From: Candidatus Paraluminiphilus aquimaris
GTDB lineage: Bacteria; Pseudomonadota; Gammaproteobacteria; Pseudomonadales; Halieaceae
Length of the DNA: 64,000 nt
Reading direction: 5' to 3'
NCBI RefSeq assembly: GCF_026230195.1
Contig: NZ_CP036501.1
Location: 1,798,001 to 1,862,000, forward strand
The notes beneath the pieces were generated by a model. The model searched no databases, was not told the origin of the DNA, and worked only from the letters and a program-made list of their open reading frames with translations. Numbering within the stretch: the stretch's first letter is position 1; each line of letters starts with the position of its first letter. The position numbers and the translations under genes were made by a program. Shown here piece by piece: positions 1 through 64,000 of the stretch.

Positions 1-1
1 C

Positions 2-100
2 TTTTATACAAATCTAGCGGGACCCGAATATCACCGCATAAACGGTGTGGGACTGGTTGATTCGGTGACGCAGAGCATAAGAGCGGCCCTGGGTCAGTAG
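2..100 (+). CDS. C-terminal end of an unidentified protein (cut by window edge)
   Basis: An open frame enters from the left edge and runs 32 codons to a TAG, encoding a tail that ends SVTQSIRAALGQ. The frame has no internal stop, and the next gene on the same strand starts 54 bases later, which suits the end of a real upstream gene. The fragment is too short to assign a family. It could also be chance open frame. Confidence 0.45.
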   Translation, partial: FYTNLAGPEYHRINGVGLVDSVTQSIRAALGQ

Positions 101-154
101 TAATCCTACCCTTAGGCGACTAAGCTTGATTCCCAATCGATCTGGGGACCTGTC

Positions 155-1078
155 ATGCGACATAACGAAATAATTCTGTACCACTACCCGGCGTCACCGT
201 ATGCCGAAAAAGTGCGTTTGATGGCGGGGTGTTTGGGGGTTCCATGGCACTCCGTAGAGGTGCCTATACAGCCTCCCCGTGAGACCTTGTCACTGCTTGC
301 TGGCGGCTACAGACGGATTCCAGTGGCACAGGTTGGCGCCGATATCTATTGCGACACGGCCCTGATTTCAGAGCAAATTATTGCCCGCACCACCTCGCCC
401 CTTGCAACCGACAGTGAAGCGGTGGTGGCACTTGCTGATCACGCAGAGCAGCAGGCCTTTTTTGCCGCGATTCGACAAAATTCTCAATTGAAAACCGCGA
501 TGGGATTGATCTTCAAATTAGGTTTCAAGGGGATGATGGCCTTTGCAAAGGACAGAGCAACCTTTGCGGTGGGCTATGCGCCTGCGATGCTGACACCCGC
601 CGAGGCCAAGGCGGTCTTTAAGCAATACTTGGAAGATCTCGCTGCAAATCTATCAAGCGCGCGCTTCTTGGGTGGCGATACGCCATGTTTGGGCGATTTC
701 CGCTGCTACCACCCTATTTTTCTTGCCATCGCGTTTCAAAGTGTCAAGGAAGCCCACTTACCCGAAGCGGTTAGGGCATGGATGAAAAGGGTCGAAGCGT
801 TCGGTTGGGGGCAAGTATCAGTCATGACAGACCTCGACGCCCTTGAAGTTGCGCGCTCAGAGACGCCAGACCCTATGAATGAAGCGGCAGCAGCGCACGC
901 CGACGTCGGAGAATGGGTAACGGTTTCGCCAACGGATACCGGGAAAGTCCCTGTCACGGGAACCCTTGTGGGTATGGATGCTGAGCGAATCAGTCTGCTG
1001 CGTCGGTCTGACGATGTGGGCGATGTGCACGTACACTTTCCAACAGCAGGCTTTGAGTGCATAAAAATCAATCAATAG
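155..1078 (+). CDS. Glutathione S-transferase family protein with C-terminal extension
   Basis: 307 residues. The N-terminus (YHYPASPYAEKVRLMAGCLG, about residues 9-28) is a GST thioredoxin-fold start, followed by the cis-Pro segment YRRIPVAQVG and a helical GST C-domain to about residue 225. The family conjugates or isomerises electrophiles with glutathione; the substrate here is unknown. About 70 extra residues, with beta-rich character (VPVTGTLVGMDAERISLLRR), follow the GST fold and are not part of a standard GST. GGGGA lies just before the ATG. It is first in a same-strand run of GST, SDR, ferredoxin and P450, so a role in oxidised lipid or xenobiotic handling is plausible but inferred. 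Confidence 0.8.
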   Translation: MRHNEIILYHYPASPYAEKVRLMAGCLGVPWHSVEVPIQPPRETLSLLAGGYRRIPVAQVGADIYCDTALISEQIIARTTSPLATDSEAVVALADHAEQQAFFAAIRQNSQLKTAMGLIFKLGFKGMMAFAKDRATFAVGYAPAMLTPAEAKAVFKQYLEDLAANLSSARFLGGDTPCLGDFRCYHPIFLAIAFQSVKEAHLPEAVRAWMKRVEAFGWGQVSVMTDLDALEVARSETPDPMNEAAAAHADVGEWVTVSPTDTGKVPVTGTLVGMDAERISLLRRSDDVGDVHVHFPTAGFECIKINQ

Positions 1079-1168
1079 GCTGCAACCTGTGCACGCACTG
1101 ATGGCAGCGAGCAAATTCAAGGATCCCCGGGATCTGGCTATGTTTTTCACACTCAGGAAAGGACTTCG

Positions 1169-1930
1169 ATGAGGGGCACAGCACTTATTACCGGCGCATC
1201 ATCAGGATTGGGTGCCGAATTTGCGAAGCAACTCGCAGTGTCAGCCGATCATTTGATTTTGGTGGCTCGCAGGGGAGACAAACTCCGTTCGTTAGCCGAA
1301 TCGGTCTCAACGTCGACCACAATCATTGAATGCGACTTAAGTTTGCCGCAATCGCCCAAGTGGCTTTGCGAGCGCATTGCCGAGCTGGGACTGTCTGTTG
1401 ATGTGTTGGTGAACAATGCGGGAATCGCAGGCCCAAATTTACTCGCGGTAAGTGATTTCAACGAACAACATGCGTTTGAGCAGTTGATGATGACAACGGT
1501 GGCGGAACTGTGTGCGCGCTTGGTGCCTGAGATGCAGCGGCGTGGCTACGGTCGGGTGATCAACGTTGCCTCGGTCGCTGGGCGCTTTCCGAGTTCAAAT
1601 ACGGGTAACTATGGGCCATCAAAAGCGTACGTGATCGCCGTATCAGAGGAGTTGAATCTGGCGGCAAAAGCCGACGGAGTTTTCGTTTCCGCGTTATGCC
1701 CGGGCTTTACGCACACCGAGTTTCACGAGGTCGCGGGTATGATGGATACGAAAAATAGCTCACCGAAGTGGATTTGGTACGAAGCAAGCACCGTCGTAAC
1801 GGACGGTATCAATGGCTGCGAAGCAGGTCGCGCTGTGGTTATTTCGGGACGACTTTATCGGTGGCTTGATCCCTTCCTTCGCTCAGGACTTCTAAGGCCG
1901 ATCATATTGCGGATGACCGGTACCCGATAG
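1169..1930 (+). CDS. Short-chain dehydrogenase/reductase (SDR)
   Basis: 253 residues, classical SDR length. The nucleotide-binding motif TGASSGLG is at 8-15, NNAG at 82-85, the catalytic Ser at 135 and the Y-x3-K pair at Tyr148 and Lys152. AGGAAAGG precedes the ATG at good spacing. The family performs NAD(P)-dependent alcohol/ketone oxidoreduction; no substrate can be read from the sequence. It lies between the GST and the ferredoxin-P450 pair on the same strand and could oxidise a hydroxylated P450 product, which is inference. Confidence 0.88.
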   Translation: MRGTALITGASSGLGAEFAKQLAVSADHLILVARRGDKLRSLAESVSTSTTIIECDLSLPQSPKWLCERIAELGLSVDVLVNNAGIAGPNLLAVSDFNEQHAFEQLMMTTVAELCARLVPEMQRRGYGRVINVASVAGRFPSSNTGNYGPSKAYVIAVSEELNLAAKADGVFVSALCPGFTHTEFHEVAGMMDTKNSSPKWIWYEASTVVTDGINGCEAGRAVVISGRLYRWLDPFLRSGLLRPIILRMTGTR

Positions 1931-2019
1931 AAGCACTGGGCCTTCGGTAAAGACTAGCCTAGTCGACTGAAATAATTCACAATCCTTCGCCGAAGAATCA
2001 CTCAAATTAAGGTTATGTA

Positions 2020-2337
2020 ATGCCAGTCATTAAGTTTATTGAGTTTGATGGTACGGAACATGAGGTCGATGCCGATGGTGGTATGAGCGTCATGGAAGTT
2101 GCTATGAAATACGATGTTCCAGGTATCGACGCTGACTGTGGCGGAGGCGCCGTTTGCGGCACCTGCCACTGCTTTGTCGAGGAGTCAGCAGGCCCACTGC
2201 CAGACGTGGACCCTCAAGAGGAGTCGATGCTTGGCTTGCGTCCCGACCGTGAGAGCAATTCGCGACTAAGCTGTCAGTTGCAGGTGAGTGACAGCATCGG
2301 CGATATGACGATAAAACTACCTGAATTTCAGATGTAA
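2020..2337 (+). CDS. [2Fe-2S] ferredoxin, adrenodoxin/putidaredoxin type
   Basis: 105 residues. Cluster ligands are Cys40, Cys46, Cys49 and Cys85, spacing C-x5-C-x2-C-x35-C, typical of vertebrate-type ferredoxins that feed electrons to bacterial class I P450s. A further Cys51 follows the third ligand. The P450 gene starts 25 bases downstream, so this is almost certainly its redox partner. No ferredoxin reductase gene is found in the window, so the reductase must be encoded elsewhere. AAGG lies before the ATG. Confidence 0.93.
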   Translation: MPVIKFIEFDGTEHEVDADGGMSVMEVAMKYDVPGIDADCGGGAVCGTCHCFVEESAGPLPDVDPQEESMLGLRPDRESNSRLSCQLQVSDSIGDMTIKLPEFQM

Positions 2338-2362
2338 ATCGACTGACTTAGGTCGTGATCAA

Positions 2363-3613
2363 GTGAGTGCCGCCTACGCAGATATCAGTAAAACACCGCT
2401 CTGTGAGTTGGATGTGTCAGATCCGTTGCGCTTTGAAAATGACACGTGGCAACCGTTATTTGAGCGCTTGCGAGCAGAGTCGCCTGTGCACTATCAGGCG
2501 GACAGTCCAGCTGGACCTTTTTGGTCCATATCGCGATTCGAAGATATCGTAGAGATAGAGAAGAATACCGAGGTCTTTTCCTCGGAGCCCACAATCGCCA
2601 TTGTTGATCCACCGCCGGATCGTCGCTCTCCCATGTTCATCGCCATGGACCAGCCTGAGCACGACGTGCAGCGAAGAGCTGTCCAGCCGGTCGTCGCACC
2701 TAAGAATCTACAAGAGTTTGAAGCTCTGATCCGTAAACGCTCTGGGGAGGCCCTCGACGCATTGCCTGAGGGTGAAACCTTTGATTGGGTGGAATTGGTG
2801 TCGCGAAATCTCACAACGCAGATGTTAGCGACGCTTTTTGATTTTCCTTGGGAGCTGCGCCACAAGTTATCAGAGTGGTCAGATGCGGTGACCTCGGACG
2901 AGCGCATGACAGCGGGCCAGGGTTTGACACGGGATGAACGGATCGAGGTCATCATGGAGATCCTCGAGGTTTTTACAAGACTCTGGCACCAACGTAAAGA
3001 CGATGGTGTTGAGTCGTTTGACCTCATTCGGTTGCTCCAGCGAGACCCTCACACCGCTAACATGGTGGATGACCCCAAGAATTATGTTGGCAATCTGATG
3101 CTGTTGATTGTTGGCGGTAACGATACGACCCGTAACTCTATGTCTGGCGGAGTTCTATTTCTTAATGAAAATCCCGAGCAATTTCAGCGCGTTAAAGACG
3201 ATCACTCTCTGATATCGGCGATGGTATCTGAGATTATTCGCTATCAAACACCGCTGTCACACATGCGAAGAACACTCACACGAGATGTCGAGTTTCGGGG
3301 TCAGCAAATGAAGGCTGGTGACAAGGTCGTTCTCTGGTACTGCTCAGCGAATCGTGATGCGTCCGTAATAGAAAATGCCGACGCCTTTCAAATTGATCGC
3401 CAAAGCGTGAGAAACCATGCGTCTTTTGGGTTCGGTATTCATCGATGCATGGGGAATAGACTTGCAGAGATGCAGCTTCGTGTCGTCTGGGAAGAGGCAT
3501 TGAAGCGTTTTAGCGATATCAAATTGATGGCGCCACCCACTCGGCTTTGTCATAACTTTGTAAGGGGTTATTCCGCGATGCCGGTACAAGTCACTCGGTT
3601 ATCGAACGGATAG
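2363..3613 (+). CDS. Cytochrome P450, CYP153-like (alkane/fatty acid hydroxylase class)
   Basis: 416 residues from a GTG start just after the ferredoxin stop. I-helix oxygen-binding motif GGNDTTRN is at 251-258, the ExxR pair at Glu290/Arg293, and the heme-binding loop FGFGIHRCMGNR has its proximal Cys at 362. The stretches GGNDTTRNSMSGG and SHMRRTLTRD...GDKVVLWYCSANRD closely resemble CYP153 terminal alkane hydroxylases as remembered; no alignment was run. Class I P450s of this kind take electrons from the adjacent ferredoxin. Expected reaction is terminal or subterminal hydroxylation of alkanes, fatty acids or terpenoids. A second P450 lies at 57507-58895. Confidence 0.92.
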   Translation: MSAAYADISKTPLCELDVSDPLRFENDTWQPLFERLRAESPVHYQADSPAGPFWSISRFEDIVEIEKNTEVFSSEPTIAIVDPPPDRRSPMFIAMDQPEHDVQRRAVQPVVAPKNLQEFEALIRKRSGEALDALPEGETFDWVELVSRNLTTQMLATLFDFPWELRHKLSEWSDAVTSDERMTAGQGLTRDERIEVIMEILEVFTRLWHQRKDDGVESFDLIRLLQRDPHTANMVDDPKNYVGNLMLLIVGGNDTTRNSMSGGVLFLNENPEQFQRVKDDHSLISAMVSEIIRYQTPLSHMRRTLTRDVEFRGQQMKAGDKVVLWYCSANRDASVIENADAFQIDRQSVRNHASFGFGIHRCMGNRLAEMQLRVVWEEALKRFSDIKLMAPPTRLCHNFVRGYSAMPVQVTRLSNG

Positions 3614-3648
3614 ACTCCGCCCCTCGTTCTGAGGTCCTCAAATTACCC

Positions 3649-4401
3649 ATGCCAACCTTGTCAAAAGACTCTCTGGATTTATCGGGCATCGGCCCGATTA
3701 ACGCCGCAGGCATAGATGGGTGCCGAGCGGGGTGGGTTGTTGCCTATCGAGAGGGCGAGGAAGTAAACCTGGTTGTGATTGACCGTCTCTCGGATATCAA
3801 TGTGGTGCTTGCGCCCGATGCGAGCGTGATGATCGATATGCCCATTGGACTCACGGATGATAACAGCGTAAGAATTTGCGATGCCTCTGCAAGAGTTGCG
3901 CTAAGACCCTATCGCTCGTCCAGCATATTCGGCGTGCCGGCGCGAAAAGTAACGCGCTGTAGTGATTACCCTGAAGCAAATAGGCTGTCACGAGAGATGT
4001 CAGGTAAAGGCATCAGCAAGCAGGCCTTCTACTTATTTCCAAAGATTCGCGAGCTGGACGACTGGTTGCTATCGAAAGAGCGCAACGGACAGTGGTTTGA
4101 GTGTCACCCCGAGGTCGCGTTTGCGCGTTTAAACGGCGCAGCGGCGTTAGCAGAGTCAAAGAAAACGGTTATCGGGAGCACGTTACGGAAAAAACTGCTT
4201 TCGGAGCTCGGGAGTGTTGAATCAACAATTCAGCGCGCACTCGACACCTATCGCCGTAAGGATGTGCTCGCCGATGATTTAATCGATGCACTGGTTTGCT
4301 TGCTGACCGCGGAGCGGCCATCAAACGAGCGACTACAGATTCCCAACGATGCCCCTGTCGATGCCAGGGGCCTCACGATGGGTATTGTGGCGCCGGCTTA
4401 A
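3649..4401 (+). CDS. DUF429 family protein (predicted RNase H-like nuclease fold)
   Basis: 250 residues. The N-terminal block AGIDGCRAGWVVAYREG (about 20-36), the MIDMPIGL segment and the late DALVCLL helix are the conserved landmarks of DUF429, a family predicted to have an RNase H-like fold but lacking an established function. The gene follows the P450 by 35 bases on the same strand, but nothing links it to that pathway. Its TAA overlaps the stop codon of the convergent amidohydrolase gene by four bases. Confidence 0.8.
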   Translation: MPTLSKDSLDLSGIGPINAAGIDGCRAGWVVAYREGEEVNLVVIDRLSDINVVLAPDASVMIDMPIGLTDDNSVRICDASARVALRPYRSSSIFGVPARKVTRCSDYPEANRLSREMSGKGISKQAFYLFPKIRELDDWLLSKERNGQWFECHPEVAFARLNGAAALAESKKTVIGSTLRKKLLSELGSVESTIQRALDTYRRKDVLADDLIDALVCLLTAERPSNERLQIPNDAPVDARGLTMGIVAPA

Positions 4402-6161
4402 CTGGCGGCTTTTAGAGCCGAGTTACTGCCACTTTGGTCAGGGTTAGATTGCGGACCACGAATCAAACCACCCGGTGTGGCGCCTGAATATTGACCGTTT
4501 TCGAAGGTTAAATGCCCCGATTTAAAGGTTGCCTTGTACCCTGTTGCAGACTGGAGGAGTCGTTTGCCGCCCGCAGGTAAATCATTTGCCACCCACGGTT
4601 TGCTCATTCCAATCTTATCGAGCGCGATGACATTGATGTCAGCGAGGTAGCCAGGAGCCAGCACGCCCCGGTCCTCCAATCCGTAGACCCTTGCAGTGTC
4701 TGCACACTGACGCTTAATAGCCTCGCTAATACTCAATCGGAAACCCTCACGATCACGAACCCAATGCTGCAACATGAAAGTGGGTGATGCGGCGTCGCAA
4801 ATTGTCCCGCAATGCGCCCCGCCGTCTGAAAGCGAGTTTATGCAATCGTCAGATTGTAAAATGGGCTCGAGGAAATTTAGGTTCCCGTCGGCGTAATTGA
4901 GTAATGGGAAATAAATAAACCCATTTCCGCCGTCACTCATCATAAGGTCATAGGCATATTCAGCACCCGATACGCCAGCCTGATTAGCCAGATAGGCGAT
5001 CGATTGCTCCTCACTCGGCTCGTAGTTAAACCCATCGCCAAGTTCGTATTGTAGGGTAAAGGCGTTTGCCATGAGTTCCGCCAATAATTGGACGTCACTT
5101 TCGGGGAAGACGGACTCCTCGGAAATTAACTTGGCTTTGAATTCAGGCTCGGCAAGTTTTGCCAGTTGGTCTGCGGTATCCAATTCGGCCACTTCGGCCC
5201 AGCTTGGTTTGAATGAGAACGGGTTGAAAGTCGTTCGCCATCCCAATATGAGCCCGGTACCCCGCATCGATATCTGGGCGAGGATATTGGCACCTTTCAT
5301 ATTCTGCTCGCGCATCTTGGCCATCTGATCGTCAAAGCTCATTGCTTTGATTGGAGATTGAAGAGCAGTGAAGGTGACCGGTAACCCCGTTTCGCGGCTG
5401 AGATCGCCCATCCAGCCAAACTCGTTCCACTCGGGAACAAGGTCGCTGGCCATCTCGAACACACCATGACCGACGCGCGCCATGCCACGGCCGATGCCAA
5501 TAAGTTCTTCGGGTGTTGCGGTGGTCCCAGGTACGAGCTCACCATCGACCGACTTGTGCAGTACGGTGCGCGATGTGGAGAAACCCAAAGCGCCTGCGCG
5601 AAGACCCTCCTCGACGATATTTGCCATACGCGCAATATCCGACTCGGTTGGACTTTCGTTCGCCGCACCTCGATCACCCATCACATAGGCACGCACAGCA
5701 CCGTGTGGAACATGTGTGGCAACATCGACTGCTCTCGGCATTGCCTCCAGTGCATCTAGGTATTCAGGGAAAGTCTCCCAGTTCCATGACATACCCTCAG
5801 AGAGTGCAGAGCCGGGAATATCCTCGACGCCCTCCATCAAGCCAATGAGCCAGTCGTGTCGATCGGGTGCTGCGGGGGCGAATCCGACGCCACAATTCCC
5901 CATAACGACAGTGGTAACGCCGTGCCATGAAGAGGGCGCCATCTCCTGGTCCCATGTTGCTTGGCCGTCGTAGTGCGTATGAATATCAACAAAGCCTGGC
6001 GCCACAAAGCAACCACTGGCGTCATAGACTTGTTTTGCATCACCGAGGTCGAGTCCAACGGCGGCGACGGTATCGCCTGTAATAGCGATATCGGCTAAAT
6101 AGGGTTCGCAACCAGTACCGTCGACGACCGTGCCCCCTTTGATCAGAAGGTCATAACTCAT
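4398..6161 (-). CDS. Amidohydrolase, N-acyl-D-amino-acid deacylase type
   Basis: 587 residues. The first metal-binding motif is IHTHYDGQ (about 60-67), followed by MGNCGVGFAP, a signature of the D-aminoacylase/N-acyl-D-glutamate deacylase group; the C-terminal part has GVLAPGYLADINV, the returning beta-sandwich domain. Expected reaction is zinc-dependent hydrolysis of an N-acyl amino acid or related amide. An upstream in-frame ATG would add 22 residues, but GAGGAAA lies six bases before the ATG at 6161 and the family start (MSYDLLIKGGTVVDG) fits there. It is divergent from the acyl-CoA dehydrogenase gene, with an operator-like palindrome between them. Confidence 0.87.
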   Translation of the reverse strand: MSYDLLIKGGTVVDGTGCEPYLADIAITGDTVAAVGLDLGDAKQVYDASGCFVAPGFVDIHTHYDGQATWDQEMAPSSWHGVTTVVMGNCGVGFAPAAPDRHDWLIGLMEGVEDIPGSALSEGMSWNWETFPEYLDALEAMPRAVDVATHVPHGAVRAYVMGDRGAANESPTESDIARMANIVEEGLRAGALGFSTSRTVLHKSVDGELVPGTTATPEELIGIGRGMARVGHGVFEMASDLVPEWNEFGWMGDLSRETGLPVTFTALQSPIKAMSFDDQMAKMREQNMKGANILAQISMRGTGLILGWRTTFNPFSFKPSWAEVAELDTADQLAKLAEPEFKAKLISEESVFPESDVQLLAELMANAFTLQYELGDGFNYEPSEEQSIAYLANQAGVSGAEYAYDLMMSDGGNGFIYFPLLNYADGNLNFLEPILQSDDCINSLSDGGAHCGTICDAASPTFMLQHWVRDREGFRLSISEAIKRQCADTARVYGLEDRGVLAPGYLADINVIALDKIGMSKPWVANDLPAGGKRLLQSATGYKATFKSGHLTFENGQYSGATPGGLIRGPQSNPDQSGSNSALKAAS

Positions 6162-6291
6162 AGTGTTTCCTCGTTGCCTAGCGTGGTTATTTCCTGCATT
6201 CATCCAGAACAGTGAATGGGGTGTCAAGCGTGAATGGGGGTCTTCTCGGTAGGGTTAGTCAATCCAGAGAAATACGGTTGAGTTTGTTAGT

Positions 6292-6321
6292 TAAGATCCG
6301 TACGGTTTAACCGTGATCTTA
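6292..6321. promoter_or_regulatory. Nested inverted repeat, operator-like, before the acyl-CoA dehydrogenase
   Basis: TAAGATC (6292-6298) pairs with GATCTTA (6315-6321), and inside it ACGGTT (6302-6307) pairs with AACCGT (6309-6314) around a single T, with CGT unpaired on the left. ACGGTT also occurs at 6274-6279 and ACGGTA at 6324-6329. The element sits in the divergent gap and ends 20 bases before the ATG at 6342. It may be a repressor site (for example TetR type) or an mRNA hairpin. No regulator gene is adjacent. Confidence 0.5.
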
Positions 6322-6341
6322 GAACGGTATCTGGGGCAGCT

Positions 6342-7607
6342 ATGAATTTTGATATCCCGTTGGAAATACAACAGTTTCTCGATGAGGTGGATCGCTTTAT
6401 TGAGCGTGAAATCAAACCCTTGGAGGCCGCTGACGACAATATTCGGTTCTTCGATCATCGACGCGAGGACGCGCGAACCGATTGGGAACGGCAAGGCTTG
6501 CCTAATGAGGATTGGGAGGCGTTGCTGGCTGAGGCGAAACGTCGTGCGATTTCAGCCGGAATCTTTAGTTACCCCTTCCCAAGTGAACATGGCGGGCGGG
6601 ATGGTGGCAACTTAGGGATGGCCATCATTCGCGAACATCTGGCTGCAAAGGGGCTTGGTCTACACAACGATTTGCAAAATGAGCATTCAGTCGTGGGCAA
6701 TAACATTGGCCTATTATTGATGCTGGAATACGGGACGCCCGAGCAGCAGTCTGACTGGTTGCCCGGTCTGAAAAATGCGACGCGAGGTTTTGCCTTTGGT
6801 ATTACGGAGCCAGACCACGGCTCGGACGCGACCCATATGGAAACAGTGGCCCATCGCGATGGCGATGACTGGGTCATCAATGGTGTGAAGACGTGGAATA
6901 CCGGGGTTCACACTGCACACAGTGACATGGTGATGGCCCGGACCTCGGGCAATGCCGGTGACGCTGCCGGGATCACGGCCTTCATGGTGCCGATGGGTGC
7001 CCCTGGCGTAGAGGTTGAGGAGTACCTGTGGACGTTCAACATGCCTTCTGACCATGCTCGGGTTCGGTTTACCAATGTGCGCGTTCCCGACTCAGCCATC
7101 TTTGCCGGGGAGGGCAGAGGCCTTCAGGTGGTGCAGCATTTCTTTAACGAAAATCGAATTCGTCAGGCGGCCTCAAGCTTGGGAGCGGCCCAATATTGCG
7201 TCAATGAAGCCGTTGCTTATGCGAAAGAGCGTAAGCCCTTCGGTAAACCCTTGGCGAGTAACCAAGCGATTCAGTTTCCACTTGTGGACCTACAGGCTCG
7301 TTGTGAAATGTTGCGAGCGCTGATTCATAAAACAGCTTGGCTTATGGATCGCGATGGTGCCTTTTCGGTATCGGACAAAGTCTCTATCTGTAACTACCAG
7401 GCGAATCAGCTTTGCTGCGAGGCGGCGGACACGGCTATGCAAGTCCATGGCGGTATTGGTTACTCGCGATATAAGCCCTTTGAACACATTTACCGTCATC
7501 ACCGCCGGTATCGAATAACAGAGGGCGCAGACGAGATTCAAAAGCGAAGAGTTGCGGGCTATATGTTTGGCTTCATGGATCAACGTAAGCCTAAAGGCGT
7601 TAGTTGA
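6342..7607 (+). CDS. Acyl-CoA dehydrogenase family protein
   Basis: 421 residues, usual ACAD length. FAD/substrate motif ITEPDHGSDATHMET, the ERKPFGKPL segment, the AMQVHGGIGYSRY loop and ITEGADEIQ near the end are standard. Glu394 in that last motif matches the catalytic base of medium-chain acyl-CoA dehydrogenases, so normal alpha,beta-dehydrogenation is expected. The stop overlaps the TTG start of the kinase gene, so the two are translationally coupled. ACAD plus kinase pairing recalls human ACAD10/11 (fused) and Pseudomonas LvaC with LvaA/LvaB, which act on 4-hydroxyacyl-CoAs; the retained glutamate leaves ordinary beta-oxidation open. Confidence 0.92.
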   Translation: MNFDIPLEIQQFLDEVDRFIEREIKPLEAADDNIRFFDHRREDARTDWERQGLPNEDWEALLAEAKRRAISAGIFSYPFPSEHGGRDGGNLGMAIIREHLAAKGLGLHNDLQNEHSVVGNNIGLLLMLEYGTPEQQSDWLPGLKNATRGFAFGITEPDHGSDATHMETVAHRDGDDWVINGVKTWNTGVHTAHSDMVMARTSGNAGDAAGITAFMVPMGAPGVEVEEYLWTFNMPSDHARVRFTNVRVPDSAIFAGEGRGLQVVQHFFNENRIRQAASSLGAAQYCVNEAVAYAKERKPFGKPLASNQAIQFPLVDLQARCEMLRALIHKTAWLMDRDGAFSVSDKVSICNYQANQLCCEAADTAMQVHGGIGYSRYKPFEHIYRHHRRYRITEGADEIQKRRVAGYMFGFMDQRKPKGVS

Positions 7608-9004
7608 AAACCGTGGATCAAACGTTTGAGGAAAGTCTGTCGGCGCTCATTTCGCGCCATTTCGAAGGAGCGAAGCTGATCTCTTCAAGCCAGCTCACTG
7701 CCGGCGCATCACAGCAAACGTTTCGTATTACGATCGAAGGGAAGGGCGGCGATACGCAGGTCTTTGCGCTGCGTCGAGCGCAGCCTGGCTTGGCGTCATC
7801 CTCTTACGGACAGTTACCGCCTAGTGTAGAAGTCGAATTACTGCAACTAGCCGCTCATGGCGGTGTGCCCGTGCCCGGTATCGAGTATGTGCTGTGTCCC
7901 GGAGATGGTCTGGGCGACGGCTACATCATGGAATGGTTAGAGGGCGAGACCATGGGGCAGCGGATTGTAAAACGCCCTGAGCTGAGTGGTGCCAGAGCAT
8001 CATTAGCTTTTGACTGTGGTCAGGCGTTGGCGCGAATCCACGCCTTGTCTGTGCCTTGCTCTCTCGTTGAGCGGTTGCACAACGTCTCGCCCGAGGCCTT
8101 AGTGCGCGAGACTTGGGAGGCCTATATTGTGTTGGACACGCCACAACCGATGATCGACTTTACCGCTCAGTGGCTGCTCAGCAATGTTCCCGCTGATTTT
8201 GAGACGACGTTGGTTCACGGGGATTTCAGGAACGGTAATTTAATGGTAACGCCCGATGGCATAGGTGCTGTGCTTGATTGGGAGCTTTGCCACATGGGTG
8301 ACCCCATGCGAGACCTCGGTTGGCTGTGTGTCAATTCATGGCGATTTGGTAACCGATCTTTGCCTGTTGGGGGCTTTGGTAAGGTCGAGGATCTTATCGC
8401 GGGCTACGAATCGGAAACCGGCCAGCCGGTAGATCTCACGACACTGCGGTTCTGGGAGGTCTTCGGTTCGTTTTGGTGGTCAGTGACGACATTGGGTATG
8501 GCGAATACCTGGCGAAGTGGCGAGACACCGTCAGTGGAGCGGCCCGTTATTGGTCGACGCAGTAGCGAAGCGCAAATGGATTGCGTCCACCTCCTCATCC
8601 CGGGTGAGCTACCCGCCCACCCCGATAAGATAAGTGATGCAAATCTCCCATCTGTCAGTGAGATTATCCGATCGGTAAAGTCGCATTTGACTGAGCATGT
8701 TGGCGAAAAGCTCGAAGGGGCAGACCAATTTTTGATGCGTGTCGCGGTCAATTCACTCTCCATTGCAGAGCGCGAGCTTTCTTTCGCACCCGCTGCAGAG
8801 CGTGCCGAACTCGCCGGGTTGAAGTCGTTGTTTTCGGGGCTTGAAGGTAATGAGGACCTGGAGCAGCTAAGGTGGAATCTCGTGTCGGCGCTTCGGTCTA
8901 ACGAGCCGATGGATGTTGATATCCTCGGTGCACACCTTCGTCAAACAGTGGCTCACAGACTTTATATTGATCAGCCAAAATACTCGGCACTCACGAATTC
9001 ATGA
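7604..9004 (+). CDS. APH-family phosphotransferase fused to a DUF6285 (LvaB-like) domain
   Basis: 466 residues. Residues about 25-330 are an aminoglycoside phosphotransferase/choline kinase fold: catalytic loop HGDFRNGN at 205-212 (Asp207) and metal-binding LDWE with Asp225. This subgroup (ACAD10/11 N-terminus, LvaA) phosphorylates the hydroxyl of hydroxyacyl-CoAs. Residues about 347-460 (FLMRVAVNSLSIAEREL ... HRLYIDQPKY) resemble DUF6285, the small LvaB partner needed by LvaA in Pseudomonas levulinate catabolism. Both parts in one chain would be a natural kinase-partner fusion. The TTG start overlaps the ACAD stop (TTGA); a GTG three codons later is an alternative. Family assignment of the C-terminal domain is from memory, without an HMM search. 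Confidence 0.83.
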   Translation: MKTVDQTFEESLSALISRHFEGAKLISSSQLTAGASQQTFRITIEGKGGDTQVFALRRAQPGLASSSYGQLPPSVEVELLQLAAHGGVPVPGIEYVLCPGDGLGDGYIMEWLEGETMGQRIVKRPELSGARASLAFDCGQALARIHALSVPCSLVERLHNVSPEALVRETWEAYIVLDTPQPMIDFTAQWLLSNVPADFETTLVHGDFRNGNLMVTPDGIGAVLDWELCHMGDPMRDLGWLCVNSWRFGNRSLPVGGFGKVEDLIAGYESETGQPVDLTTLRFWEVFGSFWWSVTTLGMANTWRSGETPSVERPVIGRRSSEAQMDCVHLLIPGELPAHPDKISDANLPSVSEIIRSVKSHLTEHVGEKLEGADQFLMRVAVNSLSIAERELSFAPAAERAELAGLKSLFSGLEGNEDLEQLRWNLVSALRSNEPMDVDILGAHLRQTVAHRLYIDQPKYSALTNS

Positions 9005-9088
9005 GCGGATTTACCCTAGTCCGCGCCTTCGATAAGGCCTACTTTTTCGTTAGGTTTTTGTGGGGGAGTGTCCTAGACTTACGCCTGT

Positions 9089-9164
9089 GCCGTTGTAGCT
9101 CAGTCGGAAGAGCGTTTGCCTCCTAAGCGAAAGGTCGCAGGTTCGATCCCTGCCAGCGGCGCCA
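9089..9164 (+). tRNA. tRNA-Arg (anticodon CCT)
   Basis: 76 bases including encoded CCA. The acceptor GCCGTTG pairs with CAGCGGC, followed by discriminator G and CCA. Anticodon stem TTTGC/GCGAA encloses loop CTCCTAA, giving anticodon CCT for AGG codons. The T arm GCAGG-TTCGATC-CCTGC is intact. A TAGACT -10-like hexamer lies at 9074-9079, just upstream. Confidence 0.95.
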
Positions 9165-9170
9165 TCAAAC

Positions 9171-9186
9171 GCGCAATCAATTGCGC
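9171..9186 (+). repeat. Perfect hairpin in the tRNA-Arg 3' trailer
   Basis: GCGCAAT and ATTGCGC form a 7-bp stem around CA, seven bases after the tRNA CCA. No T-run follows, so it is not a classical intrinsic terminator; it may mark or protect the processed 3' end of the transcript. Confidence 0.4.
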
Positions 9187-9360
9187 TAGCGCGTATTCAC
9201 GTAAGCATCTGAGCCCCCGACATCGGGTCAACGTGCAACTCAGCCCTTTTTTGAGGACGCCCGCCATTATTTCTGTCAGACGTATTTGCTTTTTTTGCCG
9301 TCGTCTTTGGCGCCTGCTGATAGACTAGTGAATCCTCGGCCAGTACGGCAGCCCACATTA

Positions 9361-10545
9361 ATGTCATCGCGGAAAGTTAGAATTAAGGCGCCCGGTAAAG
9401 CTCGTCGGCGGGTGCCACCAAAAACCGATGAACTCGAGATCCTTATTCGTGATTTAGCGAGCGATGGACGTGGTGTCGGCGAGGCGCCAGATGGACAAGT
9501 CATATTCGTTGCGGGCGTTTGGCTCGGTGAGCGTGTCCGGGTTCGAAGAACCCGCCAAGGCGCCATGACGGAAACGGTACTTCTTGAGGTAACTGAGGCG
9601 CACGCCCACAGAGTGACACCCGCCTGCATCTATCACACGCAGGGTGAATGCGGTGGTTGCCCATGGATGTTTATGGACTATGAGGCGCAGGTTTCTGCCA
9701 AACAGGTAAAACTGGCATCGGCGTTGGCGTCTCTCAATGCAACGCATCTTAGCTGTCCTGTAAACGGCTCAGTAAGACAATTGGGTTACCGCAATCGCGC
9801 CCAACTTAAAACCAATGGGCGGGAGCTGGGCTACCTGGGGGCGAGCTCCCACGACCTGGCTGACATAGAGACATGCGCCGTATTAACAGACGCTAATCAG
9901 GCGTTATTAAGCCGTCTGCGCGACAGCTTACCGAATAGTGCGTGGCGCCCGAGGTCGAAACAGAAATGGATTGCCCTCGATATAGATGACAAGCGAGATG
10001 CGCCCCTCATAGACAAGAGGCAACCGTTTAGACAGGCAAATGATAGTCAGAATGCGGTCATGCGTGACTGGCTCGCCGATAAGCTCGCATCGCTCGTACC
10101 CGAGGGCCCCGTACTCGAGCTATTTTGTGGTAACGGCAATTTGACGTCGGTGGTAGCTGAGCGAAACCCGCACGCGCAGGTTGTGGCAGTAGAGGGCGAT
10201 GAGGTGGCGCTTGAGGCGCTTGCCGCACTCAACTTAGCCACGGTTACCACTCAGCGGGTAAACCTCTTTGACGATCGACAAATACGCGCGTTGATATCGT
10301 CGCTGCCGTCGATTAACGGTGTCGTTCTCGACCCTCCGCGAGATGGATTAAAGGCGCGAGACGCTTTTGGCTCCGTGTTCTCCGAGTGCTCATGGGTTGT
10401 TTATATCTCGTGTAATCTTGCCACTTGGCAGCGCGATGCACAGTTTTTACAAGACCAAGGTTTGCGACTGACTCAGGTAGAGGGCTTGGATATGTTTCCG
10501 CAGACACCTCACTTAGAGGTGCTCTCCGTCTTTGAACGGCAGTGA
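9361..10545 (+). CDS. TRAM-domain 23S rRNA (uracil-5-)-methyltransferase, RlmD-like
   Basis: 394 residues from the ATG at 9361; the open frame extends 25 codons upstream but those residues are not family-like. The N-terminal TRAM domain is about 20-85, then the [4Fe-4S] cysteines Cys89, Cys97, Cys100 and Cys172, then the SAM-binding LELFCGNGNLT, the DPPRDGLK loop and the catalytic Cys in VYISCNLAT. Members methylate uracil C5 in 23S rRNA (RlmD, U1939) or tRNA (TrmA). TRAM plus Fe-S favours RlmD, but it is shorter than E. coli RlmD and RlmC/TrmA-type specificity cannot be excluded. It converges on selU with no obvious terminator. Confidence 0.88.
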   Translation: MSSRKVRIKAPGKARRRVPPKTDELEILIRDLASDGRGVGEAPDGQVIFVAGVWLGERVRVRRTRQGAMTETVLLEVTEAHAHRVTPACIYHTQGECGGCPWMFMDYEAQVSAKQVKLASALASLNATHLSCPVNGSVRQLGYRNRAQLKTNGRELGYLGASSHDLADIETCAVLTDANQALLSRLRDSLPNSAWRPRSKQKWIALDIDDKRDAPLIDKRQPFRQANDSQNAVMRDWLADKLASLVPEGPVLELFCGNGNLTSVVAERNPHAQVVAVEGDEVALEALAALNLATVTTQRVNLFDDRQIRALISSLPSINGVVLDPPRDGLKARDAFGSVFSECSWVVYISCNLATWQRDAQFLQDQGLRLTQVEGLDMFPQTPHLEVLSVFERQ

Positions 10546-10611
10546 CAAGGGGTGAGACCTAAAAGGAGTCGAATCGCTGATCCATAGTGTGGTTGTCACG
10601 TTATTTCGCGT

Positions 10612-11766
10612 TTAAGCATTTAGCCAAGGAGAGGGGCTTTGCTGGAGATACTGTGCAACCGCGTCAAAATCACCACTAAAAACGACTCTGCGCTGCTTGG
10701 ACTTCAGCTGGTAGTCGTACATGGGGTCGTAATAGTCACGCAATAAGATCTCTATCCAGGCTTTATGTGTCTCGGAACGACCTAAACGATGCTCTGAGAT
10801 GGCTGTCTCTAGAAGCCCCGATAATTCCGAATACCTGACGCCGCCCAGACGCTTCTTGATGTTTTCCAAGCTGTTTCTTAGTGATGCAGCGAAAACCTCA
10901 AAAGTATGCTCATCATCGCCCGCGACTTTCACCAATTCACTGTGATTTTGAAGAATATAATTTTGCCAGGAGTGTTCCACACGTTGCGCTAAGCTTGCCT
11001 CGACGGTTATGACAGGTGCCTTGGCGATGCACTCTTGAAGCAGTATCGGGAGGGCGCAGCGACCAATAAGCCGACTTTCATCCTCTACCGCTACGGCCGA
11101 TGCATCAGATTTAATTGCCTTAAGAAAGGCAATTGCTATCGCATTTTCAAAATCAATCTGGCTGGGCTGCGGTGTAATTCGTTTACCAAAGGCACTGCCT
11201 CGGTGATTCGCCAAACCCTCTAGATCAATCGTTACGAGTCCCTGTGATGAGCCACAAGACTCCGCGCATTGATTCAGGAGTGCCGTTTTGGCGACACCTG
11301 TTCGGCCTGCTACCACGACAAGGTTTGATGCCTGTAACGACGCCGCGAAGCTGTCAATGAGAAATCGGCGTAATGCCTTGTAGCCACCCTCGATAATCGG
11401 TACGTGACAACCTCGCTCCGCCAGCCAAGCCTGCGTTGTTTGCGATCGCAAGCCGCCCCTGAAACAAAATAAAGCGGCCTCCGGTGCACTTTTTATGGCA
11501 CTGATCCACTGCTCAATGCGTGCTTCCTTCGCAGTACCCGTCACAAGTTCATGCCCGAGTGAAATGGCCGCTTCCTGCCCGCGTTCGGCGTAACAGGTGC
11601 CTACTTGTTCACGCTCTGAGTTACTCATAAGCGGAAGGTTGATTGCCGCAGGAAACGAGCCTTTTTCAAACTCAACCGGCGCACGCGTGTCAATGAGCAA
11701 GCGGTTCTCAGTAAAAAGGCTGCCGAATTCGGAGGCCAAAATGCGGCTTTGGGAGGAGCTAGGCAC
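10612..11766 (-). CDS. selU: tRNA 2-selenouridine synthase (MnmH)
   Basis: 384 residues. The rhodanese domain (about 1-130) contains DTRAPVEFEKGSFPAAINLP and the active-site loop LFCFRGGLRSQ with its Cys; the second half has a P-loop, VVAGRTGVAKTALLNQC. SelU replaces the 2-thio group of wobble uridine 34 in tRNA-Lys/Glu/Gln by selenium, using selenophosphate from SelD, via a geranylated intermediate. The GTG start overlaps the end of selD by eight bases and lacks its own ribosome site, so translational coupling is likely. This pair explains the need for selenophosphate without selenoproteins; no selA or selB is present in the window. Confidence 0.93.
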   Translation of the reverse strand: MPSSSQSRILASEFGSLFTENRLLIDTRAPVEFEKGSFPAAINLPLMSNSEREQVGTCYAERGQEAAISLGHELVTGTAKEARIEQWISAIKSAPEAALFCFRGGLRSQTTQAWLAERGCHVPIIEGGYKALRRFLIDSFAASLQASNLVVVAGRTGVAKTALLNQCAESCGSSQGLVTIDLEGLANHRGSAFGKRITPQPSQIDFENAIAIAFLKAIKSDASAVAVEDESRLIGRCALPILLQECIAKAPVITVEASLAQRVEHSWQNYILQNHSELVKVAGDDEHTFEVFAASLRNSLENIKKRLGGVRYSELSGLLETAISEHRLGRSETHKAWIEILLRDYYDPMYDYQLKSKQRRVVFSGDFDAVAQYLQQSPSPWLNA

Positions 11767-12814
11767 GAAGTGTTAACTTAGGTTGGTCCGAGGTCGCGAT
11801 CGATAGTTCGCCAATGGGCCTACCTGGGAGCCCCGCCGCGTGTAATCTTGATGCAATCTCATCACGTGCATCAGGACGCACAGCGATAAGTAGGCCGCCG
11901 CTGGTTTGTGGATCGCAAAGAACGGCTCGCTGAAAATCGGTTAGAGGCGGCAAGTGCGTTGCGATGGAGCCAAAATTACGGTCCGTACCACCGGGAACAC
12001 AGCCCTCTGCTATGTAGCGTTCTAAATCACCCATTGTGGGGATTGCTGACCAGTCGATGCTCGCGTCGAGACCGCTGCCACGCATCATTTCACTAAGGTG
12101 GCCGGCCAGCCCAAAACCTGTGACATCGGTCATCGCCGTGACGCCCTCCAGGGACGATAATTCGGCGCCAATGTTGTTTAACGTGCGCATGCTATCGCTC
12201 GCAAGCGTTAAATCTTGTTGGGTTGCGCGCGCTCTTTTGCCCGCCGTGCTGATGATTCCCACACCGAGCGGCTTTGTTAAAAAGAGAGCATCGCCGTCGA
12301 TCGCCGTATCATTTCGTCTGAGGTGATTAATGTCTACTAGGCCGGATACGGCCAGCCCAAAAATGGGTTCGGATATGTCAATGCTGTGGCCACCAGCTAA
12401 TGTGATTCCTGCCTTGGAACAGATGGCTCGGGCACCTGATAAGACCTCCCTTGCAACTTCAGGCGCTAACTTATCCACGGGCCATCCCAGTATGGCGATT
12501 GCGACCGTTGGCGTGCCCCCCATTGCATAGATATCGCTGATCGCGTTGGTGGCGGCAATCTCACCAAATTCTCGAGGGTCATCCACAATGGGTGTAAAGA
12601 AATCAGTTGTGCTGAGTAATGCGCGACCGTTACCGATATCAACGGCTGCTGAATCGTCCCGCGAGTCGTTACCTACTAACAGCGAGGCTTGAGTGTTTTC
12701 GGGTGTTCCTGTCTCAACTCCGCTTAGAATGCGACGCAATATGTCAGGGGAGAGCTTACAACCGCAGCCAGCAGCTGGACTGAATTGCGTGAGGCGAATA
12801 CTGTCTGTCGTCAT
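11759..12814 (-). CDS. selD: Selenide, water dikinase (selenophosphate synthetase)
   Basis: 351 residues. From the ATG at 12814 the N-terminus (MTTDSIRLTQFSPAAGCGCK) lines up with E. coli SelD, putting the catalytic Cys at 17 and Lys at 20 as in that enzyme; an ATG 11 codons upstream is less likely. The active-site residue is Cys, not selenocysteine. Further AIR-synthase family motifs are STTDFFTPIVDDP, AATNAISDIYAMGG and GFGLAGHL. It makes selenophosphate from selenide and ATP. It lies upstream of and overlaps selU, and is divergent from slt. Confidence 0.96.
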   Translation of the reverse strand: MTTDSIRLTQFSPAAGCGCKLSPDILRRILSGVETGTPENTQASLLVGNDSRDDSAAVDIGNGRALLSTTDFFTPIVDDPREFGEIAATNAISDIYAMGGTPTVAIAILGWPVDKLAPEVAREVLSGARAICSKAGITLAGGHSIDISEPIFGLAVSGLVDINHLRRNDTAIDGDALFLTKPLGVGIISTAGKRARATQQDLTLASDSMRTLNNIGAELSSLEGVTAMTDVTGFGLAGHLSEMMRGSGLDASIDWSAIPTMGDLERYIAEGCVPGGTDRNFGSIATHLPPLTDFQRAVLCDPQTSGGLLIAVRPDARDEIASRLHAAGLPGRPIGELSIATSDQPKLTLRA

Positions 12815-12883
12815 GTGGCTCTCGGATACTCCTGCGTTGGTTTTCATTCGTTTAATTCATTGAAAAAAACGTGCGCTCGCTTC

Positions 12884-14824
12884 ATGCTCACACTGATGTT
12901 CTGCGTTACCCCACTAAACTCTCGCACAGTCCTCACGGCTTGTCTCCTAACGGTCCTTTCTTTCTTAGGATTCGATTCTCGATTGGCTGTCGCGTCTAGC
13001 GTATCTGAGCCCTCAGTGCAGCGACAAAAATTCGAACTCGCGGTCAAAGAGTTGAGGACAGGGGTTGGACCTCGTTATCAGTCGCTGCGAGATGAGCTCT
13101 CGAACTATGCATTAGCCATCTATCTTGATGCCCTCGTAATTGAGGGTAACTTACATTACGCGAGCAGCGAGGAAATGAACCAATTCATGGCGACGGCTGA
13201 TGGATCACCGCTCGCTATGCGCACGCTCCGAAGTTTTGTGCGTCACAAGGTTGAGGACCGCCGCTGGCGGACCATCATTGCGGTAACCAACCGATCTGAC
13301 TTGAGCACTGAGCTCTCATGTCATCGAGCTCATGCGCTACTAAGTATGGGAAGGGTCGATGCGGCTAACGTATTGCTGAACACGGCTTGGAGCGTTGGGA
13401 AGTCTCAGATCAAAGCCTGTGACCCCGTATTTAAGGCCTGGATAAAACACTCGGGTCCAACCGACGATGTTGTCTGGGAACGCGCACTCAAGGCAGCGGA
13501 TGCGCGCAACAGTTACCTGCTTCGTTATCTGCAACGATTTGCGTCAAAAGAACTAAAACGAAGTCTTGCTGACTTGGGGGAAATTTACCGAAGACCTGAC
13601 CGCGTTACGCAAAAGGTGCGTGGACAAGAAATGCATCAACGCGATATCGCTTACTTAGGTGTTAAGCGTCTTGCTCGCGTCAACCCAGGTAAGGCCTTTA
13701 CAGCGCTACAAACGCTCTCTGAGCGGTTTGAATTTCGCGCAGATCAACTAAGCGAAATGCAAAGCCTCATTGCGCGACACAGCTTGTTTGCGAAGAGCGC
13801 TGCGCCACAGGAATGGGTTAAAAAGACCTTAATTTTGCTTAAGGAGGACGAGCTCAGCGAAATTTATTTACGGGCGCAGATCGATGCGGCGGATTGGGCG
13901 GCTTTTCGAGAAGGTTTTGACTGGTTGTCAGAAGGCAAACAGGCGGCGGATGAGTGGCAATACTGGCGCGCCATTGCCGCAGGCCCGGGCGAGGCCGAAT
14001 TTGCGCAGTCTACCTTTGAGCGCCTTGCAATGGGGCGTGGATTTCACGCCTACCTCGCTGCGTCGACGCTGAGTAAGCCGCCGACATTAGGCTCTGCCTC
14101 CAAGCGAGAAAATGCGGTAACGCCCCATCAAAAAATGTTAGTTGATCGGGTGAGAGAGCTGTTAGCGTTGGGAAGAAAATGGGAGGCTCGCACTGAATTT
14201 CGGGCAGCGCTCGCTGATAAACAAGTGGCGCTTTTGCTGGCGGAGTTAGCGTCTTCAGTCGGGCTTCATCCATGGGCAATTGAGGCCGCGGCAGCCGCCG
14301 GTGCCTGGGATCGTGTAGATCTAAGGTTTCCCGTTGTTTTTAGTGAGGAATTCGCGAATGCCGCCTCAGAATCCGGGTTAACTGCTGAGTCACTCATGGC
14401 CGTTGCGCGCCGCGAGAGTGCGCTATCGCCGGATGCGGTCTCGAAAGTGGGGGCACGTGGATTGATGCAACTGATGCCCAGCACGGCTCGACTCACAGCG
14501 CGCAAACACAATTATCGTTATTCACGGTCACGTCTGATGCGTCCGGGATACAATACGGCGGTCGGTGCGCTCTACTATGCTGATTTGATCGACAACTATA
14601 AGGGTAATCGCGTACTCGCATTGGCTGCATACAACGCGGGTCCCAATCGTGTCCGTCGCTGGTCTGAGGGCACCATGAGTATTGCGCGCTGGGTTGACAC
14701 CATTCCCTTTAAAGAGACAAGGGAATATGTTCGCGCGGTTTTAGCCTACACCGTAATATATCGGCTCAAAGCCGGTAAGCCCGCAGAAATGCTAAGTGAC
14801 CTTGAGCGCGATTATCAGTATTAA
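12884..14824 (+). CDS. slt: Soluble lytic murein transglycosylase (Slt70 type)
   Basis: 646 residues from the ATG at 12884. A signal peptide (VLTACLLTVLSFLGFDSRLAVA) precedes a long alpha-superhelical region and the C-terminal SLT catalytic domain, with catalytic Glu511 in ARRESALSP, then GARGLMQLMPSTA and ALAAYNAGPNRVRRW. It cleaves peptidoglycan glycan strands in the periplasm to form 1,6-anhydromuropeptides. The start is uncertain: a TTG at 12860 would give an MKKT-type signal peptide, and neither start has a clear ribosome site. Divergent from selD, so a promoter should lie between about 12815 and 12883. Confidence 0.94.
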   Translation: MLTLMFCVTPLNSRTVLTACLLTVLSFLGFDSRLAVASSVSEPSVQRQKFELAVKELRTGVGPRYQSLRDELSNYALAIYLDALVIEGNLHYASSEEMNQFMATADGSPLAMRTLRSFVRHKVEDRRWRTIIAVTNRSDLSTELSCHRAHALLSMGRVDAANVLLNTAWSVGKSQIKACDPVFKAWIKHSGPTDDVVWERALKAADARNSYLLRYLQRFASKELKRSLADLGEIYRRPDRVTQKVRGQEMHQRDIAYLGVKRLARVNPGKAFTALQTLSERFEFRADQLSEMQSLIARHSLFAKSAAPQEWVKKTLILLKEDELSEIYLRAQIDAADWAAFREGFDWLSEGKQAADEWQYWRAIAAGPGEAEFAQSTFERLAMGRGFHAYLAASTLSKPPTLGSASKRENAVTPHQKMLVDRVRELLALGRKWEARTEFRAALADKQVALLLAELASSVGLHPWAIEAAAAAGAWDRVDLRFPVVFSEEFANAASESGLTAESLMAVARRESALSPDAVSKVGARGLMQLMPSTARLTARKHNYRYSRSRLMRPGYNTAVGALYYADLIDNYKGNRVLALAAYNAGPNRVRRWSEGTMSIARWVDTIPFKETREYVRAVLAYTVIYRLKAGKPAEMLSDLERDYQY

Positions 14825-14942
14825 TTGTTGTCGCCAGGGCAAGAGTCATTTGCCACTGTAAGCATTGCTCTAAAAAATGATGTTTGCTCTACTCGGCGCA
14901 GTAAAAACGACTCGCGCTAAAATAAACCGATAGGAAATTAAT

Positions 14943-16058
14943 ATGAAAAGTCTCCAAATGCAGTCTTGTGTCCACGAAGAGGGCACCATCGAATGTGCCT
15001 TGTTTGAGGTCGACATTGCATCGCCCAAAGATAACGAGGTGATGGTGAAAATTGAGGCATCACCCGTTAATCCATCTGATTTGGGTCTCATGTTTGGGGC
15101 GGCCGATGTCGACTCCATTAGAGCCTCAGAACGCAACGGGCACCCTTCCATTATTTTAGACGTCCCCGCACCTGCGATGCGCGCGATGGCAACACGTATT
15201 GGCGAGTGGCTCCCTGTTGGCAACGAGGCCTGCGGTACTGTGGTTGAGGCCGGCGCAAGCCCCGAGGCTCAGGCGCTTATTGGAAAGCGCGTGGCGCTCT
15301 TCGGTGGCGAAATGTACGCAGACTATCGCACGGTCTCCATTTTTCAGGTCATCCCCTTGCTCGATAGCACGACGCCTGAGGAGGGCGCTTCATGTTTCGT
15401 CAACCCGATGACCGCATTAGGTTTCGTTGAAACAATGAAAATGGAAGGTCACAAGGCGATCGTTCACACCGCCGCGGCGTCAAACTTAGGTCAAATGCTA
15501 AATCGTATCTGTTTGAATGACGGCATTCCTCTCGTGAACGTGGTTCGAAGTGAAGAGCAGGTCGCGCTTCTAAAGGGGCAGGGAGCAGAGCACGTAGTCA
15601 ACAGTTCTGCGGAGGATTTCACCGCTCAGTTAAGCGCGGCGCTTAGCGCAACGGGTGCTACATTGGCATTTGATGCAATTGGGGGTGGAAAGCTGGGTAA
15701 CGCAATCTTGATGGCTATGGAGGCTGCCGCGGTAGAGCGTATGACAGAATGGTCACGCTATGGCTCCAATGAGTTCAAGCAGCTTTATATTTACGGTGCT
15801 CTGGACTTGGCGCCAACAACGCTCAATAGAGGCTACGGCTTCTCTTGGGGGATCAATGGATGGCTGTTGACTCCCTTTATGATGAAGGCTGGTAGAGAGA
15901 TTGTTGGGCGTATGCAGTCACGGGTTGTGGCTGAACTCACCACAACCTTCGCAAGTCACTATTCAGATCGCATCACCTTAGCTGAATCTGTCACACCGCT
16001 TGCAGGCGCAAAATATGGCGTTCGCAGGACAGGGCAGAAGGCGCTTATTACTTTCTAG
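14943..16058 (+). CDS. MDR-superfamily zinc-binding-type oxidoreductase
   Basis: 371 residues. The GroES-like N-terminal fold includes VNPSDLGLMFG and VGNEACGTVVEAG, then CFVNPMTALGF and a Rossmann half (HTAAASNLGQMLNRIC, TLAFDAIGGGKLGNA). This matches the quinone-oxidoreductase/enoyl-reductase branch of medium-chain dehydrogenases, which use NAD(P)H and usually no catalytic zinc. An insert carrying DVPAPAMRAMATRIGEW lies between the first strands. GGAAA precedes the ATG. It stands alone between slt and the convergent SUI1 gene; no substrate can be inferred. Confidence 0.85.
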   Translation: MKSLQMQSCVHEEGTIECALFEVDIASPKDNEVMVKIEASPVNPSDLGLMFGAADVDSIRASERNGHPSIILDVPAPAMRAMATRIGEWLPVGNEACGTVVEAGASPEAQALIGKRVALFGGEMYADYRTVSIFQVIPLLDSTTPEEGASCFVNPMTALGFVETMKMEGHKAIVHTAAASNLGQMLNRICLNDGIPLVNVVRSEEQVALLKGQGAEHVVNSSAEDFTAQLSAALSATGATLAFDAIGGGKLGNAILMAMEAAAVERMTEWSRYGSNEFKQLYIYGALDLAPTTLNRGYGFSWGINGWLLTPFMMKAGREIVGRMQSRVVAELTTTFASHYSDRITLAESVTPLAGAKYGVRRTGQKALITF

Positions 16059-16071
16059 TCTGATAAGTGCC

Positions 16072-16431
16072 CTAGCCACCGGCTAACTTGCAGGTATATC
16101 CCAGGGCCTCCAGCGCGTCCTTACAAACGGTCCGCTGGTCGCCCTGTATTTCGATAGTGGCCTCCTTCGTGGAGCCGCCGACACCGCAGCGTTGCTTAAG
16201 TTTTTTTGCGATGATCTTTAACTCTTCAGGTGAGACGGGCAGTCCGCTAATAACGGTGACGGCTTTCCCGCCACGACCTTTCGTTTCTCGGGTTATTCGC
16301 ACAATTCCGTCACCCGCTGACGAAGGGCGATCTTTTCCACAAACGCATTCCGCCGCGTTCCTTAGACACTGGGGGCATAACCTGCCTCGATCAGTACTGT
16401 ACACAGCACGAGAGTTCTTTTTTGCCTTCAC
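16072..16431 (-). CDS. yciH: SUI1/YciH family translation initiation factor homologue
   Basis: 119 residues. The N-terminal CPQCLRNAAECVCG carries two CxxC-like pairs as in YciH; the C-terminal half (TKGRGGKAVTVISGLP, LKQRCGVGGSTKE, IEIQGDQ) is the SUI1 (eIF1) fold. The bacterial protein has been linked to start-codon fidelity, but its role is not settled. Fourteen bases separate it from the convergent oxidoreductase. Confidence 0.93.
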   Translation of the reverse strand: MKAKKNSRAVYSTDRGRLCPQCLRNAAECVCGKDRPSSAGDGIVRITRETKGRGGKAVTVISGLPVSPEELKIIAKKLKQRCGVGGSTKEATIEIQGDQRTVCKDALEALGYTCKLAGG

Positions 16432-16529
16432 CGTTGTCGCCTTAACGCCTAATCGAGCGTGCAGAGTTTATCAGTTGATATGCTTCGTCTGCGCTTTGGA
16501 TAACAAAAAACACAGGGTAGGATACCGCC

Positions 16530-16754
16530 ATGGATGATGAAGAAATCAAATCTGAATTGACAGACTTACAGGCTAAAATCGCATTTTTGGAAGTAGCGAA
16601 TGATGAGCTAGAGCAGGTGCTGTTAAGCCAGCACAAACGGCTGGAGCAGGTGGAGGTGACGCTAAATGAGTTGCGCAATCGCCTCAAGGAGCAGGCGGCC
16701 CTCATCGAGCATTTGGGGGACTCCGATGAAGAGCCAGCCCCCCCACACTACTGA
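16530..16754 (+). CDS. slyX: SlyX family protein
   Basis: 74 residues, a short acidic coiled coil: LQAKIAFLEVANDELEQVL followed by heptad-like leucines, and the proline-rich ending PPHY characteristic of SlyX. Molecular function is unknown. It is divergent from yciH and sits upstream of the amidohydrolase gene. Confidence 0.93.
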   Translation: MDDEEIKSELTDLQAKIAFLEVANDELEQVLLSQHKRLEQVEVTLNELRNRLKEQAALIEHLGDSDEEPAPPHY

Positions 16755-16810
16755 GGCAAGGCCAAATCGTTAAAACCATAACAATAAAAATCAAAAAGTA
16801 GGTACTTGGT

Positions 16811-18517
16811 ATGTTAAAGCGCACTGTTATCGCATTGGGGGCCGCACTACTCGCGGGTGGCCTGTACGTCAAAACGCTGATAAATGATCCGGTGCCGCCG
16901 CGGCATCAAGTATTTTACAACGGTGAAGTGCTCACGATGGACGCTGACAACACCGTAGCGCAAGCAATCAGCGTTCGCGACGGCCGCATTGAGTCGGTCG
17001 GTGCGAATGCGGTTATTAGCAAACTCATAGCAGAACACACCGAGGTTATAGACCTCGCCGGTAGAACGTTAATCCCCGGTTTTGTTGACGCCCACGGTCA
17101 TTTCCCGGGTTCGGGGCAAACGGCCTTCACGGTTGACTTAAACAGTCCACCCATTGGCGACACGAAATCGATCGATGAGCTGCTAGATAAACTGAGGGCA
17201 TTCGGTGCCGAGAGAGTTGATGGTTGGTTAGTGGGTAGTAATTACGATGACACCTTACTTACCGAGAAGAGACATCCAACACGAGACGATTTGGACCAAG
17301 TCTCAGCGACGCGGCCAATCGCCATCGTTCATGTGTCGGGCCATTTGATGGTGCTCAACTCAGCAGCGCTTACAGAATTGGCTATTGACGAGACCACCCC
17401 AGACCCAGAGGGCGGACACATTGTTCGAGATCTGAGCTCGCCCGACAAGCGAAGGCCCAACGGGATCCTTGAGGAGACCGCCACTCACGATGCTCGGCAA
17501 AAAACCCTTGATCTTTCAGCAGGTGATGTATGGAAGATGACCCAGCTAGCGTCGGCGGAGTACTTGGAATACGGGGTTACTACGGCCTCGTCTGGCGGCA
17601 TGCCAAAGGCGCTTGCGAGCTTGTTGGGACCAATGTCTGAGTACAACCAAATACCCTTGCGAGTTGCCTTGTTCCCTTGGTTCGACGAGGTGGGGGAGCA
17701 GTTAATAAGCGGTGAGGTTGGCCTTGCCGAGTTCGAGGGCGGCAGGGTGGTTGTACCTCGCGTAAAGATCATTGCGGATGGGAGTATTCAGGGATTTACA
17801 GGGTACTTGAGTCAACCTTATCACCATGCTTACAAGGGCGACGAAGAATATCGAGGTTATCCTGCGGTATTACGCGACGTGCTTTTTGAGCAAGTTGCGG
17901 GCTTGTACAAGCAGCGAGTTCAGGTCGCCATTCACGGTAATGGAGACGCCTCAATCGAGGATGCGTTAGATGCTATTGAGGCCGCGGGCAAAAAACATCC
18001 TTGGCCTGAGGCTCGGCCACTTATTATCCACGCGCAAATGGCGCGCCAGGATCAGATTATCCGAATGGCCGAGTTAAACGTCACACCCAGTTTCTTCGCC
18101 GCTCACACGTTCTTTTGGGGTGACAGGCACGCGGGTATTTTCATGGGGCCCGAGCGCGCGGCAAATATGAGTCCTGCGAAATGGGCGCAAGACGCGGGCG
18201 TTCGCTTCTCGTCGCATATGGACACGCCCGTGACGCCTATGAGGCCATTACAAGCCGCATGGAGCCCTGTAGAAAGAAAAACGAAAACGGGCGTCGTGCT
18301 GGGGCCAAATCAGCGAATAGACCGTATGAGCGCTTTGAGGGCTGTCACGATTGATGCGGCTTGGCAGGTCTTTATGGATAATGAGATAGGATCCATTGAG
18401 CCCGGTAAAATCGCTGATTTAGTGGTGTTATCGGGCAGCCCACTTACCGCGCCGGACATGCGAGAACTCGCGGTAGATATGACCGTTATTGATGGTGTTA
18501 CGCACTTTGAGCGGTAA
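16811..18517 (+). CDS. YtcJ-like metal-dependent amidohydrolase with N-terminal membrane anchor
   Basis: 568 residues. A hydrophobic segment (VIALGAALLAGGLYV, about 5-19) suggests a signal peptide or anchor. Then follow the composite beta domain (YNGEVLTMDADNTVAQAISV) and metal motif FVDAHGHFPG, with later QVAIHGNGD, IIHAQM and SSHMDTPV, typical of the YtcJ subgroup of amidohydrolases, and the ending IGSIEPGKIADLVVL. It likely hydrolyses an amide or a cyclic amide outside the inner membrane; the substrate is unknown. Its stop lies four bases from the end of the convergent epoxide hydrolase. Confidence 0.87.
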   Translation: MLKRTVIALGAALLAGGLYVKTLINDPVPPRHQVFYNGEVLTMDADNTVAQAISVRDGRIESVGANAVISKLIAEHTEVIDLAGRTLIPGFVDAHGHFPGSGQTAFTVDLNSPPIGDTKSIDELLDKLRAFGAERVDGWLVGSNYDDTLLTEKRHPTRDDLDQVSATRPIAIVHVSGHLMVLNSAALTELAIDETTPDPEGGHIVRDLSSPDKRRPNGILEETATHDARQKTLDLSAGDVWKMTQLASAEYLEYGVTTASSGGMPKALASLLGPMSEYNQIPLRVALFPWFDEVGEQLISGEVGLAEFEGGRVVVPRVKIIADGSIQGFTGYLSQPYHHAYKGDEEYRGYPAVLRDVLFEQVAGLYKQRVQVAIHGNGDASIEDALDAIEAAGKKHPWPEARPLIIHAQMARQDQIIRMAELNVTPSFFAAHTFFWGDRHAGIFMGPERAANMSPAKWAQDAGVRFSSHMDTPVTPMRPLQAAWSPVERKTKTGVVLGPNQRIDRMSALRAVTIDAAWQVFMDNEIGSIEPGKIADLVVLSGSPLTAPDMRELAVDMTVIDGVTHFER

Positions 18518-18521
18518 GTTT

Positions 18522-19679
18522 CTACGGCGTTGTGGATCGCCACGCACGTAGCTCATCGATCAAGGTTTCAGGCACTTCCATCGCAGCAAAGTGACCGCCG
18601 CGCTCGAACTGATTGTTAAAGTGAGTGAGCTGTTTGAATCGACCCCGTGCCCACCGTTCTGATGTGCGCATAATTTCCTTTGGGAAGACACTCAAGCCAA
18701 TGGGACGAGAAATGGGATCGAGGTTCGTTTTGTTAAAGCTCTCCCAGTAGAGTCTTGCGGAGGACGCCGCCGAGTTAGTCATCCAATACAGCATGACGTT
18801 ATCGAGAAGAACATCCTTGCTAATAACGTTCTCCGGATGTCGGATACCGTGCGACTCACAATCCATCCAGAAAGCAAATTTCTCAACAATCCAAGCCATC
18901 TGCCCAGCGGGAGAGTCGGCTAACCCATAACCGAGTGTCTGCGGACGGGTGCTTTGCTGCTTTGAATACCCACAATCCCAATCGTTATAGAATTGAAACG
19001 ATTCGACCGCATCAATCTCCTCGGGTAGCGGGTTGTCTAAGGTAGATGGGTCGGGTGGGACAACTGGAAGGGTGCAATGACCGGCTGAGCATGCCGTTTC
19101 TGATTGCAGTAAAATTGCCTGTGTAACGATAGAGCCCCAGTCGCCGCCATGCGCATGGAAATGCGCATATCCCAGTCGCGACATGAGTCGTTCCCACATA
19201 CTGGCGATTTGAGGCACACCAACTCCGGGCCCTCGCGGTTTTTGGGAGAACCCAAATCCGGGCAGTGCCGGTAAAACCACATGAAAAGCGTCGCTTGCTG
19301 ACCCACCGTGTTCCGTCGGATTGGTCAGCGCTTCGATGACGTCTAAATATTCCAATACGGAACCTGGCCAGCCGTGCGTTATCAGTAAGGGTGTAGCGGA
19401 AGTATGTCGACTGCGGTGGTGTATGAAATGAATATCCAATTCATCAATTTCAGTCTGAAAGTTCGAGAACACATTCAGCCTTGAAGGGACCCGCTGATGA
19501 TCGTATTCATGAATCCAATAGTCGATGAGTTCTTGTTGATAGGAGAGGGGTATACCCTGAGACCAGTCCTCAACCGTTTCGGCATTTGGGAAGCGGGTGC
19601 GTTTGAGCCGAGAGGTTAAGTCGTCAATATCTTCGACCGCGAAGCTCGGTGTGAAGAGGTGTATTGGCGTTGTTTGCAT
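18522..19679 (-). CDS. Epoxide hydrolase with EHN domain (microsomal/juvenile-hormone type)
   Basis: 385 residues. The N-terminal EHN region (PFAVEDIDDLTSRLKRTRFP-like start, about 10-110) precedes an alpha/beta-hydrolase fold with oxyanion motif ITHGWPGSVLEY and the nucleophile elbow HGGDWGS (Asp). The late His is expected in ERGGHFAAME. These enzymes open epoxides to trans-diols. The EHN-type protein differs from the second, shorter epoxide hydrolase-like gene at 53449-54450. The ATG at 19679 follows a plausible leader and no upstream partner gene is evident. Confidence 0.87.
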   Translation of the reverse strand: MQTTPIHLFTPSFAVEDIDDLTSRLKRTRFPNAETVEDWSQGIPLSYQQELIDYWIHEYDHQRVPSRLNVFSNFQTEIDELDIHFIHHRSRHTSATPLLITHGWPGSVLEYLDVIEALTNPTEHGGSASDAFHVVLPALPGFGFSQKPRGPGVGVPQIASMWERLMSRLGYAHFHAHGGDWGSIVTQAILLQSETACSAGHCTLPVVPPDPSTLDNPLPEEIDAVESFQFYNDWDCGYSKQQSTRPQTLGYGLADSPAGQMAWIVEKFAFWMDCESHGIRHPENVISKDVLLDNVMLYWMTNSAASSARLYWESFNKTNLDPISRPIGLSVFPKEIMRTSERWARGRFKQLTHFNNQFERGGHFAAMEVPETLIDELRAWRSTTP

Positions 19680-19828
19680 GACCCGAGCCGTCCACTATCG
19701 AAAGCACCACGTTAAGCAACGACGTAGGGAGTCTCAAGTCTCTTTTTTCAAATAAGTGAATAAGACGGTTAACTTTCGGCAGGCGTAGGAGGTGGGGCGA
19801 AAGCAAACAATTGTTCAGTCCCAGAATC

Positions 19829-21247
19829 TCAGTTAACTGTATTTAGCGCGGCTGAAAAATCGCTACGGAGCATGGGCTCGAGGCCGGCTCGAGTATCCGG
19901 TTGTTCAACGTTATTGCCCAACAGATAGGTCGAGCGGGGTTCTCTGTCTAAGAACAGTTTGCCCGACGATAACGCTGCCTGTTTGGACCGGGCCATCCAG
20001 ACAATGGTGTCCGCCCCCTCCTTGTGCGACCTCAGAACAAGCTGTGTAATTCGCCGGAATAGGGGTAGGGATTTTTGTACGCCCGGGGTATCTGACCAGC
20101 CGGGGTGCATGGCATTTACGACGATATTATCGTCTGCCCAGCGCTCTGCCCATATTTCTGTCAAAACGCTTAAGGCTCGCTTGCACTGTGCATAAGCCCG
20201 CGCACCGCGGTATCCCTCAGCAGCCATATTTAAGCGTTTAAGATTAAGTCGCTCCGCATACATGCCTCCCGATACAACATTGATAACGCGGGCGGGTCCC
20301 CAAGCGTTAACCAACAGCGGCTTTAGTGCTTCTGTGAGTCGCCAGGGAGAGAGGAGTAGCAGCGCGTAGCTTTGTTCTAGCCCCTCATCTGTGCGCGAAT
20401 GCTCGTTAAACAATGCACCCGCATTGTTGATCAGGACATCGATTTTGCGGTCTGTGGTTAGCAGTCGCTCGATCAGCGCCTCGGTGTCGCTCATCAAGCT
20501 CAGGTCCGCAAGTTCAAACGCAATATCGGTTCTTCCGGTTTCTGCGGCGATAATTTCAGCGGTTTTTTCGGCCTTGGTGTGACTCCGGACCACGAGCGTA
20601 AGCGCCGCGCCGGCTGCGGCGAGATCGATAGCTGCCGCAAGACCGATACCGGAGTTTGCACCAGTTAGCACCACATGTTGTCCCTCTAAGCGTTCAGACA
20701 TGGGTAGCCAAATGCGTCGACCCGACAGGTAGCCAAACCGCGTAAAACAGGCGAGAGCACGCCAAGTAACTCCATCAGCCTTGGCGTTGCGGGGGCTTAA
20801 CGTCGCCTCGCGCTTTTCATCTTGCAGTGCACTTTTAAGTTGCGCCATGAGTCGGTCGGAATGTTGATTCAGGCTGCTTTCGGCGCGACGCAACAATGCG
20901 GTAAAGCCAAATTTTGGATGGAGCTCCATTTGGTAGCTGATGTCTGTCGTTTCTTCGCCCTCATCGAGCTCAATCGTGTCTTTGACAGTAAAAAAGGCGC
21001 TCCTGCCTTCGATAATAAGCTTTTGAGAAGGCGTCCAGTGAGTTATCACATAGGTGATTGGGTAGGTAAACCATCCTGCGACTAAGTGCACCGTGAAAGT
21101 GCTTCCGCGACCTACGGGACCGCCGCCTAACTTACGTGATGTTTTTACCTGGTTGTCCCATTCGATCAAATTCCTAAGGTCGCTTAGATATTGAAAGCAG
21201 TCATAGCCCGAACGGTTTACGGTTATCGATCGTGAAATACTTAGCAT
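19829..21247 (-). CDS. SRPBCC (START-like) domain fused to a DHRS12-like short-chain dehydrogenase
   Basis: 472 residues in one uninterrupted frame. Residues 1 to about 145 look like a polyketide cyclase/SRPBCC ligand-binding fold (SISRSITVNRSGYDCFQYLS, FTVKDTIELDEGEETTDISY). Residues about 186-472 are an SDR: TGANSGIG at 195-202, NNAG at 274-277, Ser326, and Y-x3-K at Tyr352/Lys356. The usual active-site Asn region is replaced by YALLLLSPWRLTE. The SDR half resembles the retinol-dehydrogenase/DHRS12 group. A lipid-like substrate bound by the START part and oxidised or reduced by the SDR is an inference. Confidence 0.85.
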   Translation of the reverse strand: MLSISRSITVNRSGYDCFQYLSDLRNLIEWDNQVKTSRKLGGGPVGRGSTFTVHLVAGWFTYPITYVITHWTPSQKLIIEGRSAFFTVKDTIELDEGEETTDISYQMELHPKFGFTALLRRAESSLNQHSDRLMAQLKSALQDEKREATLSPRNAKADGVTWRALACFTRFGYLSGRRIWLPMSERLEGQHVVLTGANSGIGLAAAIDLAAAGAALTLVVRSHTKAEKTAEIIAAETGRTDIAFELADLSLMSDTEALIERLLTTDRKIDVLINNAGALFNEHSRTDEGLEQSYALLLLSPWRLTEALKPLLVNAWGPARVINVVSGGMYAERLNLKRLNMAAEGYRGARAYAQCKRALSVLTEIWAERWADDNIVVNAMHPGWSDTPGVQKSLPLFRRITQLVLRSHKEGADTIVWMARSKQAALSSGKLFLDREPRSTYLLGNNVEQPDTRAGLEPMLRSDFSAALNTVN

Positions 21248-21424
21248 GGGTATGGATTCACCTTAATACGGTCATAGTGCGGTCATGAGGTTCGATTCAT
21301 CGCACCGTGGCTTGCGTGAAGTGCGTTGACTGACACCTTCGCTTTGATGCGTCACTTTCGTATGGGTCGTCATGTAAGTTGCCAGAGAGCTTACGCCCAG
21401 CGGCCGGTCTTAGTTCACCCGGCG

Positions 21425-21754
21425 CTATTCGTCGTGGTACACCACACGCAGTGGTTCACCAAAATCGTCGTAAAGAATCTGTTTGCGCCGCGTGGTTTTG
21501 CGCTTTCTTGTGGCCGATGGCTTTCGTCGCAACTTCGCCTCTCGACGACGTCTCAGCGTTTCGATGACATCGTTTACCGGTGTTCGGGTCTGCGGTTTAC
21601 CCGAAAAAATGGGTGTCTTGATGGGTGAAACGGCCTCATCAACGGCACTTGCACCCAAGGGGACCGACTCGATCTCACCGCCATCGTCTAGAAACGAACG
21701 AGTTTGACGCTCAAGTCGCTGCCGAATGTCTTGTTTTGATGGTGGTTTCTTCAA
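21425..21754 (-). CDS. Small basic protein of unknown function
   Basis: 109 residues from a TTG preceded at seven bases by GAGGG. The N-terminal third has RQRLERQTRSFLDDGGEIES followed by VPLGASA; the C-terminal third is very basic (RRRREAKLRRKPSATRKRK), suggesting nucleic-acid or ribosome contact. The FLxxGGxIxxVPxG pattern recalls short motifs in small gammaproteobacterial transcription-associated proteins, but I cannot assign a family. A good -10 (TATACT) lies upstream on this strand, and it is divergent from the acyltransferase gene, which supports a real gene. Confidence 0.6.
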   Translation of the reverse strand: MKKPPSKQDIRQRLERQTRSFLDDGGEIESVPLGASAVDEAVSPIKTPIFSGKPQTRTPVNDVIETLRRRREAKLRRKPSATRKRKTTRRKQILYDDFGEPLRVVYHDE

Positions 21755-21772
21755 AATCGTGCCCTCAACGAC

Positions 21773-21800
21773 AGTATAGACCCTGAGACTTCTCGTAAAA
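21773..21800 (-). promoter_or_regulatory. Candidate sigma-70 promoter for the small basic protein
   Basis: On the minus strand TTTTAC (21795-21800) and TATACT (21773-21778) are separated by 16 bases, and the TTG start lies 18 bases downstream of the -10. The -35 is weak but the -10 is near consensus. Confidence 0.4.
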
Positions 21801-21822
21801 ACCGTATTGACGCTGTTTGCGC

Positions 21823-21850
21823 TTGCGACCGTGACGAGAATTGTTAGTAT
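21823..21850 (+). promoter_or_regulatory. Candidate sigma-70 promoter for the acyltransferase gene
   Basis: TTGCGA (21823-21828) and TAGTAT (21845-21850) with a 16-base spacer, about 36 bases before the ATG at 21887, divergent from the promoter on the other strand. Confidence 0.35.
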
Positions 21851-21886
21851 CGAGCGCCACGTTGTGGCGTCAGTTTGGGGGGGGTA

Positions 21887-22636
21887 ATGCGAGCACTCAG
21901 GTCGGTTTTGGTTTTTTTGATCATGGCCACGACGGTCGTACCACTGGCGTCGATTCTCGTCGTATCCTCGTTTTTAATGCCCTATCGAGTGACCTATTTT
22001 TGGATCGGTCGACCCTGGCTGCAGCTTGCTATTTTTGCGGTCAGATGGGTGGGGGGTGTGCGAACTCGCGTAACGGGCTACGAAAACCTTACACAGGCCG
22101 CAGACGCAGGTCACCGAGTCATCATTTGCAGTAAACACCAGTCCACGCTCGAGACGTTTTTTTTTCCAAGCGTGATGAATCATCCCGTTGCTTATGTTTA
22201 CAAAAAAGAGCTGAACTTAGTGCCGTTCTTCGGGTGGGCCATTGGTCGACTTCATATGGTGCCCATTGATCGGAGTGCCAAGGGGGACGCCTGGCGACGC
22301 GTAGCCAGCATTGGTGCGCGGCTTATGGATGAAGGTAAGTGGATCATTATGTTTCCTGAGGCAACGCGCTCAGCGCGCGGTCAACAACGGCTCTATAAGT
22401 CAGGGGCTGCACGTTTAGCATTGGAGACCAATGCCGTTATCGTTCCCATTGCGGCAGCGACCGGGCGCTGCTGGCCAGCTAAGTCGTGGACCTTCATTCC
22501 CGGTCGTGCTGACTTTTCGATTGGTCCAGCCATCGTTCCCAAGAGCGGTGAGGATGCGATTGCGCTGATGTCGCGAGTCGAGAAATGGATCGAAGACGAG
22601 ATGCGTGTGATCGACGCTGACGCTTACATCGACTAG
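21887..22636 (+). CDS. plsC: 1-acyl-sn-glycerol-3-phosphate acyltransferase
   Basis: 249 residues from the ATG at 21887, which follows a run of G that serves as ribosome site; a TTG four codons earlier is unlikely. An N-terminal membrane segment (VFLIMATTVVPLASILVV) precedes the acyltransferase motifs: KHQSTLE (the HX4E form of HX4D), FFGWAIGRLHMVPIDR, FPEATRSARGQ (Ala for the usual Gly in FPEGTR) and IVPIA. It acylates lysophosphatidic acid to phosphatidic acid at the inner membrane. Other PlsC paralogues may exist, so the specific role is less certain. Confidence 0.9.
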   Translation: MRALRSVLVFLIMATTVVPLASILVVSSFLMPYRVTYFWIGRPWLQLAIFAVRWVGGVRTRVTGYENLTQAADAGHRVIICSKHQSTLETFFFPSVMNHPVAYVYKKELNLVPFFGWAIGRLHMVPIDRSAKGDAWRRVASIGARLMDEGKWIIMFPEATRSARGQQRLYKSGAARLALETNAVIVPIAAATGRCWPAKSWTFIPGRADFSIGPAIVPKSGEDAIALMSRVEKWIEDEMRVIDADAYID

Positions 22637-22712
22637 TCTTTGAGCGACTGCCTAAGGCGATGCGTCGGTCAGGCCGATAAAAAGTCTGTTAACAATAAAA
22701 AAGGGGATTGAG

Positions 22713-23336
22713 ATGGGAATGTATAACGATTACGTGGTGCCGCGCTTGGTGACCTGTGCTTGTGGTACGAAACCGGTGCTCAGACAACGTCAAAAAGTTG
22801 TACCAAAGGCATTTGGCACTGTGCTCGAGTTTGGCATCGGTGCGGGTCAGAATCTACCTCACTATAACGCCAATCAGGTGGATAAAGTCATTGGGGTTGA
22901 CCCGTGTTCCAAGTCATGGGAACTCGCCTCGGATCGTGCGCGCGACGCGCAGCTAGATATTGATTTCATTCAGGGTTCGGTCGAATCGATTCCGCTAGAA
23001 GACGCCTCCGTCGACTCGATTCTTATTACCTTTACGCTTTGCACCGTACCGGATCCGGATGCGGCACTTGCCGAAGCCCGGCGAACGCTGAAGCCCGGAG
23101 GCAAACTCTTCTTCTGTGAGCACGGTATAGCCCCAGATGAAAATGTTGCTAAGTGGCAACGCAGAGTAAATCCCATTTGGAAGCGTATTTTTGGCGGCTG
23201 CCACATCACGCGAGACACCAAAGCGCTTCTGAGTGGTGCGGGTTTTGGTATCGATGCTGTTGAGCAGATGTACCTGCCAGGCACACCCGCTATTGCGGGC
23301 TTCAACACGTGGGGGGAGGCGACGATTAGGCGCTAA
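22713..23336 (+). CDS. Class I SAM-dependent methyltransferase
   Basis: 207 residues. SAM-binding motif I is VLEFGIGAGQNLPHYN; DSILITFTLCTVPD and LKPGGKLFFCEHG are motifs II/III of the Methyltransf_11 type. The N-terminus GMYNDYVVPRLVTCACGTKP and C-terminal GCHITRD resemble the group around animal METTL7 proteins, whose human members act on thiols; the bacterial substrate is unknown. AAAAGGGGATTGAG provides a strong ribosome site. It follows plsC by 76 bases. Confidence 0.88.
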   Translation: MGMYNDYVVPRLVTCACGTKPVLRQRQKVVPKAFGTVLEFGIGAGQNLPHYNANQVDKVIGVDPCSKSWELASDRARDAQLDIDFIQGSVESIPLEDASVDSILITFTLCTVPDPDAALAEARRTLKPGGKLFFCEHGIAPDENVAKWQRRVNPIWKRIFGGCHITRDTKALLSGAGFGIDAVEQMYLPGTPAIAGFNTWGEATIRR

Positions 23337-23431
23337 GCCGGCAGCAGACGCTCCGGATGCTCCAGACTGATGATGGAGATTTGACATTACGAGGCGACGC
23401 CTCATGTAACCAAGCCTGAGAGACACAAACA

Positions 23432-24961
23432 ATGCATCGACCCGAACCCAACTTTAACCTTGCTGCCCAAGTGTTAAAACAAGCTGAGCAACGTCCGAGT
23501 AACATAGCTATTGTTTACGAGGGCCGTGAGACGACTTACGGTGAGTTTGCCGGGCGAGTGCGCCGACAAGCCGGATTATTGCGGGACTCGGGTGTCTGCG
23601 TTGGCGACAGAGTGGGTTTTTTGGGCTTCAACCAGCCCACTTTTATTGAAACACTTTTCGCAACCATTTCATTGGGGGCCATTTTTGTCCCATTGAATTT
23701 CCGACTGACGGGTGACGAACTCACGTTTATCATTGGTGATGCGGGTGTGCATTCACTGGTTGTTGATTCTGAGTTGGCGCCCGTTATTCAGAGCGTGAAA
23801 GAGCGATTGCCGTGTCGTCATTACTTTTCAGTCGGTGATGATGTCGAGGGTTTTACCTCGCTCGACTCAGCAATGGCATCCGTGCCTCAGCTCGATGATG
23901 TGGTCGCTCTCGCTGCCCACGACACCCTGTTGATCATGTACACCTCGGGCACGACCGGATTACCCAAAGGCGCGATGCTGACGCATGGCAATATCGTCTG
24001 GAATAACGTCAATGCGAATCTTGCGTTTGGTGCGAAGAGTTCTGATGTATTGCTTACCGCTGCGCCACTTTTTCACATTGGTGGCCTGAATGTCATGACG
24101 ATTTCGGCGCTACAGATGGGAAGCCCGCTTGTCCTGTTGAGGCACTTCGATCCGGGTGCTGTTTTGGCCGCTATCGAGTCGTACAAGGTGACACACATGT
24201 TCGGTGCGCCCGCTATGTTTTTGTTCATGGCGCAACATCCCGAGTTTGACTCAACCGATCTTTCATCCATTGAAATTTTGATTGTTGGTGCCGCACCTTG
24301 CCCAGCTTCGCTCATATCGCTTTATGGCGAGCGCGATGTGAGTTTTTGTCAGGGTTACGGGCTAACAGAGACCAGTCCTTTTGCCTCATTCCTCGGGCCG
24401 GAGAGATGTTTAGAAAAACTGGGATCGGCGGGGTTATCACCTGTGCACACTGAACTGAGGATTGTCGATAGCAATAATATCGCCGTCGGTCCGGATGTGC
24501 GTGGGGAAATCTGTGTAAAAGGCCCCAATATCATGAAGGGGTATTGGAATCGGCCCGAAGCGACAGCAAAGGCTATTGATGCACAGGGGTGGTTCCACTC
24601 AGGTGATGTCGGCTATCTCGACGATGAGGGCTATCTCTACATTTGCGATCGATTAAAAGACATGGTCATTTCGGGTGGCGAGAATATTTACCCTGCGGAG
24701 GTTGAGAGCGTGTTATTTGAGCACCCTGCGATTGCTGAAGTTGCCGTGATTGGTTTGCCTGATGACAAATGGGGTGAAGCCGTCACCGCCGTAGCGGCGC
24801 TTAACGCTGAAGAGACTCTCACATTGGAGGAGCTTCGCTCGTTTGCTGAATCGAAGCTTGCTCGATACAAACTTCCCTTGAAGCTCCATTTGGTACCTCA
24901 ATTGCCGCGTAATCCTGCAGGTAAAGTTTTGAAGTTTCAGCTTCGTGAGCAGTTGAGCTAG
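23432..24961 (+). CDS. AMP-dependent acyl-CoA synthetase (FadD-like)
   Basis: 509 residues. ATP-binding motif IMYTSGTTGLPKGAMLTHGN, then GYGLTETSP and the C-terminal YICDRLKDMVISGGENIYP with a final Lys in LPRNPAGKVLK are hallmarks of the ANL adenylating family. It activates a carboxylic acid, probably a medium or long fatty acid or an aryl/terpenoid acid, to its CoA ester. It is the first of a four-gene run with tight spacing ending in rlmKL. The window also holds an acyl-CoA dehydrogenase (6342) but no thiolase or hydratase. Confidence 0.92.
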   Translation: MHRPEPNFNLAAQVLKQAEQRPSNIAIVYEGRETTYGEFAGRVRRQAGLLRDSGVCVGDRVGFLGFNQPTFIETLFATISLGAIFVPLNFRLTGDELTFIIGDAGVHSLVVDSELAPVIQSVKERLPCRHYFSVGDDVEGFTSLDSAMASVPQLDDVVALAAHDTLLIMYTSGTTGLPKGAMLTHGNIVWNNVNANLAFGAKSSDVLLTAAPLFHIGGLNVMTISALQMGSPLVLLRHFDPGAVLAAIESYKVTHMFGAPAMFLFMAQHPEFDSTDLSSIEILIVGAAPCPASLISLYGERDVSFCQGYGLTETSPFASFLGPERCLEKLGSAGLSPVHTELRIVDSNNIAVGPDVRGEICVKGPNIMKGYWNRPEATAKAIDAQGWFHSGDVGYLDDEGYLYICDRLKDMVISGGENIYPAEVESVLFEHPAIAEVAVIGLPDDKWGEAVTAVAALNAEETLTLEELRSFAESKLARYKLPLKLHLVPQLPRNPAGKVLKFQLREQLS

Positions 24962-24974
24962 GTTTTTCAAAAGC

Positions 24975-25664
24975 GTGAACCAAAAGCGGAGGCAGCCTAC
25001 ATTTTACGTGCTCATCATGCTGTTGGTGACACCTCTAGTAGGCTGTAGTACGGCTCCCATCGAGGAGGAAATTACTCGCGAAGCTATGCCCGTCGATATG
25101 TCCGGTCACTGGGAAATTGACTTTGCCAGAAGTGATAACTTGCAAGATCAGTTAAATGCGGTTGGACGTCAAATTCGCCGTGAGGCAGCTCGGCGAGAAC
25201 GGTTGGCCAAAGAAGGGCAGGGTTTTGCGGGTGGCCCTCTGCCGGGCCGGCGCGACCTACTTACCTTGGCCCGTTTAGCTGAGATCATAACTGAGCCCAG
25301 TTTGCTCGAAATCATTCAGGCAACGGGACGCACGCGGGTAAAGCGTGAGAATAGTTTTGCCCTCGTTTGCGAAACGGATGGCTCAGCGATAGCGGTTACG
25401 ACTGATCTGCTCGGTGAGCAACGCTGTGGTTGGGATGATTCCCAACTCTTTTTTATGTTGACACTTCAGGAGGGGTTAGAGGTTACCCACCGGTTATCCC
25501 GGTCCGAGGAAGGGGAGGTTCTGTTGCTGGTGACATCCGTCGAGACCCCTGGCACAAGATTCCCGTTGGTCGTTAGCCAATTTTTTAAGCGCTACGACCC
25601 GGATAATTTAGGGTTTCGCTGTGAGCGGAGCTTAACCAAAGGCAAGGTATGCACCACGCGTTAA
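24975..25664 (+). CDS. Predicted lipoprotein of unknown function
   Basis: 229 residues from a GTG 13 bases after the ligase stop. A lipobox (TPLVGC, Cys24) follows a hydrophobic stretch, so it should be a lipoprotein; the residue after Cys is Ser, which favours the outer membrane. The mature part includes MSGHWEIDFARSDNLQDQL, a phrase seen in small lipocalin-like or repeat-type envelope proteins, then a basic helix and CxxD patterns. No family recognised. The last 16 bases overlap the next gene. Confidence 0.75.
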   Translation: MNQKRRQPTFYVLIMLLVTPLVGCSTAPIEEEITREAMPVDMSGHWEIDFARSDNLQDQLNAVGRQIRREAARRERLAKEGQGFAGGPLPGRRDLLTLARLAEIITEPSLLEIIQATGRTRVKRENSFALVCETDGSAIAVTTDLLGEQRCGWDDSQLFFMLTLQEGLEVTHRLSRSEEGEVLLLVTSVETPGTRFPLVVSQFFKRYDPDNLGFRCERSLTKGKVCTTR

Positions 25665-26776
25665 GTAAGACAAGGTCGATACACCAAATAAACGGTCAGC
25701 TGTTAATCCTTTTTGCGGCCTTTTATTCGAGCCTGGCAAACGCCTTTGCGGCACCTCAGTCGCCAGATAGCGAACGAGAGAAGTCGGCAATTTTGGTCGC
25801 GAGCTCAGAGCGAGGCGTCGTGACACTCACATCCGACTTGGATATTGGTATCACGATCAGTTCGGATATTCCCTTGCAAAGTGGGACCGCAATGGAGGGG
25901 GCATTTCGCGAAACTGAAGCGCAACTCTTAGGCGCCAAGCAGCGACGGGTATTTGAGAATGCGGGTCAGTGGGGCGTCGTTAGGTTGTATCCCCAGCCCT
26001 CTCTGATTCCGCAGTTAATGCTCGATATGGTTGTTTTACAATCGGATGGGAGACAACTTCGTGTTCATGCGATGTTAACCGGGGTGCATGGGGATACGCT
26101 CTTAAGCGACACCTATTTGGATTATGCAAGCAGTGAGGGTGTTTTAACCGCAGACAACGAAGACCCTTTTACCGATTTGTTTCACCGTATTCACAATGAT
26201 GTGGCGACCAAGGTTGCTCTGATGCCGGAGTCTGAGGACTATCTGAGGCAGCTTTCCTTTCTGCGGTATGCCCAGCAACTTGCGCCCCAAGCGTTTGAGG
26301 CCTACCTCAGTCGTGAAGGTGAGAGCTGGCAACTCCTTCGGGCGCCCGCTGAGCAAGACCCAATGTATCAGCGCATTTCAAAACTCAGGGAGTATGAGTT
26401 GCTCTTTGTTGATACTATTGACGAGCAACTGACGAGCGCGCTTCGTGAGATTGATACGGCGTATCGCCTGTGGCTTCGAGCGAGTAAAGAGCAGCTCGAC
26501 TGGCTGGAAAAGCGAAGAGCGCGTGGCGTAAACGCAGAAGGCCTTGCCGACGATTCTGCGTTTGCACGTCATCAGGCTGTCTATGCGGCTTATCGATCGT
26601 TAAAGATTCATGAGCAAGAACTTTTCGAATTGGTTTTAGATCTGGAGAGCGAGTCACGCTCCACGGCACTCGAGATCGAGGAAACCGTCGTCACGCTCGA
26701 GGGAACGCTTGAGCAGCAATATCGGGAGTGGCGCGAGGCACTGGCGAAAATAATGATGTTGGAGAACGTGTTTTGA
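25649..26776 (+). CDS. Exported protein of unknown function with helical C-terminus
   Basis: 375 residues. An N-terminal hydrophobic stretch (LLILFAAFYSSLANAFAA) looks like a signal peptide with AxA cleavage. The first half is beta-rich; residues about 245-375 are almost entirely helical and charged (REIDTAYRLWLRASKEQLDW ... EQQYREWREALAKIM). No family recognised. It overlaps the lipoprotein gene by 16 bases and the rlmKL start by four, so it is translated from the same mRNA; the preceding lipoprotein is the natural candidate partner. Confidence 0.72.
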   Translation: MHHALSKTRSIHQINGQLLILFAAFYSSLANAFAAPQSPDSEREKSAILVASSERGVVTLTSDLDIGITISSDIPLQSGTAMEGAFRETEAQLLGAKQRRVFENAGQWGVVRLYPQPSLIPQLMLDMVVLQSDGRQLRVHAMLTGVHGDTLLSDTYLDYASSEGVLTADNEDPFTDLFHRIHNDVATKVALMPESEDYLRQLSFLRYAQQLAPQAFEAYLSREGESWQLLRAPAEQDPMYQRISKLREYELLFVDTIDEQLTSALREIDTAYRLWLRASKEQLDWLEKRRARGVNAEGLADDSAFARHQAVYAAYRSLKIHEQELFELVLDLESESRSTALEIEETVVTLEGTLEQQYREWREALAKIMMLENVF

Positions 26777-28965
26777 GCAGTAGCCTCTCATTTTTAGCGA
26801 CCTGTCCAGTTGGGCTCGGGACGTTACTGGTAACCGAGCTCGAAGAGTTGGGTGCCACGGGCTTGCGGGAGACGCCAGCCGGTGTTCACTTCGAGGGTTC
26901 ACTCGCGATCGCTTACCGGGCTTGTTTATGGAGTCGGCTGGCAAACCGAATTTTACTGCGCATCAGCGATACGGCTGTGGCCACAGCAGACGATGTCTAC
27001 ACCAGTGCTCGCACTGTTAGATGGTCTGAGCATCTCGGCGTAAAAACGCGGTTTGCCGTTGAGTTTAAGGGGCAGAGTCATGCCATCAAAAATACGCACT
27101 TTGGCGCGCTCAAGGTTAAAGACGGCATCGTTGACTTTTTCCGCGATCGTGAAGGTATTCGGCCCTCAGTAGACGCTAAGCGACCTGATTTGCGGATTGT
27201 AGCGCAGCTGTCGAAGGGACGATTAGTTCTAAATCTGGATCTGTCTGGGGACAGCTTGCATCGCCGAGGCTATCGACTCGAAGGTGGCAAGGCGCCGCTA
27301 AAAGAGAATGTGGCGGCCGCCGTGTTGATTCGAGCGGGATGGCCGCAAATCGCTCAAGAGGGCGGTTCACTCATTGATCCCATGTGTGGATCCGGAACGC
27401 TGCTATTAGAGGCTGCCCAGATGGCGATGTCGATTGCGCCCGGTCTAGGAAGGGAGCGTTTTGGTTTCCACGGTTGGCTTGGGCACCGCGAGGACCAATG
27501 GCTCACGATTCGATCCGAAGCGCAGTCCAAAAAATGCAGCGAGTTACCCGAGAATGTCGAAATACGTGGCTACGATGGTGATATTGGGGCGATTCGGAAG
27601 GCCGAGGAGAACACGCAGCGAATGGGTATGGCGTCCTGCGTTAGGGTAAGAGCACGACAGCTCTCCGATGTGGCGAAGCCTACTCACAGAGAGATGGGCA
27701 AGGGGTTGCTCGTGGTTAATCCGCCTTGGGGCGAGCGATTGGGGCACGATGAGGCTGTCCAGAAACTTTACGCGACATTGGGGCGGGTCCTGCATAGCGA
27801 ATTTTCGGGTTGGCAAGCGGCGGTTCTCGCACTGGACACAAAGCATGCTCGCGCCACGGGTCTTCGGAGTCACAAAAACTACAAACTCAAAAGTGGCCCC
27901 CTTGATATTGCCGTGTATTTGTTCGATTTAGCCCAAGATAACGAATTGCGTGAGTTGGTTAAGGAGAAAAAGGGCACCGTGGCGGAGACTCCTGCCTTAC
28001 CTGAGTTATCAGCGGGCGGCCACATGTTTGCAAACCGCCTTCAGAAAAATTTAAAACGGCTTAAGAAATGGCGTCAGCAGAGCGAAACTGCGTGCTTTCG
28101 TCTCTATGATGCCGATATGCCCGAATACGCGGTGGCGGTTGATGTCTACGAAAGCTGCGTCCACGTGGCGGAGTATGTGGCACCTAAGTCTGTCAGCGAG
28201 TCGGATGCTACACGGCGGTTTAACGAGGTGGTGGATGCCTGCCAAGTGGTTTTCAATATTGTTGATCGAGACCAAATTGGCGTGAAGCGGCGAGAGCGGC
28301 AACGTGGAACGCGACAATATGAGCGAGTGTCGCAACGCGGTGAACGATCTCAGATAACTGAGTTGGGCGCTCGCCTATGGGTCAACCTCCACGACTACCT
28401 GGATACGGGATTATTTCTTGATCACCGACCGATACGCAGAAAGATTCAGAGCGAGGTACGAGGCAAGCGCTTTCTTAACCTTTTTTCCTACACGGGCGTC
28501 GCGAGTGTTCAAGCAGCCCTCGGCGGGGCGAGGTACACGACCAGTGTTGATTTGAGTAATACCTACCTCAACTGGTTCAAGGAGAATCTGGCGAGTAACG
28601 GCCTAGCTGAGTCGCAAAACCGTGCCATTAGAGCGGATGTGATGGCTTGGCTAGAGAGCGAAGAATCGGTCTACGATATTATCTTGCTCGATCCACCTAC
28701 GTTCTCCAACTCCAAGGCCACTGAACAGCATTTTGACGTCCAGCGTGATCACCCTGTCCTTGTCACCCGGGCGATGGCGCGCTTGGAGCCGGAAGGGGTT
28801 CTTTATTTTTCAAATAATCACCGCAAGTTCGCGTTGGATGATGAGCTGGCGACACGTTTCGCTGTCGAGGAGATTACTCAGTCGACGATTGACCCGGATT
28901 TTCAACGGTCCGCGGGCATCCATCGATGCTGGGCAATTCGTCATACGCCGCCGACGGTTCAGTGA
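26773..28965 (+). CDS. rlmL: Bifunctional 23S rRNA methyltransferase (G2445-N2 / G2069-N7)
   Basis: 730 residues from the TTG that overlaps the previous stop (TTGA); an earlier GTG at 26728 lies inside the upstream gene and gives non-family sequence, whereas SSSLSFLATCPVGLGTLLVT matches the RlmKL N-terminus. THUMP domain is about 40-155; the first methyltransferase has MCGSGTLLLEAAQMA and NPPWGERLG (N2-guanine); the second has FLNLFSYTGVASVQA and DPPTFSNSK (RlmK, N7). It modifies two residues of 23S rRNA during 50S assembly. Confidence 0.96.
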   Translation: MSSSLSFLATCPVGLGTLLVTELEELGATGLRETPAGVHFEGSLAIAYRACLWSRLANRILLRISDTAVATADDVYTSARTVRWSEHLGVKTRFAVEFKGQSHAIKNTHFGALKVKDGIVDFFRDREGIRPSVDAKRPDLRIVAQLSKGRLVLNLDLSGDSLHRRGYRLEGGKAPLKENVAAAVLIRAGWPQIAQEGGSLIDPMCGSGTLLLEAAQMAMSIAPGLGRERFGFHGWLGHREDQWLTIRSEAQSKKCSELPENVEIRGYDGDIGAIRKAEENTQRMGMASCVRVRARQLSDVAKPTHREMGKGLLVVNPPWGERLGHDEAVQKLYATLGRVLHSEFSGWQAAVLALDTKHARATGLRSHKNYKLKSGPLDIAVYLFDLAQDNELRELVKEKKGTVAETPALPELSAGGHMFANRLQKNLKRLKKWRQQSETACFRLYDADMPEYAVAVDVYESCVHVAEYVAPKSVSESDATRRFNEVVDACQVVFNIVDRDQIGVKRRERQRGTRQYERVSQRGERSQITELGARLWVNLHDYLDTGLFLDHRPIRRKIQSEVRGKRFLNLFSYTGVASVQAALGGARYTTSVDLSNTYLNWFKENLASNGLAESQNRAIRADVMAWLESEESVYDIILLDPPTFSNSKATEQHFDVQRDHPVLVTRAMARLEPEGVLYFSNNHRKFALDDELATRFAVEEITQSTIDPDFQRSAGIHRCWAIRHTPPTVQ

Positions 28966-29203
28966 TTAGGGCGGACACTCACTTTCCAAAGAACGATTGC
29001 TTGAGACGCATGTCATTGGGTGCGGGACCCGCAATCGATGGAACCTGCATGACCTGTTTCGACGCCTAAATTTTGTGTGCATTTGTCCCGATCTTGGACC
29101 GCCAATCGACCTATTTGCCCGGTCTCAAGGATCGGCAGATCCCAGCGCTTTATGATAGACTCCGCGCCGTTTGTGCCCCTCGGGCGTTTTCATGGAAGTA
29201 GCT

Positions 29204-29220
29204 GAGCAGTGGGGCTGCTC
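29204..29220 (+). promoter_or_regulatory. Hairpin in the leuC leader
   Basis: GAGCAG (29204-29209) and CTGCTC (29215-29220) form a 6-bp stem with loop TGGGG, ending 25 bases before the leuC ATG. A TATGAT -10-like hexamer is at 29151-29156. No leucine-rich leader peptide is seen, so this may influence translation rather than be a classical attenuator. Confidence 0.3.
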
Positions 29221-29244
29221 CACACGTTTACAAAGGATCTTATT

Positions 29245-30669
29245 ATGGGACGCACGCTTTACGACAAGCTGTGGGATGCACACCTTGTTGATGAACGCGA
29301 TGATGGCTCTGCGCTGATATACATCGATCGACACCTCATTCATGAAGTGACCTCACCACAGGCCTTTGAAGGGCTTCGGTTACAAAATCGACAACCTCGA
29401 CGCTTGAATGCAAATGTTGCAGTCCCTGACCACAATGTCTCGACCGACCCGCACGAGCGCGCACTTAAGGGTTACTCGGGTGTCGCTGACGATACGAGCA
29501 GGCTGCAACTCGAGACGCTCAATGAGAACTGTGATGCTTTTAACATTCCGCTGATTGACCTCGCTGATCAGCGTCAGGGCATCGTGCATGTAATGGGTCC
29601 AGAGCAGGGTGCTACCTTGCCCGGTATGACTATTGTGTGTGGCGACTCGCATACCTCCACGCACGGCGCATTTGGTGCGTTGGCGCACGGCATCGGCACA
29701 TCGGAGGTTGAGCACGTGCTTGCCACTCAATGCCTACTGACGAAAAAAATGAAGAACTTCCGTGTGCGAATAGAAGGCGAGATACAGCCGGGAGTCTCAG
29801 CAAAGGATCTTGCGCTCGCCGTCATTGGTCGAATTGGCACAGCAGGCGCCACGGGTTGCGCCGTAGAATTTGCGGGATCAGCCGTCACATCGTTATCGAT
29901 GGAAGGCCGAATGACCCTTTGCAACATGGCCATCGAGGCAGGAGCTCGCGCTGGTATGGTCGGGGTTGACGACACCACACTCGCCTACGTCGAAGGACGT
30001 CCGATGGCGCCTAAGGGTGAACAATGGGCACAAGCTCGGGCGTATTGGGAGACACTGCACAGCGATGAGGGGGCTGTCTTCGATCACGAGGTTGTGTTGG
30101 ATGCAGGTGATATCGGACCGCAAGTCACCTGGGGGACTTCTCCTGAAATGGTGACATCGATCACCGGGCGCGTGCCGAGTGGAGCCGATTTAAGTGATGA
30201 GACTGCTAAGAAGTCCTTGGCGAGGGCTTTGGAGTACATGGGGCTTGAAGAGGGCACTGCGCTTTCGGATGTGCCGGTGGATATGGTGTTTATTGGTTCG
30301 TGTACCAATGCACGGATTGAAGATATGCGTGCCGCCGCAGAAATTGTCCGCGGCCGGCAGAAAGCGGAAAACGTAGAACGCGTTTTGGTCGTACCCGGAT
30401 CGGGTTTGGTTAAAGCTGAAGCAGAAGCCGAGGGGCTCGATAAGGTTTTCATTCAGGCGGGGATGGAGTGGCGTGCGCCGGGATGCTCAATGTGTCTTGC
30501 GATGAATGCTGACAAAGTAGAGCCAGGTAAACGATGTGCATCGACGTCGAATCGTAATTTTGAAGGGCGTCAGGGGTTCGGAGGACGGACACATCTCGTC
30601 AGTCCTGCGATGGCCGCCGCCGCGGCGATATCGGGGACCTTCACTCATCCTGCAGAGTTGGAGGGCTAA
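29245..30669 (+). CDS. leuC: 3-isopropylmalate dehydratase large subunit
   Basis: 474 residues from the ATG at 29245, preceded by AAAGGAT; the frame extends 12 codons upstream without family similarity. [4Fe-4S] ligands are Cys353 ([11 protein letters not shown]), Cys414 and Cys417 (GCSMCLAMN), and HTSTHGAFG-type residues [15 protein letters not shown] occur in domain 1. With LeuD it isomerises 2-isopropylmalate to 3-isopropylmalate in leucine biosynthesis. First gene of the leuCDB-asd cluster, with a leader hairpin before it. Confidence 0.97.
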
Positions 30670-30672
30670 ATA

Positions 30673-31323
30673 GTGCAAGCTTTTACCGTTCTTGAAGGTC
30701 TTGTTGTACCGCTCGATCGTGCAAATGTTGATACCGACCTCATCATTCCCAAACAGTTTTTGAAATCCATCAAGCGCACAGGCTTTGGTCCTAATTTGTT
30801 TGATGAGTTGCGTTACTTAGATCCTTATGACGAAACCAATCCAACCGGCTCGCGGCAGGTCAATCCTGATTTCACGCTTAATCAAGCTCGGTATAAAGGT
30901 GCGACGATACTGCTGGGGCGCGAAAACTTTGGCTGTGGGTCGAGTCGCGAGCACGCCGTCTGGGCTTTGGATCAGTTTGGCATCAAATGCGTCATTGCGC
31001 CGAGCTTTGCTGATATTTTTAAGAACAACGCTTTCAAAAGTGGTCTATTGCCCGTGGAACTGCCTGAAAGTGAAATCGATGCGTTGTTTGCGCGCATTGC
31101 GTCCGGCGAGACACTTCAGTTGAGAGTCGACTTGGTTCAAGAGCAAGTGTGGGTCGATTCGTCTCGCAGTGTGAGTTTCAGCGTAGATCCTTTCCGGCGT
31201 AACTGCTTGCTCGAGGGGCTCGACGACATCGGTATTACCCTGCAGCGTGAGGAGGCCATCTCGCGATTTGAGGCACAGCATAAAGAATCACAGCCTTGGC
31301 TTTTTAATGAGGTGAACTTGTGA
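30673..31323 (+). CDS. leuD: 3-isopropylmalate dehydratase small subunit
   Basis: 216 residues, usual length. It begins at a GTG, with GGAGGG from the leuC 3' end as ribosome site. The swivel-domain motifs are [31 protein letters not shown] and [13 protein letters not shown]. It forms the heterodimer with LeuC; the genes are three bases apart, and the stop overlaps the leuB start. Confidence 0.97.
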
Positions 31324-32405
31324 AGCGACATCACGTCTTACTTTTGCCGGGCGACGGTATCGGTCCGGAGGTCGTCAATGAGGCGAGGCGCGTGATGGAG
31401 GCCGTTGCAACGTTGCATAGTTTTGGCCTTGATTTCTCCGTTGCAGACCTTGGTGGCGTTGCGATTGATCGCTGCGGTGATCCTTACCCTGAGGCCACAA
31501 GAGAGCTGGCCAGAGCCGCCGATGCGATTCTGCTTGGAGCAGTCGGTGGGCCGACTTGGGATGATTTACCCGCTCCTGATCGCCCCGAACGGGGTTTGCT
31601 CGCGATACGAGCAGACCTCGACCTATTCTGTAATTTGCGTCCTGCGCTTTTGTATCCGCAGTTGGCGGACGCGTCGAGCCTTAAGCCCGAATTAGTTGCA
31701 GGTCTTGATCTACTTATCGTGCGGGAGCTCACCGGCGGAATTTATTTTGGAGAGCCGCGTGGCATAGAGACCGACGACGTGGGCTTACGCCGGGGCTTCA
31801 ATACAGATGTTTATAACGAGGATGAAATTCGGCGGATTGCGCATCTCGCCTTTCAGTTTGCTCGCAAGCGTGGAGGTCGCCTCTGCTCAGTGGACAAAGC
31901 TAACGTGCTTGAAGTCACCATGCTATGGCGTGAGATTGTGTCTGAGTTGGCCGACCAATACCCGGATGTGCAGCTGAGTCACATGTATGTTGACAACGCA
32001 GCTATGCAGTTGGTTCGGGAGCCTAAGCAGTTCGACGTGGTGCTCACAGGTAACTTGTTTGGCGATATTTTGTCCGATACGGCTGCGATGCTTACGGGTT
32101 CCATTGGCATGCTGCCATCGGCGTCACTGAATTCAGAGTCCCGAGGGCTTTACGAGCCGGTTCATGGCTCGGCGCCTGATATAGCCGGACAGGGCAAGTC
32201 GAATCCACTTGCGACAATCTTATCCGCTGCGATGCTTCTGCGTTATTCACTCGATGAGGATGCAGCAGCTCAGGCGATAGAGGGTGCAGTGGAGCGTGTA
32301 CTCGATAGTGGATTGCGGACAGGTGACATTGCAGCGCCCGATGAGTCTGTGTGTACGACATCGGAGATGGGTGATGCGGTGGTGCGTGAGTTGAGAGCGG
32401 TATAG
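31320..32405 (+). CDS. leuB: 3-isopropylmalate dehydrogenase
   Basis: 361 residues from a GTG that overlaps the leuD stop (GTGA). Motifs [61 protein letters not shown] and [19 protein letters not shown] are the NAD-dependent decarboxylating dehydrogenase signature. It converts 3-isopropylmalate to 2-oxoisocaproate. Part of leuCDB. Confidence 0.97.
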
Positions 32406-32420
32406 AGAGTTAGATTGAGT

Positions 32421-33440
32421 ATGAAGACATATAATGTAGCAATTGTCGGCGCAACCGGCGCGGTCGGTGAGGTCTTACTCGAGCTGCTCGAGGAACGGGA
32501 TTTTCCGGTGGACAAGCTGTTTTTGCTGGCCTCGCAGCGTTCTGCTGGGAGCACCCTGAGCTTTCGTGGCAAGCGAATTACGGTTCAAAATCTTGCAGAA
32601 TTCGACTTCTCGCAGGTGCAAATAGGGCTTTTCTCTGCGGGCGGCTCGATTAGTGCGGAGTACGCACCCAAGGCCGCAGCGGCCGGTTGCGTCGTAATCG
32701 ACAACACGTCGCACTTCCGGCGAGAAGCGGACATCCCACTCGTTGTTCCTGAAGTAAATAGTCACGCGATCGCACGGTTCGCTGATCGAAACATCATTGC
32801 TAATCCCAATTGTTCTACGATTCAGATGCTAGTGGCGCTTAAGCCCATTTACGACGCGGTTGGGATTTCTCGTATCAACGTGTCAACCTACCAAGCGGTT
32901 AGTGGCACAGGGAAGTCCGCGATAGAGGAGCTCGCCGCTCAGACGGCGCGTTTACTCAACGGGCAACCCGTGGAGTCAAAGGTCTATCCGAAGCAGATTG
33001 CGTTCAATGCGTTGCCGCATATTGATACGTTTCAGGATAATGGCTACACGCGGGAAGAGATGAAAATGGTGTGGGAGACACAGAAGATTTTTGAGGATGA
33101 CACCATCGCGGTGAACCCCACCTGTGTTCGAATCCCTGTCTTCCATGGTCACTCTGAGGCTGTGCACATCGAAACGAACAGCCCAATAACCGCTGAGAAG
33201 GCTCGCGAGTTACTGGAGAATGCACCGGGTGTCTGCGTGATAGATACCCAAGAGGATGGTGGCTATCCCACCCCTGTTTCTGATGGCGCGGGTTCTGATC
33301 CGGTTTATGTTGGACGTATTCGCGAGGACATCAGTCATGAGATGGGCCTAAACCTCTGGGTGGTGTCAGATAATCTTCGCAAAGGTGCGGCGTTAAACTC
33401 TATCCAAATTGCTGAAGTATTGATTGAAAAATACCTCTGA
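32421..33440 (+). CDS. asd: Aspartate-semialdehyde dehydrogenase
   Basis: 339 residues from the ATG at 32421; a TTG two codons earlier is possible. NADP-binding VAIVGATGAVGEVLL at the N-terminus, active-site Cys131 in NPNCSTIQM, and the later VPVFHGHSEAVHIE-type segment (RIPVFHGHSEAVHIE). It reduces aspartyl phosphate to the semialdehyde for lysine, threonine, methionine and diaminopimelate. The leuB-asd-fimV-truA order is Pseudomonas-like. The short-form Asd type is more similar to Pseudomonas Usg/Asd proteins than to E. coli Asd. Confidence 0.95.
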   Translation: MKTYNVAIVGATGAVGEVLLELLEERDFPVDKLFLLASQRSAGSTLSFRGKRITVQNLAEFDFSQVQIGLFSAGGSISAEYAPKAAAAGCVVIDNTSHFRREADIPLVVPEVNSHAIARFADRNIIANPNCSTIQMLVALKPIYDAVGISRINVSTYQAVSGTGKSAIEELAAQTARLLNGQPVESKVYPKQIAFNALPHIDTFQDNGYTREEMKMVWETQKIFEDDTIAVNPTCVRIPVFHGHSEAVHIETNSPITAEKARELLENAPGVCVIDTQEDGGYPTPVSDGAGSDPVYVGRIREDISHEMGLNLWVVSDNLRKGAALNSIQIAEVLIEKYL

Positions 33441-33492
33441 CAAAGACTCAACTTCCCGTTACCATCGAGACATCTTGGGGAACGGTAAGGTC

Positions 33493-35424
33493 ATGACGAG
33501 TCGACGTTTTTATAGATTGTTTTCTGGCGGTTTGGGCCTGTTTTTGTCACAAACCGCATTGGCAATTGGCATAGGCGATATCGCCGTAGATTCCTACGTT
33601 AACGAGCCGCTCAGCGCTCGCATCGCTATATTAGATCCCAAAGACGTATCGGAGTCGGAAGTCATTGCTTCACTCGCCTCATTAGCTGACTTCGAGCGGC
33701 TGGATGTAGAACGCCACTATTCGCTTAGCTCACTGGTATTTGAGGCCGACATCGGCAGTTCCGAATCAGCGAATATTCGCGTCACGACCAAAGACCCAGT
33801 TCGTGAGCCATACCTGAACTTCCTCGTTGAGTTGAAGTGGCCTGAGGGAAGGGTGCTTCGGGAGTACACGGTTTTCCTGGATTTGCGCCCTGATCAGGTA
33901 GCACAGGTAAGACAGAGCGGAGGCGCGATCGCTCGCCGAACTCGCGCTGAAGAAAGGCTGGCACCGGGCACCTATCGCGTTGCGCCTAATGACACCCTCG
34001 GGGCAATCGCCGCGAAGTTTCGGGTTGACGACTTATCCATCGATCAAATGATGCTGGCGATTAAAGAGGCCAATGCAGGGAAGTTCTTGCGGGACAACAT
34101 TAACGGCATCCGAGCGGGTGTCCTTTTGGATATCCCCACAAGTGTTAGCCCATCGCTAACGGCGGGTGAGGCGGCTCAGCAAGTAGTGGACCAATGGGTG
34201 GAGTGGAAAAATCCCGCAGCGCCGCGAGGGTTGCGGATTGTTGCGGATAACGAACTTGAGCGACCCGAAGAGGACATGCAGGTTCCCAGTGGCTCTCAGA
34301 GCATCGTCGCGGTTAATAGTCCGCCGGCGGTGTTGCCTGCTGGTGCCGCGTCTCCTGCTCCAACCCAAAATCCTGTCTCCAATGGCGATGTGGCAGATTT
34401 GGCGGCGATAGAGGCGCGTCTTGAAACGCTCAGCGAACAACTCATTGAGATCCGGAGTGTTGTGGCCGACAAGGATCAGCAGATCGCATCGCTCAAAGCT
34501 GAGCTGGCTGCGCGTCCCGTCATAGCATCCGAACAACCGAGTACAGCTGCCGACCAAGCCGCTGAGGCGGCGGAAGTCCAGTCCGACAGCAATGTCGTTT
34601 GGTGGGGACTTCTTGCCTTGGCGCTGGGTGCCGCGGGGTATCGCCTTCGTCACAGACTGAGCTCCTCGAGCGAGGCAGTTTCCGGCCATTACGGAGCTTC
34701 TGACGCTAAAAAGACCGATAACGCGCTCGATGAGCTACTACCGGTGCCTGCACAGAGCAGTAAATTGAACCCAAGAAGCGACTCTGAGGCATCAAAAGGC
34801 TACGGCGAGTCGCTTCTCACGGGCTATGCGGCCGACCAATCCCTGTCCGATGCCATTGCCGAGGCTGATATCTATGTGGCGTACGGTCGCCACCAACATG
34901 CGTTAGATACCTTGGAAGCAGCGTCTGCAGCGGAGCCAACTAACGCATCGGGTCTTTTAAAGATGCTCGAAATCTACATCAGCCTTGATCGGATCGAAGA
35001 GGCGCAAGGTTTGCTGCAAGCGATTGAGCAATCGGGAGACCGAGACGCGCTTTTAACAGCCACTGATCAGCTGTCTAACATAAGTGGCGTTCTGACAGGC
35101 GATTCAGCATCACAAGCGCTCGCCGCAGAGGTATCTCCGCCAGAGGTCGCTGTCGACTCAGAGGCCTCTCTTGATGTGGACATATCACTGGACATCGAAT
35201 TTCAGGAAGCAGCGCAGCCCGAAAGCGTGACGCCTAAAGAGAGCGACGCTTCCAGTATGCTCGACACTGAAGAAGATCCCGCAGAGACAGCGCTTGACCT
35301 GGCGCGAGCGTATCTTGATATGGGCGATAAGACGGGAGCAAAGGAGCTACTTGAGACGGCTATTTCAATGGGGGATGACGCGCAGGTAGAGGTCGCGAAG
35401 CAACTGCTCGCGTCGATCGAGTAA
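33493..35424 (+). CDS. fimV: FimV/HubP-like polar hub protein
   Basis: 643 residues from the ATG at 33493 (GGTAAGG upstream); the frame begins earlier but those codons precede the signal peptide. Order: signal peptide ending ALA, the FimV N-terminal region (GDIAVDSYVNEPLSARI), LysM about 159-217 (GTYRVAPNDTLGAIAAKF), a coiled coil, one transmembrane segment about 368-386 (WWGLLALALGAAGY), a long acidic cytoplasmic part with TPR-like repeats, and the FimV C-terminal motif at about 602-643 (DLARAYLDMGDKTGAKELLE). FimV/HubP organises cell poles, type IV pili and chemotaxis. Shorter than P. aeruginosa FimV. Confidence 0.93.
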   Translation: MTSRRFYRLFSGGLGLFLSQTALAIGIGDIAVDSYVNEPLSARIAILDPKDVSESEVIASLASLADFERLDVERHYSLSSLVFEADIGSSESANIRVTTKDPVREPYLNFLVELKWPEGRVLREYTVFLDLRPDQVAQVRQSGGAIARRTRAEERLAPGTYRVAPNDTLGAIAAKFRVDDLSIDQMMLAIKEANAGKFLRDNINGIRAGVLLDIPTSVSPSLTAGEAAQQVVDQWVEWKNPAAPRGLRIVADNELERPEEDMQVPSGSQSIVAVNSPPAVLPAGAASPAPTQNPVSNGDVADLAAIEARLETLSEQLIEIRSVVADKDQQIASLKAELAARPVIASEQPSTAADQAAEAAEVQSDSNVVWWGLLALALGAAGYRLRHRLSSSSEAVSGHYGASDAKKTDNALDELLPVPAQSSKLNPRSDSEASKGYGESLLTGYAADQSLSDAIAEADIYVAYGRHQHALDTLEAASAAEPTNASGLLKMLEIYISLDRIEEAQGLLQAIEQSGDRDALLTATDQLSNISGVLTGDSASQALAAEVSPPEVAVDSEASLDVDISLDIEFQEAAQPESVTPKESDASSMLDTEEDPAETALDLARAYLDMGDKTGAKELLETAISMGDDAQVEVAKQLLASIE

Positions 35425-35429
35425 GTTCC

Positions 35430-36260
35430 ATGCTGTTCTCTGATATGCCCCTCGCGCCCAATACGAGGGTGGCACTGCGGGTGGAGTACCACGGCGGGGC
35501 TTTCAATGGTTGGCAGGCGCAAACCAAACTCGATGTTCCAACGGTTCAGGAGGCACTTGAGGCTGGTTTGTCCAAAATTGCTGCCGCGCCGGTAAAAACT
35601 TCATGCGCTGGTAGGACCGATACAGGCGTTCATGCATCGGGTCAGATCGTGCATTTTGATGACCCTGTAGGTCGAAGCTTGAAGTCATGGGTCTTTGGCA
35701 CAAATAGCGAAACCCCTGATTCGATATCAATTCACTGGGCTGGCGATGTCGCCTCGGACTTCCATGCTCGCTTCAGTGCAACGTCACGGCGCTATCGCTA
35801 CATCATCTGCAATACACCAACAAAGCCTGCGCAGCTAACGGGTTTAGTTTCCCCCTACAAACGACCATTGGACGCTGAGCTGATGAATCAGGCAGCGCAA
35901 ATTCTTGTAGGTGAAAACGATTTCAGTGCCTTTCGTGCTGCGAGTTGCCAGTCATCAACACCTTGGCGAAATATGACTTCGCTGTCGGTCAGGCGCCGAG
36001 GGGACTTTGTCTGGGTTGACCTTGAGGCAAATGCCTTTTTGCATCACATGGTCAGGAACATCGTAGGTAGTCTCTTATTAGTCGGAGCGGGCTTGCGTGA
36101 TGCGGTTTGGTTGTCAGACGTGTTTCATGGGAAAGACCGGACGGTAGCCGGTGACACCGCCGCTAGCGCAGGTTTATACCTTGTTGGTGTTAAGTACCCG
36201 AGAGAATTCAATATTCCTTTCGTGGCTGAGGCCCCCGCCTTCATGGCGCTCAGTATTTGA
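35430..36260 (+). CDS. truA: tRNA pseudouridine(38-40) synthase
   Basis: 276 residues from ATG at 35430 (an ATG five codons in is also possible; the family core begins RVALRVEYHGGAFNGWQ). Catalytic Asp lies in CAGRTDTGVHASGQ; FLHHMVRNIVGSLL is the second conserved block. It isomerises uridines 38-40 in the anticodon stem of many tRNAs. Located between fimV and trpF as in pseudomonads. Confidence 0.96.
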   Translation: MLFSDMPLAPNTRVALRVEYHGGAFNGWQAQTKLDVPTVQEALEAGLSKIAAAPVKTSCAGRTDTGVHASGQIVHFDDPVGRSLKSWVFGTNSETPDSISIHWAGDVASDFHARFSATSRRYRYIICNTPTKPAQLTGLVSPYKRPLDAELMNQAAQILVGENDFSAFRAASCQSSTPWRNMTSLSVRRRGDFVWVDLEANAFLHHMVRNIVGSLLLVGAGLRDAVWLSDVFHGKDRTVAGDTAASAGLYLVGVKYPREFNIPFVAEAPAFMALSI

Positions 36261-36289
36261 TACACTAGCCCACTTTTGGGAAGACCAGC

Positions 36290-36919
36290 GTGCAAGTAAA
36301 GATTTGCGGTATTACAAGGACTGAAGATGCCGTCGCCGCCATCGAGAGCGGGGCCGATGCGGTTGGCCTTATTTTTTATCCAGGAAGTAAGCGCTTTATT
36401 AATCCCCCCTCGGCGGCCAACGTGATTGCCAACCTCTCGCCCTACACCACGGTCGTTGGTTTATTCGTTAACGCTGATGAGTCTCAAGTTAGAGAAGTTT
36501 TGGCCTGCTGCGCGTTGTCACAACTGCAATTTCACGGTGATGAGTCGCCCGATTTCTGTGCCTCCTTTGACAGGCCTTATGTGAAAAGTGTGCCCGTATC
36601 GGATACGAATCAAATGTCAGCTATTGTCGCGGCTCACACGGCTGCGCGGGCCTTCTTATTTGACACGCAGGTGCCGGGTGAGCACGGCGGAACGGGCAAA
36701 GCATTCGATTGGAGGCTTATGCCGGAAAAAAATATTGGACATCGTGTGTTAGCAGGCGGATTAGACGCGGAAAACGTCGCGGAAGCCATTAGAATAGCCA
36801 GCCCGGACGCCGTGGACGTCAGTAGCGGGGTGGAGCTCATGGCGGGTGTTAAAGACCACGACAAGATGCATCGATTTATACGAGCGGCTGTGCAAGCCGG
36901 CAAGGTAGCAAAGCAATGA
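36290..36919 (+). CDS. trpF: Phosphoribosylanthranilate isomerase
   Basis: 209 residues from a [23 protein letters not shown] carries catalytic Cys7; the later Asp lies in [20 protein letters not shown], and the phosphate-binding end includes [10 protein letters not shown] and DVSSGVE. A TIM-barrel enzyme of tryptophan synthesis. Its stop overlaps the trpB ATG (ATGA). Confidence 0.97.
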
Positions 36920-38145
36920 CAATAGATATCAATCCAGACCTGTATGCCCAGGTTCCAGACGAACATGGCCGATTTGGTGTTTATGGCGGTAAGTTTGTCG
37001 CTGAGACGCTCATGTCGGCGTTGGCGGAACTCGAGGCTCTGTACGACTCCTTGAAGGATGATCCCGTCTTTATCGAGGAGTTTGATACGGATTTAGCGCA
37101 CTACGTGGGGCGTCCGTCACCCTTGTACGAGGCGGCGAGATGGTCAGATATGATCGGTGGCGCACGCATTTACCTAAAGCGTGAAGACTTGAACCACACG
37201 GGCGCTCACAAGGTAAACAATACGATCGGGCAAGCGCTCCTCGCGAAATACATGGGGAAGAAGCGCGTCATTGCAGAAACCGGTGCGGGTCAGCATGGTG
37301 TGGCGAGTGCAACGGTAGCCGCACGACTAGGCCTTGAGTGCCATGTCTTCATGGGCGAGGAAGATGTCCGTAGGCAAGCGCTGAACGTGTATCGAATGAA
37401 GCTTCTGGGTGCGACAGTTGTGCCCGTATCGTCGGGCTCCAAAACCCTGAAAGACGCAATGAATGAGGCATTGCGCGACTGGGTGACCAATGTCGACGAC
37501 ACCTTTTACATCATCGGGACAGTGGCTGGCCCACACCCTTACCCGATGCTCGTACGTGACTTTCAGAGTGTGATCGGTCGTGAAGCACGCGCCCAATCAC
37601 TGGCGATGACCGGAAAATTGCCCGACGCACTTGTTGCTTGTGTTGGTGGTGGTTCCAACGCGATCGGCTTGTTCCATCCCTTCCTCGCGGATCAAGACGT
37701 AGCGATGTACGGCGTTGAGGCAGGCGGGAAAGGAGTTAGTACCGGCGAGCACGCGGCACCGTTGAGCGCAGGGATTCCGGGTGTGCTACACGGAAATCGG
37801 ACCTATCTCATGCAAGATGAGAATGGCCAAATTATGCATACGCACTCGGTTTCAGCGGGGCTAGACTACCCCGGTGTAGGACCTGAGCACGCATGGTTGA
37901 AGGATATCGGTCGAGTGAATTATGTTGACGCGACTGACACCGAGGCACTTGCTGCCTTTCATCGAGTGACGCGCATCGAAGGCATTATGCCGGCGCTTGA
38001 GACCGCGCATGCGCTTGCCTATGCTGAAAAGCTGGCAGCGACCATGACGTCCGACCAGCACATTATTGTGAATCTCTCCGGCCGCGGTGATAAAGACATT
38101 TTGACCGTCGCTGAAATCGACGGTATCGAATTGGGGGCTAATTAA
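36916..38145 (+). CDS. trpB: Tryptophan synthase beta chain
   Basis: 409 residues. PLP-binding Lys99 in [20 protein letters not shown], the substrate segment GAGQHGVA, and the phosphate-binding GGGSNAIG are all present. It condenses indole with serine in the alpha2-beta2 complex. Coupled to trpF by a 4-base overlap and to trpA by a one-base overlap (TAATG). Confidence 0.98.
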
Positions 38146-38969
38146 TGTCTCGGCTGGCTCCGCTGTTTGAGAAACTGAAGCAAGAGGGGCGGCGTGCGGT
38201 GATTCCCTACCTCGTAGCGGGTGACCCTAACGAGGCGCTAACCGTTCCATTGATGCACGCTCTGGTTGATGCAGGAGCGGATATCATCGAGGTGGGTGTG
38301 CCTTTTTCGGATCCCATGTCTGAGGGGCCTACGATTCAAAAAGCACATGAGCGCGCGTTGGAGGGTGGAACCAGTCTCAAATCAACACTTGCGCTTGTTG
38401 AGGACTTTAGAAGCACCAATGCAACGACACCCCTGGTGCTAATGGGGTACGCAAATCCGTTAGAGCGTCAGGGCTACGCTTATGTTGCCGATGCCTGTGC
38501 TGACGCGGGTATCGATGGATTGATCACGGTTGATCTGCCGCCCGAGGAAGTTGCGGCAATGAACACTGAGCTTCAGCGACGTGAGCTCGACAACATTTTC
38601 CTTATATCGCCAACAACCAGTGACGAGCGCGTTGCCACTATTACACAGCAGGCTAGCGGTTTTATTTACTACGTGGCACTCAAAGGCGTTACCGGGGCGG
38701 GGAACCTCGACACGGCAGCCGTTGAGGCGCATCTTGCCATAATTCGTGCTCATTCAGATTTGCCTGTGGCGGTTGGCTTCGGAATTAAAGATGCTGAAAC
38801 CGCCGCGACGGTCGCAGGCTGTGCTGATGCTGTCGTCGTCGGAAGTGCCATGGTTGACTGCATCGCAGCCCAGTACGCACGTGAGTCTGATCCGGCAGCG
38901 GCGACAGAAGCAGCGCATTCACTGATCTCAACGATAAGAACTGGCGTAAATTTGGCAACTTCCAAGTGA
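38145..38969 (+). CDS. trpA: Tryptophan synthase alpha chain
   Basis: 274 residues. Catalytic Glu49 lies in IIEVGVPFSDPMSEGPTIQ; the second catalytic residue, Asp60 in E. coli, is Glu60 here, a conservative change that occurs in the DPM(A/S)EGP variant. The phosphate loops GFGIKDAETA and VVGSAMV follow. It cleaves indole-3-glycerol phosphate. A 47-base gap with a TATACT-like -10 separates it from accD. Confidence 0.96.
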   Translation: MSRLAPLFEKLKQEGRRAVIPYLVAGDPNEALTVPLMHALVDAGADIIEVGVPFSDPMSEGPTIQKAHERALEGGTSLKSTLALVEDFRSTNATTPLVLMGYANPLERQGYAYVADACADAGIDGLITVDLPPEEVAAMNTELQRRELDNIFLISPTTSDERVATITQQASGFIYYVALKGVTGAGNLDTAAVEAHLAIIRAHSDLPVAVGFGIKDAETAATVAGCADAVVVGSAMVDCIAAQYARESDPAAATEAAHSLISTIRTGVNLATSK

Positions 38970-39016
38970 AACCGTCAACGACGTATACTGCGCGCTGAGT
39001 CGAGCAGGGGGCTTAA

Positions 39017-39883
39017 ATGAGTTGGATCGATAAAATAATTCCGTCTGGTGTTAGGAAGGCGGATGCCGACCGACGTGCCAACGTACCAGAAGGCCTATGG
39101 CGCAAGTGCGCGAAGTGCGAGTCTGTGCTGTACCGCCCCGATTTGGAGCGAAACGCCGAGGTCTGTCCAAAGTGCGGTCACCACATGCGCATCACTGCGA
39201 GGCGTCGCTTGGATATATTTCTGGATGAGGCAGGCCGGACAGAGCTGTTTCCAGAGCTGGAAACGGTCGACCGTCTTAAGTTCAAAGACAAGAAGCGCTA
39301 CCGCGATCGCCTTACAACGGCGCAAAAAAGCACGGGTGAAAAAGACGCGATCATTGCTTATCGCGGCGCATTGCACGGTCTTGATGTCGTAGCCGTTGCC
39401 TTCGAATTTAATTTTCATGGCGGTTCTATGGGCTACGCTGTTGGCGAGAAGTTCACTCGGGCGGCGGGCGTCGCGCTTGAAAACGGTATTCCTTTAGTCT
39501 GCTTTGCGGCTTCAGGCGGTGCTCGCATGCAGGAAGCGCTCATTTCTCTCATGCAAATGGCCAAAACCTCAGCGGTGATTGAGCGCATGAAGGCCGCAGG
39601 TGTGCCGTATGTTTCGGTGATGACGGACCCCATTTACGGTGGTGTTTCGGCTTCGCTCGCACTATTGGGTGATATCAATGTCGCAGAGCCCGACGCGCGC
39701 GCCGGATTTGCGGGACCGAATATCATTGAGCAAACCATCCGGCAGAAGCTACCAAGAGGATTCCAGCGTAGCGAGTTCCTGCTTGAGCATGGCGCCATTG
39801 ATATGATCGTGCCTCGTGCAGAAATGAGAGACACGTTGGCAAGAGTGCTTTCAAAATTCACTAACGCGCAGTTAGCCTCTTAA
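39017..39883 (+). CDS. accD: Acetyl-CoA carboxylase carboxyltransferase beta subunit
   Basis: 288 residues. The N-terminal zinc ribbon has Cys31, Cys34, Cys50 and Cys53 (KCAKCE ... VCPKCG), followed by the crotonase-fold core with [23 protein letters not shown] and PTYGGVSAS-type sequence ([15 protein letters not shown]). It transfers carboxyl from biotin to acetyl-CoA for fatty acid synthesis. The trpBA-accD-folC order is widespread in Proteobacteria. Confidence 0.98.
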
Positions 39884-39892
39884 GCATCAGGG

Positions 39893-41155
39893 GTGAAGGC
39901 AAAATCCCTCGAGGCTTGGCTTGCTGAACTGGAGCAGCGTCATCCTACGGCGATAGACCTAGGCTTAGACCGCTGCGGCGAGGTCGCAAGTCGACTTCAC
40001 CTGTTGGTGTCCACTGCGACGACAATCACGGTTGCCGGAACGAACGGCAAGGGCAGTACCGTCGCGATGATGGAAGCCCTGCTATGCGAGCAAGGCGTGA
40101 GTTGTGGCGCCTTCACGTCACCTCACCTCATTAAGTACAACGAACGAATCCGCGTGAATGGTCTCGAGGTCGAAGACAGCCTTATCGTGCGCGCTTTTGA
40201 GGCGATCGAAGCGGCGCGCGGAGAGATTTCACTGACTTATTTTGAGTTTGGTGCTCTCGCAGCGCTGTGGGTGTTTAACGCGTTAGGGGTGGAGTACCAA
40301 CTGCTCGAGGTGGGGTTGGGTGGCCGCTTAGACGCGGTCAATATCATTGATGCCGACGCCAGTGTGATTACAGCCATTGGTTTGGACCATCAGGAGTGGT
40401 TAGGCCATGACGTCGATACGATCGCGATTGAAAAATGCGGTATCGCCCGCGCCGGTAAGCCTTGTGTCGTAGCAGATCGCGCCGCACCCAAAACCGTAAA
40501 CGAAAGCTTACAGCGGATTGGCGCGAAAGCGATCAGAGCGGGTGAGGCGTATCACTTTACCCAGGAGCTGTTTTCGGGATTCGAGGATCAGACGTTTTCA
40601 TGGAAAATACCTGATGGCATGATTCCCTTAAACGCCGCGGCTGCCGTCGCAGCTTTACTTGCTGTGGGGGCGCGAGTCGATAGCGAGGTTTTTAAGGCTG
40701 CGTCTAAACGCCTCAGGCTACGGGGTAGAAGAGAGCACACAAGCGTTGACGAGCTAAGTGTGGTCATGGACGTGGCGCATAATCCAGACGCCTGTCACGA
40801 GCTGCACGGTTTTTTACAAAGGTTGCCAAAGGTGCACAACACGGTTGCCGTCTTTGCCGTCATGTCCGACAAAGACTGTCGTGATATGATCGCCGCGCTT
40901 GATGGGGACATTGATTTTTGGTGTTTACCGCATGGAGTGGGTGGCAAGCGTGGGCAAAGCCCGGATGAGCTTGTGGGCTACGTAAGGGGCAATGGTCAGG
41001 TGTTCGAAACCTTTAATGAGTCGTTAGAGTTTGCAATTGCGCGCTTGGCCGGCTCTGGACGACTTCTGATTTTTGGCTCTTTCTTCACAGTCGCTGCAGG
41101 CATTTCAAGCCTGAGAGAGTTAACAGTAACCAAGGTCGGTGCTGTCGATGGTTAA
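39893..41155 (+). CDS. folC: Bifunctional folylpolyglutamate synthase/dihydrofolate synthase
   Basis: 420 residues from a GTG with CAGGG before it. The P-loop VAGTNGKGSTVAMMEALL, FTSPHLIKYNERI and DVAHNPDAC are standard Mur-ligase family folate enzyme motifs. It makes dihydrofolate and adds glutamates to folates. Ends eight bases inside dedD. Confidence 0.96.
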   Translation: MKAKSLEAWLAELEQRHPTAIDLGLDRCGEVASRLHLLVSTATTITVAGTNGKGSTVAMMEALLCEQGVSCGAFTSPHLIKYNERIRVNGLEVEDSLIVRAFEAIEAARGEISLTYFEFGALAALWVFNALGVEYQLLEVGLGGRLDAVNIIDADASVITAIGLDHQEWLGHDVDTIAIEKCGIARAGKPCVVADRAAPKTVNESLQRIGAKAIRAGEAYHFTQELFSGFEDQTFSWKIPDGMIPLNAAAAVAALLAVGARVDSEVFKAASKRLRLRGRREHTSVDELSVVMDVAHNPDACHELHGFLQRLPKVHNTVAVFAVMSDKDCRDMIAALDGDIDFWCLPHGVGGKRGQSPDELVGYVRGNGQVFETFNESLEFAIARLAGSGRLLIFGSFFTVAAGISSLRELTVTKVGAVDG

Positions 41156-41726
41156 ACAAAGGATCGTCGGCTTTATTGTATTAGGAGCGCTCGCGGTCAT
41201 TTTTTGGCCAATTGTTTTCGTGTCTCCCGAACCGGAACAAGAGTTGGTATTGCCTATCTTTGAAATGCCGGAGCGGCCGGTAGTCGCGATGTCAGAACGA
41301 AGAGAGCCTGTGCTTGAGCGTGTAGACAGGTCGCGATTGCCCTCTATTGAGCGGACAGCTCCGAGCGAAGGGGTGGGGATTGATGAGGTGACCATTAATC
41401 CGTCTCTTGAGTTAATTGCGGCAGATACAGCGCCGCGGAGTCAGGATTCGTCGCGCCAGCGCGCCGATTTTGATGGTCAGGGCCTACCCATAAGCTGGGA
41501 GTTACAGGTGGCCACCCTGAGTGTTGCAACCCGCGCAGAAGAGATTGCAGCTGAACTCCGTAATAAAGGTCACAAAGCTTATGTATCCCCTGTTACTATA
41601 GGCACCCAGCAGCTGTTCAGAGTGCGAATTGGGCCAAATTTGCAGCGGCAACGGCTAATAGAGATTCAGCCTGATATCGATGCTTATTTCGGGGTGGAGT
41701 CAACGATCATTAAATTTGAGGTTTGA
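41148..41726 (+). CDS. dedD: SPOR-domain cell division protein (DedD-like)
   Basis: 192 residues from the ATG at 41148, overlapping the folC stop. One N-terminal transmembrane segment (IVGFIVLGALAVIFWPIVF), a proline/charged linker, and a C-terminal SPOR domain about 113-190 (ISWELQVATLSVATRAEEIA ... LFRVRIGPNLQR). SPOR domains bind denuded peptidoglycan at the septum. Neighbours folC and cvpA-purF give the usual context. Confidence 0.92.
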   Translation: MVKQRIVGFIVLGALAVIFWPIVFVSPEPEQELVLPIFEMPERPVVAMSERREPVLERVDRSRLPSIERTAPSEGVGIDEVTINPSLELIAADTAPRSQDSSRQRADFDGQGLPISWELQVATLSVATRAEEIAAELRNKGHKAYVSPVTIGTQQLFRVRIGPNLQRQRLIEIQPDIDAYFGVESTIIKFEV

Positions 41727-41732
41727 GCAGCC

Positions 41733-42293
41733 TTGGAAACGACACTCGTAGAGTTTTTTCAAGACTTTAATCAATTCGACTGGATCGTTTTGGGCGTTGT
41801 TATCATTTCTGCGCTCTTCGGTCTCTCTCGCGGGTTTGCTCGAGAGGTGACTTCGTTTCTTGGTTGGGTAGGTGCCTTCTTGCTCGCAAATGTTCTCGCA
41901 CTTCCTGTTTCGGAGACGATGAGTGACATTATCAATGACCGGTCGATTCGCTATATCACAGCTTGGGGTGGGGTGTTTGTAGCGGTTTTGTTTTTTTTCG
42001 GCAGTGTCGGTCGCTGGCTCTCGAATCAGTTACGCCAGCCGGGCCTGAACTTCGGTAATCGTTTGCTGGGTGCCTGCTTTGGTGCCGCCCGTGGCGTTAT
42101 CATTGCGGCCGCGCTCACCTTATTGTTTAAGGGGGTGATCCCCGATTCGGAGGCGACGCTTCTGAAGGAGTCGGTTGTTATCGACGACCTGGAGATCGTT
42201 GCCGAGTGGTTGGCCGATAATTTTGATGATGTATTGAACGGCGATGTTCCGAACGTGGTCGATGAGACGATTAAAGAAAGCAGCATGCTTTAG
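41733..42293 (+). CDS. cvpA: CvpA family membrane protein
   Basis: 186 residues from a TTG. Four hydrophobic segments and the FDWIVLGVVIISALFGLSRGF start define CvpA (colicin V production). The molecular role is unclear; recent work in enterobacteria links it to envelope stress and bile resistance. It lies directly upstream of purF as in most gammaproteobacteria. Confidence 0.94.
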   Translation: METTLVEFFQDFNQFDWIVLGVVIISALFGLSRGFAREVTSFLGWVGAFLLANVLALPVSETMSDIINDRSIRYITAWGGVFVAVLFFFGSVGRWLSNQLRQPGLNFGNRLLGACFGAARGVIIAAALTLLFKGVIPDSEATLLKESVVIDDLEIVAEWLADNFDDVLNGDVPNVVDETIKESSML

Positions 42294-42304
42294 GAGCAAC
42301 TGAA

Positions 42305-43807
42305 ATGTGTGGTGTGGTTGGAATTTCCTCTAACGAGAGCGTCGCTGCCGATATTTATGATGCATTGACGATGCTTCAGCATCGCGGACAGGATGCAGCC
42401 GGCATCATGACCTGTCATCGCGGCCAGTTTCTTCAGCGAAAAGGTGAGGGATTGGTGAGAGATGTCTTTCAAGCCCCGCACATGGAGCAATTAGCCGGTA
42501 ACTTTGGGTTAGGCCACACGCGATATCCAACACAGGGAAGTTCAGGGTCTGCGCTGGCGCAGCCATTTTACGTTAACTCGCCCTACGGTATTGCACTCGC
42601 ACATAACGGGAACCTGACAAATTCGTCGGCGTTGTCAGACGAGCTTTATCAAACCGATTTACGACACCTAAATACCGATAGCGACTCGGAAGTGCTCTTG
42701 AACGTCTTTGCTCACGAACTTCAGCGTCAGGGCAAGTTGAGTCCCGAGGCAGATGATGTCTTCAAGGCGGTGTCCGCGCTTCATGCGCGTTGTGAGGGCG
42801 GATACGCTGCAATCGCAATGATTGCAAATGTGGGTTTGGTTGCTTTTCGCGATCCAAATGGCATTCGACCGCTTGTTGTTGGAGTCAAGTCACAGGGTGA
42901 GCACAAAAGCTATATGGTGGCATCCGAGAGCGTAGCACTGGATGTGCTGGGCTATAGGCTCATTGGTGATGTGGATCCAGGTGAGGCACTGTTCATTGAC
43001 GCGGCGGGCGAATTCTCTCGACAGCAGTGTGCTAGCAACCCGAAACTGAAGCCGTGTATTTTTGAGCATGTCTATTTTGCGCGCCCCGACTCTCTTATGG
43101 ACGGTATTTCCGTCTATAAAACTCGCATGCGGCAGGGGGAGCGTTTGGCGCACAAGATAATGCGAGAGCGTCCCAATCATGACATCGATGTGGTCATACC
43201 CATCCCTGACACGAGTCGTGTGGCAGGACAAGCACTGGCGCACGAGCTGGGTGTAAAGTTCCGTGAAGGCTTTATGAAGAACCGTTACATAGGCCGTACC
43301 TTTATCATGCCGGGCCAGACTCAGCGTAAAAAGTCTGTCCGCCAGAAACTCAATCCCGTTCCTTTGGAGTTTGAGGGAAAGACAGTGTTGTTGGTCGATG
43401 ATTCGATTGTCCGAGGGACAACCTGCCAGCAGATCATTCAAATGGCGCGGGACTCGGGTGCGAAGCAGGTTTATTTTGCGTCTGCGGCGCCGCCAGTGAG
43501 ATTTCCCAATGTGTACGGCATCGATATGCCAACCGCATCCGAGTTGGTCGCTCACGGGCGGACCATTGATGAAATTAGCGAGCACATTGGTGCTGATTGG
43601 CTGATTTATCAGGAAATCGACGACTTGATCGAGTGCTCCAGAGAAGGGAACTCGCTTGTTGATGGCTTCGAGCTGTCCGTTTTCGATGGTCAGTATCAAA
43701 CGGGGATTATCGACGATGCGTATTTAATCGGCTTAAGCGACGCGCGCTCTGATGATTCTGTCGACCGCGCTGACGGTGCGCTGGTTGGCCTGCATAACCG
43801 GAGTTAG
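42305..43807 (+). CDS. purF: Amidophosphoribosyltransferase
   Basis: 500 residues. The N-terminal nucleophile Cys2 follows the initiator Met (MCGVVGISS); the glutaminase fold has HRGQDAAGI and GHTRYPTQG, and the PRPP site is VLLVDDSIVRGTTCQQ. It commits PRPP to purine synthesis. Follows cvpA by 11 bases, with metZ four bases on. Confidence 0.98.
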   Translation: MCGVVGISSNESVAADIYDALTMLQHRGQDAAGIMTCHRGQFLQRKGEGLVRDVFQAPHMEQLAGNFGLGHTRYPTQGSSGSALAQPFYVNSPYGIALAHNGNLTNSSALSDELYQTDLRHLNTDSDSEVLLNVFAHELQRQGKLSPEADDVFKAVSALHARCEGGYAAIAMIANVGLVAFRDPNGIRPLVVGVKSQGEHKSYMVASESVALDVLGYRLIGDVDPGEALFIDAAGEFSRQQCASNPKLKPCIFEHVYFARPDSLMDGISVYKTRMRQGERLAHKIMRERPNHDIDVVIPIPDTSRVAGQALAHELGVKFREGFMKNRYIGRTFIMPGQTQRKKSVRQKLNPVPLEFEGKTVLLVDDSIVRGTTCQQIIQMARDSGAKQVYFASAAPPVRFPNVYGIDMPTASELVAHGRTIDEISEHIGADWLIYQEIDDLIECSREGNSLVDGFELSVFDGQYQTGIIDDAYLIGLSDARSDDSVDRADGALVGLHNRS

Positions 43808-43811
43808 CGCG

Positions 43812-45005
43812 TTGTCAGATGAACCTTTATCCGAAGCTGGATTTGAAACCCTAGCCATCCGCGAGGGGCTGACTAGAGGGTTTGAGCAAGAACACTCAGA
43901 TCCCATTTACGCCACATCGAGTTTTGTTTTCGAATCTGCTGAAGAGGCGGCCGCAACCTTTGCAGGTGACAGAGCTGGCAATACCTACTCACGGTTTTCA
44001 AACCCTACGGTATCGGTGTTTGAAAAGCGTTTGGCAGCCTTAGAGGGCGGAGAGGACTGTGTTGCAACGAGTTCCGGCATGAGCGCTATTTTGACCTTGT
44101 GTCTTACCGTTCTTAAGAGTGGCGACCACGTGGTCTGCTCGAAAAATGTATTTGGTAGCACCGTTAGCTTGTTTAATAACATTCTGACGAAGCTGGACAT
44201 TGAGGTGTCGTTTGTCTCGCTTCGAAATCTTGAAGAGTGGCGCGCAGCCGTGACGCCAAGGACCAAACTCTTTTTCTGTGAAACGCCTTCTAATCCTATT
44301 TGTGAGGTGGGCGATATCCGTGCGATTGCCTCGATCGCGCATGCGTCAAACGCGCTACTTGCGGTCGATAATTGTTTCTGTACGCCAGCCCTTCAACGGC
44401 CTTTAGCGCTCGACGCCGATGTTGTGATGCATTCAGCGACCAAATACTTAGACGGACAGGGTAGGGTGCTCGGTGGGGCGCTCGTCGGTACCACCGAATT
44501 AATGGCCGATGTTCGTTCCTTTGTGCGGGTGTGTGGGCCTTCAATGAGTCCATTTAATGCCTGGGTCTTTAGTAAAGGCTTAGAGACCCTGCAGCTCCGA
44601 ATGAACGCGCACAGTGCGAGCGCTATGGCACTGGCCGAATGGCTGTCAGCGCACGAGCGGGTCACCACAGTAAACTACTGCGGACTCGAGTCGCATCCGG
44701 ATCATCAACTGGCGGCGTCGCAGCAGTCGGCATTTGGCGGCGTCTTATCGTTCGAGATGGCAGGTGGTCAAGATGAGGCATGGGCCTTTATCAACGGTGT
44801 TCGTCTCATGTCGTTAACGGCCAATTTGGGAGACGTTAAAACAACGATTTGTCATCCAGCCTCGACCACACATGGGCGGCTGTCAGATGATCAAAAGCGC
44901 GAGGCGGGTATTACGCCGTCTTTAATACGCATAGCGGTTGGCTTGGAAGACGTTGCAGACCTTATTAAGGACTGCGAACGCGGGTTCAAAGCCCTTTCAG
45001 CGTAA
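43812..45005 (+). CDS. metZ: O-succinylhomoserine sulfhydrylase
   Basis: 397 residues when started at the TTG at 43812, which has CGGAG eight bases upstream and matches the MetZ N-terminus (GFETLAIREG); the frame is open back to 43752 inside purF. PLP Lys is in SATKYLDGQGRVLGG; YSRFSNPTV and SSGMSAILTL are further Cys/Met-metabolism family motifs. It makes homocysteine from O-succinylhomoserine and sulfide. purF-metZ order is Pseudomonas-like. Confidence 0.94.
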   Translation: MSDEPLSEAGFETLAIREGLTRGFEQEHSDPIYATSSFVFESAEEAAATFAGDRAGNTYSRFSNPTVSVFEKRLAALEGGEDCVATSSGMSAILTLCLTVLKSGDHVVCSKNVFGSTVSLFNNILTKLDIEVSFVSLRNLEEWRAAVTPRTKLFFCETPSNPICEVGDIRAIASIAHASNALLAVDNCFCTPALQRPLALDADVVMHSATKYLDGQGRVLGGALVGTTELMADVRSFVRVCGPSMSPFNAWVFSKGLETLQLRMNAHSASAMALAEWLSAHERVTTVNYCGLESHPDHQLAASQQSAFGGVLSFEMAGGQDEAWAFINGVRLMSLTANLGDVKTTICHPASTTHGRLSDDQKREAGITPSLIRIAVGLEDVADLIKDCERGFKALSA

Positions 45006-45088
45006 AGCTTCGATACTGAATGCTGTCCCTGTGTGCCGTATCGGCTCGACCTATTCTTTAGCCCGGCATCTTGAGCGTTCAATGGGAC

Positions 45089-45113
45089 AAAAAAAAGCCC
45101 CTGTTAGGGGCTT
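45089..45113 (-). terminator. Intrinsic terminator of acnB
   Basis: Read on the minus strand: AGCCCCTAACAGGGGCT, a 7-bp GC stem with a short loop, followed by eight T. It begins 30 bases after the acnB stop. On the plus strand no T-run follows, so it does not serve metZ. Confidence 0.9.
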
Positions 45114-45142
45114 CGAGTAGCAGTTGCTGATTAGGGCACGGG

Positions 45143-47755
45143 TTAAGCCACTTCCTCAATCAGTGTCGCTGCGATTTTTTGTCCATCTTCGGCTAACGCT
45201 TGGAAGCTCTGGATTTCATTGAAGTTCATGTAGCGATAAATCTCCGCTGACATGGAATCGAGATCATTGGCATAGGCCATATACTCTTCAGGCGTTGGTA
45301 ATCGACCAATAATGGCTCCCACGGCAGCTAGCTCAGCCGATGTTAGGTACACATTGGCGCCTTCTCCTAGTCGATTGGGGAAGTTGCGGGTTGAGGTAGA
45401 CAAGACCGTGGATTTTGGTGCGACGCGAGCCTGATTTCCCATACACAACGAGCAGCCAGGCATCTCTGTCCGCGCTCCGGCGCGACCGAAGATGGCGTAA
45501 TAGCCTTCTTCCATGAGTTGGTATTCATCCATCCGTGTGGGTGGGCAAATCCACATTCGGGCAGCGACACCACCTGTGTGCTGATCGAGTAACTTGCCGG
45601 TCGCACGGAAGTGACCAATGTTCGTCATACAGCTACCGATAAACACTTCATTAACTTCATCACCGGCAACCTGGCTCAGTAAACGAGCATCGTCAGGATC
45701 ATTAGGCGCACACACGACAGGCTCAGTGACCTCCGCGAGGTCGATCTCGATGACCGCAGCGTATTCGGCGTCTGTATCGGCTTCCAGAAGATCTGGATTA
45801 TCCAGCCACTTTTCCATATTTCGAACGCGCCGCTCAAGCGTTCGAGGATCGCCATAGCCCTCTGCGATCATCGACCTCAAAAGGACAACATTTGATTTGA
45901 GATAATTCCCGATGGTGTCTTCCGACAGCTTGATCGTGCAACCAGCGGCAGAGCGTTCAGCCGATGCATCGGATAATTCAAAGGCCTGTTCTACCGTTAG
46001 GTCTTCTAAGCCTTCAATTTCGAGAATCCGCCCCGAGAAAATATTTTTCTTCCCCTTCTTCTCGACGGTTAACAAGCCCTCTTGAATTGCGTAGTAGGGG
46101 ATGGCGTGTACAAGATCGCGAAGTGTTATTCCCGGCTGCATATCGCCCTTGAAACGAACGAGCACGGATTCAGGCATGTCGAGTGGCATGACACCGGTTG
46201 CCGCAGCAAACGCTACAAGACCCGATCCTGCGGGGAATGAGATGCCCAATGGGAATCGAGTATGCGAGTCACCACCCGTTCCGACGGTGTCGGGCAGAAG
46301 CATACGGTTTAGCCAACTGTGGATGATGCCGTCTCCGGGACGCAAGGATACGCCACCACGATTGCGGATAAAGTCAGGCAACGAGTGTTGTGTGTCGATA
46401 TCAACCGGTTTTGGATAGGCGGCAGTGTGGCAGAAAGACTGCATGGTGAGATCGGCAGAAAAGCCAAGGCATGCGAGGTCCTGTAGCTCATCACGCGTCA
46501 TGGGGCCAGTGGTGTCTTGGGAGCCAACCGTCGTCATCTTTGGTTCACAGTAGGTACCCGGACGGATACCCTCGACGCCGCAGGCACGGCCAACCATCTT
46601 CTGGGCAAGCGTAAACCCGGCGTCTGTGGCTTCGGGTAGATCCGGCTTACGAAAGAGCGGGCTTTCGCTTAAACCAAGTGCCTCACGCGCTTTTGCAGTT
46701 AAGCCACGCCCAATAATTAAGTTAATTCGACCGCCCGCACGGACCTCGTCCAATAAGACGTCAGATCTCAGGTCAAACTCTGAGATGACCTCACCCGATT
46801 CATTCAGAACTTGTCCGTCGTATACGCGAATGTCGATAACATCGCCCATACGCATCTTCTCAACGGGGGCTTCAAATACGAGGGCCCCGGCGTCTTCCAT
46901 GGTGTTGTAGAAGATGGGCGCGATTTTACCACCAATGCAGACACCACCCATTTGCTTGTTAGGTACACCTGTCACAGGTTGGCCGAAATACCAAAGGACA
47001 CTATTTGCCGCGGACTTTCTAGAGGAGCCGGTTCCAACAACATCACCGACGAAGGCAACAGGCAATCCCTTGGACTTGACCGCTTCAACCTGCGCCATAG
47101 GACCTACTTTTCCGTGTTCCTCAGGCTCGAGCCCATCGCGAGTCATCTTGTACATGGCGCGGGCATGTAAAGGGATATCGGGGCGCGACCAAGCATCAGG
47201 TGCAGGTGACAAATCGTCTGTATTGGTTTCACCCGTAACTTTGAAAACCACCATTTTTAAAGACTCAGGCAGTTCATCACGTTTGGTAAACCACTCAGCG
47301 TCGGCCCAGGATTGCATCACTGACTGCGCATTCACGCTGCCTTCTTTGGCCATCGCAGCCACATCGTAAAACGCGTCGAACATGAGCAATGTATGCTTCA
47401 GTTCGGTTGCCGCCTGAGCGCCTAGCTCGTCATCATTTAAGAGCTTTACAAGTGTCTCGATGTTGTACCCGCCGTGCATATCGCCCAGTAGGTCAACCGC
47501 TGTAATTTTATCGATCAGCGGAGAGGCTACATTACCGAGGGCGACGTCAGATAAGAATGCAGCCTTTACATAGGCGGCTTCGTCAACACCGGGTGGAACG
47601 CGGTTCGAGATGAGGTCAACCAAATAGTCTTCCTCACCTACCGGTGGCGCCTTCAACAGCTCAACAAGATCAGCGACCTGTTGTGGTGATAGTGGTTTTG
47701 GTGGAATGTTCATAGCAGCCCGCTCGGCTACATGTTCACGATAAGCTTCAAGCAC
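45143..47755 (-). CDS. acnB: Aconitate hydratase B
   Basis: 870 residues, full AcnB length, from a GTG with GAGGAAA at good spacing. N-terminal HEAT-like domain ([20 protein letters not shown]), the swivel domain moved to the N-terminal side ([16 protein letters not shown]), and Fe-S region with [12 protein letters not shown] and [14 protein letters not shown]. It isomerises citrate to isocitrate in the TCA cycle and can act as an mRNA-binding apo-protein. Single gene with its own promoter and terminator. Confidence 0.98.
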
Positions 47756-47825
47756 AGAATTTTCCTCTTCCCCAGAATGTGTCGGAGCGCTCGCTTTTGT
47801 TGGCGCTTCGCTCTTTTGCGCGCGG

Positions 47826-47854
47826 ATTATAGCTTGTGACCAAGTATGTCGACA
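47826..47854 (-). promoter_or_regulatory. Candidate promoter of acnB
   Basis: A perfect TATAAT (47826-47831, minus strand) with TGTCGA (47849-47854) as weak -35, spacer 17. It gives a leader of about 65 bases to the GTG start. Confidence 0.55.
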
Positions 47855-47908
47855 GCGATTCGATCAATTCTGTGCATTCATGCGATGTTTATCCTAGACT
47901 TCGGCGCT

Positions 47909-48397
47909 ATGTCGGCAGCCAATCCCAAACAAGTTCAGCTTAAGCCCATTAAGACACCCTGCATCGGCGTGTGTTCGACCGGTATTGGCGACAGTGTATG
48001 CAGAGGCTGTAAGCGATTCAGCCACGAGGTTATACATTGGAATGGTTATACACAGGATGAGAAACGCTTTGTGGACAAGCGTCTATCAGGTTTTCTCTCT
48101 CAAGCCTGCTCGCATAAATGCACTGTTATCGATCGAGATCTATTGCAATGGCAGCTCGATACCCAACTGGTAAGATATAACGAAGAGCATGACGAGTATT
48201 GTTGGCTGTTTCAGCTGTTAAAAGCGGGGGCGAGTCAGATCAGGGACCCCAGTAAATATGGATTTCGTGTGCATCCCGGTTGGTCAGACCTATCGCTCGT
48301 CGCGCTGAGAGATAAAATCGACGAAGATTTTTGGATCTTGTCGACCGCTCACTACGACCGTTACCTTGCCACGCCTGATATGTTTGACGAGGTCTGA
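47909..48397 (+). CDS. DUF1289 family protein with C-terminal extension
   Basis: 162 residues from the ATG at 47909; in-frame ATGs at 47846 and 47885 would lengthen it, but those residues are not family-like and the first lies inside the acnB promoter region. The DUF1289 cysteine motif is TPCIGVCSTGIGDSVCRGCKRF, probably a metal site (zinc or Fe-S), function unknown. About 100 further residues follow (EYCWLFQLLKAGASQIRDP), longer than most small DUF1289 proteins. Nine bases separate it from miaE. Confidence 0.8.
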   Translation: MSAANPKQVQLKPIKTPCIGVCSTGIGDSVCRGCKRFSHEVIHWNGYTQDEKRFVDKRLSGFLSQACSHKCTVIDRDLLQWQLDTQLVRYNEEHDEYCWLFQLLKAGASQIRDPSKYGFRVHPGWSDLSLVALRDKIDEDFWILSTAHYDRYLATPDMFDEV

Positions 48398-48406
48398 CTC
48401 CACAAT

Positions 48407-49024
48407 ATGGCCGCCGCTGTTGATCTAACCCCTGTCATTGAGTTTTTGCCCTGCAGGACGCCCGATGCCTGGATATCGGCTGCGGTAGGGTGCTTGCCTG
48501 TATTAATGATTGATCACGCGAACTGTGAGAAGAAAGCGGCGGCAACGGCAATGAGTCTGATGCACCGGTATACCGATAACACTGCATTACTCAACAAAAT
48601 GTCCCGACTTGCGCGCGAAGAGCTGCGACACTTTGAACAGGTGCTGAAGCTAATGTCACAGCGCGGCATTGCTTATGAATCTGTGACTGCATCACGGTAT
48701 GCGCAAGGTCTTCGCGATAAAGTGTGCAAAAAGGATCCCCATAAACTTGTCGATACCTTGGTTGTGGGCGCATTAATCGAGGCGCGGTCTTGTGAACGGT
48801 TTGCCGCCCTCGCTCCCCACGTAGATTCGGAGCTTGGGGACTTTTATGTCTCACTGCTCAAAAGTGAGTCACGCCATTTTATGGACTACATCACTCTGGC
48901 GAATTCGCTTGAAGATCGAGACGTTGTCGAGGAAAGACTCGCTCTATTTCGCAGCATTGAAAGAGGCCTCATTGAAAGTCCCGATACTGAAGTGCGATTC
49001 CACAGTGGTGTTCCCGCAATGTAG
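48407..49024 (+). CDS. miaE: tRNA-(ms2io6A)-hydroxylase
   Basis: 205 residues. A diiron carboxylate protein: Glu-rich helices with LAREELRHFEQVLKLM and LKSESRHFMDYI supply ExxH ligands, EARSCERF a further Glu. MiaE hydroxylates the isopentenyl group of ms2i6A37 in tRNAs reading UNN codons. Start ATG 9 bases after the DUF1289 gene. Confidence 0.94.
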   Translation: MAAAVDLTPVIEFLPCRTPDAWISAAVGCLPVLMIDHANCEKKAAATAMSLMHRYTDNTALLNKMSRLAREELRHFEQVLKLMSQRGIAYESVTASRYAQGLRDKVCKKDPHKLVDTLVVGALIEARSCERFAALAPHVDSELGDFYVSLLKSESRHFMDYITLANSLEDRDVVEERLALFRSIERGLIESPDTEVRFHSGVPAM

Positions 49025-49037
49025 GAAAAGGGTCTCG

Positions 49038-49763
49038 TTACGAAGCGAACGCCTTTAGATCAAACTCCACGAGTTCAAGGGTGTCGCCTTGCTCGTGCAA
49101 ATACCAACCCGTCTCGTTCCAGTCGCCAAGTACCACGCGCTCAAAGTTTTCAGATAAGTGCCTGCGGGGTCTGTGTGTATGCCCGTGGATCAACCGTGAA
49201 GCGCTGTGCTGAGTCACTGCACGTTCAACCGCCGCCTGGTTAACGTCCATAATGTCCTCGGCCTTGTTGCTCGCAGCTTCCTTACTCATTGTACGAAGTT
49301 GCTTGGCAAGTTCGCGTCGTTCCTCAAGGGGTTTCGCAAGCATATCGGCCTGCCAAGCGGGGTCGTGCGCTACGACGCGAAACGCCATGTAATCGGTGTC
49401 GTCAGTGCAGAGGAGGTCGCCGTGCATGATAAGCGTGGGTTCTCCAGCCACTACAATTTGGGCCATATCACTGAGTAGCTCTGCGTTGAATTTGTCGAGA
49501 TAGTCAGCGCCGACCAAGAAATCTCTATTGCCGCGCATAAAGTAAATGCGAGTACCCCGGTCAGCCATTCGTTTCATGGCTGAGGTAAAGCGCTGCGCTA
49601 ATGGGCTATCGTCATCGTCGCCTATCCACGCCTCGAAAATATCGCCCAATAAAAAAAGGCGATCAACACCGCCTTTTTGTTCGAGAAACCGATATAGCCC
49701 CTGCTCAATCCGCGGTGTTGCCTCGCTCAGGTGGAGGTCGCTGATGAACAGAGAGGTCGTCAT
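49038..49763 (-). CDS. lpxH: UDP-2,3-diacylglucosamine diphosphatase
   Basis: 241 residues, typical length. Calcineurin-type metal motifs: FISDLHLSE, LGDIFEAWIGDDD, MRGNRDFLVG, LIMHGDLL and HGHTHRPRRH. It makes lipid X in lipid A synthesis at the inner membrane. The start codon follows the ppiB stop by two bases, so the two form an operon as in many gammaproteobacteria. Confidence 0.97.
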   Translation of the reverse strand: MTTSLFISDLHLSEATPRIEQGLYRFLEQKGGVDRLFLLGDIFEAWIGDDDDSPLAQRFTSAMKRMADRGTRIYFMRGNRDFLVGADYLDKFNAELLSDMAQIVVAGEPTLIMHGDLLCTDDTDYMAFRVVAHDPAWQADMLAKPLEERRELAKQLRTMSKEAASNKAEDIMDVNQAAVERAVTQHSASRLIHGHTHRPRRHLSENFERVVLGDWNETGWYLHEQGDTLELVEFDLKAFAS

Positions 49764-49765
49764 AG

Positions 49766-50269
49766 TTAGTCTGCAAGCACCGTTACAGACTCGATGAGAA
49801 TTGGGTCGTTTGGAACGTCCTGATGACCTGCTTTGCTGCCTGTTGGTACAACGCGAATCTTGTCCAAGACATCCTCGCCCTCTACGACACGGCCAAAGAC
49901 AGCATATCCCCAGCCCTGCATGTTCTCACCGGAGAAGTTTAGGAAGTCATTGTCCGAAACATTAATGAAGAACTGCGCAGTCGCTGAATGGGGATCCATC
50001 GTCCGTGCCATAGCAATTGTTCCGCGATCATTTTTGAGGCCATTATTGGCTTCGTTTGTGATGGGGTCATTACCGGCTTTTTGGCGCATCTCGGTATCAA
50101 AGCCGCCACCTTGAACCATGAAGTTATTGATCACGCGATGAAAGATTGTGCCGTCGTAATGACCGGCCTCGGCATAAGCAATAAAGTTGGCGACGGTAGC
50201 AGGCGCCTTTTCTGCATCGAGCTCGAGGGTCATTTCGCCGAGGAGTGTTTTCATGAGTACGCGTGTCAT
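49766..50269 (-). CDS. ppiB: Peptidyl-prolyl cis-trans isomerase B (cyclophilin)
   Basis: 167 residues if started at 50269, matching E. coli PpiB; in-frame ATGs at 50332, 50290 and 50254 are also possible and none has a clear ribosome site. Cyclophilin motifs: [16 protein letters not shown] and [13 protein letters not shown] proline isomerase that aids protein folding in the cytoplasm. Divergent from glnS. Confidence 0.93.
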
Positions 50270-50424
50270 CGCCATTTTTGTAGCTGCCATATTGAGGGAA
50301 AGCGCGAATGATACAGATACGTAGAGTTGCATTCGAGTAAATTACTACCAGCCTATACCGGTTGAGCGAAACTGACTTGAACGTAATCCCTTGCTAAACT
50401 CGCGCATCACATCAAGGGCCGCCC

Positions 50425-52077
50425 ATGGACACAGAACCACGCAGTAATTTCCTGAGGACTCAAATTCAGAGTGATTTGGATGCCGGTGTTGTCGAACGCA
50501 TCGTAACCCGTTTCCCGCCAGAGCCTAATGGCTTTCTCCACATCGGACATGCAAAGTCCATCACGGTGAATTTTGGGTTGGCCGAGCAATACGGTGGTGC
50601 GTGCAACCTTCGGTTTGATGACACCAACCCGGAGAAGGAAAGTCAGGTCTTTATCGATGCGATTCAGGCTGATGTAAAGTGGCTGGGGTATCAGTGGAGC
50701 GGTAACGTTCGGTTCGCATCGAATTACTTTGAACAGTTTTACGACTGGGCGCTACACCTCATCGATGAAGGAAAGGCATACGTCTGTGATCTGAGTGCAG
50801 AGGAAGCTCGTGAGTATCGCGGTTCCCTTACAAAGCCTGGCAAAAACAGCCCTTATCGCGATCGAGAAATTAGCGAGAACAGGGCATTGTTTACGGCGAT
50901 GAAGGCGGGTGAGTTTGAGGATGGCTCTCGGGTTTTGCGCGCAAAAATTGATATGGCCTCTCCCAATATGAATTTGCGAGATCCAACCCTCTACCGAATC
51001 CGGCGGGTCGCTCATCACCAAACGGGTGATGACTGGGTCATCTATCCAACTTACGACTTTGCGCACGGCCAGGAAGACGCCATTGAAGGCATTTCGCACT
51101 CTATTTGCACGCTCGAGTTCGAAGACCACAAGCCGCTATACGACTGGTTCATCGATAATCTGCCCGTCCCCTCGAGGCCGCGGCAATATGAATTTGCGCG
51201 TTTGAACGTTAACTACACGGTGACCAGTAAGCGAAAGCTAAAGCTGCTGGTCGATTCCGGTGTTGTCAGCGGGTGGGATGATCCGCGCATGCCAACCATT
51301 GCGGGGATGCGTCGACGTGGTTACACACCCACTGCGTTGCGGCACTTCTGCGAGGAAGTTGGTACGTCCCGGTCGGACGGTGTTGTTGACGTTGCCATGC
51401 TCGAGAGCGCGGTTCGTAATGACTTGAATGCCACAGCGCCTCGCGCCATGGCGGTACTGAATCCGCTAGCGCTGGAGCTCACGAATTTAGAGAAACCAGA
51501 GCTGCTGTTGGTGCCCAATCATCCCGGTGATGAAACGAAAGGCAAGCGTGAAGTCGCCCTAGGGCGCGAAATCTGGATAGACAGAGAAGACTTCAGACAA
51601 GAGGCGAATAAAAAGTTTAAACGGCTGGTACTGGGAAAGCGGGTTCGCTTACGGGGCGGCTATGTGATCGAGGCCGAGCGATGTGACACAGATGATGAGG
51701 GTCAAGTAACCAAGGTATACGCCTCGATTGTTCCGCAAACACTGGGCGAGGACCCAGATGATGGGGTTAAAGCGAAAGGTGTGATCCACTGGGTCGATGC
51801 GGCGACAGGTTGCCGGGCAGAGATCCGAAGTTACGACCGATTGTTCAACGTTGAGGACCCCTCTCGGGCCGACCGTATGGATGATGTGATCAATCCCAGT
51901 TCCTTGGTCGTCAGTGAAGCGGTCTTGGAGCGAGCGCTAGAGTCGGCGGCGCCCGAGATGCGATTCCAATTCGAGCGAGAGGGTTACTTCGTCGCCGACC
52001 GTTACGATCACGCACGAGAGAAGCCCGTTTTCAATAAAGTTATAGGTTTGCGCGATACATGGACAGGTAATGACTGA
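50425..52077 (+). CDS. glnS: Glutaminyl-tRNA synthetase
   Basis: 550 residues. Class I motif PPEPNGFLHIGHAKS at about 30-44 and the second signature VTSKRKLKLLV (KMSKS equivalent; E. coli has VMSKRKL). The C-terminal beta-barrel anticodon-binding part includes IWIDREDFRQEANKKFKRL. It charges tRNA-Gln directly. Its end overlaps the cysS start by eight bases. Confidence 0.97.
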   Translation: MDTEPRSNFLRTQIQSDLDAGVVERIVTRFPPEPNGFLHIGHAKSITVNFGLAEQYGGACNLRFDDTNPEKESQVFIDAIQADVKWLGYQWSGNVRFASNYFEQFYDWALHLIDEGKAYVCDLSAEEAREYRGSLTKPGKNSPYRDREISENRALFTAMKAGEFEDGSRVLRAKIDMASPNMNLRDPTLYRIRRVAHHQTGDDWVIYPTYDFAHGQEDAIEGISHSICTLEFEDHKPLYDWFIDNLPVPSRPRQYEFARLNVNYTVTSKRKLKLLVDSGVVSGWDDPRMPTIAGMRRRGYTPTALRHFCEEVGTSRSDGVVDVAMLESAVRNDLNATAPRAMAVLNPLALELTNLEKPELLLVPNHPGDETKGKREVALGREIWIDREDFRQEANKKFKRLVLGKRVRLRGGYVIEAERCDTDDEGQVTKVYASIVPQTLGEDPDDGVKAKGVIHWVDAATGCRAEIRSYDRLFNVEDPSRADRMDDVINPSSLVVSEAVLERALESAAPEMRFQFEREGYFVADRYDHAREKPVFNKVIGLRDTWTGND

Positions 52078-53443
52078 TTTATTGCTTACTAACAGTGCTG
52101 GCGGCGATAAGTCAGTATTTGAGCCCATCGATCCAGAACACATTCGTATGTACGTCTGTGGTCCTACAGTCTATAACCTTGTGCATATTGGCAATGCCCG
52201 GCCCGTTGTTGTCTTCGATACCTTGTTTAGGGTGCTTAACGCGCTCTATCCCAAGGTGACCTATGCGCGCAACATTACCGATATTGATGACAAAATTATC
52301 GTTGCCGCTAGAGAGCGTGCCATCGACATAACGACACTCACTCAAGAGTTCACGGAAAAATTCCGTGCCGATATGACCGCTTTGAATAACCTAACGCCAT
52401 CGATGGAGCCTCAGGCGACTGAACATGTGGATGCGATGTTAGATTTGGCTCGGCGTCTGATTGAAAAAGGGCACGCTTATGTTGCCGAAGGGCATGTGCT
52501 ATTTGATGTGACGTCTATGGACGACTACGGGGCGCTCAGTGGTCGCCAACTCGACGACATGCTGGCGGGCGCTCGGGTAGAGGTCGCTTCCTATAAGAGG
52601 CATTCGGGAGACTTTGTACTCTGGAAACCGTCAAGCGACGACGAGCCGGGTTGGGACAGTGACTATGGTCGTGGTCGGCCCGGATGGCACATAGAGTGCT
52701 CAGCAATGATTCATCAGCACCTCGGCGATAATATCGATATCCATGGGGGCGGCCGCGACCTCATTTTTCCACACCACGAAAACGAGCGGGCGCAAAGTTG
52801 CTGTGGCTACGGGGGCGGATTTGTCGGAACGTGGATGCACAATGCCTATGTCGACATGGACGGAGAAAAAATGTCCAAGTCGCTGGGAAATGTGAAGACA
52901 GTCCGTGAATTACTGGAGCATTACGCAGGCGAAACGTTGAGGTTTGCACTATTGTCAGCCCATTACCGATCGCCCCTAAATTTCTCCAGCGCGCTCTTGG
53001 ATAACGCGCAGTCGACTCTTGATAGTTTTTATTTGGCCCTGCGTAATGTGGCTGACATCGAACCGACAAGGGTTGCAACTGCTGAGTCGCCTGTTTTCAA
53101 AGCGATTCTTGACGATTTAAATACGCCCGCCGCGATTGCAGAGCTACATCGGCTGGCCAAAGCGCTAAACAAAGCTCCTGAGTCACAAAAAGCCGCGGCG
53201 AAAGGTGCGCTCCTTGCCGGTGGGGCTGTGTTAGGGATTCTGGGAGAGTCTCCGGACGAATGGTTGTCAAAAGGGCGCCCTGACGAGTTGTCCGCTGAGG
53301 CGATTGATCAGCTGCTAGTTGAGCGCGCTGAAGCAAAAGCCAGCCGCGATTTTTCAAGGGCTGATGCGATTCGTGACGAGCTCAACTCAGCGGGTATTAT
53401 TATTGAAGACAGTGCGACGGGCGCAACGTGGCGCAGAGGATGA
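52070..53443 (+). CDS. cysS: Cysteinyl-tRNA synthetase
   Basis: 457 residues. Zinc and active-site motifs: [45 protein letters not shown] and the KMSKSLGN loop. It aminoacylates tRNA-Cys. glnS-cysS are adjacent and translationally coupled. The stop lies five bases from the convergent hydrolase. Confidence 0.98.
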
Positions 53444-53448
53444 TGGAC

Positions 53449-54450
53449 TTAGTCGCAGCCGTGTACGCGCGCTAAGAACTCCAACAATATTTTATTGACG
53501 TCTCTAGGCGCTTCTTCCGCGGTCCAGTGGCCAACATTCGGCAGCTCTTTGGCAATGAGTAGGTTTTCGTAGTTCTTTTTCACATGCTCTAAAAAGCTCG
53601 TGCTCAGGGGAACAAAGTGGCTCACCGGGTCCAATTCCCCCGTAATGAAAAACGCGGGTTGTGAAATCTTTGCGTCGCTTAAGTGGGCGAGCTCCTCCCA
53701 ATCCAAGTTTTGCGCCCTATAACGGTTATAGGGCCCCCGCTTTCCACTGAGTTGAAATTGGCTGACGAGATAATCTAGATCCGTCTGTGAGAACCAATCG
53801 GGGAAGGTTTCGAAGTGCGTCATATCGTCGAGCAGCTTGGCGTCGGCCGCTTTCAGACCCATGAAGCCACCTTGTTTATTTTGCTGTTGATGTTTCATGC
53901 CGCGAGCATCGATTGCGGTGTATACGAGAAACAACGATCTCGCAAGATCAGCCTCGAATTCGGCCTCTGCGGTACCCTCATTGAGAAAGTACAGCTGATA
54001 GAAAAATCGGTCTTTATAAATTGCGCGCCATAAATCGAGAGTCGGTAGCGGTGGGCGAGTTAAGTGAGGTACAGACAACGAGCCAGTAGCATAAACCCGC
54101 TCAGGGTAGAGTAGGGCTGTCGTAAGGGCGATTGGACCGCCCCAGTCGTGGCCTATGGTGATGAAGCGCTCAAAACCAAGCGCGTCAGCGATGCCTATTA
54201 CATCGGCGGCCAGTTCTTTCAGGGTATAGGCTTCGATTTCATGCGGCTTCTCTGACTCACCGTAACCACGCACGTCATAGGCGACCACCGTGTATCCCGC
54301 TTCGGCAATGACGGGGATTTGGTGGCGCCAGCTGTACCAGCTTTCCGGCCAACCATGGCAGAGTATGACGAGTGGCCCGCTACCTTGCATGGCGAGACGG
54401 AGTCGAACACCGTTTGCCGTGACAATCTTGAAGACTACGTCAGATTCCAA
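53449..54450 (-). CDS. Alpha/beta hydrolase, soluble epoxide hydrolase type
   Basis: 333 residues. Oxyanion motif ILCHGWPESWYSWRHQIP, nucleophile elbow GHDWGGPIA (Asp), cap-domain region and the late FITGELDPVSHFVP (acid) and NVGHWTAEEAP (His). The layout matches soluble epoxide hydrolases/haloacetate dehalogenase relatives; Asp nucleophile excludes esterase. Substrate unknown. Sits between cysS and folD in a spot often gene-free, so may be an insertion into the conserved block. Confidence 0.88.
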   Translation of the reverse strand: MESDVVFKIVTANGVRLRLAMQGSGPLVILCHGWPESWYSWRHQIPVIAEAGYTVVAYDVRGYGESEKPHEIEAYTLKELAADVIGIADALGFERFITIGHDWGGPIALTTALLYPERVYATGSLSVPHLTRPPLPTLDLWRAIYKDRFFYQLYFLNEGTAEAEFEADLARSLFLVYTAIDARGMKHQQQNKQGGFMGLKAADAKLLDDMTHFETFPDWFSQTDLDYLVSQFQLSGKRGPYNRYRAQNLDWEELAHLSDAKISQPAFFITGELDPVSHFVPLSTSFLEHVKKNYENLLIAKELPNVGHWTAEEAPRDVNKILLEFLARVHGCD

Positions 54451-54486
54451 GCCGCTGTATTCCTTGGAAGGACCGGTGTGGGGGGG

Positions 54487-55332
54487 CTAGGCAAACGCCT
54501 TCTCGCCCGACTCGACTGTTTGCATAATCAGCGTATTGATCGTCATAGGACCCACGCCACCCGGCACTGGTGTATAGGCCGCAACGCGGTCTACGAGAGG
54601 CCCCATTTCAATATCCCCAACGCCGCCTGGGTGGTAGCCGGCATCGACCACAACAGCGCCATCTTTAATCCATTCAGCCTGAATGAACTCAGGACGACCT
54701 ACCGCGCCCACGATCACGTCGGCTTGTCGGATATGAGCCTCTAGGTTTTCCGTTCTGGAGTGGCAGATCGTCACTGTCGCATTAGCCTGGAGCATCATCA
54801 TGGCCATGGGCTTCCCGAGAATAGGACTTCTTCCTACGACAACTGCGTGCTTGCCGGAAAGCTTGATTTCATAATGCTCAAGAAGTCGCATAATGCCCTG
54901 TGGCGTGGCACATCCATAGGCGGGTTCCCCCATACTCATACGCCCAAACCCCAGGCACGTAACACCATCCACGTCCTTCTCAAGCGCAATCATGTCAAAC
55001 GCTGCTCTCTCATCGATGTGAGAGGGAACAGGGTGCTGGAGTAGGATGCCATGTACATCGGGGTTCGCATTGAGTTGCTCTATTTCTCTCAGCAAATCGT
55101 TGGTCTTAGTTGAAGCGGGGAGTTCTATCGCCATTGACTCCATGCCGATACGTCGGCAGGCGTTGGCCTTCATCTTCACGTACGTGGCAGATGCAGGATC
55201 ATCACCGACCAAAATGGTCGCGAGAACTGGCGTTCGGTCTCCCGTTTTAGCCTTGAGCGCGGCGACGCGTTCTGCCAAGTCGGTTTCGGTCAATTGTGCT
55301 ACGTGTTTTCCATCCAAAAGCGTGGCTGGCAT
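54487..55332 (-). CDS. folD: Methylenetetrahydrofolate dehydrogenase/cyclohydrolase
   Basis: 281 residues from the ATG at 55332, which follows GGGGGGA at six bases; the upstream ATG at 55359 would add nine non-family residues. Motifs [14 protein letters not shown] (catalytic Lys), [28 protein letters not shown] and [11 protein letters not shown]. It interconverts methylene-, methenyl- and formyl-THF with NADP. Confidence 0.97.
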
Positions 55333-55401
55333 AAAAATTCCCCCCGTTGAGTGGCGCAATTCTTTCAGAATTCAAATGTATGCGAAAGTCGATTACTGCA
55401 A

Positions 55402-55431
55402 TTGACCCGCCGGCAAGAAAAGCTGTAGACT
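55402..55431 (+). promoter_or_regulatory. Promoter of the tRNA-Pro/tRNA-His operon
   Basis: TTGACC (55402-55407) and TAGACT (55426-55431) with an 18-base spacer, followed by the GC-rich discriminator CGCCGCCCGCG. Such discriminators are typical of stringently controlled stable RNA promoters. Confidence 0.65.
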
Positions 55432-55466
55432 CGCCGCCCGCGAGGTGATGATCACGTCGCGAATTT

Positions 55467-55543
55467 CGGGGTGTAGCGCAGTCTGGTAGCGCGCCTGCTT
55501 TGGGAGCAGGATGTCGGGGGTTCGAATCCCTCCTCCCCGACCA
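55467..55543 (+). tRNA. tRNA-Pro (anticodon TGG)
   Basis: 77 bases including CCA. Acceptor CGGGGTG pairs with CTCCCCG (one G-T at the inner end); anticodon stem CCTGC/GCAGG encloses TTTGGGA, giving TGG; T arm GGGGG-TTCGAAT-CCCTC. Confidence 0.95.
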
Positions 55544-55598
55544 CTTTTTTTCGGCCACATCAACACGGCTGAAAGCCTTGGGAAGCGTCCCAATCAGT

Positions 55599-55675
55599 GG
55601 TGGCTGTAGCTCACCAGGTAGAGCACCGGATTGTGACTCCGGAGGTAGCGGGTTCAAGACCCGTCAGCCACCCCA
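55599..55675 (+). tRNA. tRNA-His (anticodon GTG)
   Basis: 77 bases from the extra 5' G (G-1) to CCA. Acceptor GTGGCTG pairs with CAGCCAC, G-1 faces the discriminator C; anticodon stem CCGGA/TCCGG encloses TTGTGAC, giving GTG; T arm GCGGG-TTCAAGA-CCCGT. It shares a transcript with tRNA-Pro 55 bases upstream. Confidence 0.95.
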
Positions 55676-55695
55676 TTATCAAATTTGGACCTTGT

Positions 55696-56763
55696 TCAAG
55701 CCGCTTCGGTAACTTTCGGTGTCAGTAGAGCCGCGCTAATAAGTTGCTCAGCACGCTCTTGCGCAATCGCTTCAGCGGACATGCCTCGCGACTTTGCCTC
55801 CTCAAGCACCGATCTCAGCCGATCCGGAATGTCGGCTATCCCACGATCAATGATAGCTTGAGAGGCGCCTTGACGCCGATGATAAACATCGATGACACCG
55901 CCAGCGTTGATGAGGTAGTCGGGGCAATAGAGAATACCCGCTCGATCTGCTGCCTGGTGATCGTCACTGGTGAGTAATTGGTTGTTAGCCGCACCGGCAA
56001 CGATTGCGGTGTTGAGCGTTGGAATAGACCACTGGTTTATCACGCCGCCCAACGCGCAGGGCGCGAATACCTCACAGGCCCCATTCATAAGCTCACTATT
56101 GCTTGCAATCTTTACGCCAAGTGTTTCGTTTGCTCGGATACAGTTGTCGTCATTAATATCGCTAGCGGTCACTGCTACCCCCTCATCAATGAGCAGTCGC
56201 GCCAGTTCATATCCAACTTTTCCTAAGCCCTGAATGTTCACCCTAAGCCCGGTAAGTGCGGACTCATTAAATCGAAAGCGGACTGCCTCACGAATACTCA
56301 AAAAAACACCGAGTGCGGTGCTTGGAGAGGGGTCACCGCTATTGGTATCTGAGTCGAGGCCCGCAACAAACTGTGTTGACTCAGCCATGACAGCCATATC
56401 TGCAGGTGTGGTACCGCTGTCTTCTGCTGCGATATACCTGCCTCCGAGTGACGCGATGGCTTCACCCATTGCCTGAAAGAGGCGCGGTGTCTTGTCGGTC
56501 TTTGGGTTGCCGATGATGACGGATTTTCCGCCGCCACTACTAATACCTGCAAGTGCATTTTTATAGGTCATACCTCGCGACAAACGGAGAACATCGGTAA
56601 GGGCCGCATCGGCGCTGTCGTAAGGCCACATCCTGCATCCTCCCATGGCACTCCCTCTAGTGGTGTTGTGTACCGCAATGATGGCTCGCAGCCCCGATGG
56701 TTTATCGTTAACGAATACAACACGCTCATGATCGGAGAACTCGGGGTGAGTAAAGGTATTCAT
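55696..56763 (-). CDS. Leucine/valine/phenylalanine dehydrogenase family protein
   Basis: 355 residues. Active-site segment RGMTYKNALAG contains Lys68, and SSGGGKSVIIG contains Lys80, the catalytic lysine; NAD site INIQGLGKVGYELA-like sequence is at about residue 185 (NIQGLGKVGYELARLL). It should deaminate a branched-chain amino acid oxidatively with NAD. Divergent from an Lrp-family regulator gene, the usual layout of an amino-acid-responsive pair. Confidence 0.9.
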   Translation of the reverse strand: MNTFTHPEFSDHERVVFVNDKPSGLRAIIAVHNTTRGSAMGGCRMWPYDSADAALTDVLRLSRGMTYKNALAGISSGGGKSVIIGNPKTDKTPRLFQAMGEAIASLGGRYIAAEDSGTTPADMAVMAESTQFVAGLDSDTNSGDPSPSTALGVFLSIREAVRFRFNESALTGLRVNIQGLGKVGYELARLLIDEGVAVTASDINDDNCIRANETLGVKIASNSELMNGACEVFAPCALGGVINQWSIPTLNTAIVAGAANNQLLTSDDHQAADRAGILYCPDYLINAGGVIDVYHRRQGASQAIIDRGIADIPDRLRSVLEEAKSRGMSAEAIAQERAEQLISAALLTPKVTEAA

Positions 56764-56954
56764 GGATTCCTCTAAAGTTTAAGTTTGTAGTGAGAGATGT
56801 TTGTTGAGTGCAAGTTCCGCACTAAAGCGCAAACGCGTGCCTAACCGGCCCTTCGGATTTTTCGAGCGAGCATGCGCTATCACCTAGAGTGCTTTTTTGG
56901 CCTCTTTTCTGATCGAATTGTCTGCCTTAATAAGGGAAAAAATATTTCTTTTTT

Positions 56955-56995
56955 ATTGAAATTCGCTCATTTAATGAATATTTTTTGCGTTCAAT
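56955..56995. promoter_or_regulatory. AT-rich operator-like region between the leucine dehydrogenase and lrp-type genes
   Basis: Flanking arms ATTGAA(ATT)CGC (56955-56966) and GCGTTCAAT (56987-56995) form an imperfect inverted repeat around a perfect inner palindrome TCATTTAATGA (56967-56977). It ends 19 bases before the regulator ATG. Size and AT content suit binding by the encoded Lrp-family protein and autoregulation. Confidence 0.5.
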
Positions 56996-57014
56996 TGGGT
57001 TTATTGGACTAATT

Positions 57015-57494
57015 ATGTCTGAGAAGTGGAGTAAGCAGGACGTCGCAATTATGTCGTCTCTGCAGCAAGATTCGAGCGTGTCTACGGCAGCACTTGCCGA
57101 GCGCTTAAATAGCTCACAGTCACCGATTTGGCGGCGTATTAACCGGCTAGAGGAGGAAGGCGTGGTTCAAGGGCGTGTGGCCCTTTTGGACAGGAAGGCT
57201 CTGGGCATGGAGATCGTTGTTTTTGCCACGGTGAATTTAACTCAGACCGGCAGGCAAAACTTGTTGACGTTCGAGCGCGAGGTTGAGCGACACCCAGAAG
57301 TTGTTGAATGCTACACGATGGCGGGCATATGGGACTACGTACTAAAGATTATCTGCCGTGACGTTCGACACTACGAGGACTTCGTAAGGAACACGCTGTT
57401 AAGCGGTGACTTAGTTCGCGAGATGCACTCCCACATTGCAGTGACAGAGATCAAAAACACGACGGAGCTCCCCATCTCAACCCAGCTGGTGTGA
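57015..57494 (+). CDS. Lrp/AsnC family transcriptional regulator
   Basis: 159 residues from the ATG at 57015; an upstream in-frame start adds ten residues. N-terminal helix-turn-helix (STAALAERLNSSQSPIWRRI) and the C-terminal RAM/AsnC ligand domain (VVFATVNLTQTGRQNL ... EVVECYTMAGIWDYVLKI). It probably controls the divergent amino acid dehydrogenase in response to the amino acid, by analogy with BkdR/Lrp. Ends 12 bases from the convergent P450 gene. Confidence 0.92.
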   Translation: MSEKWSKQDVAIMSSLQQDSSVSTAALAERLNSSQSPIWRRINRLEEEGVVQGRVALLDRKALGMEIVVFATVNLTQTGRQNLLTFEREVERHPEVVECYTMAGIWDYVLKIICRDVRHYEDFVRNTLLSGDLVREMHSHIAVTEIKNTTELPISTQLV

Positions 57495-57506
57495 TGCCCC
57501 TAGTAC

Positions 57507-58895
57507 TCACCGAGGCACAGCAACTTGAGTCGGACGTTTGGCGCCCTTGCCATAAAGATTCACTTTAAGGCTTGATATGGCGTGCACGAGGATGATGGGC
57601 TCTATTTTCTGCTTACCCGTCCAATGGATATTGGGGAAGCGCTCAAGAATGCGCTCGTAGGCCATATTGAGCTGCATCTGAGCAATGCGATTGCCCAAGC
57701 ACCGATGCACACCGTGACCGAATGCTACGTGCTTCTCTACGTTTTTGCGTGTCATGTCAAAGACGTCTGGGTTGGGGAAAACAGCGGGATCTCTATTCGC
57801 AGCGCCATACCACATGATGACTTTTTCATCTTCGGCGATCTTTTGGCCGGCGATTTCTGTGTCTTGAGTCGCTGTCCGGCGCATGTGCATGACCGGTGAC
57901 GTCATTCGTAAGGCCTCATGCGACATGCGCTCAATGAGCGAGCGGTCATTGATCACCATTTGTCTTTGTTCTTGGAATTCGGTTAGGAGTCGTATGGTGC
58001 CTGAGAGGGAGTTTCTCGTCGTATCGTTGCCCGCGAAAATAATAAGAAGCCATGACCCGTCTAGGTAGTTCTGAGAGAGCGGCTTCCCATCGAGCGTCGC
58101 GTTTGCAATAACAGTCAGCAGATCTTCTCGTGGATTTTTAATTCGGTCTGCCATGACACGCTCGCCGTAGTCGAACATATCTTCCAGCATTTGATTGAAG
58201 CGGAAAAGAAACATAGGTTCCGCCATGAACATCCGGAAGGGGTGTGTTAGAAATTGTGGCGCAAGCTCCAAATAATGCATCCACTTAATGATGTTTGGAC
58301 GGTCTTCCTCATCGACACCCAGCATCTCGCAGAGCGTATACATTGGCAGCTCGGTCGAGAACATTTTGGCGAAATCGACCTCTGGACCCTGCCGCTCCAT
58401 ATTGTCTAGCAGCTCATCTATTTTTGCGCCGACTCTTGCCTTTAAGGTTTCAACGTATTTTGGGAAGAAGAATTCAGACTGTTGAATTCTGAGATCTCGG
58501 TGTATGTCGGCGTCTAGATTGATGAGTGAGTTGTGCGCCGCGTACATTAAGCGATCGGCCTTCCCACTTGGTGGTAGAACCGCCATATGCATGCTTCCGC
58601 GCTGCGACGAAAAAATATCGGGGTTGAGTTCAACGTGCTTTACATCGTCGTAGCGTGACACTGACCAGAACCCGGAGGTGGGCTTTCGGCCCGGCGTCCA
58701 CATAACGGGAGACTCTTCACGCATTCGTTTGTAGTAGTCAAATGGCTGTCCTCGGGTCCACGCGTTGGTCGAACCGAGATCAAATCCTTTGAGTCGCTGG
58801 TATATCTCGCGGTGCATCGGATTGATGGCGCCAGTGTCTACAAGGATATCGTCACTGACAGACTGATAATGCTCGGGATTTTGCCGCTGGTTCAT
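57507..58895 (-). CDS. Cytochrome P450 (second copy in window)
   Basis: 462 residues, longer than the first P450 by about 45, mostly at the N-terminus. I-helix AGNDTTRN at 288-295, ExxR pair Glu327/Arg330, heme loop FGHGVHRCLGNR with Cys399. The blocks HMRRTATQDTEIAGQK and VIMWYGAANRDP are close to those of the P450 at 2363, so the two belong to related families. No ferredoxin or reductase gene is next to it. Substrate unknown. Confidence 0.92.
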   Translation of the reverse strand: MNQRQNPEHYQSVSDDILVDTGAINPMHREIYQRLKGFDLGSTNAWTRGQPFDYYKRMREESPVMWTPGRKPTSGFWSVSRYDDVKHVELNPDIFSSQRGSMHMAVLPPSGKADRLMYAAHNSLINLDADIHRDLRIQQSEFFFPKYVETLKARVGAKIDELLDNMERQGPEVDFAKMFSTELPMYTLCEMLGVDEEDRPNIIKWMHYLELAPQFLTHPFRMFMAEPMFLFRFNQMLEDMFDYGERVMADRIKNPREDLLTVIANATLDGKPLSQNYLDGSWLLIIFAGNDTTRNSLSGTIRLLTEFQEQRQMVINDRSLIERMSHEALRMTSPVMHMRRTATQDTEIAGQKIAEDEKVIMWYGAANRDPAVFPNPDVFDMTRKNVEKHVAFGHGVHRCLGNRIAQMQLNMAYERILERFPNIHWTGKQKIEPIILVHAISSLKVNLYGKGAKRPTQVAVPR

Positions 58896-59246
58896 GACTA
58901 CACTCTTTGGGTCGATTGCTGATCTCAGCGCCTAGAGTATCGAAAAAATCCGGTGGCGGCGTAGCCTCGTCCAGGTTTTCTCACGACTATGAGTCGAGTG
59001 CCCTCAGCGAGTTGAAGTTAGGGCAGTACGTGGGTCTTTGGACTTAGCGCAAAAGCCCGGTTACTGTGTTAGTGAATTTCCATTTGGAGAGGCGGGTGTT
59101 TAAGAACGAGACAGAGCGCGCTTTCGTTTTGGTAATGCTGATGTGTGGGTTTGTATTCCTTTGGTTGACAGTGAGCGATCTGGCCTTTGGGAGCCGCTGA
59201 AGGGTTCGTAGCGGTAACGAAGCAGCGCGATCGAATATAAGACTCG
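58896..59246. other. Intergenic stretch without a supported gene
   Basis: Divergent space between the P450 and methyltransferase genes. It holds a small perfect hairpin CGACT-ATG-AGTCG near 58985, a TTGACA at 59165-59170 without a matching -10 at standard spacing, and TATAAG just before the methyltransferase. Nothing clearly functional. Confidence 0.5.
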
Positions 59247-59879
59247 GTGAAGTTCATGGGTGAGCAGGCAGATATTCACGTCAAAATCTTATCAGCAGAA
59301 TCGACAGATGAGTTGATGGAGGTTTATGACGGATGGGCAGCACGCTACGACGACGAGCTGCTTGAAGAGTGGGGTTACACGAGCCCGCAAAAAGCAGTGG
59401 ACTTGCTTTGTGCATCTATGAAGTTGAGCGACCTGCGAGTTTTAGATGCAGGCTGCGGAACCGGATTGGTTGGATCGCTTTTGAAAGGGGCTGGCGTACC
59501 CAACATAACGGGCATTGATTATTCCTCGGGGATGCTCGCAAAAGCGCAAGAGAAACGTATTTACGATGCGCTTCACATGATGGATATGAACCAAACGCTC
59601 GAGTTGGCCTCAAACAGTTTTGATGCGGTGACCTGCATCGGCACCTTCACCTCTACGCACGTAAAGCCCGATGCGGTTCGTGAGCTTGTCCGTGTTACTC
59701 GCCCAGGCGGTTTGGTGATTTTTACAGTCAGAGACGACTACTGGAGAGCCACCCATTTTGTTGACTTGGTTGTGGAGTTGCACGCGACAAAATCTGTGTG
59801 CCTTGAGCAGATTCGGCTTGAGCCTTACATTCATTCCGAAGGCTCTGAATGTCGTTTTGTTGTGCTCACGGTCCTCTGA
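59247..59879 (+). CDS. Class I SAM-dependent methyltransferase (METTL27-like)
   Basis: 210 residues from GTG (or ATG at 59256). N-terminal YDGWAARYDDELLEEWGY and SAM motif VLDAGCGTGLVGSLL, then GIDYSSGML and VTRPGGLVIFTVR. The AARYDxxxxxWGY pattern is like the Williams-Beuren region methyltransferase METTL27 and its bacterial relatives, whose substrates are not established. Isolated gene; divergent from the P450. Confidence 0.88.
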   Translation: MKFMGEQADIHVKILSAESTDELMEVYDGWAARYDDELLEEWGYTSPQKAVDLLCASMKLSDLRVLDAGCGTGLVGSLLKGAGVPNITGIDYSSGMLAKAQEKRIYDALHMMDMNQTLELASNSFDAVTCIGTFTSTHVKPDAVRELVRVTRPGGLVIFTVRDDYWRATHFVDLVVELHATKSVCLEQIRLEPYIHSEGSECRFVVLTVL

Positions 59880-60202
59880 AAGCGAGATACGTGAGCTGGC
59901 TCGAATGCGATAACCCCGCACTACCACTCCGGTGACTGTAGCGATGGGAGTGTCGTGATGAGGGCACCGCAACGACCCCAAACGGCGCTTAACTGTGATC
60001 ACGATGTGACTGTGCTGCTTGGAGGACGCTGCAAACTGTGTCGGCGGCGTCCCGCTATAAAGCGCGGGCAAAATGGTGGGTACTTAAGTTAGAGAAGTTT
60101 TTGCCCTGGTGGGCTTTCGACAAATAAAGTGCTCGTTTTTGCTGGTGAGTTCGTACACCATCTCCTTTAAGTACGGATTCGAAAAATAAGAAGAGAATTG
60201 TT
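59880..60202. other. Intergenic stretch without a supported gene
   Basis: 323 bases between the methyltransferase and VOC genes. A short stem CCCGC/GCGGG lies near 60050-60068. No convincing open frame or RNA gene; the long antisense frame here is a shadow of the methyltransferase. Confidence 0.5.
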
Positions 60203-60616
60203 ATGTCAAACACGTTTCACTTAGCGGTACCGGCAGGGGACTTAGCCGACACACTGCCTTTTTACACTCAGGTATTGGGCTGTGCGAGCGGTAACAGCGA
60301 AAAAGGCAGATGGATCGATATCAACTTCTGGGGAAACGAGTTGACCCTGCACCAGAGCGAGGAGCGCCTCCCCGGCGTTCGCCACGACGTTGATATGGGC
60401 AACGTTAGTGTTCCACATTTTGGTGCGCACATGCCTGAGGAAGAGTTTCAGGCACTCAAGAAGCGCATCGAAAGCAGTCAATTTGACTATCTAGATCCGC
60501 CTTATCGACGATTCAAAGGGACTGAGTTTGAACAAGAGACCTTTTTTATCTCCGATCCCAATGGCAATGTCTTGGAGATGAAAACGATGGTAAACCCCGC
60601 GGTTTTGTTTGGTTAA
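60203..60616 (+). CDS. VOC (glyoxalase/bleomycin resistance) family protein
   Basis: 137 residues. FHLAVPAGDLADTLPFYTQVLG at the N-terminus is the VOC beta-alpha-beta start, with His6 a likely metal ligand; FISDPNGNVLEMKT is the closing strand with Glu ligand. GAAGAG precedes the ATG. Could be a dioxygenase, isomerase or binding protein. No neighbours with shared function. Confidence 0.88.
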   Translation: MSNTFHLAVPAGDLADTLPFYTQVLGCASGNSEKGRWIDINFWGNELTLHQSEERLPGVRHDVDMGNVSVPHFGAHMPEEEFQALKKRIESSQFDYLDPPYRRFKGTEFEQETFFISDPNGNVLEMKTMVNPAVLFG

Positions 60617-61004
60617 ATATGTCGTATGTGCGTCTGCGACGCATGTGCAACGGGGGCTTATAATCAGCAGCTCACGGTAGTTGGGGCTAGTGTTCTATCG
60701 TTGGTTTTAGCATTTTTCAGTGCTGGGTCATCACAAGATCTAAGCCGCAACTAAAAGAGGGGAGGCAGAACTCTCGTCACTGTCGCAGTTGTTCCCCGCT
60801 CGATACTTCAGAAGCAAATTCGGAAAGATAGGTCTTTAGACGCCAGGCCGGGATTGGGATCGTTGGACTGGTGTTGGATTTGGGTTGGTCCATCAGAGGC
60901 TGACTTTCTTTCGGCTGTCACCATCGTCACCTCAAGGAGTTGCAAACTTGATTTTCCGATAGCGTGATATAGCTTTTAAGTACTCCCATTTGTAACGACC
61001 GTCC
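60617..61004. other. Intergenic stretch without a supported gene
   Basis: 388 bases. A hairpin TGCGTC-TGC-GACGCA (60629-60643, extendable by G-T pairs) follows the VOC stop without a T-run, and TATAAT occurs at 60659-60664 with no good -35. No coding frame supported; a small RNA cannot be excluded. Confidence 0.5.
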
Positions 61005-62126
61005 ATGAGATTCCTGCTTTACACTTTTTTTGCTTCTACCCTGTTCGCCTCCAGCACGGTCGCTAGTGATAACGGTCGCTTCTTACAAAAAGGACTCGAG
61101 GTCCTGTACCAACAGGAGGTGAGTCGTTATCGCTCGTGTCAAAGGGCGGATAATTCCTTCTGTCGATTTTCGGAACTAAATTTTTTCCTGGGGCTTTTGG
61201 ATTTAGCCGGCCCTGTTTACATGGCTGACCCCAAATACCCTGCAGTAGCAGAGCGATCCCGGTGGCAAGCAGTGGTAGAAGCCGTTTTGGTGATATCAGA
61301 CCAGGGCACGGTAAGCGATGTAGAGACCCTTTACTGCGAGTCAGGGCGAACAAGAGATATTAAGCTTCGTTGGCGATGGGAGCTAGAGGGTCCCTTTTGC
61401 AAAGAATTTCGATATGCCGCTGAAAAGGCATTCAGTGAATATAAATTCCTAAAGACTCCGGAGTCTCTAAAGGGTGCTGAGAGGTTGGCGAACGTTGGAT
61501 TGGCCTTTCGAATGCTCGATCTTACGGGGCGAACCGACCATGACGAGAATCAACAGTTATTGGATCTTAACAAAGGCCAAGTACGGACATTGCAGAAGTT
61601 CTTCGAATCTGAAGACTGGGAGGGCCTTAGAGAATATGCGCTCGAGCGCCGAGATGAGAGTGACGTTTTTGAATACTACCTTGGTAATGCCGCTTGGGAA
61701 TCAGGTAACAAAACCGCGGCTATTCAACACTTCTCTACGTTCTTGAGGGAAGGCGGAGATCGATATTGGCACTTTGGTACAAAAGCGATGGTAATCGCTA
61801 TAGATCATTTTTACGAAGTGGGGGATGACCAGCAGGTTGTTGATCTAGGAAATGCATTTTTACTCGAGGAATACCTCAATACGGGAAATTCAGTCGCTAA
61901 GCCCCTAGTTGCTGAGGCGCTGACAAAATATGCGATTTCCTTAACGTTAATTGACGATCAGGAGCTTGCTCAATCCTTGTATTTGTTACGAGCAATGGAG
62001 AACGTAGGGCTTTACCGTGGAATTCCCAAGGAACTTAACGAGGTGATTCAAACGCAAAGAAACCATCTAGAGTCGCAGATCATCGCCATTGGCAGATCCA
62101 AGGTCGAGCAAGAGCGGACCGAATGA
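61005..62126 (+). CDS. Exported protein with TonB-C-like domain and helical-repeat C-terminus
   Basis: 373 residues. Signal peptide 1 to about 20 (RFLLYTFFASTLFASSTVA). Residues about 72-150 (YMADPKYPAVAERSRWQAVV ... VSDVETLYCES ... FRYAAEKAFSEYKF) follow the TonB C-terminal pattern PxYPxxAxxxxxxGxVxxxxxVxxxGxVxDVxVxxS with a late aromatic. Cys45, 53, 111 and 132 may form disulfides. Residues 165-373 are helical and TPR-like (YYLGNAAWESGNKTAAIQHF). There is no N-terminal membrane anchor and no ExbBD nearby, so it is probably not an energy transducer. Domain call is from pattern reading only. Confidence 0.7.
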   Translation: MRFLLYTFFASTLFASSTVASDNGRFLQKGLEVLYQQEVSRYRSCQRADNSFCRFSELNFFLGLLDLAGPVYMADPKYPAVAERSRWQAVVEAVLVISDQGTVSDVETLYCESGRTRDIKLRWRWELEGPFCKEFRYAAEKAFSEYKFLKTPESLKGAERLANVGLAFRMLDLTGRTDHDENQQLLDLNKGQVRTLQKFFESEDWEGLREYALERRDESDVFEYYLGNAAWESGNKTAAIQHFSTFLREGGDRYWHFGTKAMVIAIDHFYEVGDDQQVVDLGNAFLLEEYLNTGNSVAKPLVAEALTKYAISLTLIDDQELAQSLYLLRAMENVGLYRGIPKELNEVIQTQRNHLESQIIAIGRSKVEQERTE

Positions 62127-62176
62127 AATGCTCAGAAAAAAGGTGACCCTTGGGCTGAGGAATACCCTTTAGTGCC

Positions 62177-62266
62177 ATGAGATTGGAGGTAAAACCCTCG
62201 TTTAGCCTCTCAATGGCCGCTGCACACCGGAGTATAGAAAATTTAAATTTGGCAAGTGAGAAGTAG
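62177..62266 (+). other. Short open frame (29 codons) directly before the flagellin-like gene
   Basis: ATG to TAG, ending eight bases before the next gene, in a different frame. No ribosome site. The text SLSMAAAHRSIENLNLASEK faintly recalls the start of flagellin (SLNAQRNL...LEKL), so it may be a decayed N-terminal piece, but the match is weak. Confidence 0.15.
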
Positions 62267-62274
62267 GCGTTCAA

Positions 62275-62478
62275 ATGAGCCGTGTTGAGTGGCCCTTAAG
62301 CACCGTTCAGATCACCAGAGGAGATTCTGCTGCCAAGCCTCGTATTGTTGATGCTGACTACGCAGCTGAAAAAGCAAAGCTGGCAAAACATCAGATACTG
62401 CAACAGGCGTCTATGTCTATGTTAGCTCAGGCTAATTCGCGACCAGAGATGGTTCTAAGGTTACTGTCGGACCTTTAA
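62275..62478 (+). CDS. 67-residue protein matching the flagellin C-terminal D0 domain
   Basis: The last two thirds (RIVDADYAAEKAKLAKHQIL, then QQASMSMLAQANSRPEMVLR and LL) fit the flagellin C-terminal consensus RIxDADYAxExAxLxxxQILQQA...LAQANxxPxxVLxLL almost residue for residue. The first 24 residues are unrelated. GTAGG precedes the ATG at about seven bases, so it could be translated. Flagellins are usually above 270 residues; here only D0 is present. It may be a gene remnant, or a small protein that binds flagellar chaperones or filament ends. No other flagellar gene is in the window. Confidence 0.7.
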   Translation: MSRVEWPLSTVQITRGDSAAKPRIVDADYAAEKAKLAKHQILQQASMSMLAQANSRPEMVLRLLSDL

Positions 62479-62603
62479 TTCACCTGATACAGCTATATGC
62501 CTCGTCTCAAGCCCTCGGTCCTGAGGCTCTAGCCTTAACGCTAGTAAATATGAGTGCAGATCACCCTCAAGGCATTTGATATTTATTATTTTTTTTTGGG
62601 AGG

Positions 62604-62680
62604 TGGCGCGCCCACCAGGACTCGAACCTGGAACCTGCCGCTTAGAAGGCGGCTGCACTATCCGGTTGTGCTATGGGCGC
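62604..62680 (-). tRNA. tRNA-Arg (anticodon TCT)
   Basis: 77 bases including CCA, read on the minus strand. Acceptor GCGCCCA pairs with TGGGCGC, discriminator G; anticodon stem GCCGC/GCGGC encloses CTTCTAA, giving TCT for AGA; T arm CCAGG-TTCGAGT-CCTGG. A CATACT -10-like hexamer with GC-rich discriminator lies upstream at 62699-62704. Confidence 0.95.
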
Positions 62681-62720
62681 AGAGGGTATGCGGGCGCGAG
62701 TATGGCATAAACTATCGGGG

Positions 62721-63038
62721 TTATTCCACGATATCGCGACCTTGGCAGTCCTTACCAGGCATCGGTTTTTCAGTCCAAATTTGCAGCAGTTGCATGATCG
62801 CGGTTACAGCGGCGATTAGCAGACAACTGATCTGTATAGAGCTTGGGAGCGAATCGGTTGTGGCCACCTCTACCAGAATCGTCGTGATCGATAAGCAGTA
62901 GGTGGTTACAAGCGCCCGGGCCGTGTTGGGAGCTCGGGAATCAGCGGCGCCTTCATGCATTGAGTGACTGAGCCTAAAACCCAGCCAAAGACCAATAAAT
63001 GAGGCGATAAGCCAGAGAGATGTAGAGGCGTCAGCCAT
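62721..63038 (-). CDS. Small membrane protein of unknown function
   Basis: 105 residues from the ATG at 63038 (an ATG seven codons earlier is less likely). Three hydrophobic segments: LWLIASFIGLWLGFRL, ALVTTYCLSITTILVEV and ISCLLIAAVTAIMQLL, with a hydrophilic tail. No family recognised. It lies downstream of the TetR gene by 88 bases and upstream of tRNA-Arg, same strand. Confidence 0.6.
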   Translation of the reverse strand: MADASTSLWLIASFIGLWLGFRLSHSMHEGAADSRAPNTARALVTTYCLSITTILVEVATTDSLPSSIQISCLLIAAVTAIMQLLQIWTEKPMPGKDCQGRDIVE

Positions 63039-63126
63039 GTTTTCAACCGCACATTGCATTTACAAAATTAGTCACGATGGGGAATGTATAAAACCTTCGT
63101 CGCCGAGTCGAGCCTCATGGGAAGCC

Positions 63127-63735
63127 TCAGACCGCAACGCTTAAAATGGCGCGGGTTGCAGTCCGTAGTAGCGCATCGGCATCCGCATCTTCGTCAAAGG
63201 TATCCAAGAGGCGATTATGTTGCAGTGTGGCAATACCATGCGCGGTTGACCACAAAAGCGTGGCGGTCTGTAACGCCGTATCGACAGACTCAGGTCGGTG
63301 CTTTCTGAAGTAGAGCTCAATGGCCTCATGAACTAATTGAAACCCTGTTCGTTTTGCCCGTGCTTCAGCGCGTCGCTCATCGGCATCGCCATGGTTTTCC
63401 CACATGAGGCCAAAAAACGCTTTTTTGTCCATGGCAAAGCGCAGGTACGCGGCGCCAAGTGCATCGAGGTGCTCGAGTGTCCCGTGCTCGACTTTGTCTT
63501 GTGCGCTAGTGGTGTATTCCATAATGCCAATATGAGCGAGCTCTCGCACTGCGGTCAGCAGCGCATCTTTGTCCTTAAAGTGTCGATAAAGCGCGGGAGC
63601 ACTGACACCCGTGCGCTTAGCAACTTGAGCAATGGTGATGTCGTAGCTACCCATGGCCTCAATAAGCTCTGCCGCGGCGATGATCGCGCAGTTACGTAAA
63701 TCGCCGTGATGATAGGGCGTGATTGCCTGATTCAT
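63127..63735 (-). CDS. TetR family transcriptional regulator
   Basis: 202 residues. The N-terminal helix-turn-helix is YDITIAQVAKRTGVSAPALYRHFKDKDALL (about residues 32-60); the C-terminal ligand domain has the WHG-type segment LLWSTAHGIATLQ. Its ATG overlaps the RND gene stop by four bases, so it is translated after the pump and likely regulates it and responds to its substrates. Confidence 0.9.
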   Translation of the reverse strand: MNQAITPYHHGDLRNCAIIAAAELIEAMGSYDITIAQVAKRTGVSAPALYRHFKDKDALLTAVRELAHIGIMEYTTSAQDKVEHGTLEHLDALGAAYLRFAMDKKAFFGLMWENHGDADERRAEARAKRTGFQLVHEAIELYFRKHRPESVDTALQTATLLWSTAHGIATLQHNRLLDTFDEDADADALLRTATRAILSVAV

Positions 63736-64000
63736 GCGAAAGCTCCTTTGGACGCCTTAGCCTGAGCTCGTTCGATTCGGTTGTCCCTTGGCGAGCCAAG
63801 TAGCACATAGGCGGGTGGCACCAAATAAAAGGAGATGATGGTCGATAATAAAACCCCACCGGCAATGGCCATCGCAAAGGGCGGCCAGAACTGACTGCCT
63901 TCAAGGATGAGAGGTAAAAAGCCGCCAAAGGTGGTCAACGTGGTCGATATGATGTGACGGCTCGAGTCGATGACCTCATCGCGCATGGCTCTTTTGTCAC
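63732..64000 (-). CDS. RND efflux transporter, C-terminal end (cut by window edge)
   Basis: The frame runs in from the right edge and ends at 63732; 89 residues are visible. The segment AMRDEVIDSSRHIISTTLTTFGGFLPLIL and the following FWPPFAMAIAGGVLLSTIIS membrane helix are those of the last transmembrane region in HAE1/AcrB-type pumps, with the closing FYLVPPAYVLL. The start and most of the protein lie outside the window. Confidence 0.85.
   Translation of the reverse strand, partial: DKRAMRDEVIDSSRHIISTTLTTFGGFLPLILEGSQFWPPFAMAIAGGVLLSTIISFYLVPPAYVLLGSPRDNRIERAQAKASKGAFA

Follow-up and report, generated by a model that had tools for sequence, protein, structure and literature searches.

A kinase-DUF6285 fusion protein coupled to an acyl-CoA dehydrogenase of a separate clade in Candidatus Paraluminiphilus aquimaris

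Introduction

The phosphorylation of hydroxyacyl-CoAs was tied to enzymes only recently, with LvaA and ACAD10/11. In the window studied here (64,000 nucleotides of the Candidatus Paraluminiphilus aquimaris contig NZ_CP036501.1), a kinase gene overlaps an acyl-CoA dehydrogenase (ACAD) gene. The initial annotation read this pair as a compact pathway: a kinase holding both the LvaA and LvaB halves on one chain, and an ACAD that removes gamma-hydroxyl groups, possibly introduced by a P450 encoded at position 2363. Does this locus belong to the LvaC/ACAD11 type, or does the kinase work with another kind of ACAD? The lva pathway of Pseudomonas putida (Rand et al. 2017, as recounted in passages of PMC6692424, PMC11342911 and PMC12440821) served as reference. 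According to the passage of PMC6692424 that recounts this work, growth on levulinate requires LvaB, and LvaB and LvaA came down together in a pull-down.

Results

Organization of the gene pair

The following features were delimited.

6342..7607, + strand: ACAD of 421 residues belonging to the clade named T2 (Pfam ACAD domains, residue signature, clade support 100/100)
7521..7523, + strand: codon of E394 of the T2 ACAD, aligned with the catalytic-base position (Asp753 in ACAD11, Asp in the LvaC types)
7604..9004, + strand: kinase-DUF6285 fusion protein of 466 residues, open reading frame with a TTG start
7691..8383, + strand: APH-type kinase domain, residues 30-260 in Pfam; the modelled kinase fold extends to about residue 335
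8222..8239, + strand: catalytic loop of the kinase, D207 to N212 (HGDFRNGN), aligned to 8v3v
8708..8983, + strand: DUF6285 (LvaB-like) domain, residues 369-460, found at the same place in a genome-wide search
9025..9038, + strand: weak terminator-like hairpin (consensus scan), 21 bases past the fusion gene

The reading frames 6342-7607 and 7604-9004 share the four bases TTGA, the stop of the ACAD gene overlapping the start of the fusion gene, in agreement with the translational coupling proposed at first. The hairpin is considered weak because the consensus scan detected two such structures whereas 3.5 are expected in shuffled sequences. Among the genes adjoining the pair, none encodes an lva regulator, a CoA synthetase or a phosphatase.

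The fusion protein combines a kinase and a DUF6285 domain

The N-terminal part of the fusion protein matches the APH family (PF01636, E-value 2.6e-33). The kinase motif composed of H205, D207, N212, D225, W226 and E227 is identical in all 32 aligned fused homologues, and D207 aligns with D220 of ACAD11; the catalytic Asp and Asn (D207 and N212) are intact. The C-terminal part matches PF19802 (DUF6285) with 70.6 bits (1.9e-19), and with 74.4 bits when this piece is searched by itself, for a cut-off of 28.1 bits, which rules out a chance likeness. The 2.72-Mb genome has no other DUF6285 match at E ≤ 0.001. In the AlphaFold2 model (pLDDT 91.6, pTM 0.91), the DUF6285 part is a four-helix domain (residues 351-456). 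Modelled by itself this domain is poor (pLDDT 69.4), and a Foldseek search with this stand-alone model gave no match below E 0.46.

The equivalence of DUF6285 with LvaB comes from synteny with a plasmid lva operon (locus L006) ordered as regulator, kinase, DUF6285, phosphatase, ACAD, SDR and acyl-CoA synthetase. The kinase thus has its LvaB partner, and LvaA-like and LvaB-like halves stand on one chain as had been supposed. As in the P. putida lva operon, an APH-type kinase, a DUF6285 partner and an ACAD occur together, but here the kinase and the LvaB part are a single polypeptide.

This fusion is common. Taking the length of the reading frame as a proxy for fusion, 56 of 105 DUF6285 matches in a survey of the family lie in frames of at least 380 residues, 48 in frames of at most 260 and one in a frame of 302; by the same proxy, 16 of the 49 distinct DUF6285 frames in a sample of the phylum reach at least 440 residues. 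A rare fusion is therefore ruled out, and since many relatives share it, it is not a sequencing artefact. A search of the open-licence full text of PMC found no paper for DUF6285.

The ACAD belongs to a clade separate from the LvaC type

According to the parts of PMC12440821 that describe ACAD11, the residues R626, H634 and R637 bind the 4-phosphate in the model of this enzyme and D753 is catalytic; replacing the phosphate ligands or the Asp base ablated or impaired the ACAD step. At these positions the window ACAD displays F, Q and S, and Glu394 in place of D753, the T2 pocket being read from the alignment only. These four letters are common to the 18 T2 rows of the alignment and to all 80 named T2 relatives; they belong to the signature H238, F267, R272, Q275, S278 and E394, which is conserved through the clade. 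One row tagged T2 by script (26% identity, another signature) is left out of these counts. The phosphate ligands are kept in 11 of 11 LvaC-type ACADs found beside DUF6285 kinases. The FAD-proximal His (H597 of ACAD11) is present as H238; it is common to T2 and to the LvaC-type clade, and only one further ACAD row of the genome has it.

The phylogenetic tree, constructed without seven ACAD rows resembling second subunits, places T2 in its own clade (100/100), outside the LvaC-type clade and sister to it with a support of 93/85, below the starred level and from a small sample. The pair thus differs from the mammalian ACAD10/ACAD11, with which it shares the unit of kinase and ACAD, the catalytic Asp and Asn of the kinase and the H597-equivalent His: in mammals one polypeptide carries both kinase and ACAD, whereas the kinase studied here is joined to DUF6285 and the ACAD stands on its own, with its phosphate-binding residues and catalytic Asp replaced. 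It differs from LvaC by the same lack of phosphate pocket and Asp base, and an LvaC identity is ruled out by the substituted residues. The comparison with ACAD10/11 and LvaC made for this ACAD at the outset does not hold, and the removal of gamma-hydroxyls is not established, since T2 lacks the ACAD11-type residues at these key positions.

T2 ACADs are tied to DUF6285 kinases

Among the 397 genomes of the phylum sample, DUF6285 was found in 34 of the 35 genomes with T2 and in 12 of the 362 without; in the 35th T2 genome, which has no DUF6285, a kinase stands beside T2. The loci were surveyed with custom kinase and DUF6285 HMMs at limits of 40 bits (60 in one later search) and 15 bits, respectively. 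Around the 80 named T2 genes, a fused kinase is near in 38 loci and a split pair in 16; the kinase is cut by the end of the contig in four, and none is near in 22 (four of these at a contig edge). In all 22 genomes of this last group, DUF6285 is present elsewhere, and T2 and kinase are unlinked in 11 of 34 genomes. The two genes also occur together in Nocardia and haloarchaea.

Because the custom DUF6285 HMM included a Nocardia sequence, loci were re-scored with Pfam: DUF6285 was recovered with 50.2 bits in Nocardia farcinica, with 46.6 bits in Nocardia arthritidis and with 59.7-74.2 bits in three Ilumatobacteraceae/Acidimicrobiaceae. Of 13 further T2 host genomes, ten contain DUF6285, and two Mycobacterium and one MAG have none over the cut-off. 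In the two Mycobacterium, the PF19802 scores of the small gene next to the kinase are 24.5 and 21.8 bits, under 28.1, so that the 16 split loci include two unconfirmed by Pfam. T2 is thus strongly tied to DUF6285 kinases, with few exceptions. This association shows dependence and says nothing on the order of the reactions. Among the open-licence PMC papers listed in searches on kinase, ACAD and LvaB, no title or abstract describes this pairing.

Clustering of the neighbours of the 80 named T2 loci, with thresholds of 30% identity and 60% overlap (values at which remote families would be split), revealed no common gene family besides the kinase and so points to no particular substrate. The kinase cluster covers 45 loci, followed by SDR (19), enoyl-CoA hydratase (9), AMP-ligase (8) and DSBA (8). 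Between the pair and the P450 formerly proposed as the source of the hydroxyl group lie a DUF429 gene and, on the opposite strand, an amidohydrolase gene. The P450 has a match in eight of 105 T2 loci (about 6 to 10 kb on each side, several shorter), of which a single one is close (89%, in a congener) and one more is at 53%; the link was rejected. In three haloarchaeal plasmids, a protein of 157-159 residues lies between T2 and the kinase. The two tested have no PF19802 match, and comparison with DUF6285 at the profile level yielded P 0.0018 but a probability of 14.6%.

Could T2 be an ordinary redox dehydrogenase, using a Glu base, redox FAD and ETF for alpha,beta-dehydrogenation of a particular acyl-CoA, while the kinase acts elsewhere in the pathway, before or after? 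Its sequence would allow this, because the three phosphate ligands are lacking and Glu stands at the usual ACAD base position; the neighbours in Sulfitobacter and haloarchaea (e.g. CoA ligase, enoyl-CoA hydratase) are also consistent with it. However, the dependence on the kinase even where the genes are unlinked, counted for the T2 family, would be an uncommon feature in a generic dehydrogenase, and in the tree T2 stands nearest to the eliminase types. We consider this explanation rather improbable.

ACADs with a complete pocket and relationships of the kinases

Two other ACADs of the same genome have the complete ACAD11 pocket, so that the LvaC-type function appears covered, and a third has all but one residue. 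In the same bacterial family, the DUF6285 kinases of loci L068, L069 and L070 stand beside ACADs with a complete pocket; both types of ACAD partner therefore occur side by side. These observations, together with the absence of the three phosphate ligands and of the Asp base from all 80 named T2 proteins, make it unlikely that the pair is another pathway of 4-hydroxyacyl-CoA (gamma) dehydroxylation with T2 as an LvaC analogue using different residues, even though the kinase-accessory pair is the same as in lva and T2 is sister to the LvaC types and shares their His.

In the kinase tree, nine lva-type kinases form a clade (100/100) that leaves out the window kinase; the latter groups with kinases linked to T2. 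The kinase encoded next to an LvaC-type ACAD in Thermus (L093) also falls outside the lva-type clade, and the tree does not track the partner ACAD: the T2 label needs seven changes, at least four of them forced. The three haloarchaeal kinases lie apart from the DUF6285 kinases and join two outgroup paralogues (95/98). At locus L079, from the same order, a chain of 487 residues has the same domain order as the window protein (APH 118.7 bits, DUF6285 40.3 bits), but its kinase belongs to the lva-type clade and its ACAD has a complete pocket. The arrangement pictured by the initial annotation, a fused LvaA-LvaB beside a true LvaC-type ACAD, exists at this locus.

The best structural matches of the kinase model (residues 3-334) are 3dxp, the 25-hydroxysteroid kinase (25-HSK) of Sterolibacterium denitrificans (9ft5) and 3ats, the closest folds being 3dxp and 25-HSK. 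The 25-HSK structures have Z scores of 24.3 and 23.6 (for 9ft5, Z 24.3, 318 aligned residues, rmsd 3.5), but 3dxp and 3ats are near ties. The substrate of 25-HSK differs in being a steroid, and the passages of PMC8449060 on this enzyme describe an unreactive alcohol that is phosphorylated before elimination. That the window kinase would likewise act on a small molecule other than an acyl-CoA (e.g. a terpenoid or sterol alcohol), the ACAD being a later catabolic step, is suggested by this shared fold and is nevertheless very improbable, given the near ties, the better sequence match with ACAD11 (1e-12) than with 25-HSK (7e-5), and the passages of PMC8449060, which report no candidate lyase gene beside 25-HSK and do not mention an ACAD.

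Discussion

The best reading of this locus is a second kinase-ACAD module, in which a hydroxyacyl-CoA is activated by phosphorylation. The fusion enzyme probably phosphorylates the hydroxyl of an acyl-CoA; that the two genes form a module in which the T2 ACAD acts on the product has, in our judgement, an even chance of being correct. The fusion protein would use ATP to place a phosphate on the hydroxyl, its DUF6285 half putatively standing in for LvaB within the same chain. Its translationally coupled partner, the T2 flavoprotein, would then take the product and most likely remove the phosphate, after which the chain could enter beta-oxidation. We infer that the kinase takes a hydroxyacyl-CoA as its substrate, that T2 works on this compound once it is phosphorylated, and that C4 is not the position of the hydroxyl, or at least not the sole one. 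Since T2 is the sister of the phosphate-removing ACADs and not one of them, the pair may perform a chemistry related to that of the LvaC/ACAD11 type but different from it.

More tentatively, the T2 ACADs and the DUF6285-linked kinases might constitute a second family of dehydroxylases that depend on activation by phosphate, present in Bacteria and perhaps also in Archaea. Such enzymes would remove a hydroxyl off C4, or one on a branched, tertiary carbon; they would rely on a Glu base and a different phosphate site, and the fusion of kinase and accessory domain would have arisen repeatedly among them.

The cases of hydroxyacyl-CoA phosphorylation that we found described involve one type of ACAD; here, the kinase and its accessory domain are bound, with few exceptions, to a different and highly conserved ACAD family. 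This predicts that many marine and soil bacteria, Nocardia and perhaps haloarchaea would form an acyl-CoA intermediate whose activation requires ATP. The LvaB-like domains have been joined to the kinase more than once, which indicates that they belong closely to it, and this fusion makes the role of LvaB testable on a single polypeptide.

The overlapping ACAD and kinase genes

The pair is composed of the following genes (window coordinates):

6342-7607, acyl-CoA dehydrogenase (ACAD), overlapping the next gene
7604-9004 (+), 466-aa protein, with its start inside the ACAD stop codon (TTGA)

The initial annotation had read the second gene as a kinase and its accessory domain in one chain, overlapping the ACAD gene by TTGA, and both features were borne out. 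The protein displays an APH kinase domain (residues 30-260, 2.6e-33) with intact catalytic residues and a DUF6285 domain (PF19802; residues 369-460, 1.9e-19), which scores 70.6 bits against a cut-off of 28.1 and is the sole match to this family in the 2.72-Mb genome. An AlphaFold2 model obtained with 32 fused homologues as input (pLDDT 91.6, pTM 0.91) predicts that the DUF6285 part is a four-helix domain (residues 351-456). Among the Foldseek matches submitted to a second comparison, the closest solved structures of the kinase part are 3dxp (Z 25.0), 25-hydroxysteroid kinase (24.3 and 23.6) and Rv3168 (24.0), their scores being almost tied. A tRNA-Arg (CCT; 9089-9164) is found 84 bases 3' of the fusion gene, and the tRNA 2-selenouridine synthase MnmH is encoded at 10612-11766 (reverse strand), scoring above cut-off with three NCBIfam models.

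DUF6285 is LvaB, on the basis of its place in the lva-like gene order of a Stutzerimonas stutzeri plasmid (regulator, kinase, DUF6285, histidine phosphatase, ACAD, SDR, acyl-CoA synthetase), where the small protein scores 77 bits with PF19802. As recounted in PMC6692424, growth on levulinate requires lvaB, and LvaB was recovered together with LvaA in a pull-down. The term "DUF6285" was absent from the open-licence literature in a full-text search.

Active site and phylogeny of the ACAD

In the ACAD11 model described in PMC12440821, the 4-phosphate is bound by R626, H634 and R637, adjoining the catalytic D753, and the ACAD step was impaired or lost when these residues were replaced. In the window ACAD, these positions (the LvaC pocket) are occupied by F, Q, S and E. 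These four residues are present in 18 of 18 rows of its clade, T2, in the first comparison, alphaproteobacteria among them, in T2 rows from haloarchaea and Nocardia, and in all 80 named relatives, which are those most similar to the window ACAD. A tree of 42 ACADs places T2 in one clade (100/100), sister to the LvaC-type clade with values of 93/85 on a branch that is not starred. Judged by these residues and this separate clade, the window ACAD is not LvaC-like, and the likeness to LvaC and ACAD10/11 that had been proposed does not hold. The FAD-proximal histidine (ACAD11 H597) is common to T2 and the LvaC types; among the other 26 ACAD-like rows of the genome it is found in three of LvaC type and in one more (L108, 1379-2491), which is devoid of the other active-site residues, and the remaining rows have other letters there.

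A DUF6285 kinase without an adjoining T2 was examined at 20 loci: ten have an ACAD with R/H/R/D, three have other ACADs only, and seven gave no ACAD match in the stretch examined. Including the locus L006, a complete-pocket ACAD lies beside a DUF6285 kinase at 11 loci in all. At three loci of the same bacterial family (L068, L069, L070), split DUF6285 kinases adjoin complete-pocket ACADs. The kinases of these loci make up a separate clade (100/100) close to those linked to T2, a third grouping. In Variovorax (L005, 5911-8527), the ACADs next to a DUF6285-type kinase pair lack both the LvaC and the T2 signatures.

Association of T2 with DUF6285 kinases

In a sample of 397 genomes, T2 was detected in 35, DUF6285 in 46 and both in 34, DUF6285 being present in 12 of the 362 genomes devoid of T2 (Fisher p 7e-38, the genomes not being independent). 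In the sole T2 genome of this sample without a DUF6285 match, T2 adjoins a kinase gene whose open frame is 491 aa long. The association goes beyond linkage alone, since 11 of the 34 genomes do not have T2 and DUF6285 within 5 kb of each other. In the family sample, DUF6285 is present in 82 of 84 T2 genomes, the remaining two being incomplete (66% and 71%), and 22 genomes contain DUF6285 without T2.

A scan of named contigs recovered at least 596 stretches with matches to the T2 peptide patterns, each coding for a relative; the best 80 were kept. Among these, a fused kinase is near T2 in 38 (in L140 at 2.4 kb, on the opposite strand), a split kinase with DUF6285 in 16, and a kinase truncated at the end of the contig, with DUF6285 not visible, in four. 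The other 22 have no kinase near (four are at a contig edge), and DUF6285 is found elsewhere in the genome of all 22 hosts. Of the 80 hosts, another thirteen were searched: ten contain DUF6285 above the cut-off, which was not found in two Mycobacterium and one metagenome-assembled genome; in the two Mycobacterium, a small gene adjoining the kinase scores 24.5 and 21.8 bits against the cut-off of 28.1. The hosts of the 80 loci include Halieaceae, Spongiibacter, Nocardia, Mycobacterium, Ilumatobacteraceae and Myxococcota, with many metagenome-assembled genomes. On a Nocardia farcinica plasmid, DUF6285 (50.2 bits), the kinase and T2 (75% identical) are consecutive.

Three haloarchaeal plasmids encode T2 (59-60%), a kinase and, adjoining the kinase gene at the place otherwise taken by DUF6285, a conserved protein of 157-159 aa:

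L095, 10287-10766
L096, 10285-10758
L098, 7403-7882

This protein is at most a candidate DUF6285 counterpart, by its position; neither of the two compared with PF19802 matched it. The haloarchaeal kinases fall outside the DUF6285 kinases and branch with two paralogues from the window's genome. Acetoacetate decarboxylase and hydantoinase-family genes are nearby in two of these plasmids, one of which also has an acetone carboxylase subunit; we regard these neighbours as a lead only.

Frequency and history of the fusion

The survey of fusion frequency suggested in the initial annotation was carried out. DUF6285 is present in 104 of 140 genomes of the same family; among its 105 matches there, 56 have open frames of 380 aa or longer and 48 have frames no longer than 260 aa. 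In the phylum it is present in 46 of 397 genomes, where 16 out of 49 distinct frames reach 440 aa or more. The 49-row kinase tree requires five changes between fused and split forms, all forced by well-supported branches, which may be gains or losses. The T2 label requires seven changes on the kinase tree, at least four of them forced, so the kinases are not cleanly sorted by ACAD partner; this counts against a simple picture.

One fused row falls inside the lva-type kinase clade. At this locus (L079, 7495-10271; another genome, same order), a 487-aa LvaA-LvaB fusion adjoins an ACAD whose LvaC pocket is complete. The arrangement first described for the window is that of L079, i.e. of another organism.

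Possible function of the pair

From the established work on ACAD10/11 and LvaA, the fusion kinase would likely phosphorylate a hydroxyacyl-CoA in an ATP-dependent manner. For T2, three readings remain: it may eliminate a phosphate carried at a position other than C4, eliminate at C4 with different residues, or act as a plain dehydrogenase. Elimination is favoured because of the sister placement, the shared histidine and the strong kinase association, and we give an even chance to the pair being a phosphorylation-elimination module, the position of the hydroxyl being unsettled. Ordinary dehydrogenation by T2 at another step is rather unlikely. The gamma-hydroxyl pathway of the initial annotation is improbable: the Glu base and the absent phosphate ligands of T2 disfavour the known C4 form. 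That the kinase acts on something other than a CoA compound seems very improbable.

The pathway had also been tentatively linked to an upstream gene:

2363-3613, cytochrome P450, three genes upstream of the pair, beyond an opposite-strand gene

This P450 scores 395 bits with the NCBIfam model of the solanimycin P450 SolI, below the cut-off of 850 bits. A P450 match occurs at 8 of 105 T2 loci and is close only in one congener (89%); the link is not supported.

Other ACADs of the same genome are, from their pocket residues, candidates for 4-hydroxyacyl-CoA work (contig coordinates):

100859-102106, ACAD with the full LvaC pocket
1958347-1959567, ACAD with the full LvaC pocket
970916-972142, ACAD with all pocket residues but one, another kinase being about 3 kb away
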